DNA from: Streptomyces erythrochromogenes
Lineage (GTDB): Bacteria > Actinomycetota > Actinomycetes > Streptomycetales > Streptomycetaceae
Assembly (NCBI RefSeq): GCF_036170895.1
Contig: NZ_CP108036.1
Coordinates: 1,860,001-1,924,000, forward strand
Length of the DNA stretch: 64,000 nucleotides
Direction of reading: 5' to 3'
In this document: piece after piece, positions 1-64,000 of the stretch
How positions within the stretch are numbered: the first letter of the stretch is position 1
How the letters are laid out: the number at the start of each line of letters is the position of its first letter
The notes under the pieces: model-generated
Seen by the model: the letters and a program-made list of their open reading frames with translations, nothing else
What the model was told of the DNA's origin: nothing
The model's database searches: none
Made by a program: the position numbers and the translations under genes

Positions 1-74
1 GCCGCGAAGGGGACGCGCGCGAAGGGGAGGGGAAGCAGGAGCGGGGGACCCCACCAGGAGCGTCACGAAGGGTC

Positions 75-1787
75 GTGTCATCAGTCATGTCACAGCTCGA
101 AAGCTTCCGCTATCACTTCACCGACGACCCGCAGGCGGACGGCGGGCCTCCAGGGCCCGAGTCGGTGCGCGGGGTGGGCGCCCCGGAGGGCGTCGAAGGG
201 TCCCGCGGTTTCAACTCGGCCGAATCGGCCGCACGGTTCTACCTGGCGGAGAAGCTCGCCGTGGAGGAGTCACCGGCGCTGCGGGAGGCCGTCCGCGAGG
301 ACCGGCCCGAGCGGGTGCCCGATCTCGTCCTGAGCATGGAGCGCCGTCAGGCCGGTACGGGCACCACTCTGGTCCGCTTCGAGCAGACCCAGCAGGAGAT
401 CCCCGTCTTCGGCGCCGAGGTGCTGGTCGAGATCGACGAGGACCAGCGGCTGGTGTCGATGGACGGCAGGCTCGGCGAGGTGGCGGGCGTCACCCCCGTG
501 CCGGAGCTGTCGGGTACGGAGGCCCTGGAGCGGGTCAAGTCGGCGACCGGGAGCACGGTCGACGCCGCGGAGCTGCCACCGCCCACCTTGACGTACATCA
601 GCCGCAACGATCAGTGGCACCTGGCCTGGCACCTGCGCGAGGTGCCGGCCCAACTGCCCGAGAACCGCCGTGAGGCAGGCCGGCGCGGCCACGGCCTCGG
701 CGCGTCGCCGCGCGAGGCATTCCCGCTCACCGGATACCTCGTCGACGCGCACTCCGGCGAGATCCTCAAGTCGTACGGGATGTCCCCCACGATCACCGTA
801 CCGATCAGGCTGGAGGGCGAGGACGAGGTCAGCGCCCGGCAGCGGTTCCACGGCAGCCGGCAGAACGGCTCCTTCCTCCTGCACGACCAGTGGCGGCAGA
901 TCGCCACCTACGACATGGGCTTCGCGGACATCGACACCGCCCCGCCGCCGACCGCGGCGATCGGCTCGCCGCAGGCCGACTTCGGTGTCGGCCACCGGGC
1001 CGGGGTCTCCGCGCACGTCAATGCCGAGCGGGTGGAGAAGTACTACCGCGACCAGCTCTTCCGCAACGGCATCGACGACGCCGACATGGACCTGGTCTCC
1101 CTGGTCAACTGCACCTACCACGAGGACGGACCGGGACCCGAGTGGTTCAACGCCGTCTGGTTCAAGGGGCGGATGTGGTACGGCCAGGTGTCCGAGGGAG
1201 GCCGGCTGGTCAGCCTGGCCCGGCATCTCGACATCATCGCGCACGAGATGACCCACGGGGTGATCGAGACCTCCAGCAACCTGATCTACCAGGACCAGTC
1301 CGGCGCCCTGAACGAGTCGCTGTCGGACACGATGGGCATCATCATCTCCAACTGGTACCAGGCCCCGGACCGCCACGACGTCGGCACCTGGAGCTGGGAG
1401 CTCGGGGCCGGGATGGGCGGCAACGGGAAACCCCTGCGCGACCTGAGCGATCCCACCCGGACCGGCGATCCCGACCACATGGACGACTATCTGAACACGA
1501 CGCACGACAGCGGCGGGGTGCACACCAACAGCAACATCCACAACAAGGCGATGTTCAACCTGCTCACCTCGGTGGACGCGGCGGGCCGGCCGGTCCTCAA
1601 GGTCGAGGAGTGGGCGCTGCTGATCTACCTCGCCCTGGTGCGGCTGCTGAGCACGTCTGACTTCTCGGACATGCGACGCGCCCTGCGGGACGTCACCGGC
1701 ACGTACCTCTTCGGCAACACCGCGCTGCAGTCCGCCGCCCGGGCTGCGATCGACGAGGCGTACGAGAAGGTGGGCCTCCCCGCCTGA
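75..1787 (+). CDS. M4 (thermolysin-like) metallopeptidase
   Basis: A zinc endopeptidase of the thermolysin family, 570 aa if read from the GTG at 75; an ATG at 87 is an in-frame alternative. The HEMTH zinc motif lies at H390/E391/H394, the third ligand is E414 in NESLSD, and the catalytic His is about H483 in GGVHTNSNIHNKA, so the active site looks intact. The N-terminal third carries an FTP/PepSY-type propeptide (about 60-250). No signal peptide is visible, which is unusual for this normally secreted family. The frame is open to the left window edge, so a more upstream start cannot be excluded. AGGAG at 56-60 is the best ribosome site. Family is certain; export and exact start are uncertain. 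Confidence 0.9.
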   Translation: MSSVMSQLESFRYHFTDDPQADGGPPGPESVRGVGAPEGVEGSRGFNSAESAARFYLAEKLAVEESPALREAVREDRPERVPDLVLSMERRQAGTGTTLVRFEQTQQEIPVFGAEVLVEIDEDQRLVSMDGRLGEVAGVTPVPELSGTEALERVKSATGSTVDAAELPPPTLTYISRNDQWHLAWHLREVPAQLPENRREAGRRGHGLGASPREAFPLTGYLVDAHSGEILKSYGMSPTITVPIRLEGEDEVSARQRFHGSRQNGSFLLHDQWRQIATYDMGFADIDTAPPPTAAIGSPQADFGVGHRAGVSAHVNAERVEKYYRDQLFRNGIDDADMDLVSLVNCTYHEDGPGPEWFNAVWFKGRMWYGQVSEGGRLVSLARHLDIIAHEMTHGVIETSSNLIYQDQSGALNESLSDTMGIIISNWYQAPDRHDVGTWSWELGAGMGGNGKPLRDLSDPTRTGDPDHMDDYLNTTHDSGGVHTNSNIHNKAMFNLLTSVDAAGRPVLKVEEWALLIYLALVRLLSTSDFSDMRRALRDVTGTYLFGNTALQSAARAAIDEAYEKVGLPA

Positions 1788-1937
1788 GCCTCCCCGCCTG
1801 AGCCCCTGGGCCGGGTCGGCACGTCCGCTCATCCGATGATGACGGTGTCCTGGGCGCGCCGACCCGGCCGCCGTGCGCTGACAGGTGTGGGTGGGGCGTT
1901 CCTGGGGAGGCGCACCGCGGGAAGGCGGTGAGCGGTC

Positions 1938-2321
1938 ATGGCGCGGGTGGAGGTGGAGGGGGGCGAGGTCGTGGTGCGGCTGGGGGTGCGCGAGGGCCTG
2001 GCGGCGCGGCGGCGGCAGGTGCGCGTACCCGTGTCGGCGCTGCGCGAGGTGCGCGTCGAGAGGAGCTGGTGGCGCGTACTGCGCGGCCGGCCCGGTTCGG
2101 GGAGGTGGTCCCCGGGGCGGTGCAGCGGGGTCCGGGACAGGCCGGCCGGGGAGGACTTCGTCGCGGTGAAGGCCGAGAGCACCGTCCTCTGTCTGGAGCT
2201 GGCCGAAGGGGCGCCCTTCAGCCGGGTCGCCGTCTCCGTCGACGATCCGGAGCGGGCCGAACGAGAGGTGCGCGCGGCCATGGCGTCCGGGGATGCCGGC
2301 GGCCGCTCGCGCGGAGAGTGA
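1938..2321 (+). CDS. Conserved hypothetical protein, 127 aa
   Basis: I do not recognise a named family. The protein begins MARVEVEGGEVVVRLG and alternates short beta-like stretches with basic residues. A central VRVERSWWRVLRGRP segment and a C-terminal SRVAVSVDDPERAEREV segment suggest a compact beta-sandwich or PH-like fold. There is no signal peptide or membrane helix. Codon positions show strong third-position GC and the start is ATG, so it is probably real. It lies 150 bp after the metallopeptidase on the same strand. Function unknown. Confidence 0.6.
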   Translation: MARVEVEGGEVVVRLGVREGLAARRRQVRVPVSALREVRVERSWWRVLRGRPGSGRWSPGRCSGVRDRPAGEDFVAVKAESTVLCLELAEGAPFSRVAVSVDDPERAEREVRAAMASGDAGGRSRGE

Positions 2322-2509
2322 TGTCACATCCATCATGGCAGGTCAGAGGGTGTGCCCGGCCCTTTCCCGGTCACCTGGAATTGCCGTCAGGCCCTGCTGC
2401 GCCGGCCGCCGAGGGACACGACCCGACCGGCTGGGCCCCTGGTTTGGGCAGCGCCGGACGGGTAGCCGCAGGGCAGGGACCGGTACGCACGGAAGGAGTG
2501 TGAACGGTC

Positions 2510-2704
2510 ATGGGTGGCGAGACGGGCAAGAAGGAGGAGCGGATCCGCGGGCGGTCGCCGGATCCGGACCGGATGAAGACGGGCGGCCGGCCGCGCACCC
2601 CGGACGAGGTCGCGCACGAGCGGGGCCGGGAGGACGCGACGATGCGGGACGTGATGCGGGACCTGGGCGAGCGGGACCTGGACGACATGCGGGACGACCG
2701 CTGA
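2510..2704 (+). CDS. Small highly charged hypothetical protein, 64 aa
   Basis: A short, hydrophilic and probably disordered protein rich in Arg, Asp, Glu and Gly (starting MGGETGKKEERIRG, ending LDDMRDDR). A purine-rich GGAAGGAG ribosome site precedes the ATG, but about 12 bases away, which supports a real though possibly weakly translated gene. It lacks hydrophobic stretches and Cys. It ends 72 bp before the convergent hypE stop. Function unknown; it resembles the small charged proteins common in Streptomyces genomes. Confidence 0.55.
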   Translation: MGGETGKKEERIRGRSPDPDRMKTGGRPRTPDEVAHERGREDATMRDVMRDLGERDLDDMRDDR

Positions 2705-2776
2705 CCGGACCCGCCCGCCGCCCACCCGACCCGCCCCGCTCGCCGCCGCCCGGACGGAGCGGCCCCGGGCCGGGCG

Positions 2777-3844
2777 TCAGCAGATGCGCGGCAGCTGCTC
2801 ACCGATCGGGAGGTCGACCACACGCGTGCCGCCGAGGGCGGTACGGGCCACGACCAGGCCCGGGTGGGCGTCCACGGCCTCGCCGATGACCGTCGCCGCC
2901 CGCCCGAGCGGATGGGCGCGCATCGCGTCCATTACGGCCTCGGCGTGCTCGCGCGGCACGAAGGCCACCAGCTTGCCCTCGTTCGCCACGTACAGCGGGT
3001 CGAGGCCGAGGATCGCGCACGCGTTGGCGACGGCCGCGGGGACCGGGACGCTGCGCTCCCGGATCACGACCCCGGTGCCCGAGGCGGCCGCGATCTCGTT
3101 CAGGGAGGCGGCGAGGCCGCCCCGGGTGGGGTCGCGCAGGACGTGCAGGTCGGGGGTGACGGCGAGCATGCTCTGGACGAGACCGCCGAGGGCGGCGCAG
3201 TCGCTCTCGACGTCCACGCCGAACTCCAGGCCCTCCCGGACACTCATGATCGCCACCCCGTGGAGGCCGATCTCTCCGCTGACGATCACGACGTCGCCCG
3301 GTACGACACGCTGCGGACGCAGGTCCACCCCGTCGGGGATGATCCCGATGCCCGCGGTGTTGATGTAGACGCCGTCGCCGTGGCCCGCCTCGACGACCTT
3401 GGTGTCGCCGGTGGCGATCTCCACGCCCGCCGTCCGTGCGGCGGCGCCCATGGCCTCGGCCACGCGCGCCACCACCGACATCTCGATGCCCTCCTCCAGG
3501 ATGAACCCGCAGGACAGGTACGCCGCGCGCGCTCCGCTCATGGCCAGGTCGTTCACCGTGCCGTTGACCGCGAGGTCGCCGATGCCGCCGCCCGGGAAGA
3601 ACAGCGGCCGCACCACGTAGGAGTCGGTCGAGAACGCCAGCCGGACGCCCCCGAGGGAGACGGCCGCCGAGTCTCCCAGCTGGGCCAGCACGTCACCGCC
3701 GAAGGCGGGGGCGAAGAGGTGCTCGACCAGCTCGGCGGAGAGTGCGCCACCGCCGCCGTGGCCCATCACCACGCGCGGACGGTCGCGCAGCGGGGCCGGG
3801 CAGGTCCAGCCCGTGATGTCGAGGGTGGTACCGGCGTCAGACAA
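2777..3844 (-). CDS. hypE: Hydrogenase maturation protein HypE (carbamoyl dehydratase)
   Basis: HypE takes a carbamoyl group from HypF on its C-terminal Cys and dehydrates it with ATP to a thiocyanate, the source of the CN ligands of the NiFe centre. The 355-aa protein has the AIR-synthase N- and C-terminal halves (about 40-150 and 170-320) and ends exactly in PRIC, the diagnostic tail with the acceptor Cys last. The start is TTG at 3844, inside the end of hypD (8-base overlap), with AGGAGG nine bases upstream. It is the last gene of the hypABFCDE unit, so it is probably translationally coupled to hypD. Confidence 0.95.
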
Positions 3845-4979
3845 CGGGGCTCGCCTCCTGCGGGGTGGTCGCGGCGGCGGGAACGGTCCCCAGTTCGAGC
3901 CGCCGGTAGAGGTAGTACGCGGCGCAGGCGCCCTCGCTGGAGACCATCGTGGCGCCGAGCGGGCTGCGCGGGGTGCACAGGGTGCCGAACGCCTCGCACT
4001 CGTGCGGTTTCAGCAGCCCCTGGAGCACCTCGCCGCTGCGGCACTCGGCCGGCTCCCGGGTGTTGATGCCGCTGACCGAGAAGCGGTGTTCGGCGTCGAA
4101 GTCGCGGTAGCGGGCGGACAGCCGCCACCCGCTGTCCGGGATCACGCCGATGCCGCGCCAGGCCCGGTCGGTGACCTCGAAGACGTCCTCCAGCATGGCG
4201 AGGGCCGCCGGGTTGCCCTCCGGGCGGACGGCGCGCGCGTAGGCGTTGTCGACGGTGTGCTCGCCGCGTTCCAGCTGCCGCACGGCCCGGCGCACGCCCT
4301 CCAGGATGTCCAGCGGCTCGAAGCCCGTCACCACGATGGGTACGCGGTGGCGCGCGGCCAGCTCGGGGTACTCGCTCACACCCATCACGCTGCACACGTG
4401 CCCGGCGGCCAGGAAGCCCTGGACGCGGCAGCTCGGCGACTGCATGATCGCCTCGATCGCCGGGGGCACCCGGACGTGGGACACCAGCAGGCTGAAGTTG
4501 TGGATGCCGAGCTTCTTCGCCTGGTGGACGGTCATGGCGTTGGGCGGGGCGGTGGTCTCGAAGCCGATGCCGAAGAACACCACCTGGCGCTGCGGGTTCT
4601 CCTGGGCGACGCGCAGGGCGTCGAGCGGAGAGTAGACGACGCGTACGTCGCCGCCCTCGCTGCGCACCTGGAACAGGTCGCGGCCGGTGCCGGGCACCCG
4701 GAGCATGTCCCCGAAGGAACAGAAGATCACGTCGGGGCGGGAGGCGATCTCCAGTGCCTTGTCGATGACCTCGAGCGGGGTGACGCACACCGGACAGCCC
4801 GGGCCGTGGATCAACTCGACCTGCTCGGGCAGGAGTTGGTCGATGCCGTGCCGGATGATGGTGTGGGTCTGGCCGCCGCAGACCTCCATGAGGGCCCAGG
4901 GGCGGGTCACGGTGGCGTGGATGTCGTCGAGCAGCCGGCGCGCGAGGGCGGGGTCCTGGAACTCTTCGATGTACTTCAC
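3837..4979 (-). CDS. hypD: Hydrogenase maturation protein HypD
   Basis: HypD with HypC forms the scaffold on which the Fe(CN)2CO unit is assembled; it carries a 4Fe-4S cluster and redox-active thiols. The 380-aa protein shows CGGQTH (C34), HGPGCPVC (C62, C65), GFETTAP and C-terminal Cys motifs of the cluster site ([15 protein letters not shown]). I chose the GTG at 4979 because it gives the normal HypD N-terminus ([10 protein letters not shown]) and is preceded by AGGAAGAAG; a longer open frame upstream is non-native. It overlaps the hypC stop by four bases (GTGA). Confidence 0.95.
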
Positions 4980-5335
4980 GGCCGGCCTTCTTCCTGGACG
5001 TGCTGGGGTGCGGTGGCCTCTCCCCCGAACGGGCCGTCGGCGAAGGGCCAGGGGGAGTCGGCGCCGGCCTGGGCGGCCGCCTGCTCCCACGGGTCGCCGA
5101 ACTCCTCCTGGAGCATGCCGAGTTCCTCGAAGAGCGCGAGGGTCTGCCGGGCCGACTCCTCGTCGAGGCGCTGGAGGGCGAAGCCGACGTGGACGATGGC
5201 GTACTCGCCCACCTGAAGGTCCGGCAGGTACTCCAGGCACACCTCCTTCTGCACGCCGCCGAAGTCGACGGTAGCCATGCGGGTGCCGTCCTTCTCCCCG
5301 ATGTCAAGCACTCTGCCGGGTACCGCCAGGCACAT
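4976..5335 (-). CDS. hypC: Hydrogenase maturation chaperone HypC
   Basis: A small chaperone that carries the iron-cyano-carbonyl unit together with HypD and delivers it to the large-subunit precursor. It begins MCLAVPGRV; the Cys after the initiator Met is the functional ligand. The core (about 1-80) is canonical, but the protein is 119 aa against roughly 75-95 for most HypC, because of an acidic C-terminal extension containing [12 protein letters not shown]. It overlaps hypF by 32 bases at its start and hypD by four bases at its end, so the three genes are tightly coupled. Confidence 0.94.
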
Positions 5336-7715
5336 GGGCTTCTCCTTGCTGTGGGTGGTGCGGGTACTGCTCCGGGGCGGCGGCCGCCGCCACCATGAGC
5401 TGGCCGAGGGACAGCCCGCCGTCGTTCGGGGGGACCCGGCCGTGGCGCAGGACGGTGAACCCGGAGGCCCGCAGGGTGCGGGCGCACGCGGAGGACAGCA
5501 GGGTGTTGGCGAAGACGCCGCCGGTCAGCGCGACGGTGTCCAGGCCGTGCCGCTCGCGCGCGAGTGCGCAGAGCTCGGCGACGAGGGCGGTGACGCCGGC
5601 GTGGAAGCCGGCGGCGATCAGCCCCGGTTCCCGGCCCGCGCGTACGTCGGCCACCACGGCCGTCAGCAGCGGCGCCGGGTCGGCGACCACCGGGCCGGCG
5701 CCGGGGCGCTCCGGGACGCGCAGCCCGAAGGCGTAGCCGGGGCCGGCGGCAGAGGCCTCCAGGGCCGCGGCCTCCAGCTCGATCGCGGCCTGTGCCTCGT
5801 AGCCGGCGTGGTGGCAAACGCCGGCCAGCGAGGAGACGGCGTCGAAGAGCCGCCCCATGCTGGAGGTCGGGACGCAGTTCAGGCCGCGCTCCAACTGGCG
5901 TTCCAGTACGTGCAGTTCGTCGGGCGGGCAGGCGGCGACGCAGGGGAGGTCCGGGGTGCGGGCCAGGCCTGCGGCCCGCAGATGGGCCAGGGCCATCCGG
6001 TACGGGCGGTGCACCGCCGCGTCACCGCCGGGCAGCGGCACGTAGCCGAGGTGGGCGAAGCGGGTGTAGCCGGCGTAGTCGGCGAGGAGGACCTCGCCGC
6101 CCCACACGGCGCCGTCGTCGCCGTAGCCGGTGCCGTCGAAGGCGACGCCGATCACCGGGTGTTCGCCGTCGAGGCCGTGTTCCGCGAGGGCGGAGGCGAT
6201 GTGCGCGTGGTGGTGCTGCACGCGGACGAGCGGGCGGGATCCCGTGGTGCGCCGCGCCCACTGGGCGGAGCGGTAGCCCGGGTGCCGGTCCGCCGCGAGG
6301 AGTACGGGGCGGACGCCGGTGATGGACTCCAGCTGCCGCTCGGCGCGTTCGAGGGCGTACTGGGTGGCGAGGTCGTCCATGTCGCCGATGTGGGCGGACA
6401 GCCAGGCGCGGCGTCCCTCGCCGAGGCAGAAGGTGTTCTTCAGGTCGCCGCCGGCGGCGAGGGTCGCGGGGACCGGCAGCGGCAGTGTCATCGGGAGCGG
6501 GGCGTAGCCGCGGGCGCGCCGTACGGTCAGCGTCTCGCCGTCGCAGACCCGCACCACGGAGTCGTCGCACGGCACGTGGATGGGGCGGTCGTGGGTGAGC
6601 CAGGCGTCGGCGAGGCCGGCGAGCCGTTCCAGGGCCTCGTCGTCGTCGGTGACGATGGGCTCCCCGGCGAGGTTCCCGCTGGTCATGACGAGCAGGCGGG
6701 GGCCGGGCGGGTCACCGGGCAGGCCGAGCAGCAGGTGGTGGACCGGGGTGTACGGGAGCATCACGCCGAGGTCGGGACAGCGCGGGGCGACCCCTTCGGC
6801 GAGTGCGCCCGCCGGGCCCCCGGGGTCCGCGCCGGCGCGGCGGCGCAGCAGCACGACGGGCCGTACGCCGCCCTCCAGCAGGGCGCGCTCCTCGGGGCCG
6901 ATGTAGGCGTACCGTTCGGCGTCGCGGATGTCCCGGGCCATGAGGGCGAAGGGCTTGTCGCCGCGGGCCTTGCGGCGGCGCAGCTCGGCCACGGCTCCCG
7001 GGTGGGTGGCGTCGCAGGCGAGGTGGTAGCCGCCGAGGCCCTTGACGGCGAGGATCGCCCCGGCCGCCAGGAGTCGGCGGGCCCCGGCGATCGGGTCCTC
7101 GTCCGGGGTCTCGCAGGGGGGCCGCCCGGTCCGCCCGGTGAGCAGGGTCAGCCGGGGGCCGCAGGCCGGGCAGGCGACCGGCTGGGCGTGGAACCGGCGG
7201 TCGGCGGGATCGCCGTACTCGCGGGCGCAGTCGGGGCACATGGGGAAGCGGGCCATGGTGGTGTGGGCGCGGTCGTAGGGCAGCCCGGTGACGATGGTGA
7301 ACCGCGGCCCGCAGTGGGTGCAGGTGATGAAGGGGTGCCGGTGGCGCCGGTCGGCCGGGTCGGCGAGCTCGGCGAGGCAGTCGGCGCAGGTGGCGACGTC
7401 CGGGGAGACGAGCGTGCGCGCGGGGCCACCGGTGCGGGAGGCGATGATGGTGAATCCGGCGCCGCCCGCGACGGGGACCTCGTGGTGGTCGACGGCGTCC
7501 ACGACCGCCAGCGGGGGCGCGTCCGCCGCGAGGTGCTCGCAGAACCGCGAGACGGCGGCCGGGGCGCCCTCGACCTCGGCGACGACGCCCTCGGGGGTGT
7601 TGGTGACGTGCCCGGCGAGGCCGAGCCCGGTCGCGCGCGTGTAGAGGTAGGGGCGGAAGCCGACGCCCTGGACCACGCCGCGGACGGTGACGCGGCGGCG
7701 CTGGACCGCCTCCAT
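5304..7715 (-). CDS. hypF: Carbamoyltransferase HypF
   Basis: HypF turns carbamoyl phosphate and ATP into carbamoyl-adenylate and passes the carbamoyl group to HypE. The 803 aa contain, in order, an acylphosphatase domain (about 5-95, VQGVGFRPYLY), two zinc-finger-like CxxC units (CADC...CTHC and CPDC...CPAC, about 115-190), a YrdC-like domain (KGLGGYH, about 205-400) and a Kae1-like domain (QHHHAH, AFDGTGYGDDG). Its ATG overlaps the hypB stop as TGATG, implying coupled translation. All hallmark motifs are present, so it should be active. Confidence 0.96.
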   Translation of the reverse strand: MEAVQRRRVTVRGVVQGVGFRPYLYTRATGLGLAGHVTNTPEGVVAEVEGAPAAVSRFCEHLAADAPPLAVVDAVDHHEVPVAGGAGFTIIASRTGGPARTLVSPDVATCADCLAELADPADRRHRHPFITCTHCGPRFTIVTGLPYDRAHTTMARFPMCPDCAREYGDPADRRFHAQPVACPACGPRLTLLTGRTGRPPCETPDEDPIAGARRLLAAGAILAVKGLGGYHLACDATHPGAVAELRRRKARGDKPFALMARDIRDAERYAYIGPEERALLEGGVRPVVLLRRRAGADPGGPAGALAEGVAPRCPDLGVMLPYTPVHHLLLGLPGDPPGPRLLVMTSGNLAGEPIVTDDDEALERLAGLADAWLTHDRPIHVPCDDSVVRVCDGETLTVRRARGYAPLPMTLPLPVPATLAAGGDLKNTFCLGEGRRAWLSAHIGDMDDLATQYALERAERQLESITGVRPVLLAADRHPGYRSAQWARRTTGSRPLVRVQHHHAHIASALAEHGLDGEHPVIGVAFDGTGYGDDGAVWGGEVLLADYAGYTRFAHLGYVPLPGGDAAVHRPYRMALAHLRAAGLARTPDLPCVAACPPDELHVLERQLERGLNCVPTSSMGRLFDAVSSLAGVCHHAGYEAQAAIELEAAALEASAAGPGYAFGLRVPERPGAGPVVADPAPLLTAVVADVRAGREPGLIAAGFHAGVTALVAELCALARERHGLDTVALTGGVFANTLLSSACARTLRASGFTVLRHGRVPPNDGGLSLGQLMVAAAAAPEQYPHHPQQGEAHVPGGTRQSA

Positions 7716-8623
7716 CAGCGGGGCTGCGCGGCGGGCCGGACGTGCGGGTGCGGGTGCGCGTGATCGTGGTCGTGGTCGTGATCGGGGCCGGGAAGGTGGT
7801 CCGGGCCGTGGGAGTGGCCGGGGCCGTGGTGGTGGTGATGGTCGTCGGCCCCGTGGTCATGACCGTGCCCGTGCCCGTGCAGGTGTCCGTGGTCGTGCCC
7901 GTGCAGGTGGCCGTGGTCGTGGCCCTGCGCCTGCTGTCGGCCGGCCATCACCGGGGTGTGCGTCCCGGTCCCGTCCCCGGCCGCCAGCGCCCGGTCGAGC
8001 AGGAGCCCGAGGCCCTCGCCCCTGCGGGCCGAGGTCATGATGATCTCCACACCGGGGTTGACGCGTTCGACGTTGGCGCGGAAGGCGGCCTCGTCGAATT
8101 CGACGGCGTGCGCGATGTCGGTCTTGGTGACGACCACCAGCTGCGCCAGCCCGAAGGCGGTCGGGTACTTCAGCGGCTTGTCCTCGCCCTCGGTCACCGA
8201 GGCGAGCACCACCCGCAGCGACTCCCCCAGGTCGTAACTCGCCGGGCAGACCAGGTTCCCCACGTTCTCCACGAAGAGGATCCGAGTGTCCTCGGGCAGC
8301 CAGCCGTCCAGGTGCCGGCCGAGCATCCCGGCCTCCAGGTGGCACAGCCCGTCCGTGAGGACCTGCTTGACCGGTACGCCCGAACGGGCCAGCCGCAGCG
8401 CGTCGTTCTCGGTGGCCAGGTCCGCGGTGAGTGCGGCGACCGGCACCGATCGTTCACGCGCCAGGAGCAGTTCGCGCTCCAGGAGCGCCGTCTTGCCGCT
8501 GCCGGGGCTGGAGAGCAGGTTGACCACCGTCGTACCGCGGGCGGTGAGTCCGGTGCGCAGGGCCTGGGCGGCGTCGTCGTTCTTGGCGAGTACCGCCTGC
8601 CGCAGATCGACCACTCGGCACAT
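7715..8623 (-). CDS. hypB: Hydrogenase nickel-incorporation GTPase HypB with C-terminal His-rich tail
   Basis: HypB is the GTPase that, with HypA, inserts nickel into the hydrogenase large subunit. The 302 aa begin MCRVVDLRQAVLAKND and show a P-loop (SPGSGKTA, 39-46), the GLCHLEAGM metal motif, NLVCPASYD, and TKTD for guanine recognition. The unusual part is the tail: residues about 234-302 hold roughly 27 His in 69 residues, mixed with Gly and Asp. His-rich nickel-storage regions in HypB are classically N-terminal; here the stretch sits after the G domain. It lies directly after hypA (3-base gap) and abuts hypF. Confidence 0.95.
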   Translation of the reverse strand: MCRVVDLRQAVLAKNDDAAQALRTGLTARGTTVVNLLSSPGSGKTALLERELLLARERSVPVAALTADLATENDALRLARSGVPVKQVLTDGLCHLEAGMLGRHLDGWLPEDTRILFVENVGNLVCPASYDLGESLRVVLASVTEGEDKPLKYPTAFGLAQLVVVTKTDIAHAVEFDEAAFRANVERVNPGVEIIMTSARRGEGLGLLLDRALAAGDGTGTHTPVMAGRQQAQGHDHGHLHGHDHGHLHGHGHGHDHGADDHHHHHGPGHSHGPDHLPGPDHDHDHDHAHPHPHVRPAAQPR

Positions 8624-8626
8624 GGT

Positions 8627-9022
8627 TCAGGCCTCCTCGGGAATCGGTTCGCGGGTACGGGCGCCGGCGGGGCCGTCCTCCCAGCGGACGCTGAGGATCT
8701 CCAGCTCGCGGCCCGACAGCAGTTCCACGTCCGTGGCCCTGCCGCATCCGGGGCAGCACAGCTCGGGGGGCATCCCCACGGCCCAGGTGCCGGGGCAGGT
8801 CGCGCAGCGGGCGCGGGCCGCCACGGATTCGGTGACGAGCTCGGCGCCGTCGAGAACCGTTCCGGCACAGGCCAGTTCGAAGCAGAAGGCCAGCGCGTCG
8901 GGCACCACCCCCGCCAGCTCGCCCACCCGGAGCCGTACGGACGTGACGGCGTGCGCGCCGGCCGCCGCGGCGGCTTCTTCCACCTGGCCCACGACGGCCA
9001 TGGCGATCGACATCTCGTGCAT
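8627..9022 (-). CDS. hypA: Hydrogenase nickel-delivery protein HypA
   Basis: HypA binds nickel through its N-terminal MHE motif (H2, E3) and zinc through two Cys pairs (C73/C76 in CATC, and the CPGC pair near 90-93), and docks HypB to the large subunit. Length 131 aa is slightly above the usual 113-120 because of an acidic C-terminal tail. The start is preceded by GGACGGAG. It is the first gene of the hypABFCDE unit and lies 116 bp beyond the end of the structural-gene unit, with a strong hairpin between. Confidence 0.95.
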   Translation of the reverse strand: MHEMSIAMAVVGQVEEAAAAAGAHAVTSVRLRVGELAGVVPDALAFCFELACAGTVLDGAELVTESVAARARCATCPGTWAVGMPPELCCPGCGRATDVELLSGRELEILSVRWEDGPAGARTREPIPEEA

Positions 9023-9096
9023 CGGACTCCGTCCTGCCGGGGCTCATTACACCGGCGGGACGGGGTTGCGGCGGGCGGGCACGCCGATGCGCCGCA

Positions 9097-9122
9097 CCCC
9101 CCGTACGCCGTTCGGCGGGGGG
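9097..9122 (-). terminator. Candidate intrinsic terminator between hydrogenase structural and hyp units
   Basis: Six C (9097-9102), a three-base bulge, and CGCCG (9106-9110) face CGGCG (9113-9117) and five G (9118-9122), giving a very GC-rich hairpin about 17 bp beyond the stop of the 34-aa gene in the direction of transcription. There is no clear U-tract, as is common in Streptomyces. Its position between two same-strand gene blocks suggests separate transcripts or attenuation. Confidence 0.45.
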
Positions 9123-9138
9123 CACGGCGGCAGCGGTG

Positions 9139-9243
9139 TCACATCCGGCGCATGCGCAGGTAGCGCCTGAGGTCGGGAAGGACCTGGAGCACGACGGCGG
9201 CGAGGGCGGCGAGAGCGGCCCCGCTGATGACAGCCTTCTTCAT
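9139..9243 (-). CDS. 34-aa single-pass membrane peptide of hydrogenase cluster (DUF6893-like)
   Basis: A tiny gene whose ATG overlaps the TGA of the protease gene as ATGA, with GAGGAG seven bases upstream, so translation coupling is almost certain. The product starts MKKAVISGAALAALAAVV, a single hydrophobic helix (about 3-22), and ends with a basic segment (LRRYLRMRRM). From memory it matches the small DUF6893 family seen in Streptomyces hydrogenase loci; I could not check this. It may help attach the hydrogenase, whose subunits lack export signals and anchors, to the inner face of the membrane. That role is inference. Confidence 0.75.
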   Translation of the reverse strand: MKKAVISGAALAALAAVVLQVLPDLRRYLRMRRM

Positions 9244-9818
9244 GGGGTTCTCCTCAGTTCACGGCGGGGTGCGCCGGCTTCGTCGGGAGCCGGACGGTCG
9301 AGCAGGTCGAGGGCCATGCGGACGGCCTCCGGTACCGCGGCGGCCACGGGCGCGCTCAGTCCGATGCCCTCCTCGACGCAGGCCGGTTCACAGCCGAGGA
9401 CCAGCGTGCGCCGCGGAGGGGTGGCGCCGGTTCCGGCGCACAGGGCGCCCAGCAGGGCGAGGACGGTGTCGGGCGACATGTGGTGGCCGTCGAGCACGGG
9501 CCCTTCGCCGGGTCCTGCTGCCTGCGTGCCGGCACCCGCATCGGCACCGGCACCCGCACCGGCGCCCGTCTCCGCCTCCGCCTCGATGAGGTAGAGGGTG
9601 CCCGGTGCGCTGCCGCGGGCGGTGGCGTCGACCAGGACGAGCGTGTCGTAGCCGTCGAGGAGCTGGTAGGCGAGGTGGACCCCGCGCACGCCGAAGTCGA
9701 CCACCTCGACCCCGTCGGGCAGGGGGTGCGCGGAAAGGGCCCGCACGGTCTCCACGCCGAAGCCGTCGTCGCCGAGGAAGACGTTGCCGATGCCCGCGAT
9801 CAGGACCTTGGGGCTCAC
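9240..9818 (-). CDS. Hydrogenase maturation protease (HyaD/HycI type)
   Basis: An endopeptidase that removes the C-terminal tail of the large subunit after nickel insertion. The 192-aa protein has the family opening VLIAGIGNVFLGDDGFG, a VDFGVRG segment, and an HHMSP segment supplying the nickel-sensing Asp and His residues. A Gly/Ala-rich insertion (about 105-125, EAETGAGAGAG...) is low-complexity and extends the usual 150-165 aa. The start is GTG at 9818, overlapping the upstream stop as GTGA. Its substrate is presumably the large subunit encoded upstream, which has a removable 23-residue tail. Confidence 0.92.
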   Translation of the reverse strand: MSPKVLIAGIGNVFLGDDGFGVETVRALSAHPLPDGVEVVDFGVRGVHLAYQLLDGYDTLVLVDATARGSAPGTLYLIEAEAETGAGAGAGADAGAGTQAAGPGEGPVLDGHHMSPDTVLALLGALCAGTGATPPRRTLVLGCEPACVEEGIGLSAPVAAAVPEAVRMALDLLDRPAPDEAGAPRRELRRTP

Positions 9819-11233
9819 GCGTCCTCCAACAGGGTGACCTCGTCGGGCTGGAAGTAGAGGAAGCGGCCCTGTTCCCGGCGGATGTCCGCGCCGGGGTCGT
9901 CCTCCACCGTGACGGCGAGGTGCACTCCCCCGTCGACGTCGTGCAGGACGGCCTCGACCTGTGCGGCGCGGCCGTGCAGGAAGAGGTCCTGGGCGTCGGT
10001 GCGGCGCGGTCCGGGGCGGAGCAGGACGCGGCTGCCCGGGCCGACGGGGGCGCCGTCGATCGTGACGCGGTCGCGGGCCGGATCGGCGGTGTCGGCGCCG
10101 GCCGGGTCCCACCAGGGGGTGTCCGGTCTGAAGACCGCTTCCTCGTCGGGGACTTCGCAGATCTGCTCCGGGCCGTCCGGGCCGGTGACCTCCCGCAGGG
10201 AGCGCACCGCGCCGTGCAGCCGTTCCAGCACCTCGGGGGGCAGGGAGTCGGCGAGGTCGATGACGGCGGCCGCCCGGGCGTCGGTGCCGCGCGCCTCGCG
10301 CTTCTCCTGGTCGGTCAGGGCTGCCGTGCGCAGGGCGAGGATCTCGTCGATCTCGGTGGCGTCGTACATGGCGCCCGCGCTCTCGGGGGCGATGGCCGGG
10401 TGGTCCTCCAGGATGATCGGGGAGGACAGGACCACGTCGGCGCGGCCCGCCTCGCCCGCGAGCACCGGCCAGGTGTGGCGGTTCTCGCAGTCGGCGACGG
10501 CCTCCCGGGCCCATTCGGGCGGGTCGGTCATCGACAGGAAGGAACCGGAGTCGAGGCCGAGCAGGAGGTGGGCGGCGACCAGCGAGCGGGGCAGGGCCGC
10601 TTCCCGGTCGGCGTCGGATCCGGCCGCGGGGGTCCACGGGCTGGTGTTCTCCACGACGGCCGTGAGCCGGAACACCCGGTAGGCACTGTCGAGTTCGACG
10701 GCCCGCAGCCGCAGTACGCCCTCGATCTCCTCGGTGCGCCGCACCAGGCGGCCCGCCGTCCGCCCGTCGGCGTCGAGGACGGGCTCGATGCCGTCGCGGG
10801 CGGGGCGGGCGAACGGCACGCAGATGCCGTCCCCCGCCAACCCGCTCACGGGCACGGCCAGTTCGACGCGCTCCTCGGTTCCCTCGTCCCAGGGGACGAG
10901 GACCCGGTCGGCCAGGTGCAGTTCGTCGGCGTCGGCGAAGCCGCCGCCGTCCAGCGCCTGCTGGACCGTACGCCGCTGCGCGTGCAGGAACCGCAGCTCC
11001 AGGGCGAGCGTCGCGTCGCCCTTCGGCTCCATCAGGATCTCGGTCCGCTGGAAGGCGTGCTCGCCGTGGGCCGGGCCCCATGCCGGGGGCACGAGGACCC
11101 CGAACTGCCAGCGCATCCGGTTCTTGGCGGCGGAGGCCCGGTACGGGTAGAGCACGTACCCCTCGAGGAGGACGGCGTCGGCCACCTGCCGGGCGGCCGC
11201 GAAGCGCTGGTCCGCGGTGGTGGTCGCGGTCAC
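9815..11233 (-). CDS. Conserved hydrogenase-cluster protein of unknown function, 472 aa
   Basis: I do not recognise a characterised family. From the GTG at 11233 (GTGA overlap with the upstream gene) the protein reads VTATTTADQRFAAARQVADA and contains LLEGYVLYPYRASAAKNRMR, many acidic stretches, an HLAVTVEDDPGAD segment and no membrane helix or Cys cluster, so it is probably soluble and cytoplasmic. Its place between the DUF6084-like gene and the maturation protease, with overlapping starts and stops on both sides, argues strongly for a role in building or operating this hydrogenase. A scaffold or electron-transfer partner are both open possibilities. Confidence 0.8.
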   Translation of the reverse strand: MTATTTADQRFAAARQVADAVLLEGYVLYPYRASAAKNRMRWQFGVLVPPAWGPAHGEHAFQRTEILMEPKGDATLALELRFLHAQRRTVQQALDGGGFADADELHLADRVLVPWDEGTEERVELAVPVSGLAGDGICVPFARPARDGIEPVLDADGRTAGRLVRRTEEIEGVLRLRAVELDSAYRVFRLTAVVENTSPWTPAAGSDADREAALPRSLVAAHLLLGLDSGSFLSMTDPPEWAREAVADCENRHTWPVLAGEAGRADVVLSSPIILEDHPAIAPESAGAMYDATEIDEILALRTAALTDQEKREARGTDARAAAVIDLADSLPPEVLERLHGAVRSLREVTGPDGPEQICEVPDEEAVFRPDTPWWDPAGADTADPARDRVTIDGAPVGPGSRVLLRPGPRRTDAQDLFLHGRAAQVEAVLHDVDGGVHLAVTVEDDPGADIRREQGRFLYFQPDEVTLLEDA

Positions 11234-11931
11234 GGGGCGGTCCTCTCGGTGAGGCGCGGACGCAGCGCACCCAGCCGGACGGCCCCGGGCGGGGGCGGCT
11301 GCGCGGGGTCGGCCGCGTCCAGCAGGGCGCGTACGGTCGCCTCCCAGGAGGCGAGCGCGTGGCGGGAGCGGTAGGCGAGCAGCTCGGCCATGGTGTCGGC
11401 CGGCAGCCGGAGCCAGCCGCACCCGGGGAAGTGCTGCTCGACCATCTCGCGCCAGACGGCCACGGGCATCCGGTACGCGGCTTCGCGGTCCCAGGGCACC
11501 GGCTCGACCCGGAAGCCGCCGTCGCCGGTGAAGGCGGTGCCGGAGAACAGCATCAGCAGCGGGACTTCGCCGTCCTGGAGGGCTTCGAAGTACCGGGTCG
11601 CGGCGATGTCCATGTCGTAGGTGCAGGGCACGACGAGGTCCGCCTCGGTCTCCCCGGTGAAGCCTGGCACCATCACCGACACCATGGCGAACTGCACCGG
11701 CTGGAGCGTGGAGCCCCACCGGGAGCGTTCGCCGAACAGGTCGGCGAGGCCCTCCGCCTCGGCGGGGCCGTAGCCGCGCCGGGCCGGTTCGATGCGGATC
11801 TGGCAGCGCAGGGCGAGGGCGTGCACGCGGGTGTCCGGGTCGGCGGTGACGCGCAGCCGGAAGACGAGGGTGGGGCCGGCGGCGTACGGGTCGGCCCGCA
11901 CCCCGGTGCAGGTGAAGCCGAAGCCCGTCAT
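11230..11931 (-). CDS. Hydrogenase-cluster protein, DUF6084-like
   Basis: A 233-aa soluble protein starting MTGFGFTCTGVRADPYAAGP, rich in beta strands and aromatics (WGSTLQPVQFAMV, VPCTYDMDIAATRYF). It matches my recollection of the DUF6084 family, which travels with actinobacterial high-affinity hydrogenases; this is not database-checked. ATG at 11931 overlaps the upstream stop (ATGA), and its own stop overlaps the next GTG. No metal motif or membrane segment is evident. A structural or assembly role is likely from context only. Confidence 0.8.
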   Translation of the reverse strand: MTGFGFTCTGVRADPYAAGPTLVFRLRVTADPDTRVHALALRCQIRIEPARRGYGPAEAEGLADLFGERSRWGSTLQPVQFAMVSVMVPGFTGETEADLVVPCTYDMDIAATRYFEALQDGEVPLLMLFSGTAFTGDGGFRVEPVPWDREAAYRMPVAVWREMVEQHFPGCGWLRLPADTMAELLAYRSRHALASWEATVRALLDAADPAQPPPPGAVRLGALRPRLTERTAP

Positions 11932-12590
11932 GACCGGTCCCCCGCGGGGTTTGCGGGGGCCACGGGCCTGGCCCGCCGTTCGACGTCGTCGAAGAAGGCG
12001 CCGAGGGCGGCCCGGGCCTCGGCCCCTCCGTCGAAGCCCTGCCACAGCATCCGCATCCGGCCGACCAGTTCGTAACAGACGTCGATCGGCACGAGGTAGC
12101 AGCCGGAGCGGCCCTCCCAGCGGTGCACGAGCAGGGCTTCCGTGTCGGGTTCGAGCAGGGCGGCCAGGGGCCCGCCGTCGAGGACCTGCTGCCAGGTCTG
12201 CGGATCGAGTTCGCTCTCGGTCGCCCCGGCCGGGCTGGGGTAGAGGGCGACCAGCCGGTCCAGTGCGGCGTTGCGGAAGAAGAAGGCGACGCCGACGGGG
12301 ATCTGGAGCCGTTCCCACACCCCGGCGTCGAGCCGGTGGTCCGGGTCGGTCAGGTACCGGTCGGGGACCGCCCGGTAGCGGCCGGTCCGGGCGCCGGGCC
12401 GGTCGAACAGCAGCGAGCAGGCGGTGCAGGCGCAGACCAGCGTCCGCTTCTCGGTCTCCACCAGGTGGCGGTGCCCGTCCGGGGGCACCGCCACCCCGCA
12501 CAGCTCGCAGGTCTCGGGCCGGGGCGGGCGCGGGCCGGCGAACCGGCGCAGCCCGCGCGGGCCCCCCGTACGCAGGGCGGGCCCGCTCAC
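11928..12590 (-). CDS. Hydrogenase-cluster Cys-rich protein, DUF5947-like
   Basis: A 220-aa protein with a clear metal- or cluster-binding region near the N-terminus: CELCG followed by HRH, then CACTAC about 20 residues on. It continues with a mixed alpha/beta domain (VGVAFFFRNAALDRLVALYP). I recall this as DUF5947, typical of actinobacterial hydrogenase loci. Start is GTG at 12590, inside the overlap with the NifU-like gene (GTGA). The Cys/His set would suit a zinc ribbon, a rubredoxin-like iron site or an electron-transfer adaptor; the sequence does not decide between them. Confidence 0.82.
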   Translation of the reverse strand: MSGPALRTGGPRGLRRFAGPRPPRPETCELCGVAVPPDGHRHLVETEKRTLVCACTACSLLFDRPGARTGRYRAVPDRYLTDPDHRLDAGVWERLQIPVGVAFFFRNAALDRLVALYPSPAGATESELDPQTWQQVLDGGPLAALLEPDTEALLVHRWEGRSGCYLVPIDVCYELVGRMRMLWQGFDGGAEARAALGAFFDDVERRARPVAPANPAGDRS

Positions 12591-13114
12591 GAGACCCGCG
12601 CCGGGCTGTGCGGCCGGGTGCCGATCTGCAGCAGCGGGGGCTGCGGGGCCGGGGCGGGCTCCATCTCCACGCTGGTGACCTCGGGGGCGAAGCAGGTCAG
12701 GGCGTCCTCCAGCGTCCGCCGGGCGGCCTCCTCGCCGCCGGGGCCGCAGCCGCAGCCGGTGGGGGCGGCAGCGGGGCGCAGCCGCAGGACACCGGTGGCC
12801 TCGTCGAAGCCGAGCAGTTCCACCGGGTCGGCCGCGCCGGCCAGGGCGCGGGCGATCCGGGTGTGCACGTCCTCGGGGTGCAGGCCGTGCAGGGACAGCA
12901 GGCTCGCCACGAGCTCGTCGTCCGCGGCCGCGGCCAGCGGGCCGTTGCCCAGCTTCTCGGCGATCCGGGCGAGCCCGGCGCCGTAGAACTCCATGAGCAC
13001 CCGCACCAGTTCCTCGGCGGCCGCGCACGCCTCGCGGTCCCCGGTGGCGGCCAGCCGGTCGAGGACCTCCTCGACGCGGCGGCCCGCCTCCCGGGCGTCG
13101 ACGGCCGCGCTCAT
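12587..13114 (-). CDS. NifU-like C-terminal domain protein of hydrogenase cluster
   Basis: A 175-aa protein with an N-terminal helical region (about 1-90) and a NifU-like C-terminal region with a TGCGCG Cys pair followed by TLEDALTCFAPEVTSVEME, resembling the Fe-S scaffold domain of NifU/NfuA. The Cys spacing (C-x-C rather than CxxC) is atypical. It is encoded directly after the large subunit with ATGA overlap. A likely role is Fe-S supply or repair for the small subunit; that is inference from fold and position. Confidence 0.8.
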   Translation of the reverse strand: MSAAVDAREAGRRVEEVLDRLAATGDREACAAAEELVRVLMEFYGAGLARIAEKLGNGPLAAAADDELVASLLSLHGLHPEDVHTRIARALAGAADPVELLGFDEATGVLRLRPAAAPTGCGCGPGGEEAARRTLEDALTCFAPEVTSVEMEPAPAPQPPLLQIGTRPHSPARVS

Positions 13115-14895
13115 CCGCCCAGTCCGCTCAGGCCGGTGGGAACGTGCATCGTCTTCACGGTCTTGCCGCCGCCGACGTACATGTGGACGCCGCAGGGCAG
13201 GCAGGGGTCGAAGCTGCGCACGGCGCGCATGATGTCGATGCCCTTGAAGTTCTCCGGGGTGTTCTCCTCGAAGATCGGGGTGTTCTGCACGGCGTCCTCG
13301 TACGGTCCGGGCGTGCCGAAGGTGTCGCGGGTGCTGGCGTTCCACGGCGTCGGCGGGTAGGGGTGGTAGTTGGCGATCTTGCCGTCGCGGATGACCATGT
13401 GGTGCGAGAGGACGCCCCGGACGGCCTCGGTGAAGCCGACGCCGATGGACTCGTCCGGCACCTCGAACTTCTCCCAGGTCTGGGTGCGTCCCGCGCGGAC
13501 CTCGGCGAGGCCCATCTCGGCGCAGTGCAGGGCGATGCCGGCCGCGTACGCCTGGAAGTAGGTGCGGGCGCGGTTGCGCTCCAGCGCGTTGCTCCACTTC
13601 GGGATCTTCCACTCGAAGCGGGTCTCGGGCTTGGTCATCGTGCGGGGCAGGTTGATGACGACGCTGTGCCCGGTGGCCTTGACGTAGCCGACGTCGACGA
13701 GGCCGGACAGGGCCGTGGACCACAGGCGGGCGATGGGGCCGCCGCCGGTGTCGAGGGCGAGGTGGTCCTTGCCGTCGAACCAGCGGGGTGACATCACCCA
13801 GCTGTACTTGTCGTCGAAGTTGCGCTTCTGCGGGGCCGGGATGGTGTGCTGGTTCCACGGGTGGCGGGGGTCGACCGGGTTGCCGAGCGGGTCGTGCGTG
13901 ACGAACTGCTCCTTGCCCTCCCAGTCGTCGTAGTACGAGCTGCCGAGCAGGATGCGGATGCCGAGGTTGATCTCGGTGAGGTCGTTGGTGACGAGTTTGC
14001 CGTCCACGACGACGCCCGGGGTGACGAACATCTTCCGTCCCCACTCGGTCATGTTGGCGTAGGTGAAGTCGCAGTGCTCGGGGTCGTTGAGCGCGCCCCA
14101 GCAGCCCAGGAGCACCCGGCGGCGGCCGACCTCCTCGTAGCCGGGCAGGGCCTCGTAGAAGAAGTCGAAGAGGTCGTCGTGGAGCGGGACGACGCGCTTC
14201 ATGAACTCGACGTAGCGCATGAGCCGGCTCATGTAGTCCGTGAAGAGCTGGACGGAGGCGACGGTGCCGACGCCTCCCGGGTAGAGCGTGGAGGGGTGCA
14301 CGTGGCGCCCCTCCATCAGGCAGAACATCTCGCGCGTGTAGCGGCTGACCTGGAGGGCCTCGCGGTAGAACTCGCCCTCGATGGGGTTGAGGGAGCGCAT
14401 GATGTCGGCGATGGTGCGGTAGCCGTGGTCGCCGGCGTGCGGGGCCTCGGTGCGCTCGGCCAGTTCCAGGACGCCGGGGTTGGTCTCGCGGACCATCTTC
14501 TCGCAGTAGTCGACCCCGACCAGGTTCTCCTGGAAGATGTTGTGGTCGAACATGTACTCCGCGGACTCGCCCAGGTTGATGATCCACTCGCCGAGGTGCG
14601 GCGGCTTCACCCCGTAGGCCATGTTCTGCGCGTAGACGGAACAGGTGGCGTGGTTGTCGCCGCAGATCCCGCAGATGCGGCTGGTGATGAAGTGCGCGTC
14701 GCGGGGGTCCTTGCCGCGCATGAAGACGCTGTAGCCGCGGAAGACCGACGAGGTGCTGTAGCACTCCGCGACGCGCTTCTGCTTGAAGTCGATCTTCGTG
14801 TGGATGCCGAGGCTGCCGACGATCCGCGTGATCGGATCCCAGGCCATCTCCACCAGGCCGCTGCCGTCACCGGCCGCCTTCGTGTTCGCTGCCAT
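13111..14895 (-). CDS. hhyL: [NiFe]-hydrogenase large subunit, actinobacterial high-affinity (group 1h-like)
   Basis: The catalytic subunit that oxidises H2. The 594 aa carry the N-terminal nickel motif RICGICGDNHATCS (C75, C78) and the C-terminal DPCLPCGVH (C565, C568, H571). After H571 follow 23 residues (MYVGGGKTVKTMH...), the tail removed by the maturation protease encoded six genes on. Sequence features such as VFRGYSVFMRGKDPRDA fit the actinobacterial group 1h (formerly group 5) enzymes that scavenge atmospheric H2; subgroup is from memory. It lies 79 bp after the small subunit and overlaps the NifU-like gene by four bases. Confidence 0.95.
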   Translation of the reverse strand: MAANTKAAGDGSGLVEMAWDPITRIVGSLGIHTKIDFKQKRVAECYSTSSVFRGYSVFMRGKDPRDAHFITSRICGICGDNHATCSVYAQNMAYGVKPPHLGEWIINLGESAEYMFDHNIFQENLVGVDYCEKMVRETNPGVLELAERTEAPHAGDHGYRTIADIMRSLNPIEGEFYREALQVSRYTREMFCLMEGRHVHPSTLYPGGVGTVASVQLFTDYMSRLMRYVEFMKRVVPLHDDLFDFFYEALPGYEEVGRRRVLLGCWGALNDPEHCDFTYANMTEWGRKMFVTPGVVVDGKLVTNDLTEINLGIRILLGSSYYDDWEGKEQFVTHDPLGNPVDPRHPWNQHTIPAPQKRNFDDKYSWVMSPRWFDGKDHLALDTGGGPIARLWSTALSGLVDVGYVKATGHSVVINLPRTMTKPETRFEWKIPKWSNALERNRARTYFQAYAAGIALHCAEMGLAEVRAGRTQTWEKFEVPDESIGVGFTEAVRGVLSHHMVIRDGKIANYHPYPPTPWNASTRDTFGTPGPYEDAVQNTPIFEENTPENFKGIDIMRAVRSFDPCLPCGVHMYVGGGKTVKTMHVPTGLSGLGG

Positions 14896-14974
14896 CGTTT
14901 CTGCCGTGACCCTTCTTCGGTACGTGCGGTACGTGCGGGGCGTTGTCTGCGGGGGGGGCGGGAGGAGCGGGCCG

Positions 14975-16030
14975 TCACCAGGGCGGGCGGTAGCCCGTGG
15001 TCAGGCTCCGTCCGGCACGCCGCCACTTCGGCTCCTCGTCCACGGTGTGGGCGGTGACCGAGCGGAGCTTGCGGATCAGCACCCCGTACGCCCCGCTCGC
15101 GGTCACGGAGACCCTCGCGCCGGGGGGCTCGTCCATGAAGGGCATGAACTTGTCGGGGAAGCCGGGCATGGTGCAGGCGATGCAGATGCCGCCGACATTG
15201 GGGCAGCCGCCGATGCCGTTCATCCAGCCGCGCTTGGGGACGTTGCACTTCACGACGGGACCCCAGCAGCCCAGCTTGACCAGGCACTTCGGGGAGTCGT
15301 AGGTGTGGGCGAACTGGCCCTGCTCGTAGTAGCCGGCGCGGTCGCAGCCCTCGTGCACGGTCGCGCCGAACAGCCAGGTGGGGCGCAGCTTGTCGTCGAG
15401 GGGGATCATCGGGGCCGAGCCGGCCGCCTGGTAGAGCAGGTAGGTCAGGGTCTCCGAGAAGTTGTCCGGCTGGATCGGGCAGCCGGGCACGCACACGATG
15501 GGGATGCCGGCCTGCGACTTCCAGTCCCAGCCCAGGTAGTCGGGCACGCCCATGGCGCCCGTCGGGTTGCCCTCCATCGCGTGGATGCCGCCGTACGTGG
15601 CGCAGGTGCCGATGGCGACGACGGCGAGGGCCTTGGGTGCCAGCCGGTCGATCCACTCGCTGGTGGTGATGGGCTGGCCGGTCGCCGGGTCGTCGCCGAA
15701 CCCGCACCAGTAGCCCTCGGGCTTGATCGACTCGTTGGGGATCGAGCCCTCGACGACGAGGACGAACGGGTCGATCTCGCCGCGCTCGCCCTTGAAGAAC
15801 CACTCGATGAAGGTGTCCGCGCCGCCGACCGGGCCGCATTCGAAGTCGATCAGGGGCCAATGCACGGCGATCTTGGGGAGACCCGGCAGGGTGCCGGTGA
15901 CGATCTCCTCGATGCTCGGCTGCATCGCCGCCGTCAGGGACACGGAGTCGCCGTCGCAGCTCAGGCCCGCGTTGATCCAGAGAATGTGGATCACGGGGTC
16001 TTCGACCGGGTCCTTCGTCACTGCGGCCAT
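14975..16030 (-). CDS. hhyS: [NiFe]-hydrogenase small subunit with Asp in proximal-cluster motif
   Basis: The electron-transfer subunit with three Fe-S clusters. The 351 aa begin MAAVTKDPVEDPVIHILWIN with no Tat signal, so the enzyme should stay on the cytoplasmic side. The proximal-cluster motif normally written CxGC is CDGD here (C25, D28): an Asp replaces one Cys, as reported for the actinobacterial-type enzyme of Ralstonia eutropha. Further Cys motifs (GTCATYGG, CVPGCPIQP, GGCPNVGGICIAC) complete the cluster sites. ATG at 16030 is preceded by GAGGAG. It follows hypX with an 80-bp gap and may share its transcript. Confidence 0.95.
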   Translation of the reverse strand: MAAVTKDPVEDPVIHILWINAGLSCDGDSVSLTAAMQPSIEEIVTGTLPGLPKIAVHWPLIDFECGPVGGADTFIEWFFKGERGEIDPFVLVVEGSIPNESIKPEGYWCGFGDDPATGQPITTSEWIDRLAPKALAVVAIGTCATYGGIHAMEGNPTGAMGVPDYLGWDWKSQAGIPIVCVPGCPIQPDNFSETLTYLLYQAAGSAPMIPLDDKLRPTWLFGATVHEGCDRAGYYEQGQFAHTYDSPKCLVKLGCWGPVVKCNVPKRGWMNGIGGCPNVGGICIACTMPGFPDKFMPFMDEPPGARVSVTASGAYGVLIRKLRSVTAHTVDEEPKWRRAGRSLTTGYRPPW

Positions 16031-16110
16031 GCGCTGCCTCCTCGGGGAGGGGATCAGGGTGTGAGAGGGGTGGGGCGGGGAGGCGGTCTGCCTCGGCTCC
16101 ACATTTCTTG

Positions 16111-17862
16111 CTAACAGCTGCCGGGGCCGGGCGCCGCGTCTGGTACGGCCAGTCCAGTGACACCGCGCCGGTCCGCGGCGGCGCGGGTGAGGTGGGGCGG
16201 GGTGGCCGAGGGGCGTTCCTTGCGGACGAAGGCGCGGCGGAGGGCGTGGTAGGGGGCGTGCGGGTCGAAGAAGGTCCGCCGCATCCGCGCCAGCTCGGCC
16301 TCCCGGTGGGCGGCCAGCGGGCGCCGCGCCTCGTCGCGCTCGCGTGCGGCCTTCTTCGCGGCGGTCCGGGAGGCGGTGGCGGGCAGGGCGGCGAGACGGA
16401 CCGCGAGGCGCTGCGTCTCGCGGGGGAAGTCCCCGGCCGCGCAGGGGACCGTACGGTCGACCAGCCCGAGCCGCTGCGCGGCGGCGGCGCCCAGCGGCAG
16501 GGCCTCGGTGGTGAGGCGGTCCGCGAGGGCGGGGCCGACGCGCCGGGGCAGGGTGTACGTCCAGTACTCGGAGCCGTACAGCCCCATCAGGCGGTAGTGC
16601 GGGTTCAGGACGACGCCGGAGCGGCACCAGACCTCGTCGGCGGCGAGGGCGAGCATGGCGCCGCCGGCGGCGGCGTTGCCGCCGAGGGCGCTGACCACGA
16701 GGCGGTCAGTGGTCGTCAGAACCGCCTCGACCAGGTCGTCCATGGCGTTGATGTTGGCCCAGGACTCCTCGGCGGGGTCCGCGGCGGCCTCGATGACACC
16801 CAGGTGGATGCCGTTGGAGAAGAAGTCGCGGCCGCCGCCCAGGACCAGGACGGTGGTGGGGCGGGTGCAGGCGGTCCGGTACGCGTCCAGCAGGCGGCGG
16901 CAGTGCGCGGTGCTCATCGCGCCGCCGGGGAAGGAGAACGTCAGGAAGCCGGTCTGGCCCTCCTCGTGGTAGCCGATGTCGGACCAGGCGGGGCGGTACG
17001 GGCCGGCGTCCGGCGGTGCGGGCAGTTCGGGCAGCGGGGGCAGCCGGTCGAGCCGGTCCGCGAGGGCGAGCGTCGCGGGCAGCCGGGGGGTGGCGGGCCG
17101 GCCCGGCAGCCGGGGGGCGCGCAGCTCGGGGATCCACACGGCCCCGTCGGCCGTGGCGCGGCACACCGCGCCGGCCCGGGTGGCGAGGAGCTCGCCGGGG
17201 CGGCCGCGCAGGCCGTCCTCGCGGTGGCCGCCGTGCAGGTACCAGTCGGCGCCGAGCAGGTGGTCGCGTACGCCGGGCTGCGAGTCGGCGGCGCGCAGGA
17301 CCCGCAGGACGCGCTCGGTGCCGTCCGCCGCCCAGTCGATCCGGCGGTCCTCCTGGCGCACGGGCGGCCGGGCCCGGCCACCGGTCTGGGGGGGCGGGAC
17401 GTACGTGCCGGAGGCGAAGCGCTCGACGGCGAGCAGGACGGCCTCCAGCGCCGCGTCGGCGATCTCGCCGCGGTAGAGGTCGCTCTTGCCGACGGGGGGC
17501 ACCGGGCAGTCGGCGGTGGCCCAGACGTCCCCGGCGTCCATCTCGGCGTTGGCCTGGAGGACCGTGACCCCCCAACGGGTCTCGCCGTCCTGGACGGCGT
17601 GGTCGAGGGAGGAGGGGCCGCGGTCGCCGACCGGTCCCGGGTGGACGACGAGGCAGGTGTACGCGGCCCAGACGTCCTCGGGGATGGCGGTGCGCAGCAT
17701 GGGCGCGAGGACGAGGTCGGGCCGGTGGCGGCGCACGGTGTCGCCCAGGGGGGCGTCGGGCAGGGCCAGTTCTACGGCCACCCGGTGGCCGTGGTCGCGC
17801 AGCTCGGCGTGGACTCGCTGGGTGAGGCTGTTGAACGCGCTCGCGACGAGCAGGACGTACAC
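16111..17862 (-). CDS. hypX: Hydrogenase maturation protein HypX/HoxX (aerobic CO-ligand synthesis)
   Basis: HypX makes the active-site CO ligand in air from N10-formyl-tetrahydrofolate via formyl-CoA. The 583 aa show an N-terminal formyltransferase-like region with VVHPGPVGDRGPSSLDHAV (H74) and a C-terminal enoyl-CoA hydratase/crotonase-like region from about 290 (GFLTFSFPGGAMS, GGRDFFSNGIHLGV, SALGGNAAAGGAML). The GTG at 17862 gives the normal start VYVLLVASAFNS and has GGGAG five bases upstream; the open frame continues upstream only as repeat-island translation. As first gene of the structural unit, its presence fits hydrogenase maturation under fully aerobic growth. Confidence 0.92.
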   Translation of the reverse strand: MYVLLVASAFNSLTQRVHAELRDHGHRVAVELALPDAPLGDTVRRHRPDLVLAPMLRTAIPEDVWAAYTCLVVHPGPVGDRGPSSLDHAVQDGETRWGVTVLQANAEMDAGDVWATADCPVPPVGKSDLYRGEIADAALEAVLLAVERFASGTYVPPPQTGGRARPPVRQEDRRIDWAADGTERVLRVLRAADSQPGVRDHLLGADWYLHGGHREDGLRGRPGELLATRAGAVCRATADGAVWIPELRAPRLPGRPATPRLPATLALADRLDRLPPLPELPAPPDAGPYRPAWSDIGYHEEGQTGFLTFSFPGGAMSTAHCRRLLDAYRTACTRPTTVLVLGGGRDFFSNGIHLGVIEAAADPAEESWANINAMDDLVEAVLTTTDRLVVSALGGNAAAGGAMLALAADEVWCRSGVVLNPHYRLMGLYGSEYWTYTLPRRVGPALADRLTTEALPLGAAAAQRLGLVDRTVPCAAGDFPRETQRLAVRLAALPATASRTAAKKAARERDEARRPLAAHREAELARMRRTFFDPHAPYHALRRAFVRKERPSATPPHLTRAAADRRGVTGLAVPDAAPGPGSC

Positions 17863-18040
17863 GTGGTCTCCCGGCGGCGACCCGGAGCCGCCGCGTCGCG
17901 GTGCCGGGCCTGTTCGGCGGCTGGTGACCGGCGCACGACCGGCCGCCTGCGATGCTCGTCCCCTTCGGGCGGGGGGCGGCCGAAGCGGAGCGGCGATGTC
18001 ACCCGAAAGCGCCGGGGGGCACGGCCGCTCGGCCCACGCC

Positions 18041-18400
18041 CTTGCCCTGGCCGGGCGGTGCGGGATCCGACTCCGGGGCCCTTGCCCTGGCCGGGCCGTA
18101 CGGGATCCGACTCCGGGGCCCTTGCCCTGGCCGGGCCGTACGGGATCCGACTCCGAGGCCCATGCCCTGGCCGGGCCGTACGGGATCCGACTCCGAGGCC
18201 CATGCCCTGGCCGGGCCGTACGGGATCCGACTCCGAGGCCCATGCCCTGGCCGGGCCGTACGGGATCCGACTCCGAGGCCCATGCCCTGGCCGGGCCGTA
18301 CGGGATCCGACTCCGAGGCCCATGCCCTGGCCGGGCCGTACGGGATCCGACTCCGAGGCCCATGCCCTGGCCGGGCCGTACGGGATCCGACTCCGGGGCC
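18041..18400 (+). repeat. Nine tandem 40-bp repeats
   Basis: Exactly nine 40-bp units run from 18041 to 18400. Each contains CGGGATCCGACTCC, spaced at 18061, 18101 and so on to 18381, plus CCTTGCCCTGGCC or CCATGCCCTGGCC. Units 4-8 are essentially identical; units 1-2 and 9 have CTCCGGGGCC instead of CTCCGAGGCC, and unit 1 has GCGGTG for GCCGTA. Each later unit contains the palindromes CCGTACGG and GGATCC joined through their GG. There are no unique spacers, so this is not CRISPR. Confidence 0.97.
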
Positions 18401-18519
18401 ACGGCCCCGGGCCCCTGCCCTTGCCGGGCCGGGATCCGGGCGCGGTGTGGCCGGGCCGTGGCATCGCGGTACGGGCGGAATCCATGCCCCGTGCGGGCGG
18501 GTCGCGGTGCCGCGGAGGG

Positions 18520-18805
18520 GTGTCTCCTCGGCTCGCGCGTGCGAGGGGTTCGTCCTGTGCGGGGTGGTTGCGCGCTCGTCCTGCGGGGACACCCCTCCCC
18601 GTCCCCGCTCCAGCAGTACGAGCCCGGTTCCGGGGCGCCATCCGTGCCGGCCCGGAGCGCGCAGTACGGGCGTGTCCCCCTGCACGGGCAGGAGTACCGG
18701 AGCGCTGGCGTGGGGTGGGGACACGGCGGAGTGTCCCCGCAGGACGAGCGCGCGACCCAGGCCGCCTCGCCGAGACACCCCGCACGCGCCGAGCCGAGGA
18801 GACAC
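18520..18805 (+). repeat. Long imperfect inverted repeat
   Basis: The arm 18520-18593 (opening GTGTCTCCTCGGCTCG and closing CGCGCTCGTCCTGCGGGGAC) pairs with the reverse complement of 18731-18805. About 75-base arms are separated by 137 bases. Outer and inner thirds match almost perfectly; the middle is diverged. No transposase or target duplication is visible. It could be a large transcript hairpin, a miniature inverted-repeat element or a protein-binding structure. Confidence 0.85.
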
Positions 18806-18814
18806 TCCGGCGGG

Positions 18815-18938
18815 GCACCGCCCCACCCCATCCATCCCGCCCCACGACAACCCGCAACCCCGGCAGGAGCCGAGCGGCACCGCCCCACCCCATCCATCCC
18901 GCCCCACGACAACCCGCAACCCCGGCAGGAGCCGAGCC
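18815..18938 (+). repeat. 62-bp direct tandem duplication
   Basis: Two nearly identical 62-bp units start at 18815 and 18877, each beginning GCACCGCCCCACCCCATCC and ending in GGCAGGAGCCGAGC. A partial third copy (AACCCGCAACCCC) appears near 18966. The duplication lies just downstream of the membrane-protein gene at 18988 (minus strand), so it is within or beyond that gene's 3' region. Confidence 0.9.
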
Positions 18939-18987
18939 GCCGAAGGACCAAAGCCGCCCCGCGAAAACCCGCAACCCCGCCGGGAGG

Positions 18988-19359
18988 CTATTGGCGGTCT
19001 TCCAGGCCGATGGCCTTCTGGAGGTCCTTGTGGGCCTGGCCCCAGTCGCCCTCCTGTTGTTCCAGCAGGGCGGCCGCGATGGCGTTGAGTTTGACCTGGA
19101 TGGCGTGTTCCGCCCGGCGTTCGGAGTTCTTCAGCAGGGCCAGGAGGAGCAGGGCCACCGCGCCCATCGCGTCGCCGACCAGGTGCTGCCAGCTCGTGTC
19201 CAGATGGAGCAGGTGGACCACGATGAAGGCCGCCACGAGCAGGACGCAGAACACGGAGAAGCCGGCGGAGCTGGTGAGGTTGGAGGCCAGTTCCGCGAGC
19301 TTCGCGAACCGCCCCAGCTCGTTCTCGTCGCCCTCCTTCGCGGGATGCTCAAAGGTCAT
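18988..19359 (-). CDS. Small membrane protein, low-affinity iron permease-like
   Basis: A 123-aa protein with two hydrophobic helices (GFSVFCVLLVAAFIVVHLL at about 33-51 and LVGDAMGAVALLLLALL at about 60-76), followed by an amphipathic helix with HAIQVKLNAIAAALLE and a soluble tail. This two-helix plus cytoplasmic-helix layout matches the low-affinity iron permease family (PF04120) by memory. Transport of iron is not proven for bacterial members. ATG at 19359 (MTFEHPAKEG) is preferred; an in-frame upstream extension is possible but reads like non-coding sequence. Confidence 0.7.
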   Translation of the reverse strand: MTFEHPAKEGDENELGRFAKLAELASNLTSSAGFSVFCVLLVAAFIVVHLLHLDTSWQHLVGDAMGAVALLLLALLKNSERRAEHAIQVKLNAIAAALLEQQEGDWGQAHKDLQKAIGLEDRQ

Positions 19360-19605
19360 GCCCCACGCCTGCCCGCTCCGGGCACCTCGAACCACCCGGT
19401 TCGGCCGCTTGTGCCCGAAGGTGTCACTACCGGGCCGAACGGCCCATACGCGCGCCGGATTGACAGGATGTCCCCGCGCGAAAGGCTCGATTTCGCTCAA
19501 TCGGTTACGGCCATCCAGCATCCGGTCCCATCGTCACCGCTCGGACGCATCGCGCCCCGCCCCCTCCTCCCGCCCCGACCAGGGGTGGCCAAAACTATTC
19601 AGGCC

Positions 19606-19631
19606 GCCCGGAATTGCAGACAATTTCCGGC
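19606..19631 (+). promoter_or_regulatory. Inverted repeat upstream of acyl-AMP ligase promoter
   Basis: GCCCGGAATTG (19606-19616) faces CAATTTCCGGC (19621-19631), a near-perfect inverted repeat with one unpaired A, ending 13 bases before the -35 hexamer at 19645. It is an AT-rich spot in a GC-rich genome and is placed like an operator. The binding protein is unknown. Confidence 0.4.
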
Positions 19632-19644
19632 CATTCAATGCGAG

Positions 19645-19674
19645 TTGACCGCGCAGCGAGGGTCGACCTAAGGT
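19645..19674 (+). promoter_or_regulatory. Housekeeping-type promoter before the broken acyl-AMP ligase
   Basis: TTGACC (19645-19650) and TAAGGT (19669-19674) are separated by 18 bases, a good match to a Streptomyces HrdB-type promoter. It would give a 5' leader of about 310 bases before the ligase start. The rest of 19360-19995 shows no gene. Confidence 0.5.
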
Positions 19675-19995
19675 TTGGACCAGTGCTCCTGATCGCCGAG
19701 GACACGGTATGGGGAATTGATTGATTCGCCCCCGCACGTCCGCGCTGTGCTGCGGATCGAAACTCACCGGAAGAAAAGGTCGATGTTTGCGGATCAGGAT
19801 GCGATGGACGCCGGTTGCATGACCTCGTGTCATCCGACCCGGAGGGCCCCGCGCTTCCTCGTCCCCAGATCGGCCCCGTGAGTCCCGGAGCTCCGGCACC
19901 CCGAAGAAGGGGTATCCCGCGCGTTGCTCCCGTCATCCCGCCCGTCGGCCCGCACCCCGTGCGAGCCGACGATCCGGCACCGAATGAGGCTGAGA

Positions 19996-21638
19996 ATGCC
20001 TGCCGAACCGATGCATCACGAGACGGTGGTCGACGCCGTCCGCGCGCACGCCGCGCGCATACCGGACCATCCGCTGTTCACCTTCCTCCCCGACGGCGAG
20101 GAGGCCGAGCCCCCGCTCACCTTCGCGATGCTCGACGCCAGGGCGCGGGCCGTCGCCGCGAGCCTGCACGCCGCGCAGGTGGAGCCCGGATCCCGCGCGC
20201 TCCTGCCGTTCCAGCCCGGCCAGGACTTCGTCGTCGCGCTATTCGGCTGCCTGTACGCGGGCGTCGTCGCCGTGCCCGCGTACCTGCCCCACCCCGCGCA
20301 GCGCGCCCGCGGGCTGCTGCGGCTGGCCGGCATCGCCGAGGACGCGCAGCCCGCGGCCGTACTGACCACCGCCGGGATCCGGGCGGCCGTCGAGACGGCG
20401 GCGCGCACGATCCCGGATGTCCAGGAGGCGCCCTGGCTGGCGGTCGACACGATCGCCGACGGGGCCGGAGCGGGCTGGTCCGCGCCGTCCCCGGAGCCGA
20501 AGTCCGTCGCCTTCCTCCAGTACACCTCCGGTTCGAGCGGCCGGCCGAAGGGTGTGATGGTCACCCACGGCAACCTCACCCACAACACCGACCTCATCCG
20601 CACCTCGCTCGGGATGGACGGGTCCACGGTCGTCGTGGGGTGGCTCCCCCCTATCACGACATGGGACTGATCTCGATGATCATCGTTCCGGCGATGACGG
20701 GAATCCATTCCGTTTCCATGCCGACCGTGGCGTTCCTGCAGAGCCCGGTGCGCTGGCTGCGAGCGATATCGACGTCCGCGGAACGCTTTCCGCGGCCCCC
20801 AATTTCGCATTCGACCTGTGCACTCGAAAAGCGACCGACGAGGAACGTGCGGGCCTGGACCTTTCGTCCTGGCTGGTCGCGACGAACGGCGCCGAACCCG
20901 TCCGTGCCGATTCCATGAAGCGGTTCTCGGAGGAATTCGCCTCCACCGGGTTCCGCCCGGAAACCATCGTTCCGGTGTACGGGCTCGCCGAAAGCACACT
21001 GCTCGTGAGCGGGGCGCCCCTCGAACGGCCCTGGGTCCGGGCCTTCGACGAGGACGAGCTCGAACGCGGCACCGCGGTGAGCGTGCCTGACGACAGCCCG
21101 GCCGCGCGCGTCCTCGTCAGCTGCGGCACCAGCCGGACCCTGGACGTGGCCGTCGTCGACCCTCGGACGCGTGCGCGGTGCCGTCCGGGGCAGGTCGGCG
21201 AGATCTGGGTCGCGGGCGACAGCGTCGCCGTCGGCTACTGGCAGCGCCCCGACCTCACCCGCGAGGCCTTCGAGGCGACGCCGGTCGACGGCGGGGACCA
21301 GGGCCCGTACATGCGCACCGGCGACCTCGGCTTCCGGACGGAGGACGGCCTCTTCGTCTGCGGCCGCATCAAGGACGTCGTCATCGTGGGCGGGCGCAAC
21401 CACTACCCGCACGACATCCAGCGCACCGCCGAGAGCGCGCACCCCGCGATCCGCCCGGGCTGCGTCGCCGCCTTCGGCGTGGACGCGGACGGCGTGGAGC
21501 AGGTGGTCGTCGCCGCCGAACTGCGCCGCGAGCCAGGAGCCGCACATGGCCTCGGGCGCGGTACTGGTGGGAGCCCCCTCCTGCCAGGACAGCGCCGCGC
21601 TCGTCGAGCGGGTACGGACCTTCGTGGACCGGGCCTGA
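19996..21638 (+). pseudogene. Fatty-acyl-AMP ligase (FAAL-type), frameshifted and truncated
   Basis: The product would activate a fatty acid as acyl-adenylate, usually for loading onto an acyl carrier protein. The first frame (MPAEPMHHETVVDAVRAHAA) holds the A3 motif YTSGSSGRPKGVMVTH, then stops near 20670. Homology continues at GWLPP/YHDMGLIS only if one C is added to the six-C run at 20646-20651, and again if one C is added to CC at 20776-20777. A third frame carries GYWQRPDLT, YMRTGDLGF and GRIKDVVIVGGRNHYP. Near 21540 the frame slips again and the C-terminal lysine domain is missing. Either a decayed gene or homopolymer sequencing errors plus a true truncation. No carrier protein or PKS/NRPS partner is nearby. 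Confidence 0.8.
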
Positions 21639-21654
21639 CCTGCTGCCCGGCCCG

Positions 21655-22671
21655 TCAGCCCAGACGGGCCGGGGAGGAGGCACCGGAGGTCAGCAGGCGG
21701 GGGGTCCCGGAGCCGTCGGCGGGCACGGTCCACAGGTCCGTGCGGTCGGCGGCGTCGTCGCCGGGCAGGCCGTAGGCCAGCGTGTCGTCGTCGAGCCAGG
21801 CGGCCTGGTCGTCCACGCTGCGCTTCTCGGCGAGCGGGTGGTCCCGCAACGTCCCCAGATCCATGACGTGTTCGCGCCACAGGGAGGCGCCGGCCCGCAC
21901 CCGCTTCTTGTAGGCGATGCGCGTCTCGTCCGGGGACAGGGACGGGCATTCGACGTTCTTGACGAGGGTGGTGACGGAGCGTCGGGAGACCGATCCCTTG
22001 ACCAGGTGCGTCTCGCCGGCCGTGGAGAGGGTGGCGTAGAAGGTGTCGTCGTCCTTGGCGAAGGTGACGCCCCAGAAGTTCACGTCCTGGGCCCGGTGGT
22101 CCCGCCCGTCCATCGTGATCGCGAACTCCTCCAGGTTGGGCTCGAGTTTCCAGGTCCTGGTGTCCAGGATCGCGGTGCGCGTGGAGAAGAACGCCGCGCC
22201 GTAGGACTCGCCGGAGACGAACACGGTCCAGGCGGCGAAGCGGCCGCTGGGCGAGACGCGGGCCCGGCTGGGCGTGCCCGCCAGGGGGAAGCTGCGCACC
22301 GGGCGCAGCTCGGCGTCGACGATGATCGCCTTGTTGTCCTGGGCGAGCGCGCCCGGGCTGGAGCGCAGGCAGACGCCGGTCCCCGCGGCGGCGTGGAAGC
22401 GCTGGCAGCTGAGGTCGGACACCGTGCGGGTGCCGTCGGGCGCATCGGCCGGGACGGAGGCGAGGGCCCCGCGGTGCGGGCCCTGTCCGCTGCCCAGGAA
22501 GGTCAGGGTGTCGCGTCCGGCCGTCAGCGTGACGGCCCCCGCGGTCGCCGCCGGGCCGCCGGTCCGGGGCCGGTCGGCGCGGGAGGCGGCGTGCAGCACC
22601 AGGGCGGCGCCGACGCCCCCGAGCAGCAGCACCGCGACCGCGAGGATGAGCAGGCGGCGGGAGCGTGTCAT
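21655..22671 (-). CDS. Membrane-anchored TolB-like beta-propeller protein
   Basis: A 338-aa protein with an N-terminal membrane anchor or uncleaved signal (RRLLILAVAVLLLGGVGAAL, about 5-25) and repeated propeller-like strands (RVSPSGRFAAWTVFV, CPSLSPDETRIAYKKRV, LWTVPADGSGTPRLLT) resembling TolB/PD40 repeats. It probably acts outside the membrane as a binding or sensing domain. GAGGAA precedes the ATG. It begins 8 bp after the MFS gene stop, so the two are likely co-expressed. Function unknown. Confidence 0.8.
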   Translation of the reverse strand: MTRSRRLLILAVAVLLLGGVGAALVLHAASRADRPRTGGPAATAGAVTLTAGRDTLTFLGSGQGPHRGALASVPADAPDGTRTVSDLSCQRFHAAAGTGVCLRSSPGALAQDNKAIIVDAELRPVRSFPLAGTPSRARVSPSGRFAAWTVFVSGESYGAAFFSTRTAILDTRTWKLEPNLEEFAITMDGRDHRAQDVNFWGVTFAKDDDTFYATLSTAGETHLVKGSVSRRSVTTLVKNVECPSLSPDETRIAYKKRVRAGASLWREHVMDLGTLRDHPLAEKRSVDDQAAWLDDDTLAYGLPGDDAADRTDLWTVPADGSGTPRLLTSGASSPARLG

Positions 22672-22679
22672 CGGGTTCC

Positions 22680-24011
22680 TCACGGGCGTCGGGCAGGGTC
22701 GGGCGGAGCAGGTGCGGCGGGCACGGGCGGCGAGGGTCGCAGTACGTGGCCGGCGACGGCCGCGCAGCAGAGCAGGCCGGCCGCGGCGGCGGCGAGTGCC
22801 GGGCCGGTGCCCCACAGGGTCCACGCCCCGCCGAAGGCGAGCGAGCAGGCGAAGCGGGCCAGTGCCTGGCCGGTGCCGACCAGGGCCAGGCCGGTGGCGC
22901 GCAGGGACTCCGGGACGGTGGCGGCGACGGCGGCGGGCAGCACCCCGTCGGTGGCGGCGTAGAACATGCCGTGCAGGGCGAGCACGAGGTAGGGCAGCGC
23001 GGGCCAGTCGGGGGCCCACAGCAGCAGCCCGTAGGCGGCGAGCAGGAGGGCGTGCCCGGTCAGGAAGACGGTGCGGCGCCCGATCCGGTCGGCGAGGGCG
23101 CCGGCCGGGACGGCCAGCAGCAGGAACACGGCGGCGGTCCCGAGCGGCAGGAGCGGGAACCACTGGTCGTCGATGCCGGTCCGGCGCTGGAGCAGCAGGT
23201 AGACGAACGCGTCGCTGACGGTGGTGAGGCCGAGGAGGACCGCACAGAGCGCCAGGGCGCGCAGCCGCGGCAGGCGCAGCAGGGCCGCCGCGTCGCGCAG
23301 GCGTACGGGGTTCGGGCGGGCCGGGGCCGGAAGGGCGGCGGGCGGGGCCGCGGCCTGCCGGGGCGGGGTGCCGCCCGCGCCGGAGGGGACGAACAGCAGG
23401 AGCACCACGACGCCGAGTACGGCGACGCAGGCGCTGACGCCGAAGACGGCGTCGTAGCCGTCGACGGCCACGCCGAGGATGAGGAAGGCGGCGAGGGGGC
23501 CGAGCAGCGCGCCCGTGGTGTCCATGGCCCGGTGGACGCCGAAGGCCCGGCCCTGTAACCCGTCCGGTGTGGACAGGGAGATGAGCGCGTCGCGCGGGGC
23601 CGTGCGCAGGCCCTTGCCGGTGCGTTCCAGCGCGAGGATCACGCTGATCGGGCCCAGGCTGTGGGCGAGCAGCAGCAGGGGTTTGCACAGGGCGGACAGG
23701 CCGTAGCCGAGGCCGGCGACCAGCTTGTGGTTGCGGACCCGGTCGGCGAGGTGGCCTCCGGTGAGCTGCACCAGGGCGCTGACGCCGTTGTAGACCCCGT
23801 CGAGGGCGCCGAATCCGAGCGGGCTCAGGCCCAGCCCGGCGATCAGGTACAGGGGCAGGACGGCGGTGACCATCTCGGAGGAGATGTCGGTGATCAGGCT
23901 GACCGTGCCCAGCGCGAGGACGGTCGAGGCGACCGCCGGCGCCCTGCCGGATCCCCGGTCCGTCGGCGCGGTCTTCGCGCCCGAGGGCGCGGAGCGGTCC
24001 GCGAGGTACAT
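22680..24011 (-). CDS. MFS transporter
   Basis: A 443-aa integral membrane protein with about 12 predicted helices and the MFS loop motif GGHLADRVRNHK after TM2. It keeps a hydrophilic N-terminus (MYLADRSAPSGAKTAPTDRG) and a central Pro/Ala-rich loop between the two halves. LERTGKGLRTAPRDALI is characteristic of an MFS subgroup often labelled as drug or unknown-substrate exporters. Codon 152 is TTA (complement of 23556-23558, in STPDGLQG), rare in this genome and suggesting bldA-dependent translation. Substrate cannot be predicted. Confidence 0.88.
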   Translation of the reverse strand: MYLADRSAPSGAKTAPTDRGSGRAPAVASTVLALGTVSLITDISSEMVTAVLPLYLIAGLGLSPLGFGALDGVYNGVSALVQLTGGHLADRVRNHKLVAGLGYGLSALCKPLLLLAHSLGPISVILALERTGKGLRTAPRDALISLSTPDGLQGRAFGVHRAMDTTGALLGPLAAFLILGVAVDGYDAVFGVSACVAVLGVVVLLLFVPSGAGGTPPRQAAAPPAALPAPARPNPVRLRDAAALLRLPRLRALALCAVLLGLTTVSDAFVYLLLQRRTGIDDQWFPLLPLGTAAVFLLLAVPAGALADRIGRRTVFLTGHALLLAAYGLLLWAPDWPALPYLVLALHGMFYAATDGVLPAAVAATVPESLRATGLALVGTGQALARFACSLAFGGAWTLWGTGPALAAAAAGLLCCAAVAGHVLRPSPPVPAAPAPPDPARRP

Positions 24012-24098
24012 GCTCTGGCGCTCCCCCGTGCAGACGGTCTGAGGTCGTTCGAACGTGCGAGTCGAACCCGAACCCTAGTGCGTGTACGGGCCAACTGT

Positions 24099-24130
24099 GG
24101 TGCGTACGCCACGATTCGGCCGTACGCACC
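24099..24130 (-). terminator. Inverted repeat between glycosyltransferase and MFS genes
   Basis: GGTGCGTACG (24099-24108) and CGTACGCACC (24121-24130) form a perfect 10-bp inverted repeat with a 12-base loop, starting 6 bases after the glycosyltransferase stop in the direction of transcription. It may terminate that transcript, or serve as an operator for the MFS gene 88 bp further on. No T-tract follows. Confidence 0.45.
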
Positions 24131-24136
24131 GGCGCG

Positions 24137-25012
24137 TCACTGCCGGCTGCTCTCGTCCCGCAGCCAGGTGGAGAAGTCCTGCTCGCGGATGGCCTTGCGG
24201 GCGCCCCGGCGGGCGGCGAGGGCGGCCGCCGCGAACACCACGACCGCGGGCAGCAGTTCCGGATCGGCGCGCAGCAGGGCGCGCAGGTCGGACGCTCCGG
24301 TGCGCGCCGAGGGCGCGGCCCCCGCGCAGGCCTCCCGCGCGGCCTGGAAGCGCTCGAACTCCGCGGAGGAGGTCGCCGCGCGGACCTTGCGCCGGATCAG
24401 GTCGGACCAGGTGCGCGGCGGACGCACGACGACCCGGGCCGCCTCCACCACGCGCCGCTCCCCCGGCCCGAAGGCGAGGGACGCGGCCAGGTCGTCGGCC
24501 ATCAGCGGGGGCAGTGCGGCGATCCGCTTGTGTCCCTCCTCGGTCACGGCGATGACGCCCCGGCCGAACAGGCCCTCGCGGACGGCCGGCAGCCGCTGCC
24601 AGACCCGGTAGTAGGCCCGGACCGGCCAGGCGCAGCCGGTCGGCGGGATGTCGCGGCCGGGGGCGGCGGCGAGCAGGTCCGGGTCCGCGGCGAGCGCGCC
24701 CGCCAGGGCCCGTACGTCGGCGGCCCCGACGACGACGTCGGCGTCCACGTACAGCCGGGGGAAGCCGCGCGCGTGCTCGTCGCCGACCCGAAGTGCCGTG
24801 TGCTTGGAGGGGGTCGGGATCTCCACGACGCGTACGCGGTCGCCGCGCGCGCCCGCCACCCGGGCGGTGTCGTCCGTACAGCCGTTGCACACCACGACGA
24901 TGTCGGGCCCGGACGACGGGGAGTCGGCCAGGAGCGCGTCGAGGAGCCGGCCGATGACCCGGCCCTCGTTGTGGGCCGGTATCACGATGCTGGTCACCCG
25001 GGCAGTATGCAC
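24137..25012 (-). CDS. Family 2 glycosyltransferase
   Basis: A 291-aa GT2-type enzyme: IVIPAHNEGRVIGRLLDAL at the N-terminus, the nucleotide-sugar DxD motif in LYVDADVVVG (about 90), and a C-terminal hydrophobic stretch (LLPAVVVFAAAALAA) that could contact the membrane. It presumably transfers a sugar during polysaccharide assembly. The GTG start at 25012 (MHTARVTS) or the internal GTG six codons later are both plausible. It is divergent from the nucleotide-sugar operon starting at 25368. Confidence 0.85.
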   Translation of the reverse strand: MHTARVTSIVIPAHNEGRVIGRLLDALLADSPSSGPDIVVVCNGCTDDTARVAGARGDRVRVVEIPTPSKHTALRVGDEHARGFPRLYVDADVVVGAADVRALAGALAADPDLLAAAPGRDIPPTGCAWPVRAYYRVWQRLPAVREGLFGRGVIAVTEEGHKRIAALPPLMADDLAASLAFGPGERRVVEAARVVVRPPRTWSDLIRRKVRAATSSAEFERFQAAREACAGAAPSARTGASDLRALLRADPELLPAVVVFAAAALAARRGARKAIREQDFSTWLRDESSRQ

Positions 25013-25367
25013 GCTCGAGCACCAGCTCCCGGCGATTCCGCCAACTCTGCCCGGGGGTACGCCCGGTGGACTAGATTGAGCGGCGCCGACCGGATTCGGC
25101 GCGCTTCGGCGCGGCCGACACCGTCCGGAACCGGCAAGGGTGGTACGGGTTCGGCTGCTTGTGGGGAACAGGCGGTCGGGCCGGGGGGCGGCGTACGCGA
25201 TTCACGCAGAACATCGGTTGTGGGGGGCCATCACCGTTGAGCAGGTCACGCACGGGACGCGCAGGCGTCCGGCGTGCCCCTCGGCGACGGCGTTCTCCTC
25301 CACCGCACGCGTCCCGGCCATGGGTTGTCGACACGCCAGTCGGCGTGCGCGGAACGAAGGGAACGCT
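25013..25367 (+). promoter_or_regulatory. Divergent intergenic region at the start of the polysaccharide locus
   Basis: This 355-bp gap separates a minus-strand glycosyltransferase from the plus-strand sugar operon. GTGGACTAGATTG at 25066-25078 contains TAGATT, a possible -10 hexamer, and nearly repeats a site at 48622-48634. No convincing -35 is seen, and there is no gene; the frame that stays open upstream of 25368 lacks a ribosome site. Confidence 0.35.
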
Positions 25368-26492
25368 GTGAAGGACACCTCCAAGGACGGCGCGCAGAGC
25401 GCCGACCGGACCGTCGGGCAGAGCGCCGCAATCTCCGGCCGGGGGTCCGCGGCGCCCTTAGGCATCGCGGTGGTCGGAGCCGGGTACTGGGGCCCCAACC
25501 TCGTCCGCAACTTCCAGTCCAGCCCGCAGTTCCGGCTGCGGTGGCTCTGCGACCTGGACATCGACCGGGCCCGCCAGGCGCTCGGCCGGTACTCCACGGT
25601 GCAGCCGACCTCGGACTACGCGGCGGTCCTCGCCGACCCGTCCGTGCAGGCGGTCGCCGTGGCCACCCCGGCCGGGACGCACCTGGACGTCGCGCTGGCC
25701 GCCCTGCGCGCCGGCAAGCACGTCCTCGTGGAGAAGCCGCTCGCCGCCACGTACGAGGACGGGATGCGGCTGGTCGCGGAGGCCGAGAAGCGCGGCCTCA
25801 CCCTGATGTGCGACCACACCTACTGCTACACCCCGGCGGTGCGCCGGATCCGGGAGATGGTCCGCTCCGGCGAACTGGGCGAGATCCACTTCGTCGACTC
25901 GGTGCGGATCAACCTGGGACTCGTCCAGAAGGACGTCGACGTCCTGTGGGACCTCGCCCCGCACGACCTGTCGGTCCTCGACTTCATCCTCCCCGACCAC
26001 GTGCAGCCGGTGGCCGTCGCCACGACAGGCGCCGATCCGATCGGGGCCGGCCAGTCCTGCGTGGCCTACCTGACCCTCCAGCTGAACACCGGCGCCATCG
26101 CGCACGTGCACGTCAACTGGCTCTCCCCGACGAAGGTCCGCACCACCATGGTCGGCGGCTCCAAGCGCACCCTGGTCTGGGACGACCTCAACCCCACCCA
26201 GCGCGTCTCGGTGTTCGACCGGGGCGTGGAGCTGAGCACCCCGCAGGAGATCGGCGCCGACGAGCGCCGCGACATGCTCGTCTCCTACCGGACCGGCGAC
26301 ATGGTGGCGCCCGCGATCGGCGAGAAGGAAGCGCTGCGCAGCGTGGTCGAGGAGTTCGGCGACGCCATCAGGACCGGTCGGCCGCCGCTGACCGACGGCC
26401 GGGCGGGCCTGAAGGTGCTGGACATCCTCGAAGCGGCCTCCAGGAGCCTGGAGTTCCGGGGTGCGGTCGTCGGACTGCGCACCGGGCGCTGA
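25368..26492 (+). CDS. Gfo/Idh/MocA-family oxidoreductase (possible nucleotide-sugar 3-dehydrogenase)
   Basis: A 374-aa NAD-dependent sugar oxidoreductase. After a short polar leader comes the Rossmann motif GIAVVGAGYWGPNLVRNF (about 32-49), then HVLVEKPLA with the conserved Lys of EKP, and a C-terminal beta-sheet domain (IAHVHVNWLSPTKVRTT). GTG at 25368 is chosen for the GAAGGGA site six bases upstream. Codon 31 is TTA (25458-25460), placing translation under the rare leucyl-tRNA. Together with the aminotransferase at 29567 and acyltransferase at 48646 it could form a WlbA/WlbC/WlbB-type route to a 2,3-diacetamido-uronic acid sugar. That pathway is inference. Confidence 0.85.
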   Translation: MKDTSKDGAQSADRTVGQSAAISGRGSAAPLGIAVVGAGYWGPNLVRNFQSSPQFRLRWLCDLDIDRARQALGRYSTVQPTSDYAAVLADPSVQAVAVATPAGTHLDVALAALRAGKHVLVEKPLAATYEDGMRLVAEAEKRGLTLMCDHTYCYTPAVRRIREMVRSGELGEIHFVDSVRINLGLVQKDVDVLWDLAPHDLSVLDFILPDHVQPVAVATTGADPIGAGQSCVAYLTLQLNTGAIAHVHVNWLSPTKVRTTMVGGSKRTLVWDDLNPTQRVSVFDRGVELSTPQEIGADERRDMLVSYRTGDMVAPAIGEKEALRSVVEEFGDAIRTGRPPLTDGRAGLKVLDILEAASRSLEFRGAVVGLRTGR

Positions 26493-26578
26493 CCGCCGGC
26501 GGTCCGATCCCGGTCCTGTCCGGACCCCTCGCATTCCGTCACACGCAAGACCACGACCGATCCAGTGGGAGCAGGGCG

Positions 26579-27574
26579 TTGAGCAGCAGCGTACGAGGCA
26601 AGAAGATTCTGGTCACCGGCGGAGCGGGCACCATCGGCTCGCACGTGGTGGACCAGCTGGTGGACAACGGGGCACGCGAGATCGTGGTGCTCGACAACTT
26701 CGTGCGGGGGCGGACCGCCAACCTGGCCCGCGCCCTGCCCAGCGGCGTCGTCGAGGTCGTCGAGGGCGACATCCGCGACGTGGCGGCGGTGCGCAAGGTG
26801 ACGGAAGGCGCCGACCTGGTCTTCCACCTGGCCGCCATCCGGATCACCCAGTGCGCGGAGGAGCCGCGGCTGGCGAACGAGGTGATGGTGGACGGCACGT
26901 TCAACGTGCTGGAGGCGGCGGCCGCGGCCGGGGTGGGCAAGGTGATCGCCTCGTCCTCGGCCTCCGTCTACGGGCTGGCCGAGCAGTTCCCGACGACCGA
27001 GCGCCACCACCCCTACAACAACGACACCTTCTACGGCGCGGCGAAGGCCTTCAACGAGGGGATGCTGCGCAGCTTCCACTCGATGTACGGGCTGGACTAC
27101 GTCGCGCTGCGCTACTTCAACGTGTACGGGCCGCGGATGGACATCCACGGTCTTTACACCGAGGTGCTCATCCGCTGGATGGAGCGCATAGCCTCGGGCG
27201 AGCCGCCGCTGATCCTCGGCGACGGCCTGCAGACGATGGACTTCGTGGACGTGCGCGACATCGCGCGCGCCAACCTGCTGGCCGCCGAGTCGGACCTGAC
27301 CGACGAGGTGTTCAACGTCGCGAGCGGGACCGAGACCAGCCTGCTGGAGCTGGCGAACGGGCTGCTGGAGGCGATGGGCGCGGACGGCCTGGTGCCGGAG
27401 CACGGCCCGGCCCGCGCCGTGAACGGCGTGACCCGCCGCCTCGCGGACACCGCGCGGGCCTCCGAGCGCCTCGGCTTCACGGCCGGGATCGACCTGCGCA
27501 CCGGTCTGCGGGACCTGGTGGACTGGTGGCGGGCCGAGCGCGCCGCCGGCGCGGACCCGGAGGCGGGCCGATGA
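26579..27574 (+). CDS. NAD-dependent nucleotide-sugar epimerase/dehydratase
   Basis: An extended short-chain dehydrogenase of 331 aa acting on a nucleotide-activated sugar. It has the nucleotide motif LVTGGAGTIGSHVV, the catalytic SSSASVYG serine region and YGAAK (Tyr and Lys of YxxxK), plus RYFNVYGPR typical of UDP-sugar 4-epimerases. The start is TTG at 26579 (LSSSVRGKK) with GGGAG seven bases upstream; no ATG or GTG gives a full Rossmann N-terminus. It follows the oxidoreductase by 86 bp and overlaps the next gene by four bases (ATGA). Confidence 0.9.
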   Translation: MSSSVRGKKILVTGGAGTIGSHVVDQLVDNGAREIVVLDNFVRGRTANLARALPSGVVEVVEGDIRDVAAVRKVTEGADLVFHLAAIRITQCAEEPRLANEVMVDGTFNVLEAAAAAGVGKVIASSSASVYGLAEQFPTTERHHPYNNDTFYGAAKAFNEGMLRSFHSMYGLDYVALRYFNVYGPRMDIHGLYTEVLIRWMERIASGEPPLILGDGLQTMDFVDVRDIARANLLAAESDLTDEVFNVASGTETSLLELANGLLEAMGADGLVPEHGPARAVNGVTRRLADTARASERLGFTAGIDLRTGLRDLVDWWRAERAAGADPEAGR

Positions 27575-28722
27575 GCGCCCCGGACGCGGGCGCCCGGATC
27601 CCCGTGATGGTGCCCTGGCTGGGCGAGGAGGAGGCGAAGGCGGCGGCGGACGCGGTGCTCTCGGGCTGGGTCGCCCAGGGGCCCCGGGTCGCCGAGTTCG
27701 AGCGGGCCTTCGCGGAGCGGGTGGGCGCCGAGCACGGCATCGCCGTGAGCTCGTGCACCACCGCCCTGCACCTGGCCCTCGTCGCGCTGGACCTCGGGCC
27801 GGGCGACGAGGTGATCGTCCCCTCCCTGTCGTTCATCGCCACCGCCAACGCCGTGCGCTACGTGGGCGCGCGGCCGGTGTTCGCCGACGTCGAGGAGGCC
27901 ACCGGCAACCTGACCGCGGCCACCGTGGACGCGGTTCGCACCCCCCGCACGAAGGCGGTGCTCGCCGTCCACCAGGGCGGGGTCCCCGCCGACGTGCACG
28001 CGCTGCGCGCGGCGTGCGCCGAGTGGGACGTCGCGCTCGTGGAGGACGCCGCGTGCGGCATCGGTGCGACGGTCGGCGGTAAGTCCGTCGGCCACGGGGC
28101 GCTGCTCGCCGCCTGGTCCTTCCACCCCCGCAAGGTGATCACCACCGGCGAGGGCGGCATGGTGACCACGGACGACGCGCAGTGGGCGGAGCGGCTGCGC
28201 CGGCTGCGCGAGCACGGCATGAACGTGTCGGCCGCACAGCGCCACGCGAGCAGCAAGCCGATCGTCGAGAGCTACCTGGAGGTCGGCTACAACTACCGGA
28301 TGACCGACATCCAGGCCGCGGTCGGCCTGGTGCAGCTCGGCAGGCTGGACGAGATCGTGGCCCGGCGGCGCTCGCTCGCCGCCCGCTACACGGAGCTGCT
28401 GCGCGAGGTCCCGGGCGTGCGCCCGGTCCGCGATCCCGCCTACGGGCAGGGCAACTTCCAGTCGTACTGGGTGCTGCTGGCCGAGGACTTCCCCGTCGGC
28501 CGGGACGAACTGCTCGGGGTGCTCTCCGAGGCCGGTGTCTCGGCCCGGCGCGGGATCATGGCCTCGCACCTGGAGCCGGCGTACGAGGGCCACGGCGCGG
28601 CCCCGCTGCCGGTGACCGAGCGGATCAGCCGCGACTCCCTGATCCTCCCGCTGTTCCACACGATGACCGCGGCCCAGCAGGACCGGGTGGTGGCGGTGCT
28701 CCGGGAGCAGGCCGGCGGATGA
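27571..28722 (+). CDS. DegT/DnrJ/EryC1 aminotransferase (sugar aminotransferase) 1
   Basis: A 383-aa PLP enzyme that would aminate a keto nucleotide-sugar. Signature parts are VSSCTTALHLALVALDLGPGDEVIVPS, DAACGIGA and the PLP-lysine in SFHPRKVITTGEGGM. The C-terminal half has NYRMTDIQAAVGLVQL, as in PseC/DesV-type aminotransferases. It sits between the epimerase (ATGA overlap) and the acyltransferase (ATGA overlap), suggesting a keto-sugar to amino-sugar to N-acyl-sugar sequence such as UDP-bacillosamine-type chemistry. The exact substrate is unknown. Confidence 0.9.
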   Translation: MSAPDAGARIPVMVPWLGEEEAKAAADAVLSGWVAQGPRVAEFERAFAERVGAEHGIAVSSCTTALHLALVALDLGPGDEVIVPSLSFIATANAVRYVGARPVFADVEEATGNLTAATVDAVRTPRTKAVLAVHQGGVPADVHALRAACAEWDVALVEDAACGIGATVGGKSVGHGALLAAWSFHPRKVITTGEGGMVTTDDAQWAERLRRLREHGMNVSAAQRHASSKPIVESYLEVGYNYRMTDIQAAVGLVQLGRLDEIVARRRSLAARYTELLREVPGVRPVRDPAYGQGNFQSYWVLLAEDFPVGRDELLGVLSEAGVSARRGIMASHLEPAYEGHGAAPLPVTERISRDSLILPLFHTMTAAQQDRVVAVLREQAGG

Positions 28723-29570
28723 GCGCTCCGGTGACCGAGGACCTGCTGATCGTCGGCGCGGGCGGGTTCGCGCGGGAGACCGCGCAGGCGGTACGGGACG
28801 TGGCCGCGGCCGACGTGGCGCGCGGCCGCGCACCCCGGTGGCGGCTCGCCGGTCACCTCGACGACGATCCGGCCCTGCACGGCCGGGAGGTCGACGGGGT
28901 GCCGGTGCCGGGCGGCTGCGAACTGGTCCACGACCTGCCGGCCGCCCGGGTGGTGGTCTGCGTGGGCAGTCCGCGGGACTACGCGGTACGGGCCCGCCTG
29001 GTGCGGCGCCTGGGGCTGCCGGTGGACCGGTACGCGACGGTGGTGCACCCCGCGGCGGCGGTGTCGGGCTCCTCGGCCGTGGGCCCGGGCTCGGTCCTGC
29101 TCGCGCACTGCGTGCTGACGGCCGGCGTCCGGGTCGGGTCGCACGTGGCGGTGATGCCGCAGGCGGTGCTCACCCACGAGGACGAGGTCGGGGACTTCGC
29201 CACCCTCGCCTCGGGCGTCCGCCTGGGCGGCGGGGTGCGGGTGGGGCGCGGGGCGTACGTGGGGGCGGGGGCGCTGGTGCGGGAGTACGCCGGGATCGGC
29301 GCCTGGTCGCTGACCGGGATGGGCAGCACCGTCCTCGCGGACGTCCCGGCCGGGGAGGTGTGGGCCGGCAGCCCGGCCCGCCTCCTGCGGCCGGCGGGGG
29401 CCACCGCCCTCGCCGAACTGGCCCGCGAGGCGGGCGGGCCCGGCGGGGCCCCGTGCGGGCCCGCCGGGGACGCACCGGTGCCCGCCGGGGCGCCGGCGCA
29501 CGGCACGGAAGACGGCACCGGCCCGAACGGCCGGCGGCCGCAGACACGGATGGAGAGTCCCGTCGTATGA
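28719..29570 (+). CDS. NeuD/PglD-type sugar O- or N-acyltransferase
   Basis: A 283-aa protein with a small nucleotide-binding-like N-terminal domain (DLLIVGAGGFARETAQAV) and a left-handed beta-helix of hexapeptide repeats (VHPAAAVSGSSAVGPGSVL, GVRVGRGAYVGAGALV), as in NeuD and PglD. The Pro/Gly-rich C-terminal tail (about 230-283) is probably disordered. It overlaps aminotransferase 1 at its start and aminotransferase 2 at its end. Acylation of the amino sugar made by aminotransferase 1 is the simplest role. Confidence 0.87.
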   Translation: MSAPVTEDLLIVGAGGFARETAQAVRDVAAADVARGRAPRWRLAGHLDDDPALHGREVDGVPVPGGCELVHDLPAARVVVCVGSPRDYAVRARLVRRLGLPVDRYATVVHPAAAVSGSSAVGPGSVLLAHCVLTAGVRVGSHVAVMPQAVLTHEDEVGDFATLASGVRLGGGVRVGRGAYVGAGALVREYAGIGAWSLTGMGSTVLADVPAGEVWAGSPARLLRPAGATALAELAREAGGPGGAPCGPAGDAPVPAGAPAHGTEDGTGPNGRRPQTRMESPVV

Positions 29571-30682
29571 ACCAGATACCGCTCGTCGACCTGAAGGCGG
29601 CGCACGCCGAGGTCGCCGAGGAGTTAAAGGCCGGATTCGACCGTGTGCTGGCCGGCACGGCCTTCATCGGCGGTGCGGAGGTCCAGGCCTTCGAGCGCGA
29701 GTACGCCGAATTCGCCGGGGTCCGGCACTGCGTGGGGGTCGCCAACGGCACGGACGCCCTCGAACTGGCCCTGCGCGCGAGCGGGGTCGGCGTCGGCGAC
29801 GAGGTGGTGCTGCCCGCCAACACCTTCATCGCCACGGCGGGCGCCGTCGCCCGGATCGGTGCCCGGCCGGTGCTGGTCGACTGCCTTCCCGACACCCTGC
29901 TGATGGACCCGCAGGCCGCGCTGGACGCGGTCGGGAAGGCCACCCGCGCGGTGGTGCCCGTCCACCTGTACGGGCAGTGTGCGGCCGCCGCGGAGCTGGC
30001 GGAGCGGCTCCCGTCGCACGTGAAGGTCGTCGAGGACGCGGCGCAGAGCCAGGGCGCGACCCGTGACGGCCGCTCCCCCGGCAGCGGGACGATCGCGGCC
30101 ACCAGCTTCTACCCGGGCAAGAACCTGGGAGCCTACGGGGACGCCGGCGCGGTGGTGACCGACGACCAGGAGCGCGCCGACCTCGTGCGGGCCGTCGCCA
30201 ATCACGGCGGGGTCGCCAAGTACCGCCACGACGTGGCCGGTTTCAACAGCCGGCTGGACGGTCTGCAGGCCGTGGTCCTGCGGGCGAAGCTGGCCCGCCT
30301 GGCGGAGGGGAACGCGGCCCGGCGGGCCGCCGCCGCCCGCTACGACGAGCTGCTCGGCGACCTGGCCGCGGCGGGCCGCGTCACGCTGCCGGTCACGGCG
30401 GAGGGCAACGTCCACGTCTGGCACCTGTACGTCGTACGGATCTCCGGAGCGGACCGCGACACGGTCGTCGGCAAGCTCAACGCGGAGGGGATCGGCGCGG
30501 GGGTGCACTACCCGGCCCCGGTCCACCTCACCGGGGCCTTCGGCCACCTCGGTCACGGTCGCGGGGACTTCCCGCACGCGGAGCAGGCAGCGGACAGCAT
30601 GCTCTCCCTCCCCCTCTTCCCGCAGATCACCGCTGCCCAGCAGCAGCGGGTCGTGGAAGCGTTCTCCGACGCCCTGCGCTGA
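29567..30682 (+). CDS. DegT/DnrJ/EryC1 aminotransferase 2 (WlbC/WbpE-like)
   Basis: A 371-aa PLP aminotransferase beginning MNQIPLVDLKAAHAEVAEEL. It shows GVANGTDALELALRASGVGVGDEV-type cofactor binding, VEDAAQSQGA and the PLP-lysine in SFYPGKNLGAYGDAG. The opening IPLVDL and the GADRDTVVGKL region resemble WlbC/WbpE, which aminate the 3-keto uronic acid made by a MocA-type dehydrogenase; assignment is by memory. Codon 20 is TTA (29624-29626). It ends the tightly overlapping sugar operon, 31 bp before the large secreted protein. Confidence 0.9.
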   Translation: MNQIPLVDLKAAHAEVAEELKAGFDRVLAGTAFIGGAEVQAFEREYAEFAGVRHCVGVANGTDALELALRASGVGVGDEVVLPANTFIATAGAVARIGARPVLVDCLPDTLLMDPQAALDAVGKATRAVVPVHLYGQCAAAAELAERLPSHVKVVEDAAQSQGATRDGRSPGSGTIAATSFYPGKNLGAYGDAGAVVTDDQERADLVRAVANHGGVAKYRHDVAGFNSRLDGLQAVVLRAKLARLAEGNAARRAAAARYDELLGDLAAAGRVTLPVTAEGNVHVWHLYVVRISGADRDTVVGKLNAEGIGAGVHYPAPVHLTGAFGHLGHGRGDFPHAEQAADSMLSLPLFPQITAAQQQRVVEAFSDALR

Positions 30683-30713
30683 TACGTGCCGGCGCGAAAT
30701 CAATGAGGTCCAC

Positions 30714-33700
30714 ATGAACAGACGGACAAAGTTGCTCCGTTACGGTCTCTTCACCGTGGTGGCGGCCCTGATGGCCACGGTCCTGCCCCCGGCCGCGGTG
30801 GCCGGGGCGGCCGATCCCTGCGGTCCCACCACGAACGCGATCGTCTGCGAGAACTCCAAGCCGGGCACCCCGATGGAGGAGTGGTTCGCGCCGAGCGCGT
30901 ACGGCGACATCAAGGGCTTCCCCGACCGGACGAGCGTCCAGCCCGGCGAAACGGTGCAGTTCAAGATCCAGTCGCCGACGGCGTACAAGGTCTCGGTCTA
31001 CCGCCTCGGCCACTACGGGGGCAACGGGGCCCGGCTGATGTCGACCGCGGCCCAGGCCGCCCAGACGTACCCGGCGAACTTCGCGCCCGGCGGGAACCCG
31101 GCCGCCTGCACCACCAAGGCCGCCACCGGCCTGGTCGACTGCGGCAACTGGCCCGTCACCGTGACGTGGAACGTGCCGGCCGACGCCGTCTCCGGGCTCT
31201 ACATCGCCAACTTCGACCAGGCGGACGGCAACGGCGTGATGCCGTACCCGTTCGTCGTCCGCAAGGACTCCAGCCACTCCGACATCGTCGTGCAGACCAG
31301 CGACCAGACCTGGCAGGCGTACAACAACTACGGCGGCCAGGACCTCTACGACGGCGGCGGTCCCGCGCCGGACGGGCGGGCCTACGAGGTCAGCTACAAC
31401 CGGCCGATGGACATCGGCGGTGACAACGGGATCTACGGCTCCGAGTTCCAGATGGTCGCGTGGCTGGAGCGCAACGGCTACGACGTGAGCTACATGTCCG
31501 GCATCGACATGTCGGTCCGCGGCGCGACCCTGCTGCAGAACCACAAGGTGTTCATGTCCTCCGGGCACGACGAGTACTGGACCCAGGACCAGTTCACCAA
31601 CGCCCTGAACGCGCGCCGCGCCGGGCAGCACCAGACGTACTTCGCCGGCAACGAGATCTTCTGGAAGACCCGGCTCGCGCCGAGCATCGACGGGACGAAC
31701 ACCGCCGACCGGACGCTGGTCTCGTACAAGGAGACCAAGCTGTCCTTCCCGCAGCCGAACGGCGTCCCGGACCCGAGCGGGATCTGGACGGGTACCTTCA
31801 TGGACCCGGCCGGCGCGACCAACGGCCGGCCCTTCCAGCCGCAGAACCAGCTGACCGGTTCGATGTTCAGCGTCAACGGCTACCGCAGCGACGCGATCAC
31901 CGTGCCGGGCACCTTCGCCAAGCAGCGGCTGTGGCGCAACACCTCCGTCGCGAACCTCACCCCCTCGCAGACCGCCACCTTCCCCACCGGGACGCTGGGC
32001 TACGAGTGGGACAGCGACGTGGAGAACGCAAGCCGCCCGGCCGGACAGATCCAGATGTCGTCCACGACCGTCGACATCGAGGACGGCAAGCTCCTGAAGG
32101 ACTACGGCAACACCTACGGCAACGGCACCGCGACGCACAGCCTGGTGGCCTTCCGGGACCAGACCTCGCACGCGCTGGTGTTCGGCGCGGGCACGGTGCA
32201 GTGGTCCTGGGGCCTGACCAACATGCCCACGAGCAACCCGGACGACACGGTGGTCACGGCCGACAAGCGCATGCAGCAGGCCACCGTGAACGTCTTCGCC
32301 GACATGGGCGTCCAGCCCAAGTCCCTGCAGAGCGACCTGATCGCCTCGACCGCGTCCACGGACACCGTGGGACCCGGCATCACCGTGACCAGCCCGGCGG
32401 CGAACGCCACCGTCCCGGCCCTGCGGCCCGTGACCGTCACCGGTACGGCGACCGACACCGGCGGCGGCGTGGTGGCCCGGGTCGAGGTCTCCACCGACGG
32501 CGGAACCACCTGGAAGGCGACGACGGGCCTGGCCGCCTGGAGCTACACGTGGACCCCGACCACCCCGGGCCCCGTGCAGATCAAGGTGCGCGCGGTCGAC
32601 GACAGCGTCAACATCGGCGCGACCACCACGGTCCCGCTGACCGTCGGCCCGCAGCAGTGCCCCTGCACCGTGTGGCCCGCCGCGGCCGTGCCGGGCACCG
32701 TCAACGCCGGTGACGGCAGCGCCGTCGAGCTCGGCGTGAAGATCCGCTCCTCCGTGGCCGGCTCCATCACCGGCGTCCGGTTCTACAAGTCCCCCGCCAA
32801 CACCGGGACCCACACCGGCAGCCTGTGGAGCAGCACCGGCCAGCGCCTGGCCACCGGCACCTTCACCAACGAGACCGCGTCCGGCTGGCAGCAGCTGAAC
32901 TTCTCCAGCCCGGTGCCGATCAAGCCCAACACCACCTACATCGCCTCCTACTTCGCCCCGAACGGCGGATACTCCTTCGACAACACCTTCGCCGCCGGCG
33001 ACGCGGGCCTGGCCCCGCTCACCGCGCTGAAGAACGGGACCGACGGCGGCAACGGCGTCTACCGCTACAGCGGCACGGGCGGTTTCCCGAACAAGGCCTC
33101 GTCCGGCAGCAACTACTGGGTGGACGCGGTCCTGGACACCTCGGGCGCCAGCACGACCCCGCCCACCGTCACCGGAACCTCGCCGCAGTCCGCCGCGACC
33201 GGCACCCAGATCACGGCGGCCGTGACGGCCACCTTCAGCACCGCCGTCGACGCGGAGACGCTCACCTTCACCGTGAAGGACTCGGGCGGCGCCACCGTCC
33301 CGGGCACCAAGGTCCTCGGCGCCTCGAACAGCGCCACCTTCACCCCGTCCTCCGAACTGGCCCTGAACACCGCGTACACGGCGTCCGTCCAGGCGTCCGA
33401 CCTGTGGGGCAACGCCATGAGCGCGCCGGTCACGTGGAACTTCACGACCAGCGCCAGCCCTCCGGCGGTGAACTGCCCGTGCACCCTGTGGAACTCCGCC
33501 GCGACGCCGAGCACCGCCAACGTGGGCGACGACGCCAACTCGGTGGAGCTGGGCACCCGCTTCCAGTCGGCGGTGAACGGCTACATCACCGGTGTCACCT
33601 TCTACAAGGGCCCCGGGAACACCGGCACCCACACGGGCAGCCTGTGGTCCGCCTCCGGCACGCTGCTGGCCACCGGCACCTTCGGCAGCGAAACCCTGAC

Positions 33701-34016
33701 CGGGTGGCAGCAGCTGCAGTTCGCGACGCCCGTGCCCATCACGGCGGGCACCACGTACGTGGCCTCCTACCACGCGCCGAACGGCAACTACTCCGTGGAC
33801 GGCGGCTACTTCACCGGCGCCCACCGCTCCTACCCGCTGGTGGCCCCGGCCGACGCGCCGGGCAGCGCCAACGGGCTCTACAAGTACGGCTCCGCCACGG
33901 CGTTCCCGTCGAACACCTTCGGATCCGTGAACTACTGGGTCGGTCCCGTCTTCACCACCACCCCGCCGAACCCGCTCCAGTCCACGGACGGGTCCACGGA
34001 GGTGTCCGGCCAGTGA
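30714..34016 (+). CDS. Large secreted protein: dimethylformamidase-like domain plus two DUF4082 domains
   Basis: A 1100-aa exported protein. A signal peptide (LFTVVAALMATVLPPAAVAGA, split at about residue 32) leads a long N-terminal part resembling the N,N-dimethylformamidase beta-subunit C-terminal domain (MSSGHDEYWTQDQF, FAGNEIFWKTRL, YEWDSDVE). Then come an Ig-like domain (about 553-646), a DUF4082 module (648-808), a second Ig-like domain (813-915) and a second DUF4082 module (921-1079). The two DUF4082 copies share TGVRFYK/TGVTFYK and GTHTGSLW. GAGG precedes the ATG. Encoded inside the polysaccharide locus, it may bind or process the exported glycan. The enzymatic function is not established. 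Confidence 0.85.
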   Translation: MNRRTKLLRYGLFTVVAALMATVLPPAAVAGAADPCGPTTNAIVCENSKPGTPMEEWFAPSAYGDIKGFPDRTSVQPGETVQFKIQSPTAYKVSVYRLGHYGGNGARLMSTAAQAAQTYPANFAPGGNPAACTTKAATGLVDCGNWPVTVTWNVPADAVSGLYIANFDQADGNGVMPYPFVVRKDSSHSDIVVQTSDQTWQAYNNYGGQDLYDGGGPAPDGRAYEVSYNRPMDIGGDNGIYGSEFQMVAWLERNGYDVSYMSGIDMSVRGATLLQNHKVFMSSGHDEYWTQDQFTNALNARRAGQHQTYFAGNEIFWKTRLAPSIDGTNTADRTLVSYKETKLSFPQPNGVPDPSGIWTGTFMDPAGATNGRPFQPQNQLTGSMFSVNGYRSDAITVPGTFAKQRLWRNTSVANLTPSQTATFPTGTLGYEWDSDVENASRPAGQIQMSSTTVDIEDGKLLKDYGNTYGNGTATHSLVAFRDQTSHALVFGAGTVQWSWGLTNMPTSNPDDTVVTADKRMQQATVNVFADMGVQPKSLQSDLIASTASTDTVGPGITVTSPAANATVPALRPVTVTGTATDTGGGVVARVEVSTDGGTTWKATTGLAAWSYTWTPTTPGPVQIKVRAVDDSVNIGATTTVPLTVGPQQCPCTVWPAAAVPGTVNAGDGSAVELGVKIRSSVAGSITGVRFYKSPANTGTHTGSLWSSTGQRLATGTFTNETASGWQQLNFSSPVPIKPNTTYIASYFAPNGGYSFDNTFAAGDAGLAPLTALKNGTDGGNGVYRYSGTGGFPNKASSGSNYWVDAVLDTSGASTTPPTVTGTSPQSAATGTQITAAVTATFSTAVDAETLTFTVKDSGGATVPGTKVLGASNSATFTPSSELALNTAYTASVQASDLWGNAMSAPVTWNFTTSASPPAVNCPCTLWNSAATPSTANVGDDANSVELGTRFQSAVNGYITGVTFYKGPGNTGTHTGSLWSASGTLLATGTFGSETLTGWQQLQFATPVPITAGTTYVASYHAPNGNYSVDGGYFTGAHRSYPLVAPADAPGSANGLYKYGSATAFPSNTFGSVNYWVGPVFTTTPPNPLQSTDGSTEVSGQ

Positions 34017-35062
34017 GCACGGTCAGCGTGGTGATCCCCTGCTACAAGTACGGCCACTTCCTGGCCGACTGCGTCAAGAGCGTCCTGGACGAGCAGGAGG
34101 GCGTGGACGTCCGGGTGCTGATCATCGACGACGCCTCGCCCGACGACTCCGCGGACGTGGCCCGCGCGCTGGCGGCCGCCGACCCGCGGATCGAGGTGCG
34201 GGTCCACGAGCGCAACCAGGGGCACATCGCGACCTACAACGAGGGTCTGCTGGAGTGGGCCGACGGGGACTACGTCGCCCTGCTCTCGGCCGACGACCGG
34301 CTCGTCCCCGGGGCCCTGGTGCGCGCCGCCGCCCTGCTCGACGCCCATCCGGAGGCCGGTTTCGCCTACGGCAGGCCGCTGCGCTTCCTGCACGGCGGCC
34401 CGCTGCCGGCGGCCCGTACCCGGTCCACCGGCTCGGTGGTCTACCCGGGGCGGTGGTGGCTGGACCGGCGGTTCCGGGAGGGCACCGGCTGCATCACCTC
34501 GCCCGAGGTGGTCGTCCGTTCCAGCCTCCAGCGCAAGGTCGGCGGCTACGACCCGGAGCTTCCGCACGCCGGTGACATCGAGATGTGGATGCGGCTCGCC
34601 GCGCACGCCGACGTGGGCTACGTCCAGGGGGCCGACCAGGCCTTCTACCGCGTCCACGGCGACAACATGTCCACGACGGACTTCGGCGGACAGCTCGACG
34701 ACCTGCGCCAGCGCCTCGTCGCCTTCGACTCGGTGCTGGTCAAGTGCGGCGATCTGCTCCCGGGGGCCGACCGGCTGGCACTGGCGGCGCGCACCCGGCT
34801 CGCCCGGTACGCGCTGCGGCGCGCCTACCGGGCGTACGACCGGGGCCGCACCGCGGTGGTGCCGGTCGACGAACTGGTGCAGTTCGCGGCCGAGTGCCTG
34901 CCCGACGGCTACACGTCGCTGGGCGAATACCGGGCGCTGCGGCTGCGCCGTCGGATCGGTCCGGGCGTGATGCCCTACCTTCAGCCGCTGGTGCTGTCGG
35001 CGGTCGCCGACCGGGGGCGCGAGTGGCTGTGGTGGCGTTCCTGGAAGCGCCGAGGGATCTGA
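34013..35062 (+). CDS. Family 2 glycosyltransferase
   Basis: A 349-aa GT2 enzyme with SVVIPCYKYGHFLADCV, IIDDASPDDS and the LSADDR nucleotide-sugar motif, followed by a C-terminal helical region (about 235-349). GTG at 34013 overlaps the preceding stop (GTGA), coupling it to the secreted protein. Its last 82 bases overlap, tail to tail, the Wzz-like gene on the other strand. Confidence 0.88.
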   Translation: MSTVSVVIPCYKYGHFLADCVKSVLDEQEGVDVRVLIIDDASPDDSADVARALAAADPRIEVRVHERNQGHIATYNEGLLEWADGDYVALLSADDRLVPGALVRAAALLDAHPEAGFAYGRPLRFLHGGPLPAARTRSTGSVVYPGRWWLDRRFREGTGCITSPEVVVRSSLQRKVGGYDPELPHAGDIEMWMRLAAHADVGYVQGADQAFYRVHGDNMSTTDFGGQLDDLRQRLVAFDSVLVKCGDLLPGADRLALAARTRLARYALRRAYRAYDRGRTAVVPVDELVQFAAECLPDGYTSLGEYRALRLRRRIGPGVMPYLQPLVLSAVADRGREWLWWRSWKRRGI

Positions 35063-35757
35063 TGCCCCGTCTCCACCGGCTCCACCGGCGGGTCCTCGGG
35101 ACCGGCGTCGGCGCTCTCGCGCCGGCGCCGGTCCCGGCGTGTCAGGAGCCGGTCGGTCCACAGGGTCGCGGCCACACCGCCGACCACGGCCAGCAGGGCC
35201 GCCCCGGCCAGGGACCGCATCCGGTCGCCGGTCCGCGCGACCGCGTGCGGCTGCACCAGCAGGTCCACGCTCATCCGTGCCGCGTCCGGGATGCCCTGCT
35301 GGGTCTGGAGCTCGGTCAGGTGCCGGGTGTAGACCTCGATGATCTTCCGTACGGACGCGTCCGCCACGTCGGGGTCGGAGTGCTCCACCTGGATCTGGAG
35401 CGAGGGGATCAGGTGGCGCGGGGTGACGCTGGTGCCGCTGTTGCGCGGTGTCATCCGGTAGGTGCCGCCGACCCCCGCCGCCTTGAGCTCGGCCGCTCCC
35501 GCGGGCGAGTCCAGCTGCTGCACGACGGCGTACGAGACGGCGGCGAGCGGCGGCTGGAGGTTCGCGAGCTGGTTCGGCTGCCTGCTGGTCACCGGCGGCT
35601 TGAGCACCACGATCGCGGAGCTGAGATGGACCGGTTCGGGCCGCAGCACCGCCGCCGCTCCGGCGGCCGCGAGCAGCGCCGCCACGACCAGGACGTACCA
35701 GCGCCGGCGCAGCGCACGGACCAACTCACCAGGCGACACGGGGATCCTTTCCTTCAT
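34981..35757 (-). CDS. Wzz-like polysaccharide co-polymerase
   Basis: A 258-aa protein with two membrane helices (ALRRRWYVLVVAALLAAAG near the N-terminus, and LAGAALLAVVGGVAATLW at about 185-203) flanking an extracellular region, the plan of chain-length determinants. The RRRWYV motif at the first helix is shared with the other two Wzz-like proteins in this locus. The C-terminal tail is short, basic and Ser/Pro-rich with no tyrosine-kinase domain. It is transcribed against its neighbours and its end overlaps the glycosyltransferase gene by 82 bp. Only 62 bp separate it from the divergent fusion gene. Confidence 0.82.
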   Translation of the reverse strand: MKERIPVSPGELVRALRRRWYVLVVAALLAAAGAAAVLRPEPVHLSSAIVVLKPPVTSRQPNQLANLQPPLAAVSYAVVQQLDSPAGAAELKAAGVGGTYRMTPRNSGTSVTPRHLIPSLQIQVEHSDPDVADASVRKIIEVYTRHLTELQTQQGIPDAARMSVDLLVQPHAVARTGDRMRSLAGAALLAVVGGVAATLWTDRLLTRRDRRRRESADAGPEDPPVEPVETGHQIPRRFQERHHSHSRPRSATADSTSG

Positions 35758-35819
35758 GTCCGATCTTTGCAGGACCCGGGTAGGTCCGCCATCAAATCCG
35801 TTACCCGGCAGGGGTGTTC

Positions 35820-37850
35820 GTGAGCATTCGTGAATTGGTCGCGGTGCTGCGCCGGCGCTGGTACGTGATCGTGCCGACGGTCGTGCTCAGCCTGCTGGCG
35901 GCGCTGCACCTGTACCGGTCGGTGCCGGTGGCGTACCAGTCGCAGAGTTCGGTGGCGCTGCTGGACTCCTCGGCGGCCTCCAAGCTGCCGCCCTCCTTCG
36001 GCAATCCCATCTCCAATGCCGGCGGCGCCCTGGTGGTGACCGCGGACGTACTGATCAGGACGCTGTCGGGGGCGGACTCCGCCCGTGAACTGCACAGCCT
36101 GGGCGTGACCGATCCCTACACCGTCGGGTTCGCCGCGAACACCTCGGGCCCGCTGCTGACGCTGACGGTCACGGGCACCGACCGGGAGAAGGTGCTCGAG
36201 GAGACCAACATCCTGACCGGGTTCGCCGGGGAGCAGCTCAACGCCCTGCAGGCGGCGGCCAAGGTGCAGCCCGCGTACATGGTGCAGACCGCGCCGGTGG
36301 TACTGCCGCAGACCCCGGTGCCGCAGCTCAAGAGCCGCTACCAGCAGGTGCTGGGGGTCCTCATCGTCGGCGTCGGCAGCGGGTTCACCCTCTCCTTCGT
36401 GGCGGACGCGCTGCCGGCCGCCCGGCGGCGCAGGCGGGAGAGCTCCGCGGAGGACTCCGGCGGGCCGGGCCGGGCCGGCCGGCGCAGGTCCCGGGGCCGC
36501 CGTGTGGACGCCACCGCGCTGCTCACCGGGTATCTGGCGCTGGCCTTCTTCATCCCGTCGAACCTGACGCTGCCGGGCCTGGGCGGGGTGGGGACCCCGG
36601 CCAACGTGTTCGCCCTGCTGGCCCTGTTCTGGTATCTGGCGACCTGGCTCGCCGGCCGGATCCGGTCGGCGCCCGGGACCCGGCTGCCCCGGGTGGCGAT
36701 GTGGCTGCTGACCGTCTCGGTGCTGGCCTCCTACATCGCGAACGCGAGCCGCGGGAGCGTGCGCAAGGAGCTGCTCGGCGCCGACCGCGGCCTGATCGCC
36801 CTGCTGGTGTGGGTGTCGCTGGTGGTGCTGGTCTCCGCCGGGATCCAGGACCGGGCGCGCCTGGACGTCCTGCTGCGCAGGGCGGTGGTGATGGGGACGA
36901 TCGTGGCGGCCATAGGGTTCTACGACTTCTTCACCGCGACCAACATCGCCGACAGCATCAGCATCCCGGGGCTGTCGTCGAGCGTCCCCCAGATCACGAC
37001 CCTGGACCGCGGGGCGTTCACCCGGCCCCGGTCCACGACGGCGCAGCCGCTGGAGTTCGGCGGGATGCTGGCGCTGCTGCTGCCCTTCGCCGTGCAGCAG
37101 GCCTTCGATCCGGTACGGCGCCACCTGAAGGCCTGGCGCCGGTGGGGGCCGGTGGCGCTGATGGGCGGGGCGCTGCCGCTGACGGTGTCGCGCACCTCGA
37201 TCATCGGGGCGCTGATCGTGATCCTGGTGATGGTGCCGCGCTGGAAGCCGCAGCGGCGGTGGACCGCGATCGGTGTGCTCGTGGGGGCCGTGGCCTGCTT
37301 CAAGGTGATCATCCCCGGGCTGATCGGCACCATCACGGCCCTGTTCGCGTCCTTCCTGTCGAACTCCGACAGCAGTACCCAGGCCCGTACGGTCAAGTAC
37401 AGCGCGATCGTCCCCTACCTGGACGAGCGGCCCCTGTTCGGGCGGGGCCTGGGCACGTTCATTCCCGAGCTCTACTTCTTCACCGACAACCAGTACATGC
37501 TGACCCTCGCCGAGATGGGGTTCCTGGGGCTGCTCGCGCTCCTGTTCCTCTTCCTCACCGGCATCCACCAGGGCGGGGCGATCCGCCGGCTGGCCGTCGG
37601 CGAGTCCGACCGGGAGCTGGGACAGGCGTTCTTCGCGTCCGCCCTCGTCGCCCTGGTCGTCAGCGCCACCTTCGACGCACTCAGCTTCCCGATGTTCGCC
37701 GGGATGTTCTTCCTGACGATCGCCGCCGGAGGCAGTTACCTCGGCTTCATCCGGCGCGCGGCGCCGAAGCCCCGATCCGTGGAGTTCCCATGCCTTCCCG
37801 CCGATCAGCATCCCCCGACCTCCTCGCGGGCACCGGCTCCGGCCCGGTAG
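35820..37850 (+). CDS. Fusion of Wzz-like co-polymerase and O-antigen ligase/polymerase-like protein
   Basis: A 676-aa membrane protein. Residues 1-200 are a complete Wzz-like unit: ELVAVLRRRWYVIVPTVVL first helix, periplasmic-type loop, and VLGVLIVGVGSGFTLSFVA second helix. A basic linker (ARRRRRESS..., RAGRRRSRGRR) leads to a second part (about 235-665) with roughly ten hydrophobic helices and the polymerase/ligase features VSRTSIIGAL, YLDERPLFGRGLGTF and DNQYMLTLAEMGFLG, as in Wzy/WaaL proteins. GTG at 35820 is preferred (AGGGG five bases upstream). Combining length control and polymerisation in one chain is unusual. It would polymerise the lipid-linked repeat outside the membrane. Confidence 0.87.
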   Translation: MSIRELVAVLRRRWYVIVPTVVLSLLAALHLYRSVPVAYQSQSSVALLDSSAASKLPPSFGNPISNAGGALVVTADVLIRTLSGADSARELHSLGVTDPYTVGFAANTSGPLLTLTVTGTDREKVLEETNILTGFAGEQLNALQAAAKVQPAYMVQTAPVVLPQTPVPQLKSRYQQVLGVLIVGVGSGFTLSFVADALPAARRRRRESSAEDSGGPGRAGRRRSRGRRVDATALLTGYLALAFFIPSNLTLPGLGGVGTPANVFALLALFWYLATWLAGRIRSAPGTRLPRVAMWLLTVSVLASYIANASRGSVRKELLGADRGLIALLVWVSLVVLVSAGIQDRARLDVLLRRAVVMGTIVAAIGFYDFFTATNIADSISIPGLSSSVPQITTLDRGAFTRPRSTTAQPLEFGGMLALLLPFAVQQAFDPVRRHLKAWRRWGPVALMGGALPLTVSRTSIIGALIVILVMVPRWKPQRRWTAIGVLVGAVACFKVIIPGLIGTITALFASFLSNSDSSTQARTVKYSAIVPYLDERPLFGRGLGTFIPELYFFTDNQYMLTLAEMGFLGLLALLFLFLTGIHQGGAIRRLAVGESDRELGQAFFASALVALVVSATFDALSFPMFAGMFFLTIAAGGSYLGFIRRAAPKPRSVEFPCLPADQHPPTSSRAPAPAR

Positions 37851-38761
37851 CGGTCCTCGTCGTCACCTGGAACAGTGCGGAGGTCCTGCCGGGGTTCCTC
37901 GCCTCGCTGCCGGAGGGCATGGCCGGGCTCGACTGGCGCCTCGTCGTCGCCGACAACGACTCCGCCGACGACACGGTGGAGGTGATCCGCTCCCTGGCCC
38001 CGGACGCGACGGTCGTCCGGACCGGCCGCAACGCCGGTTACGCGGCCGGGGTGAACGCCGCGCTGGCGGCGGCCGCCGGGTGGGAGGGCGGCTTCCGGGC
38101 CGCCCTGGTGTGCAATCCGGACATCCGGATGCGGCAGGGCTGCGCCAAGCTGCTCGTCGACGCGCTGGGCGAGGCGCACCCCGGCGGCGGCCGGGTCGGG
38201 ATCAGCGTCCCGCTGCTGTACGAGGAGGACGGCCGGACACTGCTGCACTCGCTGCGCCGCGAGTCCAGCGTGACCCGCGCGCTGGGCGAGGCGGTGATCG
38301 GCAACCGCCGGGCGGGGCGCTTCCCGCGCTGGAGCGAGCTGGTCACCGACCCGGCCGCGTACGGGCGGGAGACGGTGGCGGACTGGGCGACGGGGGCGCT
38401 GATGGCCCTGTCCGGGGAGTGCCTGGCCGCGTGCGGGCCGTGGGACGAGTCGTTCTTCCTGTACTCGGAGGAGACCGAGTACTGTCTGCGGGCCCGGGAC
38501 TTGGGCTTCGTGACCCGGCTGGAGCCCTCGGCCTCGGCCACCCACCTCGGCGGGGACTCCCAGGTGTCGCCGCGGCTGTGGACCCTGCTGACCGTCAACC
38601 GGGTCCGCCTCTACCGGCGCCGTCACGGCCTGGCGGCCACCACCGCCTTCCGGGCGGCCGTGCTGCTGCGGGAGTCCTCCCGGGCTGCGCTGGGCCGCCC
38701 GGCGAGCCTGGCGGCGGCCCGGGCCCTGGCCGGCCGTTCGGCGCCGCACGGTGCCCCGTAG
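37790..38761 (+). CDS. Family 2 glycosyltransferase (rhamnosyltransferase-like)
   Basis: A 323-aa enzyme with VLVVTWNSAEVLPGFLASL, VVADNDSADDTVEVI, ALVCNPDIR and DESFFLYSEETEYCLRA, the pattern of dTDP-rhamnosyl and related GT2 enzymes (FFLYxEDxD-type motif). ATG at 37790 with GGAG upstream makes it overlap the fusion gene by 61 bp, implying co-translation. The donor sugar cannot be read from sequence. Confidence 0.88.
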   Translation: MPSRRSASPDLLAGTGSGPVAVLVVTWNSAEVLPGFLASLPEGMAGLDWRLVVADNDSADDTVEVIRSLAPDATVVRTGRNAGYAAGVNAALAAAAGWEGGFRAALVCNPDIRMRQGCAKLLVDALGEAHPGGGRVGISVPLLYEEDGRTLLHSLRRESSVTRALGEAVIGNRRAGRFPRWSELVTDPAAYGRETVADWATGALMALSGECLAACGPWDESFFLYSEETEYCLRARDLGFVTRLEPSASATHLGGDSQVSPRLWTLLTVNRVRLYRRRHGLAATTAFRAAVLLRESSRAALGRPASLAAARALAGRSAPHGAP

Positions 38762-38791
38762 ACCGCCCGGGCCGGCGGAACCGGCACGTGT

Positions 38792-38818
38792 TGTCACAGG
38801 AACGGATCGGCCGGTGTC
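38792..38818 (+). promoter_or_regulatory. ECF41-type promoter upstream of sigma-factor gene
   Basis: TGTCACA (38792-38798), 16 bases, then TGTC (38815-38818) is one base off the published ECF41 target pattern TGTCACA-N16-CGTC as I recall it. It lies 34 bases before the sigma ATG, so the factor probably activates its own gene. Confidence 0.65.
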
Positions 38819-38852
38819 CTGTGGGCGTACCCCTGGAATCGGAGGAGACATC

Positions 38853-39758
38853 ATGAGCGAGGACGGCGCCGGCGCGGCGACCGAGACCTTCGTCGCGCAC
38901 CGCAATCTGCTGTTCACCGTGGCCTACGAGATGCTCGGATCGGCGGCCGACGCGGAGGACGTCCTCCAGGAGACGTGGCTGCGCTGGGTCGAGGTCGATC
39001 TGGAGCAGGTGCGCGACCGGCGTGCGTACCTGGTGCGGATCACGACCCGGCAGGCGCTGAACCGGCTGCGCGCGATGAGCCGCCGCAAGGAGGCGTACGT
39101 CGGTTCCTGGCTGCCCGAACCGCTGCTCACCGCGCCGGACGTGGCCGAGGACGCCGAGCTCGCGGAGAGCGTGTCGATGGCGCTGATGCTCGTCCTGGAG
39201 ACGCTGTCGCCGACCGAGCGCGCCGTCTTCGTGCTGCGGGAGGTCTTCGACGTCGGCTACGAGGAGATCGCGGCCGCGGTGGGCAAGAGCTCGGCGGCCG
39301 TCCGCCAGATCGCCCACCGCGCCCGCAAGCACGTGGACGCGCGGCGGCCCCGGCAGGCGGTCTCGGCCGCGCAGACGCGGGCGGCGTTGGAGTCCTTCCG
39401 GGGCGCGCTGGAGTCCGGCGACCCGCAGGACCTCCTCGCCGTGCTCGCCCCCGACGTCGTCCTCGTGGCGGACGGCGGCGGCATCAAGCAGGCGGCGCTG
39501 CGGCCGATCGCCGGTGCCGAGAGGGTGGCCCGCTTCATGGTGGGCGGCATCGGCAAGAACGACAGGAACAACCTTCCGATGACGCTCGCGCCGACGGTGG
39601 TCAACGGCAGCCCGGCCCTGGCCGTCCATCTGGGCGGGGAGCTCGACGGGATCATGACGGTCCGGGTCGAGGACTCCCGTATCACCGGCCTCTACTACGT
39701 CCGCAACCCGGAGAAGCTGGCCCGCCTGGCGTCGGAGATCCCGCTGGCCCTGCGGTGA
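38853..39758 (+). CDS. ECF41-family RNA polymerase sigma factor (SigJ-like)
   Basis: A 301-aa sigma factor with region 2 (AYEMLGSAADAEDVLQETWL), region 4 (LSPTERAVFVLREVFDVGYEEI and SAAVRQIAHRARKH) and a C-terminal SnoaL-like domain that replaces an anti-sigma factor. The C-terminal part carries the ECF41 hallmarks in variant form: DGGGIK (canonical DGGGK) and RNPEKL (canonical NPDKL). GGAGGAG precedes the ATG. The usual partner gene (carboxymuconolactone decarboxylase-like) is not adjacent, so its targets lie elsewhere. It sits inside the polysaccharide locus without obvious linkage to it. Confidence 0.92.
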   Translation: MSEDGAGAATETFVAHRNLLFTVAYEMLGSAADAEDVLQETWLRWVEVDLEQVRDRRAYLVRITTRQALNRLRAMSRRKEAYVGSWLPEPLLTAPDVAEDAELAESVSMALMLVLETLSPTERAVFVLREVFDVGYEEIAAAVGKSSAAVRQIAHRARKHVDARRPRQAVSAAQTRAALESFRGALESGDPQDLLAVLAPDVVLVADGGGIKQAALRPIAGAERVARFMVGGIGKNDRNNLPMTLAPTVVNGSPALAVHLGGELDGIMTVRVEDSRITGLYYVRNPEKLARLASEIPLALR

Positions 39759-39780
39759 GCCCCGCCGTCCCCGCCCTTCC

Positions 39781-40575
39781 TCACGCGCCGTCCCACGCGG
39801 TGTAGAAGCTGCCGGGGTTCACCAGGTAGCGGACGGTGGGGCGGGGCAGGTGGCGCACCTCGTGGCGGCGGGCGTAGCGGCGGATGAGCTCCCAGTCCTC
39901 GCGGGGCAGCACCTCGGGGGTCCGCCGCAGCCGACTGAAGTGCAGGGCCCGGCTGCGGCGGGCCACGAAGGCATTGGTGTCCAGGAAGGCCTCGTGGGCG
40001 GCGCGGCGGCGGTCGAAGGGCACCGACAGGACGTCGCGTTCGGTGCCGTCGGGCAGCACCCTGCGCAGTGCGGTGTAGACGGCGTCGGGTCCGCCAGCCG
40101 CGTCGAGTGCCGCCAGGGCCTGCTCCAGGTGGTCGGGCTCCCACAGGTTGTCGTCGTCGAGGAAGGCCACGTACCGGGAGCGGGTGAGCCGGATGCCGAC
40201 GTTGCGCACGACTCCGGCGGTCGCCGTGTTGCGGGCCAGGGACACGGCGAACAGGCGCGGGTCCGCGGGCAGTTCGGGCAGTCCGGCGCCGTCGTCGACG
40301 ACGATGACCACCTGGTCGGCGACGGTCTGGGCCAAGGCGGAGCGGACCGCCGCGCGCAGCGCGTCGGGGCGGCGGTGGGTGGCGATCACGGTGGCGACCC
40401 GGGCGGCCGGCGGCCGGCCCAGGAGGGCGGCGAGGCGGGTGGTCTCGGCGTCCTCGAAGCGCCGCAGCCGTACGGCGGAGGGCAGGAGCAGGAGTTTGTT
40501 GCGTGCTTCGAAGAGCACCAGCCAGCCGAAGGCCCGCTTGAGCAGTTCCCAGGGGGCCCGGGCGATACGGCGCAT
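39781..40575 (-). CDS. Family 2 glycosyltransferase
   Basis: A 264-aa GT2 enzyme with VATVIATHRRPDALRAAV, VIVVDDGAGLPEL and the DxD-type LDDDNLWEPDHL. An N-terminal arm (MRRIARAPWELLKRAF...) of about 60 residues precedes the catalytic domain, possibly for membrane contact. I chose ATG at 40575, which has GGAG eight bases upstream, over the GTG three codons earlier that touches GGAG. It is convergent with the sigma-factor gene (22 bp apart) and downstream of the beta-helix gene. Confidence 0.87.
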   Translation of the reverse strand: MRRIARAPWELLKRAFGWLVLFEARNKLLLLPSAVRLRRFEDAETTRLAALLGRPPAARVATVIATHRRPDALRAAVRSALAQTVADQVVIVVDDGAGLPELPADPRLFAVSLARNTATAGVVRNVGIRLTRSRYVAFLDDDNLWEPDHLEQALAALDAAGGPDAVYTALRRVLPDGTERDVLSVPFDRRRAAHEAFLDTNAFVARRSRALHFSRLRRTPEVLPREDWELIRRYARRHEVRHLPRPTVRYLVNPGSFYTAWDGA

Positions 40576-40600
40576 GTCGCACACTCCGTCGTGGTGGGGG

Positions 40601-41665
40601 TCAGGGGGCGGGTTCCACGGGGCGGCCGTCGGACATGCGGTTGTCCTTCCACACGTTCCCGGCGCCGCCGGCGTTCCAGGCGGTGACCGGCCCGTAGGCG
40701 CCGCCGGCCGGGTGGTACTGGGTGGAGAAGACGTTGCCGGTGACCTGGATGCCGGTGGCGCCCGGGCCTCCGCCGTAGAGCGCGTACGCGCCCCCGGCCA
40801 GCCAGTTGTCCTCGACGACGACGGAGGAGACGACCCCGGTGTCGGCGAAGAGGCCGACGGCGGCGGTGGCGCCCTTGTCGACGGGGGTGGAGTTGAGCAG
40901 GGTGTTGTGCCGGACGGTCAGCCGGCCCTTGTTGCCGCCGCCGCTGATGACGGCGTCGATGTGCTGCCATTCGCCGCCCTGGTTGCGGAAGGCGACGAGG
41001 TCGTGCACGTAGTTGTCGTGCAGGTCGCCCTGGCCCATGGACAGGGCGTTGCCGAACACCGAGATGTCGCACCAGCCGACCTCGATGGAGCTGCCGCCCA
41101 TGTTCGAGACGGCGTAGTTGACCCCTCCGTTGTCGGGGCCCTTGCCCGGTACGGCGGTGATGGTGGTGTGCAGGACCTTGAGCCCGCTGAAGCCGGGACG
41201 CAGGTTGACCCCCCACCAGTTGGTGGAGGTGATCCTGCTGTCGATGATCGTGACGTCGTTGGCGTAGATGTCGAGCGAGCCGCGGATGTCCCAGCCCTTG
41301 ATGACCGTGCCGTCCTTCTTGACCGACATGTTGCCGGTGTCGTGCCGTTCGAGTGCGATCCGCGGCCCGGTGCTGTTCGCGTCGGGGTATCCGCACGCCC
41401 CGGGTGAGGTGCAGGCGGTGGCGGAGGCGGAGGGCGACGGTGCGCCCGTTCCCGGCGGGGCCGTCGGGGAGGGTGTGGCCGACGGGCTCGGCGTGGCGGT
41501 GGGGGCGGGCGCCGCCGTCCCGGGCAGGACGGCCGACGGTGTCGCGGAAGGCGCGGCCTTCGGGTCGCCCACCCCGGTGCGGTCGGCGTCGTACAGCGTG
41601 AGGACGACGGCCAGGACCACCCCGGCGAGCAGCCACGCCACGAGGCGCCTTCGGTTCCGTGTCAT
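40601..41665 (-). CDS. Membrane-anchored right-handed beta-helix protein
   Basis: A 354-aa protein with a signal anchor (LVAWLLAGVVLAVVLTLYDA, about 8-27), a Pro/Ser/Thr/Ala linker (about 35-85) and a repetitive beta-helix (VTIIDSRITSTNWWGVNLR, LHDNYVHDLVAF, VVVEDNWLAGGAYALYGG) resembling pectate-lyase-like glycan-active proteins. No catalytic residues can be assigned. In a polysaccharide locus it may cleave, epimerise or bind the exported glycan. It is 10 bp downstream of the flippase gene. Confidence 0.83.
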   Translation of the reverse strand: MTRNRRRLVAWLLAGVVLAVVLTLYDADRTGVGDPKAAPSATPSAVLPGTAAPAPTATPSPSATPSPTAPPGTGAPSPSASATACTSPGACGYPDANSTGPRIALERHDTGNMSVKKDGTVIKGWDIRGSLDIYANDVTIIDSRITSTNWWGVNLRPGFSGLKVLHTTITAVPGKGPDNGGVNYAVSNMGGSSIEVGWCDISVFGNALSMGQGDLHDNYVHDLVAFRNQGGEWQHIDAVISGGGNKGRLTVRHNTLLNSTPVDKGATAAVGLFADTGVVSSVVVEDNWLAGGAYALYGGGPGATGIQVTGNVFSTQYHPAGGAYGPVTAWNAGGAGNVWKDNRMSDGRPVEPAP

Positions 41666-41675
41666 GGCCGTTCGC

Positions 41676-43124
41676 CTATCCTCGGAGCGTTTTTCGGGCG
41701 GGCAGGAGGCACACGGCGTACGCCAGGGTGCCGACGGCCGCGGTGGCCAGGAGCGCGGGCACGGAGTCGCCGAGGTACCGCTCCAGTACGAGGAGCGCCG
41801 CGGCCATCACGGCCCCGCCGAGCAGCGGCCAGGCGCAGGCCCGGGCGACCGTGCCCAGGCGGATGCCGCCGCGGTGCAGGGCGAGGAGGAAGACCGGGAC
41901 CACGACGGCGCCGGCGACCGCGACGTGGCCCTGGGCCACGCCAACGATGCCGCCGCCGCGGGCGCCGATCACGAGGGCCGGGATCAGCAGGACGAGCCAC
42001 AGGCCCTGGACCGCGATGAGCGAGCGGCGGCGGCCGACGGCCACCAGGCAGTCGTAGGCGAGTTCGCAGCCGATGCGGACCAGGCCCAGGGCCATCAGCC
42101 AGGGCAGGGCGCCGGCCGCGGGCAGCCAGCGTCCGCCGTAGACGAGCTCGATCACGGGCGCGGCGAGGGCGGCCAGCAGGACGCACAGCGGGACGGTGGC
42201 CGCGGTCACCACGCCGAGGGCGCGGGCGAATCCGGCGGCCAGTGCCTGTGGTGAGTCGGCCAGCCGGGAGAAGCCGGCGAAGGAGACGCGGCGGGCGGCC
42301 TCGGAGATGATGCGGACCGGCCAGCCGGAGATGTTGAAGGCGAGGACGTAGAAGCCGAGCGCGAGGGGGTCCAGGGTGGAGCCCACGACCATGGTGTCCA
42401 CGTTGACGACGCCGAGGGCGAGCATGCTGGCCCCGGCGAGCGGGAGGCCGAACTTCAGCAGGGCGCGGGCCTGTTCCCGGTCCCAGCCGAACTTCAGGGT
42501 GCCGGGTGCGGCGAGGCAGCAGCCGATGAGGGCGGCCACGTTGCCGACGACGGACCCCCAGGCGAAGCTCATCGCGCCCCAGCCCTGGACGGCCAGCAGC
42601 AGGGTCACGGCGGTGCTGAGGACGAAGTTGAGGCCGTCGACGGCCATCCGCCGGCCCTGCGCGAACTCCCGGGTCAGGAAGCCGGCCGGCACCTGGGACA
42701 GTCCGTCGAGGACCACGCACAGGCACATGACCCGCAGGACCCCGGAGGCTTCGGGTGAGCCGAGCACGTCGGCGACGGCCGGGGCGGTCGCGAAGAGCAC
42801 GGCGTACAGCAGGCAGCTGGAGGCCGCGCTCAGGGTGAGGACGGTGGGGGCGAAGCGGCGCGGGTCGCCCTCCCAGCGGACGATGGCGAGGGAGACGCCC
42901 AGCTCGTTCGCGGAGAGCAGGACGAGCAGGACGGTCTGGGCGATGCCGTACACGCCCCAGGCCTCGGGGCCGAGGAAGTAGCGGGCGAGGACGATGCCGG
43001 TCGCGAAGTTGCCGAGGCGCATCACGACCGTGTTGATCAGGCTCCACTTGGCGGCGGAGCCGACCTTGCGCCCCAGCGAGGGCGCCGCGGGCGCGGGCTG
43101 CGTGCTCGTGCCGGTGTCGGTCAC
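41676..43124 (-). CDS. Wzx-type polysaccharide flippase
   Basis: A 482-aa multi-helix membrane protein (about 12-14 helices) of the oligosaccharidyl-lipid flippase/MATE-like superfamily, with WSLINTVVMRLGNFATGIVL, RYFLGPEAWGVYGIAQTVL and FAGFSRLADSPQAL. It would move the undecaprenyl-linked repeat unit outward. GTG at 43124 overlaps the wzz stop (GTGA). Neighbours are wzz, the beta-helix gene and the wecB-wecC-wecG group, all on the same strand. Confidence 0.9.
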   Translation of the reverse strand: MTDTGTSTQPAPAAPSLGRKVGSAAKWSLINTVVMRLGNFATGIVLARYFLGPEAWGVYGIAQTVLLVLLSANELGVSLAIVRWEGDPRRFAPTVLTLSAASSCLLYAVLFATAPAVADVLGSPEASGVLRVMCLCVVLDGLSQVPAGFLTREFAQGRRMAVDGLNFVLSTAVTLLLAVQGWGAMSFAWGSVVGNVAALIGCCLAAPGTLKFGWDREQARALLKFGLPLAGASMLALGVVNVDTMVVGSTLDPLALGFYVLAFNISGWPVRIISEAARRVSFAGFSRLADSPQALAAGFARALGVVTAATVPLCVLLAALAAPVIELVYGGRWLPAAGALPWLMALGLVRIGCELAYDCLVAVGRRRSLIAVQGLWLVLLIPALVIGARGGGIVGVAQGHVAVAGAVVVPVFLLALHRGGIRLGTVARACAWPLLGGAVMAAALLVLERYLGDSVPALLATAAVGTLAYAVCLLPARKTLRG

Positions 43125-43858
43125 GTCGCCCCCGCCCCGCCCGGGCCGACGGTGCGCAGGGCCATGGTCTCGTCGGTCGCGGCGGGCGCCGCGCCGACGG
43201 GTACGGGGGCCGCCTCGGCGGAGGGCGTCGCGGCGGGGGCCGGGCGGTTCTTCCCGCGCGGGGTGCGCCGCCGGGCCTCCACGAAGAAGACGGCGACCAG
43301 GCTGAGGACGAAGCCCAGCGCGCCCACCATCACCAGGTACTGGAGCCGGGTCTTGGTCTGTGCCTCCGGCTTCTGCGGGGGCACGATCGTCGCCATCCGG
43401 ATCATGGCCTCGGGGGCCACGGACTGCTGGGTCTGGAACTCCTTGAGCCGCTTGTCGGCGTAGGCGGCGAGGAGTTCGTCGGACGTGAGGACGGCCGCCG
43501 GGTCGGTGCCGGTGACGGTCAGCCACATGAAGGGGCCCTGGGCGTTGTCGGCGATCTTCACTTCGTGCCTGCCGGTGACGCCGAGGGCCTTGAGGTCGGC
43601 TTTGGCCCCGTCCGAGTTGAGGTTGCGGGCGAGGCCGTCGGCCATGCCGGTCAGCGAGGTCTGCGTGCTGAGGAAGGGGTTTCCGTCGAAGGCCTCGGTG
43701 GCCTTCGACGAGTTGAGCAGCGTCACGGTGCTCTGCGACTGGTACTCCACCGGGATCAGCAGGTGCACGGCGGTGGTGAGTGCCGCCGTCAGCAGCAGTC
43801 CGGGCAGCAGCACGTACCAGCGCCTGCGCATGACCCGCCCTATCTCGGCGAGATCCAT
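43121..43858 (-). CDS. Wzz-like polysaccharide co-polymerase
   Basis: A 245-aa chain-length determinant-like protein: first helix VMRRRWYVLLPGLLLTAALTT, external domain with SQSTVTLLNSSKATEAF, second helix YLVMVGALGFVLSLVAVFFV (about 185-204), then a Pro/Ala tail without a kinase domain. ATG at 43858 has AAGGGGGAAG upstream. The SQSTVTLLNSS segment resembles SQSSVALLDSS of the Wzz-polymerase fusion, so the two may share ancestry or assemble together. Confidence 0.88.
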   Translation of the reverse strand: MDLAEIGRVMRRRWYVLLPGLLLTAALTTAVHLLIPVEYQSQSTVTLLNSSKATEAFDGNPFLSTQTSLTGMADGLARNLNSDGAKADLKALGVTGRHEVKIADNAQGPFMWLTVTGTDPAAVLTSDELLAAYADKRLKEFQTQQSVAPEAMIRMATIVPPQKPEAQTKTRLQYLVMVGALGFVLSLVAVFFVEARRRTPRGKNRPAPAATPSAEAAPVPVGAAPAATDETMALRTVGPGGAGAT

Positions 43859-43887
43859 GGTCTTCCCCCTTGTTGCGGATGTTCCGG

Positions 43888-45018
43888 CTACTGCGGTCCG
43901 TGCCCGGCGGCCGGCACGAGGTCGGTGGGTCTGGGCCGGGTGCGGGCGGTGCCGCCGTCGAGGAGGACGGCGGCGATGCGCTCGCTGGCGCGGCCGTCCC
44001 ACAGTGCGGGGCAGCGCGGCGCGGGCGGATCGTCGAGGACCTTGTCGACGGTGGCGACGATCCGGTCCGGATCGGTGCCGGCGAGGACGTTGGTGCCCTC
44101 GTCGACGGTGACGGGGCGCTCGGTGTTCTCCCGCAGGGTCACGCAGGGGACGCCCAGCGCGGTGGTCTCCTCCTGGACGCCGCCGGAGTCGGTGAGGACC
44201 AGGCGGGCGGAGTCCTGCAGCGCGATGAAGTCGAGGTACCCGGCGGCCGGTACGAGCCGGATGCCGTCGGGGACGCCCAGGTCTGCCAGCCGATCGGCGG
44301 CCCGCGGGTGCACGGGCAGCAGGAGCGGGCAGCGGCCGGCGATCTCGCCGAGGGCCTTGAGGAGGCCGCGCAGCGCGCCGGGGTCGTCCACGTTGGCCGG
44401 CCGGTGCAGGGTGACCAGGCCGTATCCGCCGCGGGTCAGCCCGTAGCGGTCCAGGACGTCGGACTGCCTGGCCCGGTCCAGGTTGGCCAGGAGGGTGTCG
44501 ATCATGACGTTGCCGACGACGTGGACCTGGTCCTCGCGGTAGCCCTCCGCGCGCAGGTTCGCGGCGGCGTCGGGCGAGGGGGCCAGCAGGTAGTCGCTGA
44601 CCCGGTCGGTGGCGACCCGGTTGACCTCCTCGGGCATGCTCCAGTCGCGGCTGCGCAGGCCTGCTTCCACGTGGGCCAGCAGCGGGCCGGCCTTCGCGGT
44701 CACCAGGGCGCAGGCGAGGGTGGAGTTGATGTCCCCGACCACCACCACGGCGTCCGGGGCCAGTTCGTCGAGCAGCGGCTCGAAGGCGGCCATCACCCGC
44801 CCGGTCTGCTGGGCGTGGCTGCCCGAGCCGGCGCCCAGGTACCGGTCGGGCGGCCGGATGCCGAGGTCGCGGAAGAACACGTCGTTCATGGACTCGTCGT
44901 AGTGCTGTCCGGTGTGGACGAGGACCACCTCGGCGCCGCGGCGCTCCAGTGCGTCCATCACCGGTTTGATCTTCATGTAGTTGGGGCGCGCCCCGGCGAC
45001 GCAGACGATCCTGGTCAT
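43888..45018 (-). CDS. wecB: UDP-N-acetylglucosamine 2-epimerase (non-hydrolysing)
   Basis: Interconverts UDP-GlcNAc and UDP-ManNAc. The 376 aa show VAGARPNYMKIKPVM, HTGQHYDESM, VEAGLRSRDWSMPEEVNR, THRPANVD-type and TDSGGVQEE motifs. It lies 4 bp after wecC on the same strand, so the product can pass directly to the dehydrogenase. A disordered Arg/Thr/Pro tail (about 355-376) is outside the fold. Confidence 0.94.
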   Translation of the reverse strand: MTRIVCVAGARPNYMKIKPVMDALERRGAEVVLVHTGQHYDESMNDVFFRDLGIRPPDRYLGAGSGSHAQQTGRVMAAFEPLLDELAPDAVVVVGDINSTLACALVTAKAGPLLAHVEAGLRSRDWSMPEEVNRVATDRVSDYLLAPSPDAAANLRAEGYREDQVHVVGNVMIDTLLANLDRARQSDVLDRYGLTRGGYGLVTLHRPANVDDPGALRGLLKALGEIAGRCPLLLPVHPRAADRLADLGVPDGIRLVPAAGYLDFIALQDSARLVLTDSGGVQEETTALGVPCVTLRENTERPVTVDEGTNVLAGTDPDRIVATVDKVLDDPPAPRCPALWDGRASERIAAVLLDGGTARTRPRPTDLVPAAGHGPQ

Positions 45019-45022
45019 GGAT

Positions 45023-46279
45023 TCAGAGCACCTCCACCTTCGGGCCGGTCATGCGGTTGCGGGTGTCGAGCACGAAGGAGGCGTGCTCGGTGATCATCTG
45101 GTAGTCGAAGGAGTCGTGGTCGGTGAGCAGGACGACGACGTCGGCGGCCGCCAGCTCCTTGCGGGTCGCTTCGACCCGGGCGAGGCGGGCGTCGACCTTC
45201 ACGCCCTCCACGACGTGCGGGTCGACGGCGCGGACCTTGGCCCCCATGTCGAGGAGCAGTTGGGCGATGCGTACGGCGGGCGACTCCCGGGCGTCGCCGG
45301 TGTTCTTCTTGTACGCGAGGCCGAGCAGCAGGATCCGGGAGCCGTTGACGGAGCGGCGCTTGGCGTTGAGGGCGTCCACCACGCGGCGCGTCACGTATTC
45401 GGGCATGTGGTTGTTGATGTCGTTGGCGAGTTCGACGAAGCGGAAGTTCTGGCCGAGCTCCCGCTGGACGCGCCAGTTCAGGTACGAGGGGTCGATGGGC
45501 AGGCAGTGGCCGCCGACGCCCGGGCCGGGGGTGAACTTCATGAAGCCGAACGGCTTGCTGGAGGCGGCCTCGATGGACTGCCAGACGTCGATGTCGAGGT
45601 GGCGGGCGAACATGGCGATCTCGTTGACGAGGGCGATGTTCACGTGCCGGAAGGTGTTCTCCAGCAGCTTCGCCAGCTCGGCCTCCTTGGGCGAGCGCAC
45701 GGGCACGGTGGTGTCGACGAGCTGCCCGTAGAACGCCTCGACGGCCTTCAGGGAGGCGGCGTCGACGCCGGAGACGACCTTGGGCGTCTGCTGGAAGCCC
45801 CAGACGGTGTTGCCGGGGTCGATGCGCTCGGGGCTGTATCCCAGGTGGAAGTCGGCGCCGGCGGTGAGCCCGGAGCCGTCCTCCAGGATCGGGGCGAACA
45901 GCTCCTCGGTGGTGCCCGGGTAGGTGGTGGACTCCAGGATCACGGTCGCGCCCGGCCGCAGGAAGCGGGCCAGGGTGTGGGCCGACTCCTCGATGTAGCG
46001 CAGGTCGGGGGCCCCGTCCTGCAAGGGGGTGGGGACGGTGACGACGGCGACGTCGAAACCGCCGCAGTCCCGGGCGAGTTCGCTCGGGCGGTAGGTGCCG
46101 CGCTCCAGGGCGCGGGCGAGGCGTTCGGAGGTGACGTCCTCGACGTACGACTCTCCGGCGGCGAGGCTCTTGACCCGCCGCTCGTCCACGTCGTAACCGA
46201 TCACCTGGTGGCCGACCTCGGCGGCCCGGACGGCCAGCGGAAGTCCGACGTATCCCTGTCCCACGACGACGACGCGCAT
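45023..46279 (-). CDS. wecC: UDP-N-acetyl-D-mannosamine dehydrogenase
   Basis: Oxidises UDP-ManNAc to UDP-ManNAcA with two NAD+. The 418 aa have the N-terminal NAD motif VVVGQGYVGLPLA, SPERIDPGN, the catalytic Cys in PGPGVGGHCLPIDPSY (about 265) and GLAYKKNTGDARESPA. ATG at 46279 overlaps the wecG stop by one base (TGATG). With wecB it supplies ManNAcA, the likely donor for the adjacent transferase. Confidence 0.94.
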   Translation of the reverse strand: MRVVVVGQGYVGLPLAVRAAEVGHQVIGYDVDERRVKSLAAGESYVEDVTSERLARALERGTYRPSELARDCGGFDVAVVTVPTPLQDGAPDLRYIEESAHTLARFLRPGATVILESTTYPGTTEELFAPILEDGSGLTAGADFHLGYSPERIDPGNTVWGFQQTPKVVSGVDAASLKAVEAFYGQLVDTTVPVRSPKEAELAKLLENTFRHVNIALVNEIAMFARHLDIDVWQSIEAASSKPFGFMKFTPGPGVGGHCLPIDPSYLNWRVQRELGQNFRFVELANDINNHMPEYVTRRVVDALNAKRRSVNGSRILLLGLAYKKNTGDARESPAVRIAQLLLDMGAKVRAVDPHVVEGVKVDARLARVEATRKELAAADVVVLLTDHDSFDYQMITEHASFVLDTRNRMTGPKVEVL

Positions 46280-47049
46280 CAGCAGTGACTCCTGTTCGCG
46301 GAACCGGCAGACGGTGTGCGGTGGATGAGCTCCCGGACCGTCATGGCGAGGAAGGCGGCATTGGTGGTGAGGTAGCGCTTGCCGAGGCGACGCGGTTCCT
46401 GGAGGGTCCGGTAGAACCATTCGAGGCCCATCCGCTGCCAGACGAGCGGGGCCCGCTTGGTGATGCCGGCGAGGATGTCGAAGGAGCCTCCGACGCCGTG
46501 CACGACGTGGGCGCCGGTGCGCTTGCCGTAGCCGGCGGTGAAGATCTCCTTCTTGGGCGAGGTCATGCCGAGGAACAGCAGGCGGGCGCCGCTGTCGGCG
46601 ACGGAGTCGGCGATCTCCTCCTGCTCGGAGTCGCCGAAGTAGCCGTTGCGGCTGCCGGCGACCCGCAGTTGCGGGAAGCGTTCGGAGATCTGCCGGAGCA
46701 TCATCTCCAGCACCTCCTGCTGGGCGCCGAGCAGGTAGACGGGGATGTCCGCGACCTCGGCCGCGGCGAGCAGGCGCATGAACAGGTCGATGCCCGCGAC
46801 CCGTTCGGGCAGCCGGACGCCGAGGACGCGGCCGGCCCAGACCACGGCCTGGCCGTCGGCGAGGACGAGGTCGCAGCCGGCGACCGCCTCGGCGAGGGCC
46901 GGGTCGCGCCGCATGTTGACGAGCTTGGCGGCGTTGACCATGCCGATCTCGATCTGCTCGCCGCGCCGTACGGCGTCGAGGCAGCGCTGGACGGTCTCGT
47001 CCATGGTCAGGGGGTCGAGTGCGACCCCGAAGAGGGTGTGGCGGGTCAT
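46279..47049 (-). CDS. WecG/TagA/CpsF-family glycosyltransferase
   Basis: A 256-aa GT26 enzyme that adds N-acetylmannosamine(uronate) to undecaprenyl-linked GlcNAc. It has EIGMVNAAKLVNMRRD, DLVLADGQAVVWAGRVLG, RNGYFG and LFLGMTSPKKEIF motifs, complete for the family. Because it is linked to wecB and wecC, ManNAcA is the probable donor (WecG-like rather than TagA-like); the sequence alone does not prove this. Its start overlaps the stop of the upstream gene (ATGA). Confidence 0.9.
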   Translation of the reverse strand: MTRHTLFGVALDPLTMDETVQRCLDAVRRGEQIEIGMVNAAKLVNMRRDPALAEAVAGCDLVLADGQAVVWAGRVLGVRLPERVAGIDLFMRLLAAAEVADIPVYLLGAQQEVLEMMLRQISERFPQLRVAGSRNGYFGDSEQEEIADSVADSGARLLFLGMTSPKKEIFTAGYGKRTGAHVVHGVGGSFDILAGITKRAPLVWQRMGLEWFYRTLQEPRRLGKRYLTTNAAFLAMTVRELIHRTPSAGSANRSHC

Positions 47050-48215
47050 CTCTGCGGCCCCCCGAGCCAGGCGAACAGCATCCAGCCGAACTCGTACGGG
47101 CGGCACTCCCGGTCCACCGCGCGGGGGCGGAAGAGCAGGTCCAGGGGTGCGAGCCGGGCGTGCGGGGCGACCCGGGTGGTGAGCCCGCGGGCGGCCCGGA
47201 CGGCCTTCTTCGGGTCGCCGCGGTAGACCTTGCGCCAGGTGATGCCGAGGTCCTCGCGGATCATCGGCTCGCGCGGGGTTCCGGTGGGCCCGGCGAGTTC
47301 GGGGACCTCCGTCATCCAGCGCAGTCCGCGGCGGATCGCCGCGCCGAAGTCGGTGCCGCCCGCCTCAGCGAGGTCGAACAGGGCGGTGGGGGCCATCGCG
47401 TGCTGGTGCACGCTGTAGACGGGGTAGCCCTCGATCACGCCGCCTTCGCGGGCGTCGTAGTGCCACCACCACTGTCCGCCGTCGCCCTGGAGGTCGACGA
47501 TGCGGGCGGCGCAGGCGTCGGCGGCCGCGAGGGCCTCCGGGTCGTCGCCGCTCGCGTGCAGCCGGGCCAGCGCCTGCAGCGGATAGGTCTGGTCGGCGAA
47601 ACAGGCCACGTGCGCGCGGTAGCCGGGCACCGGTCCCGGGCCGGTGGCGTGCGGGAACAGCGGACTGTTGCCGGTCCTGGCCGCCAGCAGGCGGTCGCGG
47701 GCGGCCGTGAGGCGGTCCTCCACGTCCACCACGGCGCGCGCGGCAGCGAGGGCGGAGAGCACCCAGGCCGCCTCGACCGTGTACTGCGGCCGCCCGGGCC
47801 GGTCCAGGGCGGCGACCCGGCCGAGCGCGTCGGACAGTTTCGGGTGGCCGGTCTCGGCGGCGGCCCAGGCGATGAGCGCCGCGTCGCCGAGGTTCACCAC
47901 CCCGGGCAGCCGTTCCACGAGCAGGCCGGTGAACTCCTCGGCGGAGCGTCCGCCGAACAGGGCGCGCTGCCGCTCCTCGGGCAGGAACCGGGCGCCCAGC
48001 GCGGTGATGGCCGCGTACCGGGTGCTGGTTCCCCGCAGTTCCAGGCGTCGTGTGCCCTCGGGCGAGACCGCCCCGGCCCTGGTGAAGACGAAAGTCTCGG
48101 CCTCGGGCAGATACATGGCGGGCAGACCCGCCTCGGCCAGCCCGAGCAGCCGCTGCGCCAGCGCGTGCAGCTTCGGGTCCTCTTCGGCCAGTGCTCCTAA
48201 TCGTGTGGTGGTCAT
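47046..48215 (-). CDS. Hypothetical alpha/alpha-toroid-like protein, 389 aa
   Basis: A 389-aa soluble protein made of repeated helical pairs with aromatic motifs (GQWWWHYDAREG, EGYPVYSVHQHAMAPTALF, AIRRGLRWMTEVPEL), which resembles six-hairpin glycosidase, lyase or epimerase folds acting on glycans. No signal peptide is seen. Codon 6 is TTA (complement of 48198-48200), so its translation should depend on bldA. It is the first gene of a minus-strand unit ending in wecB-wzz-wzx. Modification of the sugar chain or precursor is possible; no catalytic residue can be assigned. Confidence 0.72.
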   Translation of the reverse strand: MTTTRLGALAEEDPKLHALAQRLLGLAEAGLPAMYLPEAETFVFTRAGAVSPEGTRRLELRGTSTRYAAITALGARFLPEERQRALFGGRSAEEFTGLLVERLPGVVNLGDAALIAWAAAETGHPKLSDALGRVAALDRPGRPQYTVEAAWVLSALAAARAVVDVEDRLTAARDRLLAARTGNSPLFPHATGPGPVPGYRAHVACFADQTYPLQALARLHASGDDPEALAAADACAARIVDLQGDGGQWWWHYDAREGGVIEGYPVYSVHQHAMAPTALFDLAEAGGTDFGAAIRRGLRWMTEVPELAGPTGTPREPMIREDLGITWRKVYRGDPKKAVRAARGLTTRVAPHARLAPLDLLFRPRAVDRECRPYEFGWMLFAWLGGPQR

Positions 48216-48645
48216 CGGGTCCCCACCCCGACTCCCCGGGTGCCGCTCGCACCCCGCATGTCCGAGCTCTTCGGCTCCAACACACCTACCCCCTCTGATC
48301 GCTCCTCGGACGGACCTGGCGGTCGTCATTCCGCGGAGGGGGACTGCGCGTGACGGCGCCCGTGCCCGCGGCGTCCGACGCCGAGGGCACGAGCCGTCCG
48401 AAGGCTGCCGTCTGGATCCCCCCAGCGATGCCTCGGACCGGGACACGCGCGCACGGCAATGGCGGCGGGCACGGTGGAACCGCGCTCCGCCGGGCGTTGC
48501 CCGCGGTGCCTCGTCGTACACAACCCCCCACTGAACAAGGCCTGTTGCCTGCTCAGATCCCGTGTGCAGGGACACGTTATGCCCACGGATGTTCATTGAT
48601 TGTGGTTTTGAGGAAATGCTTGTGGCCTAGATTGCCGACATTCCG
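48216..48645 (-). promoter_or_regulatory. 430-bp intergenic region upstream of the wecG-wecC-wecB-wzx unit
   Basis: No gene is seen. The stretch 48590-48650 is AT-richer than its surroundings and contains GTGGCCTAGATTG (48622-48634), 12 of 13 bases identical to a site at 25066-25078. A promoter for the minus-strand unit presumably lies here, but no convincing -35/-10 pair could be fixed. Confidence 0.35.
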
Positions 48646-49245
48646 TCAGTTTCGCTCGGTGAGCGCGCCGTCCTTCTCGTCGTGCAGCGCCCCGGTGCGC
48701 GGACACTCCCACGCGCCCGGCTCGCCCTCGCGTTCCACGAGCCGGACCCCCGCCCGGCCCACCCAGCCGATCCGGCGGGCCGGTACCCCGGCCACGAGCG
48801 CGAAGTCCGGCACGTCCTTGGAGACCACCGCCCCGGCCGCGACGAGGGCCCAGCGCCCGACGCGCACCCCCGCCACGCACACCGAACGGGCCCCCAGCGA
48901 GGCGCCCTCGGCCACCACGACCCCGGCGGCCTCCCAGTCGCCGTCGCGCTTGAGCCCACCGTCGGGGTCGACCGCGCGCGGGTAGAAGTCGTTGGTGAGG
49001 ACGGCGGCCGGGCCGATGAACACCCCGTCGCCGAGCTCCGCCGGCTCGTACACGAGCGCGTAGTTCTGGAGCTTCACGTGGTCGCCGATCCGTACACCGG
49101 GCCCGACGTACGCGCCGCGCCCCACGATGCACCCGCGCCCGAGCCGGGCGTCCTCGCGTATCTGCGCCAGATCCCAGATCGTGGTCCCCTCGCCGAGCTC
49201 GGCGCTCTCGTCGACCTGCGAGGTGGGTTGAATGCGGACACTCAC
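48646..49245 (-). CDS. Hexapeptide-repeat N-acetyltransferase (WlbB/WbpD-like)
   Basis: A 199-aa left-handed beta-helix acetyltransferase beginning VSVRIQPTSQVDESAELGEG, with TTIWDLAQIREDARLGRGC, the NYALVYEPAELGDGVFIGPA region and NDFYPRA, all typical of enzymes that acetylate the 3-amino group of UDP-2-acetamido-3-amino-glucuronate. GTG at 49245 gives this family N-terminus. The C-terminal WECPRTGALHDEKDG stretch resembles the zinc-ribbon-like end seen in some members. Together with the MocA-type dehydrogenase and aminotransferase 2 it would complete a UDP-2,3-diacetamido-uronate route. Confidence 0.87.
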   Translation of the reverse strand: MSVRIQPTSQVDESAELGEGTTIWDLAQIREDARLGRGCIVGRGAYVGPGVRIGDHVKLQNYALVYEPAELGDGVFIGPAAVLTNDFYPRAVDPDGGLKRDGDWEAAGVVVAEGASLGARSVCVAGVRVGRWALVAAGAVVSKDVPDFALVAGVPARRIGWVGRAGVRLVEREGEPGAWECPRTGALHDEKDGALTERN

Positions 49246-49423
49246 GGCGCGGTCCCCTAACGGTTCGCGAGACGTACGGTGCACGGGCGTGCGGATGCAC
49301 GGATGTGCGGGCGCACGGACGTGCCGGTGTTCAGGTGTACGGAAGTACGCGCCGAGCATATGCGCCGGCGGGCCGCTCCATACGTGGATCAACCGACTGT
49401 TCATCCAACGCACTTGGGAACCG

Positions 49424-50371
49424 TCAGAGGAGGCGTTCGGGAACGGAGCCGGCGGGGACGGTGCGGGTGCGCAGGCGTCCGTCGGGGGAACGGAACTCGA
49501 CGTCGCCCGTGGGGTCGGCCGTGACCTCGCCGACGACGGCGGCCAGCCGGCCGTGGGGGTGGGCGTGCAGCGCCGCCAGGACCCGGCCGGTGTGCTCGGG
49601 CGGGACGAAGAGGCACAGGCAGCCGGCGCACGCCGCGTCCAGGGGGGCGAGGCCCCGGGCGCCGAGGGCCACCCGGGCCTCGTGGCGTACGGGCAGGGCG
49701 GACTCGTCGACGCGCAGCGTCAGGCCGCGGCCCGCCGCAGCCTGACGCAGCACCTCCGCCAGGCCGCCCGCGACCACGGTCCGGGCGTGGCGGAGGTCGG
49801 CGCTCACCGTCCGCATGAGGCCGGCCAGGGGGGCGCAGTCGCTGGGTACGTGGTGCTCGTAGCCGAGGCCGTCGCGCAACGAGACCAGGTGGGCGGCGTG
49901 GCTGCCCAGCGGCCCGGTCACGACGATGCGGTCCCCCGGCCGGACCGCGTGCAGATCCAGGGTGGGACCGGCGCCCAGCACCCCGAACGCGGTCGTGGTG
50001 ACGAAGACCCGGTCCGCCTCGCCCGCGCGGACGACCTGGGTGTCCACCGCGGCGATGGCGACACCGGCCTCGGCGGCGGCGGTGCGCACCGATGCCGTCA
50101 GCCGGTGGACGAGCTCCAGCGGGAGCCCGGCCTCCAGCACGATGCCGAGGGCGATGTGCCGGGGTTCGGCGCCGGTGACGGCCAGTTCGTTGACGGCGCC
50201 GCAAACGGCCACCCGGCCGATGTCGCCGTTGCCGAAGAACGGCGGGTCGACGACGTACGTCCCGGTGCGGACGACGACGCTGCGGTCCGGGAGGAGTTCC
50301 TCCTCGACCAGGGCGCGCACGCCCGGGCCGAAGCCGACCTGGGCCGCGTCCCATCCCTGTGCGTACGTCAC
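49424..50371 (-). CDS. HypE-like AIR-synthase-related protein without C-terminal Cys
   Basis: A 315-aa PurM/AIR-synthase-fold protein clearly related to HypE: GNGDIGRVAVCGAVNELAV matches [19 protein letters not shown] of the HypE in this window, and later GLAPLDAACAGCLCLFVP matches the equivalent HypE segment. It ends PAGSVPERLL and so lacks the PRIC tail, making carbamoyl transfer impossible by the known mechanism. It is about 32 kb from the hyp genes and next to polysaccharide and transporter genes. An ATP-dependent dehydratase or kinase-like reaction is possible; the function is unknown. Confidence 0.82.
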   Translation of the reverse strand: MTYAQGWDAAQVGFGPGVRALVEEELLPDRSVVVRTGTYVVDPPFFGNGDIGRVAVCGAVNELAVTGAEPRHIALGIVLEAGLPLELVHRLTASVRTAAAEAGVAIAAVDTQVVRAGEADRVFVTTTAFGVLGAGPTLDLHAVRPGDRIVVTGPLGSHAAHLVSLRDGLGYEHHVPSDCAPLAGLMRTVSADLRHARTVVAGGLAEVLRQAAAGRGLTLRVDESALPVRHEARVALGARGLAPLDAACAGCLCLFVPPEHTGRVLAALHAHPHGRLAAVVGEVTADPTGDVEFRSPDGRLRTRTVPAGSVPERLL

Positions 50372-50460
50372 GCCATCCCCCGATGCGCCCGATCCATGAT
50401 CGCCCCATCATCCTGTGCCTACGGGGCCGCGCCTACCCGTGTCATCCGCGCGGCGGCCGA

Positions 50461-51867
50461 TCAGGGGTCGGTAGGGGCGGGCGGGCGGTCGTACCCGCGC
50501 AGCAGGACGACGGCGGCCGCGGTGGCGAGGGCCGGCAGGGCCGCGAATCCGGCCAGCACGCCCAGTTCGGCGGTCGCGCTCTGCTCCGCGGCGCGGCCGG
50601 TGCCGGAGGAGACGTAGCCGGAGAGCTGGAGCACGAGCCCGAAGAGGAAGGGGCCGGCGGCGACCCCGAGGCCCTCGCAGGTGGTGAACAGACCGGACAG
50701 GACGCCCGCCCGGCGGCTCCCGCCCCGGGTGCCGCCGCGGGCGCCGTCGCGGGCGATGCACTGCGGCAGCATGGCGTACAGGAAGAGCAGTTGGCCGGCG
50801 TGGCCGGTGCCGGCGAGGGCCATCACGGCGAGCACCGCGGCGTCGGGCAGCACGGGGGCCGCGAGGAGGAGCAGGCAGCCGGCGGCGAACAGCGCGGACG
50901 CCCAGGCGTAGCCGCGGCGGCCGCGCAGCCGCGACCAGAGCGGGACGGTCAGCAGGTTGGGGGCGACGAACGCGACGACGAGGGGGCCCAGACCGGCGGA
51001 GTCGCGCAGCACGTGGTCGGCGAAGTACGGGGCGCCCGCGAGCAGGACCCCGGTGGCGGCGGACTGTACGACGGCGCACCGCAGCAGCGCCGTGAAGGAC
51101 GGGTTGGCGCGGGCGGCGGCGAACTGCCGGCGCAGCCCGGGCCCGCTCTCGGCCACCCGGCGGCGGCCGGGCGGGGCGACACCTGGAGCGCCGGCGGAAC
51201 CGGGGGTTCCTGCGGTACCGGCGAAGACCCAGAGGGCGCCCAGGGCGATGACCACGGCGCCGAACCCGCCGGCCCATCGGTGCCCGGCGAGGCCGCCGCC
51301 CCCGGCGTCGATCAGGGCGGGGGCGGCGGCTCCGGTGACGAGGGCCGCCACCCCGATGACCGCGACCCGCCCGCCGACCAGGCGCATGCGGTCCTCGTCG
51401 CGGTCGGCGAGTTCGGCGGGCATGGCCACGTACGGCACCTGGAAGAAGGCGAACGCGGTGGCGGTCAGCAGGTATCCGGCCGCCGTGAACCAGGCTCCCG
51501 CGGTGCCCGGCAGCGGACCCGCGAAGGTCAGCGCGAAGGCCGCGGCCATGGCGAGGCCGCCCCACAGGACGTACGGGCGGCGGGCGCCCCACCGGGTGCG
51601 GGTGCGGTCGCTGGCCCGGCCGACGAGGGGGTTGAGCAGGGCGTCCCAGGCCTTGGGCACGAATACGACCGCACCCGCGAGCGCGGCGCCCACGCCGAGG
51701 GTGTCGGTGAGGTACGGGAGCAGCAGCAGGCCCGGGAGGGTGGTGAAGGTCGCGGTGACGAGGGATCCCGAGGCGTAGCCGAACCGCAGCCGGGCCGGCG
51801 GGCCGGCCGGCGGCCCGGGTGCGGACGGTGCCGCGCCTCGCGTGCGCGCGGTCGCTGTGGTGGCCAT
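50461..51867 (-). CDS. MFS transporter, GPH (glycoside-pentoside-hexuronide) type
   Basis: A 468-aa transporter with about 12 helices and the GPH signatures PKAWDALLNPLVGRASDRTRTRWGARR (split across loop 2-3) and FFQVPYVAMPAELADRDEDR. These are typical of MelB-like sugar symporters and related carriers in natural-product clusters. ATG at 51867 has GAAGGGAG six bases upstream. It is divergent from the AfsA-family gene, with a hairpin-rich 363-bp region between. Confidence 0.87.
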   Translation of the reverse strand: MATTATARTRGAAPSAPGPPAGPPARLRFGYASGSLVTATFTTLPGLLLLPYLTDTLGVGAALAGAVVFVPKAWDALLNPLVGRASDRTRTRWGARRPYVLWGGLAMAAAFALTFAGPLPGTAGAWFTAAGYLLTATAFAFFQVPYVAMPAELADRDEDRMRLVGGRVAVIGVAALVTGAAAPALIDAGGGGLAGHRWAGGFGAVVIALGALWVFAGTAGTPGSAGAPGVAPPGRRRVAESGPGLRRQFAAARANPSFTALLRCAVVQSAATGVLLAGAPYFADHVLRDSAGLGPLVVAFVAPNLLTVPLWSRLRGRRGYAWASALFAAGCLLLLAAPVLPDAAVLAVMALAGTGHAGQLLFLYAMLPQCIARDGARGGTRGGSRRAGVLSGLFTTCEGLGVAAGPFLFGLVLQLSGYVSSGTGRAAEQSATAELGVLAGFAALPALATAAAVVLLRGYDRPPAPTDP

Positions 51868-52230
51868 CGGGGGCTCCCTTCCGGGATCGGGGAGAGCGGG
51901 GAACAGCGGAACGGGGAATCGGGGGACCGAAGGAACGGGGTAAAGGGGGAAGCTGCGGGTGCCAGGGCCCCGCGCCCGAAGGGTGGGGGATGCCCCGAAG
52001 GGGCGGGGCCCTGGCCGTGTCCGTGAAGTCCCGCCGGTTTCCGGGGAACTCCACGGAAGCTCCCTGGCACCCACACTCCGGCGTGCGGCATGGACCGCGC
52101 TAAAGCCCCGGCCCCGCGAGCGGGGCCGACGCGGCCGGACGAGTTCCTGCCATGCACCTTGCTGACACCGGCTCCGGCTGGCCGCCCGCTCCGCGGCCGC
52201 CCCACCATGTCTGCAGAGAAGGAGAGGGAC
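51868..52230 (+). promoter_or_regulatory. Divergent regulatory region between transporter and AfsA-family gene
   Basis: This 363-bp gap holds no gene but several inverted repeats. A 13-bp perfect arm pair lies at 51961-51973 and 52003-52015 (GCCAGGGCCCCGC and its complement). An 11-bp pair, GGGTGCCAGGG (51957-51967) and CCCTGGCACCC (52062-52072), shares the left arm and could form an alternative structure. A tight hairpin GGCCCCGC-GA-GCGGGGCC lies at 52110-52127. No AT-rich gamma-butyrolactone-receptor palindrome was found. Confidence 0.6.
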
Positions 52231-53235
52231 ATGACAGTCGACAACGGCACGACCTCGCCCCCCGCCATCCATGGACATGCGACCGCGGGCACCCAGCACC
52301 TGATCCACCGCCCGCCCTCGCGGGCGTACTACGCCCTCGACGCACCCAGCCTGGGCGAGGAGAACTTCACCCTCGTCGGCGCGACTCCCGTCACCCACCC
52401 GCTCTTCAACGACGGCCCCGGCCGCTTCCACGACCTGCAGATCGCGACCGAGACGGTGCGCGAGATCGGCGAGTTCGTCGGCCACCGCTACTTCGGCGTC
52501 CCGGACGACCGGCCCGGCCTGTTCTACCGCTTCGCCCTCGACTTCACCGACCTCTCCGCCTGGCGTACGGACGCGGGCGGCCCCCGTCCCGTGCCGCTGG
52601 CCACCCACATCCGGGCACGTCCGGCCAACGTCGTGGCCGAGGTGCCGCGCGGGCTCGACTTCCACCTCCAGGTGACCATCGACGGCCGCCCGTGCGCGAC
52701 CGGCGCGGCCGGCCTCGTCTTCCTCATGCCGAAGCTGTACCGCAAGCACGTGGAGCACTCCCGGCGGGCCCTGCAGGCCGCGCCGGAGATCGACGACGCG
52801 CCGGACGGTCCGCTGCTGCCGGCCGACTCCGCCGAGGCGGGCCGCTACGCGCCCGAGAACATCGTGATCAGCGAACCGGCCGACGTCTCGCGCGGCCGGC
52901 TGAGCACCTGGCTGCTCCCCACCCCCGTCAGCCCGGTGTTCACCGGCGAGGACGGCCAGTACTCCGGCCTGCACCTGCTGGAGGCGCTGCGCCAGACCTC
53001 GCTGGTCGCCGCGGGCCGCACGCACGGGCTGAGCTCCGCGCACAGCACGCTCGGCGCCTGCCAGATCCACTTCCGCGGGCCCGCGGAGCGTGAACTGCCG
53101 CTGCGCTGCGTCGCGGTGGCCGGACCGCTCGGGCGCGATGACGAGGGACGGCCGGCCGTCGCGGTCACGCTCACCCTGACCCAGCGGCGGCGTGCCGTGG
53201 CCGAGGCCCGCACGACCGTGGTGCAGGACCACTGA
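52231..53235 (+). CDS. AfsA-family protein (gamma-butyrolactone-type autoregulator synthase-like)
   Basis: A 334-aa protein with two AfsA hotdog-like halves. The first contains LIHRPPSRAYYALD and ETVREIGEFVGHRYFGVP; the second contains PTPVSPVF and LHLLEALRQTSLVAAGRTHG, both echoing the HRxxxxE and LLEAxRQ patterns of AfsA/ScbA/BarX. The family condenses a beta-ketoacyl group with dihydroxyacetone phosphate in signalling-lactone synthesis; some members have other roles. ATG at 52231 with AAGGAG seven bases upstream is preferred over ATG 52207. The SARP gene starts 5 bp later. No TetR-type lactone receptor gene is present in the window. Confidence 0.83.
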   Translation: MTVDNGTTSPPAIHGHATAGTQHLIHRPPSRAYYALDAPSLGEENFTLVGATPVTHPLFNDGPGRFHDLQIATETVREIGEFVGHRYFGVPDDRPGLFYRFALDFTDLSAWRTDAGGPRPVPLATHIRARPANVVAEVPRGLDFHLQVTIDGRPCATGAAGLVFLMPKLYRKHVEHSRRALQAAPEIDDAPDGPLLPADSAEAGRYAPENIVISEPADVSRGRLSTWLLPTPVSPVFTGEDGQYSGLHLLEALRQTSLVAAGRTHGLSSAHSTLGACQIHFRGPAERELPLRCVAVAGPLGRDDEGRPAVAVTLTLTQRRRAVAEARTTVVQDH

Positions 53236-53240
53236 GCACC

Positions 53241-55931
53241 ATGCGCTTCGGGATCCTGGGCCCGCTGGAGGTCACCGGCGCCGCGGCCCCGGCGGACGGC
53301 CGCCGGGAGCCCTCGTACGCTCCGCAGGCCGCCAAGCTGCGGGTCGTCCTCGGCACCCTGCTGATCCGCGCGAACGAGGTCGTGTCGGTGGAGAGCCTGA
53401 TCGACGAGCTCTGGCCGGACGCGCCGCCGCGCACCGCGACGACCACGCTCCAGGTGTACGTGTCCCACCTGCGCAAGACCCTCCAGAGCGCCGATCCGGA
53501 CAACGGCCGCGAGGCCCTGGTCACCCGCCGTCCGGGGTACCTGCTGCGGGTCGGCGCGGACGCCCTCGACGCGCTCGCCTTCGAGGACCTCCACCGGCGC
53601 GGCCACCAGGCCCTGCAGACCTCGGACTTCGCCGCCGCGGCCGATCTGCACCGGCGGGCGCTGGCGCTGTGGCGGGGGCCCCTGCTGTCGGACACCCCGC
53701 ACGGACCGGTGCTGGAGGGCGCCGCCGTGCGGCTGGCCGAGGCGCGCACCGGCGCCCTCGACGAGCGGATCCGGGCCGAACTGCACCTCGGACTGCACCG
53801 CGAACTGGTCGCCGAGCTGCAGGAGTTGGTTGCCGAGCACCGGATGCACGAGGAGTTCCACACCCACCTGATGGTGGCGCTGTACCGGTGCGGGCGGCAG
53901 GCGGAGGCCCTGCGGGTGTTCACGACGCTGCGGCAGACCCTCGTCGAGGAGCTCGGCATCGAACCGGGCCCGTCGTCGAGCCGGCTCCGCCAGCGCATCC
54001 TGGAAGGCGACCCGGCACTGGCGCGCGCCGGGGGCCGTGCTCCCGGTCCGTCGGCCGCGCCGTCCGCCGCGCCGGTGTCCGCGACGGCCGCGACCGGCCG
54101 GGACCCGGGGCACGACGGGCTGCCCGCAGCCGTCGCGGACACCGGCGACGGCTCCGTCACGGGTGCCGGCGGCTGGTCCGCGGCGCTCGGCGCGCTGCCG
54201 GCCGCCGACCCCTGTTTCACCGGCCGCACGGAGGAACTGGCGGAGCTGGAGCGGCTGCTGCGCAGCGCCCCGGCCGGCGGCTGCGTCGCCGTGACGGGCA
54301 TGCCGGGCGCGGGCAAGACCGCGCTGGCCGTCGAGGCCGCGCACCGGGTCGCGGACGCCTTCCCCGACGGGCGGCTCTTCCTGGACCTGCGCGGCGGCGC
54401 CGGCCCCGGTCTGCCGCCGGCCGCGGGACCGGTCCTGGACCGGCTGGTGCGCGCGTCCGGCGGACCCGGCGCCGCCCCCGCGGACGGCGGCGCGGCGGCT
54501 CCCAGGCTGCTGCTGGTCCTGGACGGGGTCGGCTCGGAGACCGAGGTGCGGCCCCTGCTGCCCGTTCTGCGCGGCGCCGTGGTGCTGCTCGTGGCGCGCC
54601 GGGTGCCCGCCGGGCTCCCCGGGCTGCGGTCGGTGCTCCTCGGACCGTGGCGCCCCGACGAGGCGCAGCGGCTCGTCGGGCTGTTCACCGGACGCGCGGG
54701 GACCCGTGCGGGGACGCTCGGCGCCGCGGCCGCACTGGACGCCGGGCCGGGCCTCGGTCCCGACACGGTCGCCGAGATCGCCGAGCTGTGCGGGCGGCTC
54801 CCGCTCGCCGTGCGGACGGCCGCGGCCCAGCTCGCCGCCCGTCCGCACTGGACGGCCGCCGTCCTGGCGGACCGGCTACGGGACGAGGGCGGACGCCTGG
54901 ACGTGCTGCGCACGGGTGACGTGGACGTCCGCTCGCGCCTCCTCGACGCCTACGCGGCCTGTCCCGACCCGCAGCGGCGGGCCTTCCGGCTGCTGTCCCT
55001 GCTGCCGCCGGGCCGGTTCGGTGCCCGGCAGGCCGCGGCCGCCCTGGACCTGACCGAGCCGCAGGCCTCGGCCGCCCTGGAGGCTCTGGCCGACGAGCGG
55101 CTGGTGGCTGTGGACCGGGACGGCTGCCGCCTCCCGGAGCTGCTGCGGCTGCTGGCGGTGGAACGGCTGGCGCTGGAGGACCCGCCCGAGGTGGCGCGGG
55201 CTGCGGCGGAGCGCGTGTGCCGGGCGTACGCGGACGGCTCCGCGGAGCGGGGCCGCGTCTCGGACTCGGGCGCGCGCGGCCTCGTACGCCTGGCCCGGAC
55301 CGCGTACGGGGCGGGGCTGTGGGCGCTGACCGTACGGCTGACGGACGCCCTGGCCGGGTGGGTGCCGGACGACGCGGAGGCCGTGTACGCGCTGGCCCTG
55401 GACGCGGCGGGGCGGTGCGCGGACCGTGCGGCCCAGGCTCGGATGCGGCGCTCGCTCGGTGAACTCGCCTGGCAGTACCGGCAGGTGGAGCGGGCGCACG
55501 AGCTGTTCTCGGGCGCCCTCGGACTGGCCCGGGCGGCCGGTGACGAGGAGGAGGCCGCCCGCGCCCTGGTGGGCCTGGCCGAACTGCGGCTGGACGCCGG
55601 GGAGTCTGCGGAGGCCGCGGCGCTGCTGGAGCCCGCGCTCGCCGCCCTGTCGGCGCCGGGCCGTGCCCGGGGCCGGTACGAGGCGAGCCGCGCGCGGGCC
55701 CTGCTGGCGCTGGCACAGGAGGGCCGGGAGAGCGCCCGGGCCTGGTTCGGCGAGTGCCTGGAGCTGGCGGGCGCGCTGCGCGACCAGCGGCTGGAGGTGT
55801 ACGCGCTGCGCTCGCTGCGCGCGCTGAGCCTGCCGCCGCGGGGCGGCTCCGGCCCGGCGTCGCGGGCCGTGGAGATCCGCCCCGGCCTCTGGCGCATCGA
55901 CCCGGCCGCCGTCCCCGCCAACCCCCTGTGA
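53241..55931 (+). CDS. Large SARP-family regulator (AfsR-like: winged helix, BTAD, NB-ARC, TPR)
   Basis: An 896-aa activator. Residues 1-95 form the OmpR-like winged helix (MRFGILGPLEVT, LWPDAPPRTATTTLQVYVSHLRKTL), 100-255 the bacterial transcriptional activation domain (ALDALAFEDLHRRGHQAL, MHEEFHTHLMVALYRCGRQAEALRVF split), then an NB-ARC ATPase with P-loop GMPGAGKTAL (about 353) and C-terminal TPR-like helices. SARPs activate antibiotic clusters by binding direct repeats. A Pro/Ala linker (about 262-320) separates the DNA-binding and ATPase parts. It is 5 bp after the AfsA-family gene and 10 bp before the LuxR-type gene, so it belongs to this operon. Confidence 0.93.
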   Translation: MRFGILGPLEVTGAAAPADGRREPSYAPQAAKLRVVLGTLLIRANEVVSVESLIDELWPDAPPRTATTTLQVYVSHLRKTLQSADPDNGREALVTRRPGYLLRVGADALDALAFEDLHRRGHQALQTSDFAAAADLHRRALALWRGPLLSDTPHGPVLEGAAVRLAEARTGALDERIRAELHLGLHRELVAELQELVAEHRMHEEFHTHLMVALYRCGRQAEALRVFTTLRQTLVEELGIEPGPSSSRLRQRILEGDPALARAGGRAPGPSAAPSAAPVSATAATGRDPGHDGLPAAVADTGDGSVTGAGGWSAALGALPAADPCFTGRTEELAELERLLRSAPAGGCVAVTGMPGAGKTALAVEAAHRVADAFPDGRLFLDLRGGAGPGLPPAAGPVLDRLVRASGGPGAAPADGGAAAPRLLLVLDGVGSETEVRPLLPVLRGAVVLLVARRVPAGLPGLRSVLLGPWRPDEAQRLVGLFTGRAGTRAGTLGAAAALDAGPGLGPDTVAEIAELCGRLPLAVRTAAAQLAARPHWTAAVLADRLRDEGGRLDVLRTGDVDVRSRLLDAYAACPDPQRRAFRLLSLLPPGRFGARQAAAALDLTEPQASAALEALADERLVAVDRDGCRLPELLRLLAVERLALEDPPEVARAAAERVCRAYADGSAERGRVSDSGARGLVRLARTAYGAGLWALTVRLTDALAGWVPDDAEAVYALALDAAGRCADRAAQARMRRSLGELAWQYRQVERAHELFSGALGLARAAGDEEEAARALVGLAELRLDAGESAEAAALLEPALAALSAPGRARGRYEASRARALLALAQEGRESARAWFGECLELAGALRDQRLEVYALRSLRALSLPPRGGSGPASRAVEIRPGLWRIDPAAVPANPL

Positions 55932-55941
55932 AAGGAGCACC

Positions 55942-58233
55942 ATGAGCGCGATGGGCACCCTGCCGGCATCGCTCGGCCCGGTGACGGAGCTCGTCGGCCG
56001 GGAGCTGGAGGCGGCCATGCTGCGCGAGCGGCTGCGGGACCCCCTGGTACGGCTGGTGACGGTCACCGGGCGGGCCGGGGTGGGCAAGAGCCGGCTGGCG
56101 CTGGAGGTCGTGCGGGAGATCGGCGGGGAGTTCGGCCGGGTGGAGGTCCTCGACGCCGGGGCGCCGGACACGCCTTCGGCACTGACCGCAGTGACCGCAG
56201 TGACCGGGCTGGCAGGACCGTGTTCGCCGTCCGCGCGGGGCGGGGAGCCCGGCCGGTTCCTGCTGCTGCTCGACGGCTGCGACCACGAGGCGCGTGCGGG
56301 CGCCGCCGCGGCCCTGGAGGCCCTCGCCGGTGATCCGCGGGTGGTGGTGCTGGCCACGGCCGTGGAACCGCTCGGGGTGTACGGGGAGTTGCTGCTGCCG
56401 CTGGCCCCGCTGCCGGTCCCCGGACCCGTGCGCGGTCCGGCCGGCGGGGCCGCGGCCGATCCGCAGGAGCTCGCGGAAGTGGCCTCGGTGGAGCTGTTCG
56501 TACGGCGGGCCCGGGCCGCCGACCCGGCCTTCGCGCTCACCCTGGAGAACGCCGGGGCCGTCGCCGAGATCTGCACGCTGCTGGACGGTCTGCCGCTCGC
56601 CGTCGAACTCGCCGCGCGCCGACTGCGGCTGCTGCCCCCGCACCTGCTGCCGGTACGGCTGCGGGACCGTACGACCGTCCTGTCCGGCGGGCCGGCGAAC
56701 GCGCCCGAGCGGCACCGCTCGCTGGCCGCGCTCGCCGAATGGAGCTGCCGCGGCCTGGACGCCCCGGCCCGCGCCCTGCTGGGCCGGCTGGCCGTGTACG
56801 AGCCGGGCTTCGGCCTGTCGGCGGCGGGGCTGTCGGCCGAACCGGCCGTGGACACGCTGATGGACCGCGGCCTGCTCGTCGTGGTGGGCGAGGAGCAGGG
56901 GGAACTGCGCCTCGCCGTCTCCGAGCCCGTACGCTCCCACGCGCGCGAGGTGCTGGCCCAGGCGGGCGAGGAGGACGCCGCCCGGGACGCGCACGCCGAG
57001 CGCTACCGGACGCTGGTGGGCTCCGCGCAGGCCGGGCTCGGCGGGACCGGCCAGGACCACCTCCTGCGGGAGCTGGCGGCCGAGGGCGCCAACGTGACCG
57101 CGGCCCTGCGGCGGCTGCGCGAGCGGGGCGACGGCGAGGCGGCTGCCGCCCTGGTCCTCGGCTGCCGCCTGCCCTGGCTGGCGCAGGGAAGGCTGCGGGA
57201 GGGCCTGGAGTGGTGCGACGAGAGCGATGGGGCGGGCGGTGCGGTGCTGCCGGAGGCCGTGCGGGCCCGTCTCGCCGACATGTCCGGCGTCTTCGCGCTG
57301 GCCCTGGGCGATCCGCAGGAGGCGGTCCGCCGCCACCGCCGCGCCCTCGCCCTGGGCAAGGGCGTGGGCGACCGGCGGCAGAACGCCCTCGTCTCCGCGC
57401 ACCTCGGCGCCGCCCTGCTGGCGGCCGGCGATCCGCCGGGGGCGCGGGCCGTGCTGGTGACCGCGCTCAGCGCGCTGGAGTCGATGGGCGTCACCGGGGG
57501 TGCGGCCGGTGCGGCCGCTTCGCTGGCCGGCGTCCTGCGCGCCGAGGGCGACCGGCGCCGGGCCCAGGAGCTGCTGGACCGGGCGGTGGAGGCGCTGCGG
57601 CGGACCCGGGACGGGCGGGGCCTCGCGGGTGCCCTGCGCACGGAGGCCGCGCTCGCCCTCGACGGCGACGAGCCGGCCCGGGCCGACCGGGCGCTGCGGG
57701 AGAGCCTGCGGCTCTACGGGGAGGTCGGCGAGCGGAGCGAACTGCCGGGGCTGCTGGAGGAGTTCTCCCTGCTGCTGATGCGCACCGCGCCCGCCCAGCG
57801 GCCGCGGACGGTACGGCTGCTGGCCGCGGCCGACACCCTGCGCGCCGAGACAGGCGCCGCGGTGGCGGACGAGTGGCGCTCGGCGGCCGAGCGGGCCCGT
57901 ACGGATCTCGGCGCCCGCCTTGACTGGACGGACTTCGCGGTGGCCTGGGCGGAGGGCGTACGGATGACCGCGCCGCAGGCGGTGGCGGAGGCTCTGGCGG
58001 CGCCCGCGCCCGCGCGCCGCCCGACGACCGGACCGGCCCCCGAGGACCAGTCGCTCACCCCGCGCCAGGTCCAGGTGGCGCTGCTGGTCTCGGAAGGCAT
58101 GACGAACCGTCAGATAGCGGCCAGGCTGGACATATCCGAGTGGACCGTGGTCAACCACGTACGGCAGGTCATGCGCCGCCTGGGCTGCTCCTCGCGGGTG
58201 CAGGTCGCGGGGGCGGTGGGCAGATGGACCTGA
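55942..58233 (+). CDS. LuxR-type regulator with N-terminal NTPase domain
   Basis: A 763-aa regulator: P-loop TGRAGVGKSRLALE (about 42-55), NB-ARC-like ATPase to about 330 with LLLLDGCDHEARAGA, a helical TPR region, and a C-terminal LuxR helix-turn-helix (LTPRQVQVALLVSEGMTNRQ, ISEWTVVNHVRQVMRRLG, about 703-763). AAAGGAG lies upstream of ATG 55942. Its stop overlaps the start of the ligase-like gene by ten bases, so their synthesis is coupled. Confidence 0.92.
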   Translation: MSAMGTLPASLGPVTELVGRELEAAMLRERLRDPLVRLVTVTGRAGVGKSRLALEVVREIGGEFGRVEVLDAGAPDTPSALTAVTAVTGLAGPCSPSARGGEPGRFLLLLDGCDHEARAGAAAALEALAGDPRVVVLATAVEPLGVYGELLLPLAPLPVPGPVRGPAGGAAADPQELAEVASVELFVRRARAADPAFALTLENAGAVAEICTLLDGLPLAVELAARRLRLLPPHLLPVRLRDRTTVLSGGPANAPERHRSLAALAEWSCRGLDAPARALLGRLAVYEPGFGLSAAGLSAEPAVDTLMDRGLLVVVGEEQGELRLAVSEPVRSHAREVLAQAGEEDAARDAHAERYRTLVGSAQAGLGGTGQDHLLRELAAEGANVTAALRRLRERGDGEAAAALVLGCRLPWLAQGRLREGLEWCDESDGAGGAVLPEAVRARLADMSGVFALALGDPQEAVRRHRRALALGKGVGDRRQNALVSAHLGAALLAAGDPPGARAVLVTALSALESMGVTGGAAGAAASLAGVLRAEGDRRRAQELLDRAVEALRRTRDGRGLAGALRTEAALALDGDEPARADRALRESLRLYGEVGERSELPGLLEEFSLLLMRTAPAQRPRTVRLLAAADTLRAETGAAVADEWRSAAERARTDLGARLDWTDFAVAWAEGVRMTAPQAVAEALAAPAPARRPTTGPAPEDQSLTPRQVQVALLVSEGMTNRQIAARLDISEWTVVNHVRQVMRRLGCSSRVQVAGAVGRWT

Positions 58234-59957
58234 CGAGCCCGGCGGGCACCGCCCGTACGGCCGGCCGCCCGGGGCGCGCCGCCGCGCGGCCGCTGGACCT
58301 GGCGCCGCCCGCCGAGGTCGCGGCCCGGTTCCGGGCCGCCGGCCGGTGGCGCGGGGAGACCTTCCTGGACGACCTGTACCGTACGGCCGCCCGTGCGCCG
58401 CAGCGCCCCGCGATCGTCTCCGAGCGCGCCCACCGCCCCGCCGGCCGGCGCCTGGTCACGGTCACCTACGCCCAGCTCGCCGCGTACGTGGACCGGTTCG
58501 CCGCCGCCCTGTCGTCCCTCGGTGTCGTAGCGGGCGACCCGGTCGCCTACCAGCTGCCGAACTGGTGGGAGACCACGGCCCTCACCCTGGCCTGCCTGCG
58601 GATCGGCGCGGTCGCGGTGCCGGTGCTGCCGACCGTGCGGGCCCGCGGCCTGCACCGGATCCTGGACGGCACCCGGGCGCGGATCTGCGTGGTGCCCGAC
58701 GTCTGGGAGGGCTTCGCGCACGCCGAGGCCCTGGCGGACCTGGCCGGGCGGCTGCCGTGGCTGCGCCACCGCGTCGTCGTGGGGGACGCGGCGGCGACCG
58801 GAGCGGTGGACTTCACCGCGTACTTCCGGCGGACCGCGCACGAACGCACGGCGGCGGGCCTGCGCAGCGGGCCGCGCGGCGGACGGGCCGACCGGCCGGC
58901 CCTGCTGATCAGCGTCATGGGGCTGCGGGACTCCTACACCTCGGTGCTGCACTCCCCCAACACCCTGTACGCCAACATCTCCGCCCAGAGCGCGCCCGAC
59001 GGGCCCGGACGGCGGCCGGGCGAGGCCTTCCTCAGCACCCTGCCGCTCACCTCGCTGGCCTCCCTGATCTACACGGTGTGCTGGCCGCTGGCCGTGGGCG
59101 GGACCGGGGTGTTCCAGGACGTGTGGGATCCGGGCCGGTGCCTGGACCTGATGGCGGCGGCCGGGGTGGACCAGGTATACGCCGAACCGGCCTACCTCGC
59201 CGAGCTGGTGACGGCGCAGCGCCGCCGGCCCCGGGCGGCGCGGCGGCTGCGGCTCGTACTGTCGGGGGGCCGCACGAGTACGCCGGCGCCGCTCGCCGAG
59301 GAGCTGCGCGAGGTGTTCGGGGTACCGGTGCTCTCCGTGTGGGGGGCTCCCGAGCTGGGGATGGGCGCGCTCTCCGGGAGCGGTGGCGGGGACCGGGACG
59401 GTGACGGGGTCCGGCCGCTGGGCGGGCTGGAGGTGTCGGCCGCGCACGCGGGCTCGGCGCTGGAGGTCCGCGGCCCGTCGGTCTGCCTGGCCACCTGGCG
59501 GCACGGCGCCCCGGCGCCGGTGGCGACCTGGGAGCACGGGGACGGCTGGCTGGACACGGGTGACCTGGCGGCGGCCGACCGGGACGGCGGGATACGGGTC
59601 CTGGCCCGGGCCGGCACGCGGACCGGCGCCATTTTCATGGTGCCGGTCTCCGAGGTGGAGGAGCGGCTGCTGGCCCACCCCCGGGTGCGGGAGGCCGCGG
59701 TGGTGGCCTACACCGACCCGGAGCACGGTGAGCTGCCGTGCGCCGTCGTGGTCCCGGCCGCCGAGGACGGCCCGCCGGGACCGGCCGAGCTCCGCGAGCA
59801 CCTCGTCTCCCTGGGCGTCGCGGAGGCCTTTCTGCCCACCCGGCTGGAGATCGTCGGGGCGCTGCCCCGCGACGACCGCGGCCGCCTGCGCCGAGAGGCC
59901 CTGCGGAGCTGGCTGACCCGCCTCCGCCCGGGCACCCCCCGACCTACCCCGACCTGA
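58224..59957 (+). CDS. AMP-dependent ligase homologue with degenerate catalytic motifs
   Basis: A 577-aa member of the ANL (acyl-CoA synthetase/adenylation) superfamily by overall layout: VTYAQLAAYVDRFAAALSSLG, QLPNWWETTALTLACLRIGA, LHSPNTLYANI, DGWLDTGDLAAADRDGGI and a C-terminal subdomain with VSEVEERLLAHP. The core ATP loop, usually TSGTTGxPKG, reads ISVMGLRDSYTSV here, the YGxTE motif reads WGAPELG, and the catalytic Lys position in the C-terminal subdomain (GRLRREALR) is Arg. It may have lost adenylation or use altered chemistry. ATG 58224 overlaps the LuxR gene by ten bases. Confidence 0.82.
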   Translation: MDLTSPAGTARTAGRPGRAAARPLDLAPPAEVAARFRAAGRWRGETFLDDLYRTAARAPQRPAIVSERAHRPAGRRLVTVTYAQLAAYVDRFAAALSSLGVVAGDPVAYQLPNWWETTALTLACLRIGAVAVPVLPTVRARGLHRILDGTRARICVVPDVWEGFAHAEALADLAGRLPWLRHRVVVGDAAATGAVDFTAYFRRTAHERTAAGLRSGPRGGRADRPALLISVMGLRDSYTSVLHSPNTLYANISAQSAPDGPGRRPGEAFLSTLPLTSLASLIYTVCWPLAVGGTGVFQDVWDPGRCLDLMAAAGVDQVYAEPAYLAELVTAQRRRPRAARRLRLVLSGGRTSTPAPLAEELREVFGVPVLSVWGAPELGMGALSGSGGGDRDGDGVRPLGGLEVSAAHAGSALEVRGPSVCLATWRHGAPAPVATWEHGDGWLDTGDLAAADRDGGIRVLARAGTRTGAIFMVPVSEVEERLLAHPRVREAAVVAYTDPEHGELPCAVVVPAAEDGPPGPAELREHLVSLGVAEAFLPTRLEIVGALPRDDRGRLRREALRSWLTRLRPGTPRPTPT

Positions 59958-60135
59958 TCCCGCGCCCCGCACCACCCGCCGGACCGGCGCCCGCGAGGCC
60001 GGGCCCGGGTGCCGGACGGGAGGCCGGGGGCGGATCCGGGCGCGGGCCGGAAGGCGGCCACCGGGCAAGGGGCCGGTCCGGGGCCGAAGGCAGGGGGCCG
60101 AAGGGCGGGGCTTCGTCCCGGACGACGGGACAGCG

Positions 60136-61083
60136 TCAGCCGGCGATCTCGCGGGCGAGGGCGCCGAGTTCGTCGCGCCATGCGGGTGCGATCCGGGCTC
60201 CGGCCACGGCCTTGTCGGCGCGGACCACGAGCGCCGCTATCGTCTCCTCGGCCCGTTCCCGCGCCTGGGCGTCGAAGAACACGTCGCGCAGGAACTGCGC
60301 GTCGCCGTCGAAGCCCGGGCCCCCGCCGAGGAACCCGCGGATCCGCCAGGCCGCATGCAGGGCTCGCGCGTACTCCTCGTAGGCCTCGCGGACGTCGTCG
60401 CGGCCCGCGAGCGCGGCGCCGATCAGCAGCGCGTGGCGCAGCCCGTACCAGCCCGCGCCGCAGCCGGTGGCACAGCCGTCGAGGCACTGGCCGGGCCAGG
60501 CGTCGTCGAGGTACTCGGTGGCCGCGGCGGCCTCCATGTGCGAGCCGATCGCCCGCTCGACGCGCAGGTCGTCCCACAACGTGCGGGCCCCGGGCGGCAG
60601 TCCGGCGGCGAGCCGGTCCCCGTAGGCGAGGGTGAGGTCGCCCGCGAGCACGGCGGTGCCCTCGCCGAACCGGCGCGGCTCGCCGCGCCAGCCGTTGCGC
60701 TCGTGTTCGGCGGCGTGGCTGATGTGCAGGGTCGGGATGCCGCGGCGCAGCGGGGTGTTGTCCCGTACGTCCGCGCGGATCACCCAGCAGGTGTCGAGGA
60801 GTTCGAGGGCGGCGGCCGCCGCGAGGGCGTCCTCCGCCTCGGGGTCGCCGCCGGCGGCGAGGTATCCGGTGAGGCAGATGGCGGGGCGGGCGCGTTCGCC
60901 GCCGGCCTGGATGAGCTCGGCCACCCCCATCACCAGGACGGCGCTGCGCGGATCGGAGGTGCGCCGGCCGCGGTGCTCCTGCGCGAGGAGCTTCGCCAGC
61001 TCCTCCTCGACCCGGTCGAGCATGGCGTCGCGGAGCTCTCCGGGCGACGCGGTGCGCCACGGCTGGTCGTGTGTTGTGGTCAT
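60136..61083 (-). CDS. Polyprenyl-synthetase-family protein with altered Asp-rich motifs
   Basis: A 315-aa all-helical protein of the isoprenyl diphosphate synthase fold: GGERARPA (normally GKRxRP, 61-68), LRRGIPTLH (112-120) and GTAVLAGDLTLAYGDRL are retained. The first Asp motif, normally DDxxD, is ADVRD (104-108), and the second is not recognisable, with GFDGD at the equivalent place. Such changes usually weaken diphosphate-Mg binding, so it may be a regulatory subunit, a cyclase-like relative or inactive. GGGAGGGCACC precedes the ATG. It is convergent with the ligase-like gene and downstream of the last LuxR regulator. Confidence 0.78.
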   Translation of the reverse strand: MTTTHDQPWRTASPGELRDAMLDRVEEELAKLLAQEHRGRRTSDPRSAVLVMGVAELIQAGGERARPAICLTGYLAAGGDPEAEDALAAAAALELLDTCWVIRADVRDNTPLRRGIPTLHISHAAEHERNGWRGEPRRFGEGTAVLAGDLTLAYGDRLAAGLPPGARTLWDDLRVERAIGSHMEAAAATEYLDDAWPGQCLDGCATGCGAGWYGLRHALLIGAALAGRDDVREAYEEYARALHAAWRIRGFLGGGPGFDGDAQFLRDVFFDAQARERAEETIAALVVRADKAVAGARIAPAWRDELGALAREIAG

Positions 61084-61292
61084 GGTGCCCTCCCTGCGGG
61101 CTACGGCTCATGACCGACTTTCCCGGACGCGGCGCGCGGAAGCCACCCGTTCGGGGTTCGGAGGCGGGAACGGGCGGTGCGGCGGGGCCCCTCCGTGCCA
61201 GATGTCTGTCACGGGCCGGCCGGTCGGGCCGGGCTTGCCATGACCTTGCCATGGCGGGCTCTCCCGGCCCCCTGCCCGCCCCGCTGCCCGCC

Positions 61293-63989
61293 TCAGGCGC
61301 GCTCTCCGGCGCCCGCGGGGTCGAGGTCGACCGGCAGCGCCTGCCGGCCGGGGATGTTCAGCTTGCGGTAGACCCGGGTGAGGTGCTGCTCCACCGTGCT
61401 GACGGTGATGTAGAGCTTCTTGGCGATCTCCCGGTTGGTGTGGCCGTGCACCGCGAGCAGCGCCACCCGCCGCTCCGACTCGCTGAGGCTCGCGACCAGT
61501 CCGGCGTCCGGGGTCCCGGTCCCGCCCGCTTCGTCGGTGTCGTCCTCGGTGTGGCCGGGGAGGATCCTCTCGCGCAGGGCGTCGGCCCCGCAGGTCTTCG
61601 CGAGGTGCCAGGCCTTGCGCTGGACCATGGCCGCCCGCGCCGGTTCGCCGGCCTCGCGCAGGGCTTGTCCGAAGTCGGCCATGGCGCGGGCCAGTTCGTA
61701 CTTGTCGCCCGAGCGCTGGAGGTCGTCGACGGCCCTGGCCAGCATCGCCTGGCGTTCCCCGGGGCCACGCAGGGACGCCCGCAGCCGCAGGGAGGTGCCG
61801 CGCACCCAGGGGTCGGCGGCGTCCCGTGTGGTGAGCTGGTCCGCGAGGAAGCGCTCGGCCCGGTGCGCCTCGCCGAGCCGGAGCAGGGCCTCGGCCGCGT
61901 CCGCGCGCCAGGGCAGGACCCGGGGCCGGTCCAGGCCCCAGAGCTTCGCGTGCCGGCCGATGTCCAGGAAGTCGCCGAGGGCCGCGTGGAAGCGGCTCGT
62001 CGCCAGGGCGTGGTGGCCCCTGGCTCGCAGGTACGCCAGTCCGTGCACGCCTCCCGCGTGCTCCGCGGGCGCGGGCCGGGTCAGGACGGTCTCCGCCTCC
62101 TCCAGCCGGCCCATCGCGGTGTACGCCCGCGCCAGGGTGCCCGCCAGTGCGCCGAGCAGCACGCTGGTGCCCCGGGCGGGCGCCGCCCGCAGGGCCCCCT
62201 CGGCGGTTTCCGCGGCGCCCGTCAGGTCGCCCAGGCGCAGCCGGGCCTCGGCGGTGAGTCCCGCGAACACGGCCAGCCAGCCGGTGGCTCCGCGCCGGGC
62301 CGCCTGGTGGGCGAACTCCTCGCACCAGGGCAGTGCCCGGGCAGCGCCGTCCAGGTGGAGCAGGGTGCGCAGGGCCTGGGCCACCGGTTCCACGGTGCCC
62401 TCGGCGAGGGTGGCGCCCCGTAGGAACAGCTCGGCCGAGCGGGCTGCGGCGCCCTCCTCCGCCTCGACGGGGAGCGCCCACAGGGCCGCCGGGTGGACGG
62501 TGGTCCCGGTGGTCCCGGTGGTCCGGACGGCCGGGTGCGAACCGGGCTCCGCAGGGGGACGCCGGCGGCCCGCGGCCCACCGGGGGAACGCCGACAGGCC
62601 GTCCAGAGGGTCGCCTCCGGGGGCGGCGCCGCGCCGTGCACCGTCGGCCGCCAGGCGTTCCAGTACGTCGGCGGACTCGTCGACGCGGCCCTGCGCGGCC
62701 AGTGCCCTGGCCAGGGGGGCGAGGGCGCGCGGACCGAGCTGCCCGGCGGTCGCGGCGGCCAGGGGGGCCGCGAGGCGGTGTTCGGCGGCGGCCGGGTCGG
62801 TGCGGCCCAGCACGACGCCGAGCCGGATGTCCACCTCGGCGCGGGAGGTGGCGTCCGGGCATGCCTCGTGGGCGAGCCCCAGCAGTGCCGCGGCCCGGTC
62901 GGTGTCCCCCTCGGCCGCGTGCCGGTCCGCGGCGGAGCGCAGGACGGGCAGGGACCACTCCGGGCGCGTGTCGCGTGCGGCGAGGAGCTGTCCGGCGACC
63001 TCGGTGTCGGCAGCGCCCGCCGCGTGCGCCAGCCGGGCGGCCTCCGCGTGCAGGGCCGACCGGGCGGCGGGGTCCATCCCGTCCAGCACGGCGGCCCGGG
63101 CGGCCGGGTGGCGCAGCCCCTGGCGCCCTGCGGGGGCGAGCAGTCCGGCGTCCTCCAGGGCCGTGAGGGCGCGGGCGGCGGTGGTCTCGGCGGTGCCGCT
63201 GAGCCGTGCGAGGTGCGCGGGCGTGGCCAGGCCGTCCAGTACGGCGATCGCACCGGCCAGTTCGGGGGTGGCGGGGCCGCAGCGGTGCAGGCAGGCGAGG
63301 ACGGCCTGGGCGTAGGCGTCGCCGGGCCGGCCCTGCGGGTCCTGGAGCAGGGCCCGCAGCAGCAGCGGGTTGCCGCCGCTGGCCTCGTGGAGCTGGGCGG
63401 CCTGCGCCTCGGTGCGGCCGGGCAGCAGGGCGTGGACGGCGTCGGGGGTGAGCCGCCGCAGGCGCAGGCGGACGAAGTGGGGAAGGCGCAGGAGTTCGGT
63501 GCGCAGCAGCGGGTCGTGGTGTTCGTGCGGGGACGCCGCCAGGACCAGCAGGACGGGGGCGCGGCGGGTCGCGTGCGCGAGGTGGAGCAGGTGGCGGCCG
63601 GAGGGCTCGTCGACGTGGTGCAGGTCGTCCACGCAGATCACCACGGGTGCGGTGGTGCTCAGTTCGCGGACGGCGACGGCCAGGTCCCGCAGGGCCAGGG
63701 GGTCTTCGGCCTCGTCCGGCGACGACGGCACGGGCAGCGCGCCGGGCGGGGCGTCGGCGGCCAGCCGGCGCAGGACGCCGAGGGCGCGGCCGCGTTCGGC
63801 GGCGCTGCCGCCGGCCCGCAGCACGAGGGCGCCGAGGTTCTCGGCGTGCGCGGCGGCCGTTTCGAGGAATTCGCTCTTTCCGCAGCCGACGGCCCCTTCC
63901 ACGAGGAGCAATCCGGCATTTCCTTCGGCGCAGCCGTCGAGCAGCGCTTCCAATAAGGACAGTTCCTCGGCACGGCGGAACGGCAGCAT
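61293..63989 (-). CDS. Large LuxR-family regulator (LAL/MalT-like ATPase)
   Basis: An 898-aa LAL regulator: RRAEELSLLEALLDG opening, P-loop VEGAVGCGKSEFLE (about 30-43), Walker-B-type VVICVDDLHHVDE, winged-helix and TPR-like middle, and C-terminal LuxR helix-turn-helix (LSESERRVALLAVHGHTNRE, YITVSTVEQHLTRVYRKLN). Codon 12 is TTA (complement of 63954-63956), a classic position for bldA control of a pathway-specific activator. GGGGA lies six bases before the ATG, at the very edge of the window. It may control this locus or genes beyond the right edge. Confidence 0.93.
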   Translation of the reverse strand: MLPFRRAEELSLLEALLDGCAEGNAGLLLVEGAVGCGKSEFLETAAAHAENLGALVLRAGGSAAERGRALGVLRRLAADAPPGALPVPSSPDEAEDPLALRDLAVAVRELSTTAPVVICVDDLHHVDEPSGRHLLHLAHATRRAPVLLVLAASPHEHHDPLLRTELLRLPHFVRLRLRRLTPDAVHALLPGRTEAQAAQLHEASGGNPLLLRALLQDPQGRPGDAYAQAVLACLHRCGPATPELAGAIAVLDGLATPAHLARLSGTAETTAARALTALEDAGLLAPAGRQGLRHPAARAAVLDGMDPAARSALHAEAARLAHAAGAADTEVAGQLLAARDTRPEWSLPVLRSAADRHAAEGDTDRAAALLGLAHEACPDATSRAEVDIRLGVVLGRTDPAAAEHRLAAPLAAATAGQLGPRALAPLARALAAQGRVDESADVLERLAADGARRGAAPGGDPLDGLSAFPRWAAGRRRPPAEPGSHPAVRTTGTTGTTVHPAALWALPVEAEEGAAARSAELFLRGATLAEGTVEPVAQALRTLLHLDGAARALPWCEEFAHQAARRGATGWLAVFAGLTAEARLRLGDLTGAAETAEGALRAAPARGTSVLLGALAGTLARAYTAMGRLEEAETVLTRPAPAEHAGGVHGLAYLRARGHHALATSRFHAALGDFLDIGRHAKLWGLDRPRVLPWRADAAEALLRLGEAHRAERFLADQLTTRDAADPWVRGTSLRLRASLRGPGERQAMLARAVDDLQRSGDKYELARAMADFGQALREAGEPARAAMVQRKAWHLAKTCGADALRERILPGHTEDDTDEAGGTGTPDAGLVASLSESERRVALLAVHGHTNREIAKKLYITVSTVEQHLTRVYRKLNIPGRQALPVDLDPAGAGERA

Positions 63990-64000
63990 GAAAATCCCCC

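What the first reader, a model, noticed from the sequence alone, without database searches (positions are those of the whole stretch)
18041..18400. Nine-copy 40-bp tandem array in front of the hydrogenase unit
Nine exact-length 40-bp units without spacers sit about 180 bp upstream of hypX. Units 4-8 are almost identical, implying recent expansion or homogenisation. Each carries joined CCGTACGG and GGATCC palindromes, so the array offers many regularly spaced (about four helical turns) symmetric sites, as expected for cooperative protein binding or a variable-number locus.
Basis: partly seen in the sequence, partly recalled or inferred. Interest (0 to 1): 0.72.

Follow-up and report, generated by a model that had tools for sequence, protein, structure and literature searches.

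The report
Minisatellite in a dispersed palindromic repeat
The nine-copy 40-base array is real, but it looks like a local repeat expansion on the edge of a large hairpin-shaped repeat that sits at about twenty gene boundaries in this Streptomyces genome, so it is most likely a passenger beside the hydrogenase genes, not their switch.

Summary
The array is confirmed: nine contiguous 40-bp units at 18039-18398, the strongest array in the window. The hydrogenase reading is not supported. The array is the outer flank of a ~0.95-kb intergenic repeat whose core (18504-18821) is a long hairpin. That core lies at 19 places in this genome and in a few related Streptomyces, but is near background in most of 295 sampled. 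Most copies carry tandem arrays, often with their own unit. Addresses are conserved: 15 of 19 own sites share flanking genes with a core site in another species. Yet the nearest relatives of core arms are mostly in the same genome, not at the orthologous site, which is concerted evolution. At hypX, the unit occurs nine times here, once in S. amritsarensis, and its exact word in none of 70 other hypX upstream regions examined. CCGTACGG is absent from unit 1 and from the S. amritsarensis unit, so it is probably recent. A conserved block before hypX (17939-18009) also occurs without the array. Best explanation: an inherited, gene-converted, MITE-like palindromic repeat whose flank expanded locally. 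It is a new variant of a known kind; the closest analogue I saw is BrickBuilt of Porphyromonas.

The parts
18039..18398 (.). Array of nine 40-bp units: unit 1 is ancestral-type, units 2-3 transitional, units 4-8 identical
   Evidence: TRF; unit-by-unit comparison
18401..18503 (.). Left flank of the repeat element with degenerate GGATCC-containing sequence, shared with other copies
   Evidence: Own-genome hits to query positions 2-112 of 18401-18987; sequences
18504..18821 (.). Core of the dispersed element: long imperfect hairpin, nested inverted repeats I1 and I4
   Evidence: the repeat finder; RNA fold of 18490-18840, z -13.1 on + and -8.1 on -; profile hits
18814..18937 (.). Right-flank array: two identical 62-bp units; related units in other copies of the element
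   Evidence: TRF; sequences
18938..18987 (.). Right edge of the element, ending at the stop codon of the upstream gene
   Evidence: Own-genome hits reach query position 586; gene call 18988-19359
17939..18009 (-). Two conserved words of the hypX upstream region, CTTTCGRGTGAC (17998-18009) and ATCGCAGGCGGCCGG (17939-17953), present with or without the array
   Evidence: Up to 2 mismatches: 47 of 72 and 28 of 72 hypX upstream regions; 0.4 and 0.2 in shuffles (words chosen after reading); coordinates
16111..17862 (-). hypX: formyl transferase N and C domains plus enoyl-CoA hydratase domain
   Evidence: Pfam
18988..19521 (-). Small gene, weak Iron_permease match just under the Pfam cut-off; its stop codon borders the element (start uncertain)

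Best explanation
The array is a minisatellite that grew from one ancestral 40-bp unit in the outer flank of a non-coding, dispersed palindromic repeat. The family has 19 places in this genome, all intergenic by my gene calls and often touching stop codons. Shown here: the family, its hairpin core, the frequent tandem arrays, the conserved addresses, the concerted evolution, and the array's near-absence at hypX in relatives. Inferred: the element entered gene boundaries in an ancestor of this Streptomyces clade as a MITE-like insertion; copies are now mostly inherited vertically and overwrite one another by gene conversion; arrays grow by slippage or unequal recombination, perhaps because replication stalls at the palindrome. 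Any effect on hypX is incidental.
For: The flank 18401-18987 has 80 hits, which I group into 19 places of the own genome, at 68-100% identity; the other 18 are intergenic by my gene calls. An 18-mer of the core occurs 31 times here, 24 in G042, 24 in G269, 9 in G227, 9 in G199 and 3 in G039 of 295 Streptomyces genomes, against 0-3 in the other 289 (reversed-pattern control 0-3 per genome). Of 25 named genomes, S. amritsarensis 24, S. virginiae 24, S. xanthophaeus 26, NBC_01214 9, the other 21 have 0-2. Tandem arrays occur in 38 of 51 core-bearing regions against 20 of 107 long regions without a core; with period >=30 it is 34 of 53 core loci against 6 of 107. 15 of 19 own sites share flanking genes with a core site of another genome, 12 on both sides and 3 on one. 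The nearest relative of a core arm is in the same genome for 80.2 of 95 arms (18.9 expected, maximum 35 in 300 shuffles) and at the orthologous site of another genome for 2.0 (3.7 expected). Several core-free relatives have gaps of 17-202 bp at two tested sites. The unit gradient starts from an S. amritsarensis-like unit.
Against: No target-site duplication or exact end was resolved, and no transposase was linked to the element (only PF01797 was searched). At the two tested sites 11 of 29 core-free gaps are 319-1166 bp, some holding what looks like another gene, and 6 read 0, so the sites are not simply empty. Site s06 has a core in G269 but not in the otherwise close NBC_01214, so gain or loss still happens. 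Re-insertion at favoured sites could mimic part of the concerted evolution. A random same-genome arm is only slightly closer than an ortholog (42.3 against 35.0 of 78); the signal lies in nearest neighbours. 13 of 51 core-bearing regions show no array. Orthologous sites are not independent, so the Fisher values are rough.
Confidence: 0.68

Rival explanations
1. The element family is a functional chromosomal site: its long hairpin ends transcription from both sides of convergent genes, shields gene ends, or binds a nucleoid protein, and the arrays tune it.
For: 23 of 51 core-bearing regions lie between convergent genes, against 64 of 661 background gene pairs (Fisher 8e-10) and 9 of 107 long regions (3e-7). 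The paired stretches of both arms are largely invariant in the 33 cores I chose to align. Addresses are conserved.
Against: The U-tract terminator scan found nothing in 17863-18990. Only 5 of 53 predicted pairs have any double-sided change and the covariation term is about zero. Insertion between convergent genes is also simply the least harmful. Most sampled Streptomyces show only background counts.
Confidence: 0.2
2. The element is still a mobile non-autonomous element moved by a transposase elsewhere, and species re-colonise the same favoured sites.
For: 26 pairs of arms at different loci of one genome are identical over the aligned arm; s06 differs between G269 and NBC_01214.
Against: 15 of 19 own sites are shared with other species, which random re-insertion would not give. 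No Y1 (REP-type) transposase domain in 6 carrier genomes. No match of the core in the phage or plasmid collections. Other transposase families were not searched.
Confidence: 0.1
3. The array is a cooperative operator of the hydrogenase genes.
For: It lies 176 bp upstream of hypX and 29 bp upstream of a conserved block. The period of 40 bp is near four helical turns.
Against: CCGTACGG is missing from unit 1 and from the S. amritsarensis unit. Only 1 of 71 other hypX upstream regions examined holds even one exact unit word. Arrays with other units flank many other copies of the element. The unit does not fold unusually.
Confidence: 0.05

Closest known systems
BrickBuilt MITE with minisatellite, Porphyromonas gingivalis (PMC4596501; abstract and passages seen)
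   Same: Intergenic family with 19 copies in one strain; contains a spacerless minisatellite whose copy number varies; 'relative stability of locations' is stated
   Different: BrickBuilt has one 23-nt unit common to its copies and small inverted-repeat ends; here units often differ between copies, the centre is a large hairpin, and addresses are shared between species with within-genome homogenisation
REP / BIME palindromic repeats (PMC2817692, search listing with start of abstract seen; Higgins 1988, title seen in a reference list)
   Same: Intergenic palindromes in alternating orientation; evolution by gene conversion has been asked about for REPs
   Different: About 110-nt arms, where REPs are short (recalled); tens of copies, where the listing says over 100; no Y1 transposase domain found in six carrier genomes
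Bacterial VNTR / minisatellite (recalled category)
   Same: Tandem array with copy number differing between relatives
   Different: Tied to a dispersed palindromic element; arrays with different units stand beside many copies

Membership tests
MITE | Multi-copy, non-coding, intergenic | tested here: met
   19 places in the own genome by my grouping; the 18 others are intergenic by my gene calls
MITE | Length 50-1000 bp | tested here: inconclusive
   Window element about 0.95 kb; own intergenic regions 366-1391 bp; element ends not resolved
MITE | Terminal inverted repeats | tested here: inconclusive
   Strong inverted repeats in the core, but outer ends differ between copies
MITE | Target-site duplication | tested here: inconclusive
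   Gaps in relatives too diverged to resolve junctions
MITE | Cognate transposase with matching ends | not tested
   Only PF01797 was searched, with no hit
REP/BIME mobilised by RAYT | Y1 transposase (PF01797) in the genome | tested here: not met
   0 of 6 carrier genomes; control genomes ring in 5 of 14
Minisatellite / VNTR | Contiguous units, copy number varies between relatives | tested here: met
   9 here, 1 in S. amritsarensis, exact unit word in none of 70 other hypX upstreams examined; strains of one species not compared
Operator array of the hydrogenase genes | Symmetric site conserved between units and species | tested here: not met
   CCGTACGG absent in unit 1 and in S. amritsarensis; unit word absent in the other hypX upstreams examined
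Operator array of the hydrogenase genes | Bound protein or effect on expression | not testable with these tools
   Needs bench work
Known Rfam RNA | Match to a family | tested here: not met
   No match up to E = 1 in 17000-20000

The most novel reading that the evidence does not exclude
A set of about twenty fixed chromosomal addresses in one Streptomyces clade is marked by a palindromic element that is kept uniform within each genome by gene conversion, while its copies breed their own minisatellites. The family would be a maintained chromosome-organising or transcription-insulating system, with palindrome-driven array birth as its by-product.
Probability: 0.17. Interest if true: 0.75.

Novelty: new variant of a known kind. 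Interest (0 to 1): 0.47.

Why it matters
It turns an apparent hydrogenase switch into a genome-wide natural experiment. About twenty copies of one palindromic element sit at gene boundaries, many of them shared between species, homogenise within each genome, and mostly carry tandem arrays beside the core. That allows direct tests of how palindromes seed minisatellites and of how gene conversion acts on short non-coding repeats in Streptomyces. It also warns against reading such arrays as operators, and against short-read drafts, some of whose contigs start at the element.

Tried and rejected
Rejected: chance or artefact (the array dominates the TRF list, and its units form a gradient); CRISPR (no spacers); a coding repeat (40 is not a multiple of 3 and the array lies between genes); a structured RNA of Rfam (nothing to E = 1); REP/RAYT; phage or plasmid origin (no match; one stretch with the 18-mer in viral contigs, L309, which shows no core by profile). 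I asked whether the two arms of one element correct each other: no sign of it (0.739 against 0.736, higher in 19 and lower in 17). Covariation gave almost no support for selection on an RNA structure. The unit folds no better than shuffles. The scan for sigma-70 promoters and intrinsic terminators found none in 17863-18990. An exact 21-mer of the unit has no match in genome contigs, where records of this genome may be left out. Literature: searches listed no paper that I recognised as describing this family (listings only); five sequence words gave 0 papers. Only open-licence PMC papers are searched. Dropped before counts: 7 of 102 arm hits under 75% of the model; L266 (no core hit), L013 (duplicate of L242) and L028 (contig edge) before the 51 regions; hypX loci L098-L106, 9 of 80, were not examined.

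Full report
Observation. The array exists as described. TRF reports 18038-18400, period 40, 9.1 copies, 98% matches, no indels and score 670, the next row of the window having 248. Phased at 18039, units 4-8 are identical, units 3 and 9 differ from the consensus by one base, unit 2 by two and unit 1 by four. GGATCC is counted 9 times and CCGTACGG 8 times. The hypX start codon (GTG) is at 17862, 176 bp away; HypX and the [NiFe] large subunit are supported by Pfam. No close copy of the unit was found elsewhere in the own genome; one 78% match over 50 bases looks coding by eye.

The array is part of something larger. The stretch right of it, 18401-18987, gave 80 hits in what I group as 19 places of the own genome. 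Its centre, 18504-18821, is a long imperfect hairpin made of nested inverted repeats. Folded as 18490-18840 it is far more stable than shuffles on both strands (z -13.1 and -8.1). I read the other 18 intergenic regions in full. TRF finds tandem arrays in 15 of the 19 own regions, window included, often with different units: 77 bp x 6.1, 75 bp x 4.0, 95 bp x 4.8. The window's 62-bp pair at 18814-18937 is the array on the other side. On reading, at least eight of the 18 other regions carry GGATCC words in the flank, and in other species the outer arm can begin with TTGCCCTGGCCGGGC as in the window's first units.

Distribution. An 18-mer of the core (one mismatch allowed) occurs 31 times in this genome, 24 in G042, 24 in G269, 9 in G227, 9 in G199 and 3 in G039. 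In the other 289 of 295 Streptomyces genomes it occurs 0-3 times, near the level of the reversed-pattern control, 0-3. Among 25 named genomes, S. amritsarensis has 24, S. virginiae 24, NBC_01214 9 and S. xanthophaeus 26 hits, the remaining 21 have 0-2. Identical coordinates show that G042 is the S. virginiae genome and G227 the NBC_01214 genome (inference). In a draw of 147 genomes of the order with a 19-mer, G465 (21 hits) and G508 (8) are probably further carriers, G455 has 3, and the 15 genomes outside Streptomyces have none. Phage and plasmid collections have no match to the core.

Setting. A profile of the core hits 53 of 54 loci searched (L266 is the miss, L013 duplicates L242). In 51 of them both flanking genes could be called: 23 regions are convergent, 20 codirectional and 8 divergent. 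The background, 661 gene pairs in 80 hypX loci, has 64 convergent pairs (Fisher 8e-10); of 107 long regions without a core 9 are convergent (3e-7). Tandem arrays are found in 38 of the 51 regions against 20 of the 107. For periods of at least 30 bp it is 34 of 53 core loci (within 700 bp) against 6 of 107. Some arrays lie inside the core. The gene calls come from my own codon-usage script, the background comes from one neighbourhood, and orthologous sites are not independent, so the odds are rough.

Conserved addresses, concerted sequence. The flanking proteins show that 15 of the 19 own sites have a core beside the same genes in at least one other genome: 12 on both sides, and 3 (the window, L170, L173) on one side only. 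I fetched only 32 stretches from other carriers, so the four remaining sites are not shown to be private. Yet the core arms (95 of 102 hits kept) do not follow the sites. The nearest relative is in the same genome for 80.2 of 95 arms (18.9 expected, maximum 35.0 in 300 shuffles), and at the orthologous site of another genome for 2.0 (3.7 expected). On a tree the label 'genome' changes 24 times and the label 'site' 69 times, though there are more sites than genomes. 26 same-genome pairs at different loci are identical and none of 160 orthologous pairs is. Of 78 arms with both kinds of partner, 62 have a match of at least 95% at another site of their genome and 5 at the orthologous site; but a random same-genome arm beats a random ortholog only 42.3 to 35.0. 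The homogenisation therefore works among groups of copies, as gene conversion would. The two arms of one element are not more alike than opposite arms of different elements.

State without the element. At two sites I read the orthologous gap in 20 other genomes. At s06 a core is seen in three of them. The S. amritsarensis contig ends too early, but one search places a core hit at base 11 of that contig. Sixteen gaps lack a core: six measure 48-153 bp, one 190 bp, three read 0 (my stop walk probably failed), and six measure 430-1155 bp, of which NBC_01214, G199 and S. xanthophaeus look coding by eye. At s02 a core is seen in three, four loci could not be spanned, and 13 lack a core: five gaps measure 17-202 bp, three read 0, and five measure 319-1166 bp. 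So the gap is short in several relatives, but the state before insertion is not uniform. G269 has the element at s06 and the otherwise close NBC_01214 has not, so gain or loss does occur.

The hypX site. S. amritsarensis has one unit there (CCCTTGCCCTGGCCGGGCGGTGCGGGATCC...), and unit 1 of the window is its close match. I examined 71 of the 80 other hypX loci, up to 1.5 kb upstream where the contig allows; only S. amritsarensis holds an exact unit word. S. virginiae has core sequence but no unit in the 498 bp held, and NBC_01214 shows no core match there. The gradient 1, 2, 3, then identical 4-8, suggests that CCGTACGG arose after unit 1 and spread by expansion. Between array and gene lie two words, CTTTCGRGTGAC and ATCGCAGGCGGCCGG, found with up to two mismatches in 47 of 72 and 28 of 72 hypX upstream regions (0.4 and 0.2 in shuffles); I chose the words after reading some of these sequences. 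They may be the hypX promoter region (inference). In S. avermitilis hypX is reported as a monocistronic operon (PMC4767420, passages seen).

Mechanism. I take the element to be a non-autonomous, MITE-like insertion of an ancestor, now mostly inherited and kept alike by gene conversion, with minisatellites born in its flanks by slippage. Shown: family, structure, addresses, concerted evolution, arrays. Inferred: origin by insertion, gene conversion as the process, slippage at a palindrome as the source of arrays, and lack of effect on hypX. Selection on an RNA fold is not supported, since only 5 of 53 pairs show any double-sided change among 33 cores that I chose.

Comparison. BrickBuilt of P. 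gingivalis, an intergenic MITE of 19 copies in one strain with a 23-nt minisatellite, is the closest analogue I saw (PMC4596501, abstract and passages). REP/BIME repeats resemble it in inverted pairing, but the Y1 transposase domain was not found in 6 of 6 carrier genomes. Searches listed nothing I recognised as this Streptomyces family; most subscription papers are not held.

Noticed in passing
window 17939-18009: Two conserved words with near-constant spacing upstream of hypX in many Streptomyces, a candidate hypX promoter region independent of the array
   Followed up: partly
L029, upstream of hypX (NBC_01214): No core match here, but a different sequence with ends that read as an inverted repeat (TCTTTCGGA / TCCGAAAGA) lies between the iron-permease-like gene and hypX
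   Followed up: no
G417 (S. virginiae) contigs C2, C30, C33, C39, C48: Core hits lie within about 130 bases of contig starts, as if short-read assembly breaks at the element, so drafts may undercount it
   Followed up: no
L009, L013, L247, L239, L240 and others: A recurrent word like GCCTCAAACGCCGGCGGGGCTG or its complement stands near array and core in several species; possibly a second repeat family
   Followed up: no
L239 and L240 (G269): What looks like the same 45-bp array with 3.2 copies stands beside cores at two different sites of one genome, so arrays may be copied between sites too
   Followed up: partly
L272, L274, L277 (site s06): Three carrier genomes have what looks like a small gene where other carriers have the element
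   Followed up: no
L175, right of the element: Sequence that by recall resembles RNase P RNA follows the element; not checked with Rfam
   Followed up: no
window 18988-19521: Small protein with an Iron_permease match just under the Pfam cut-off (24.8 against 25 bits)
   Followed up: no
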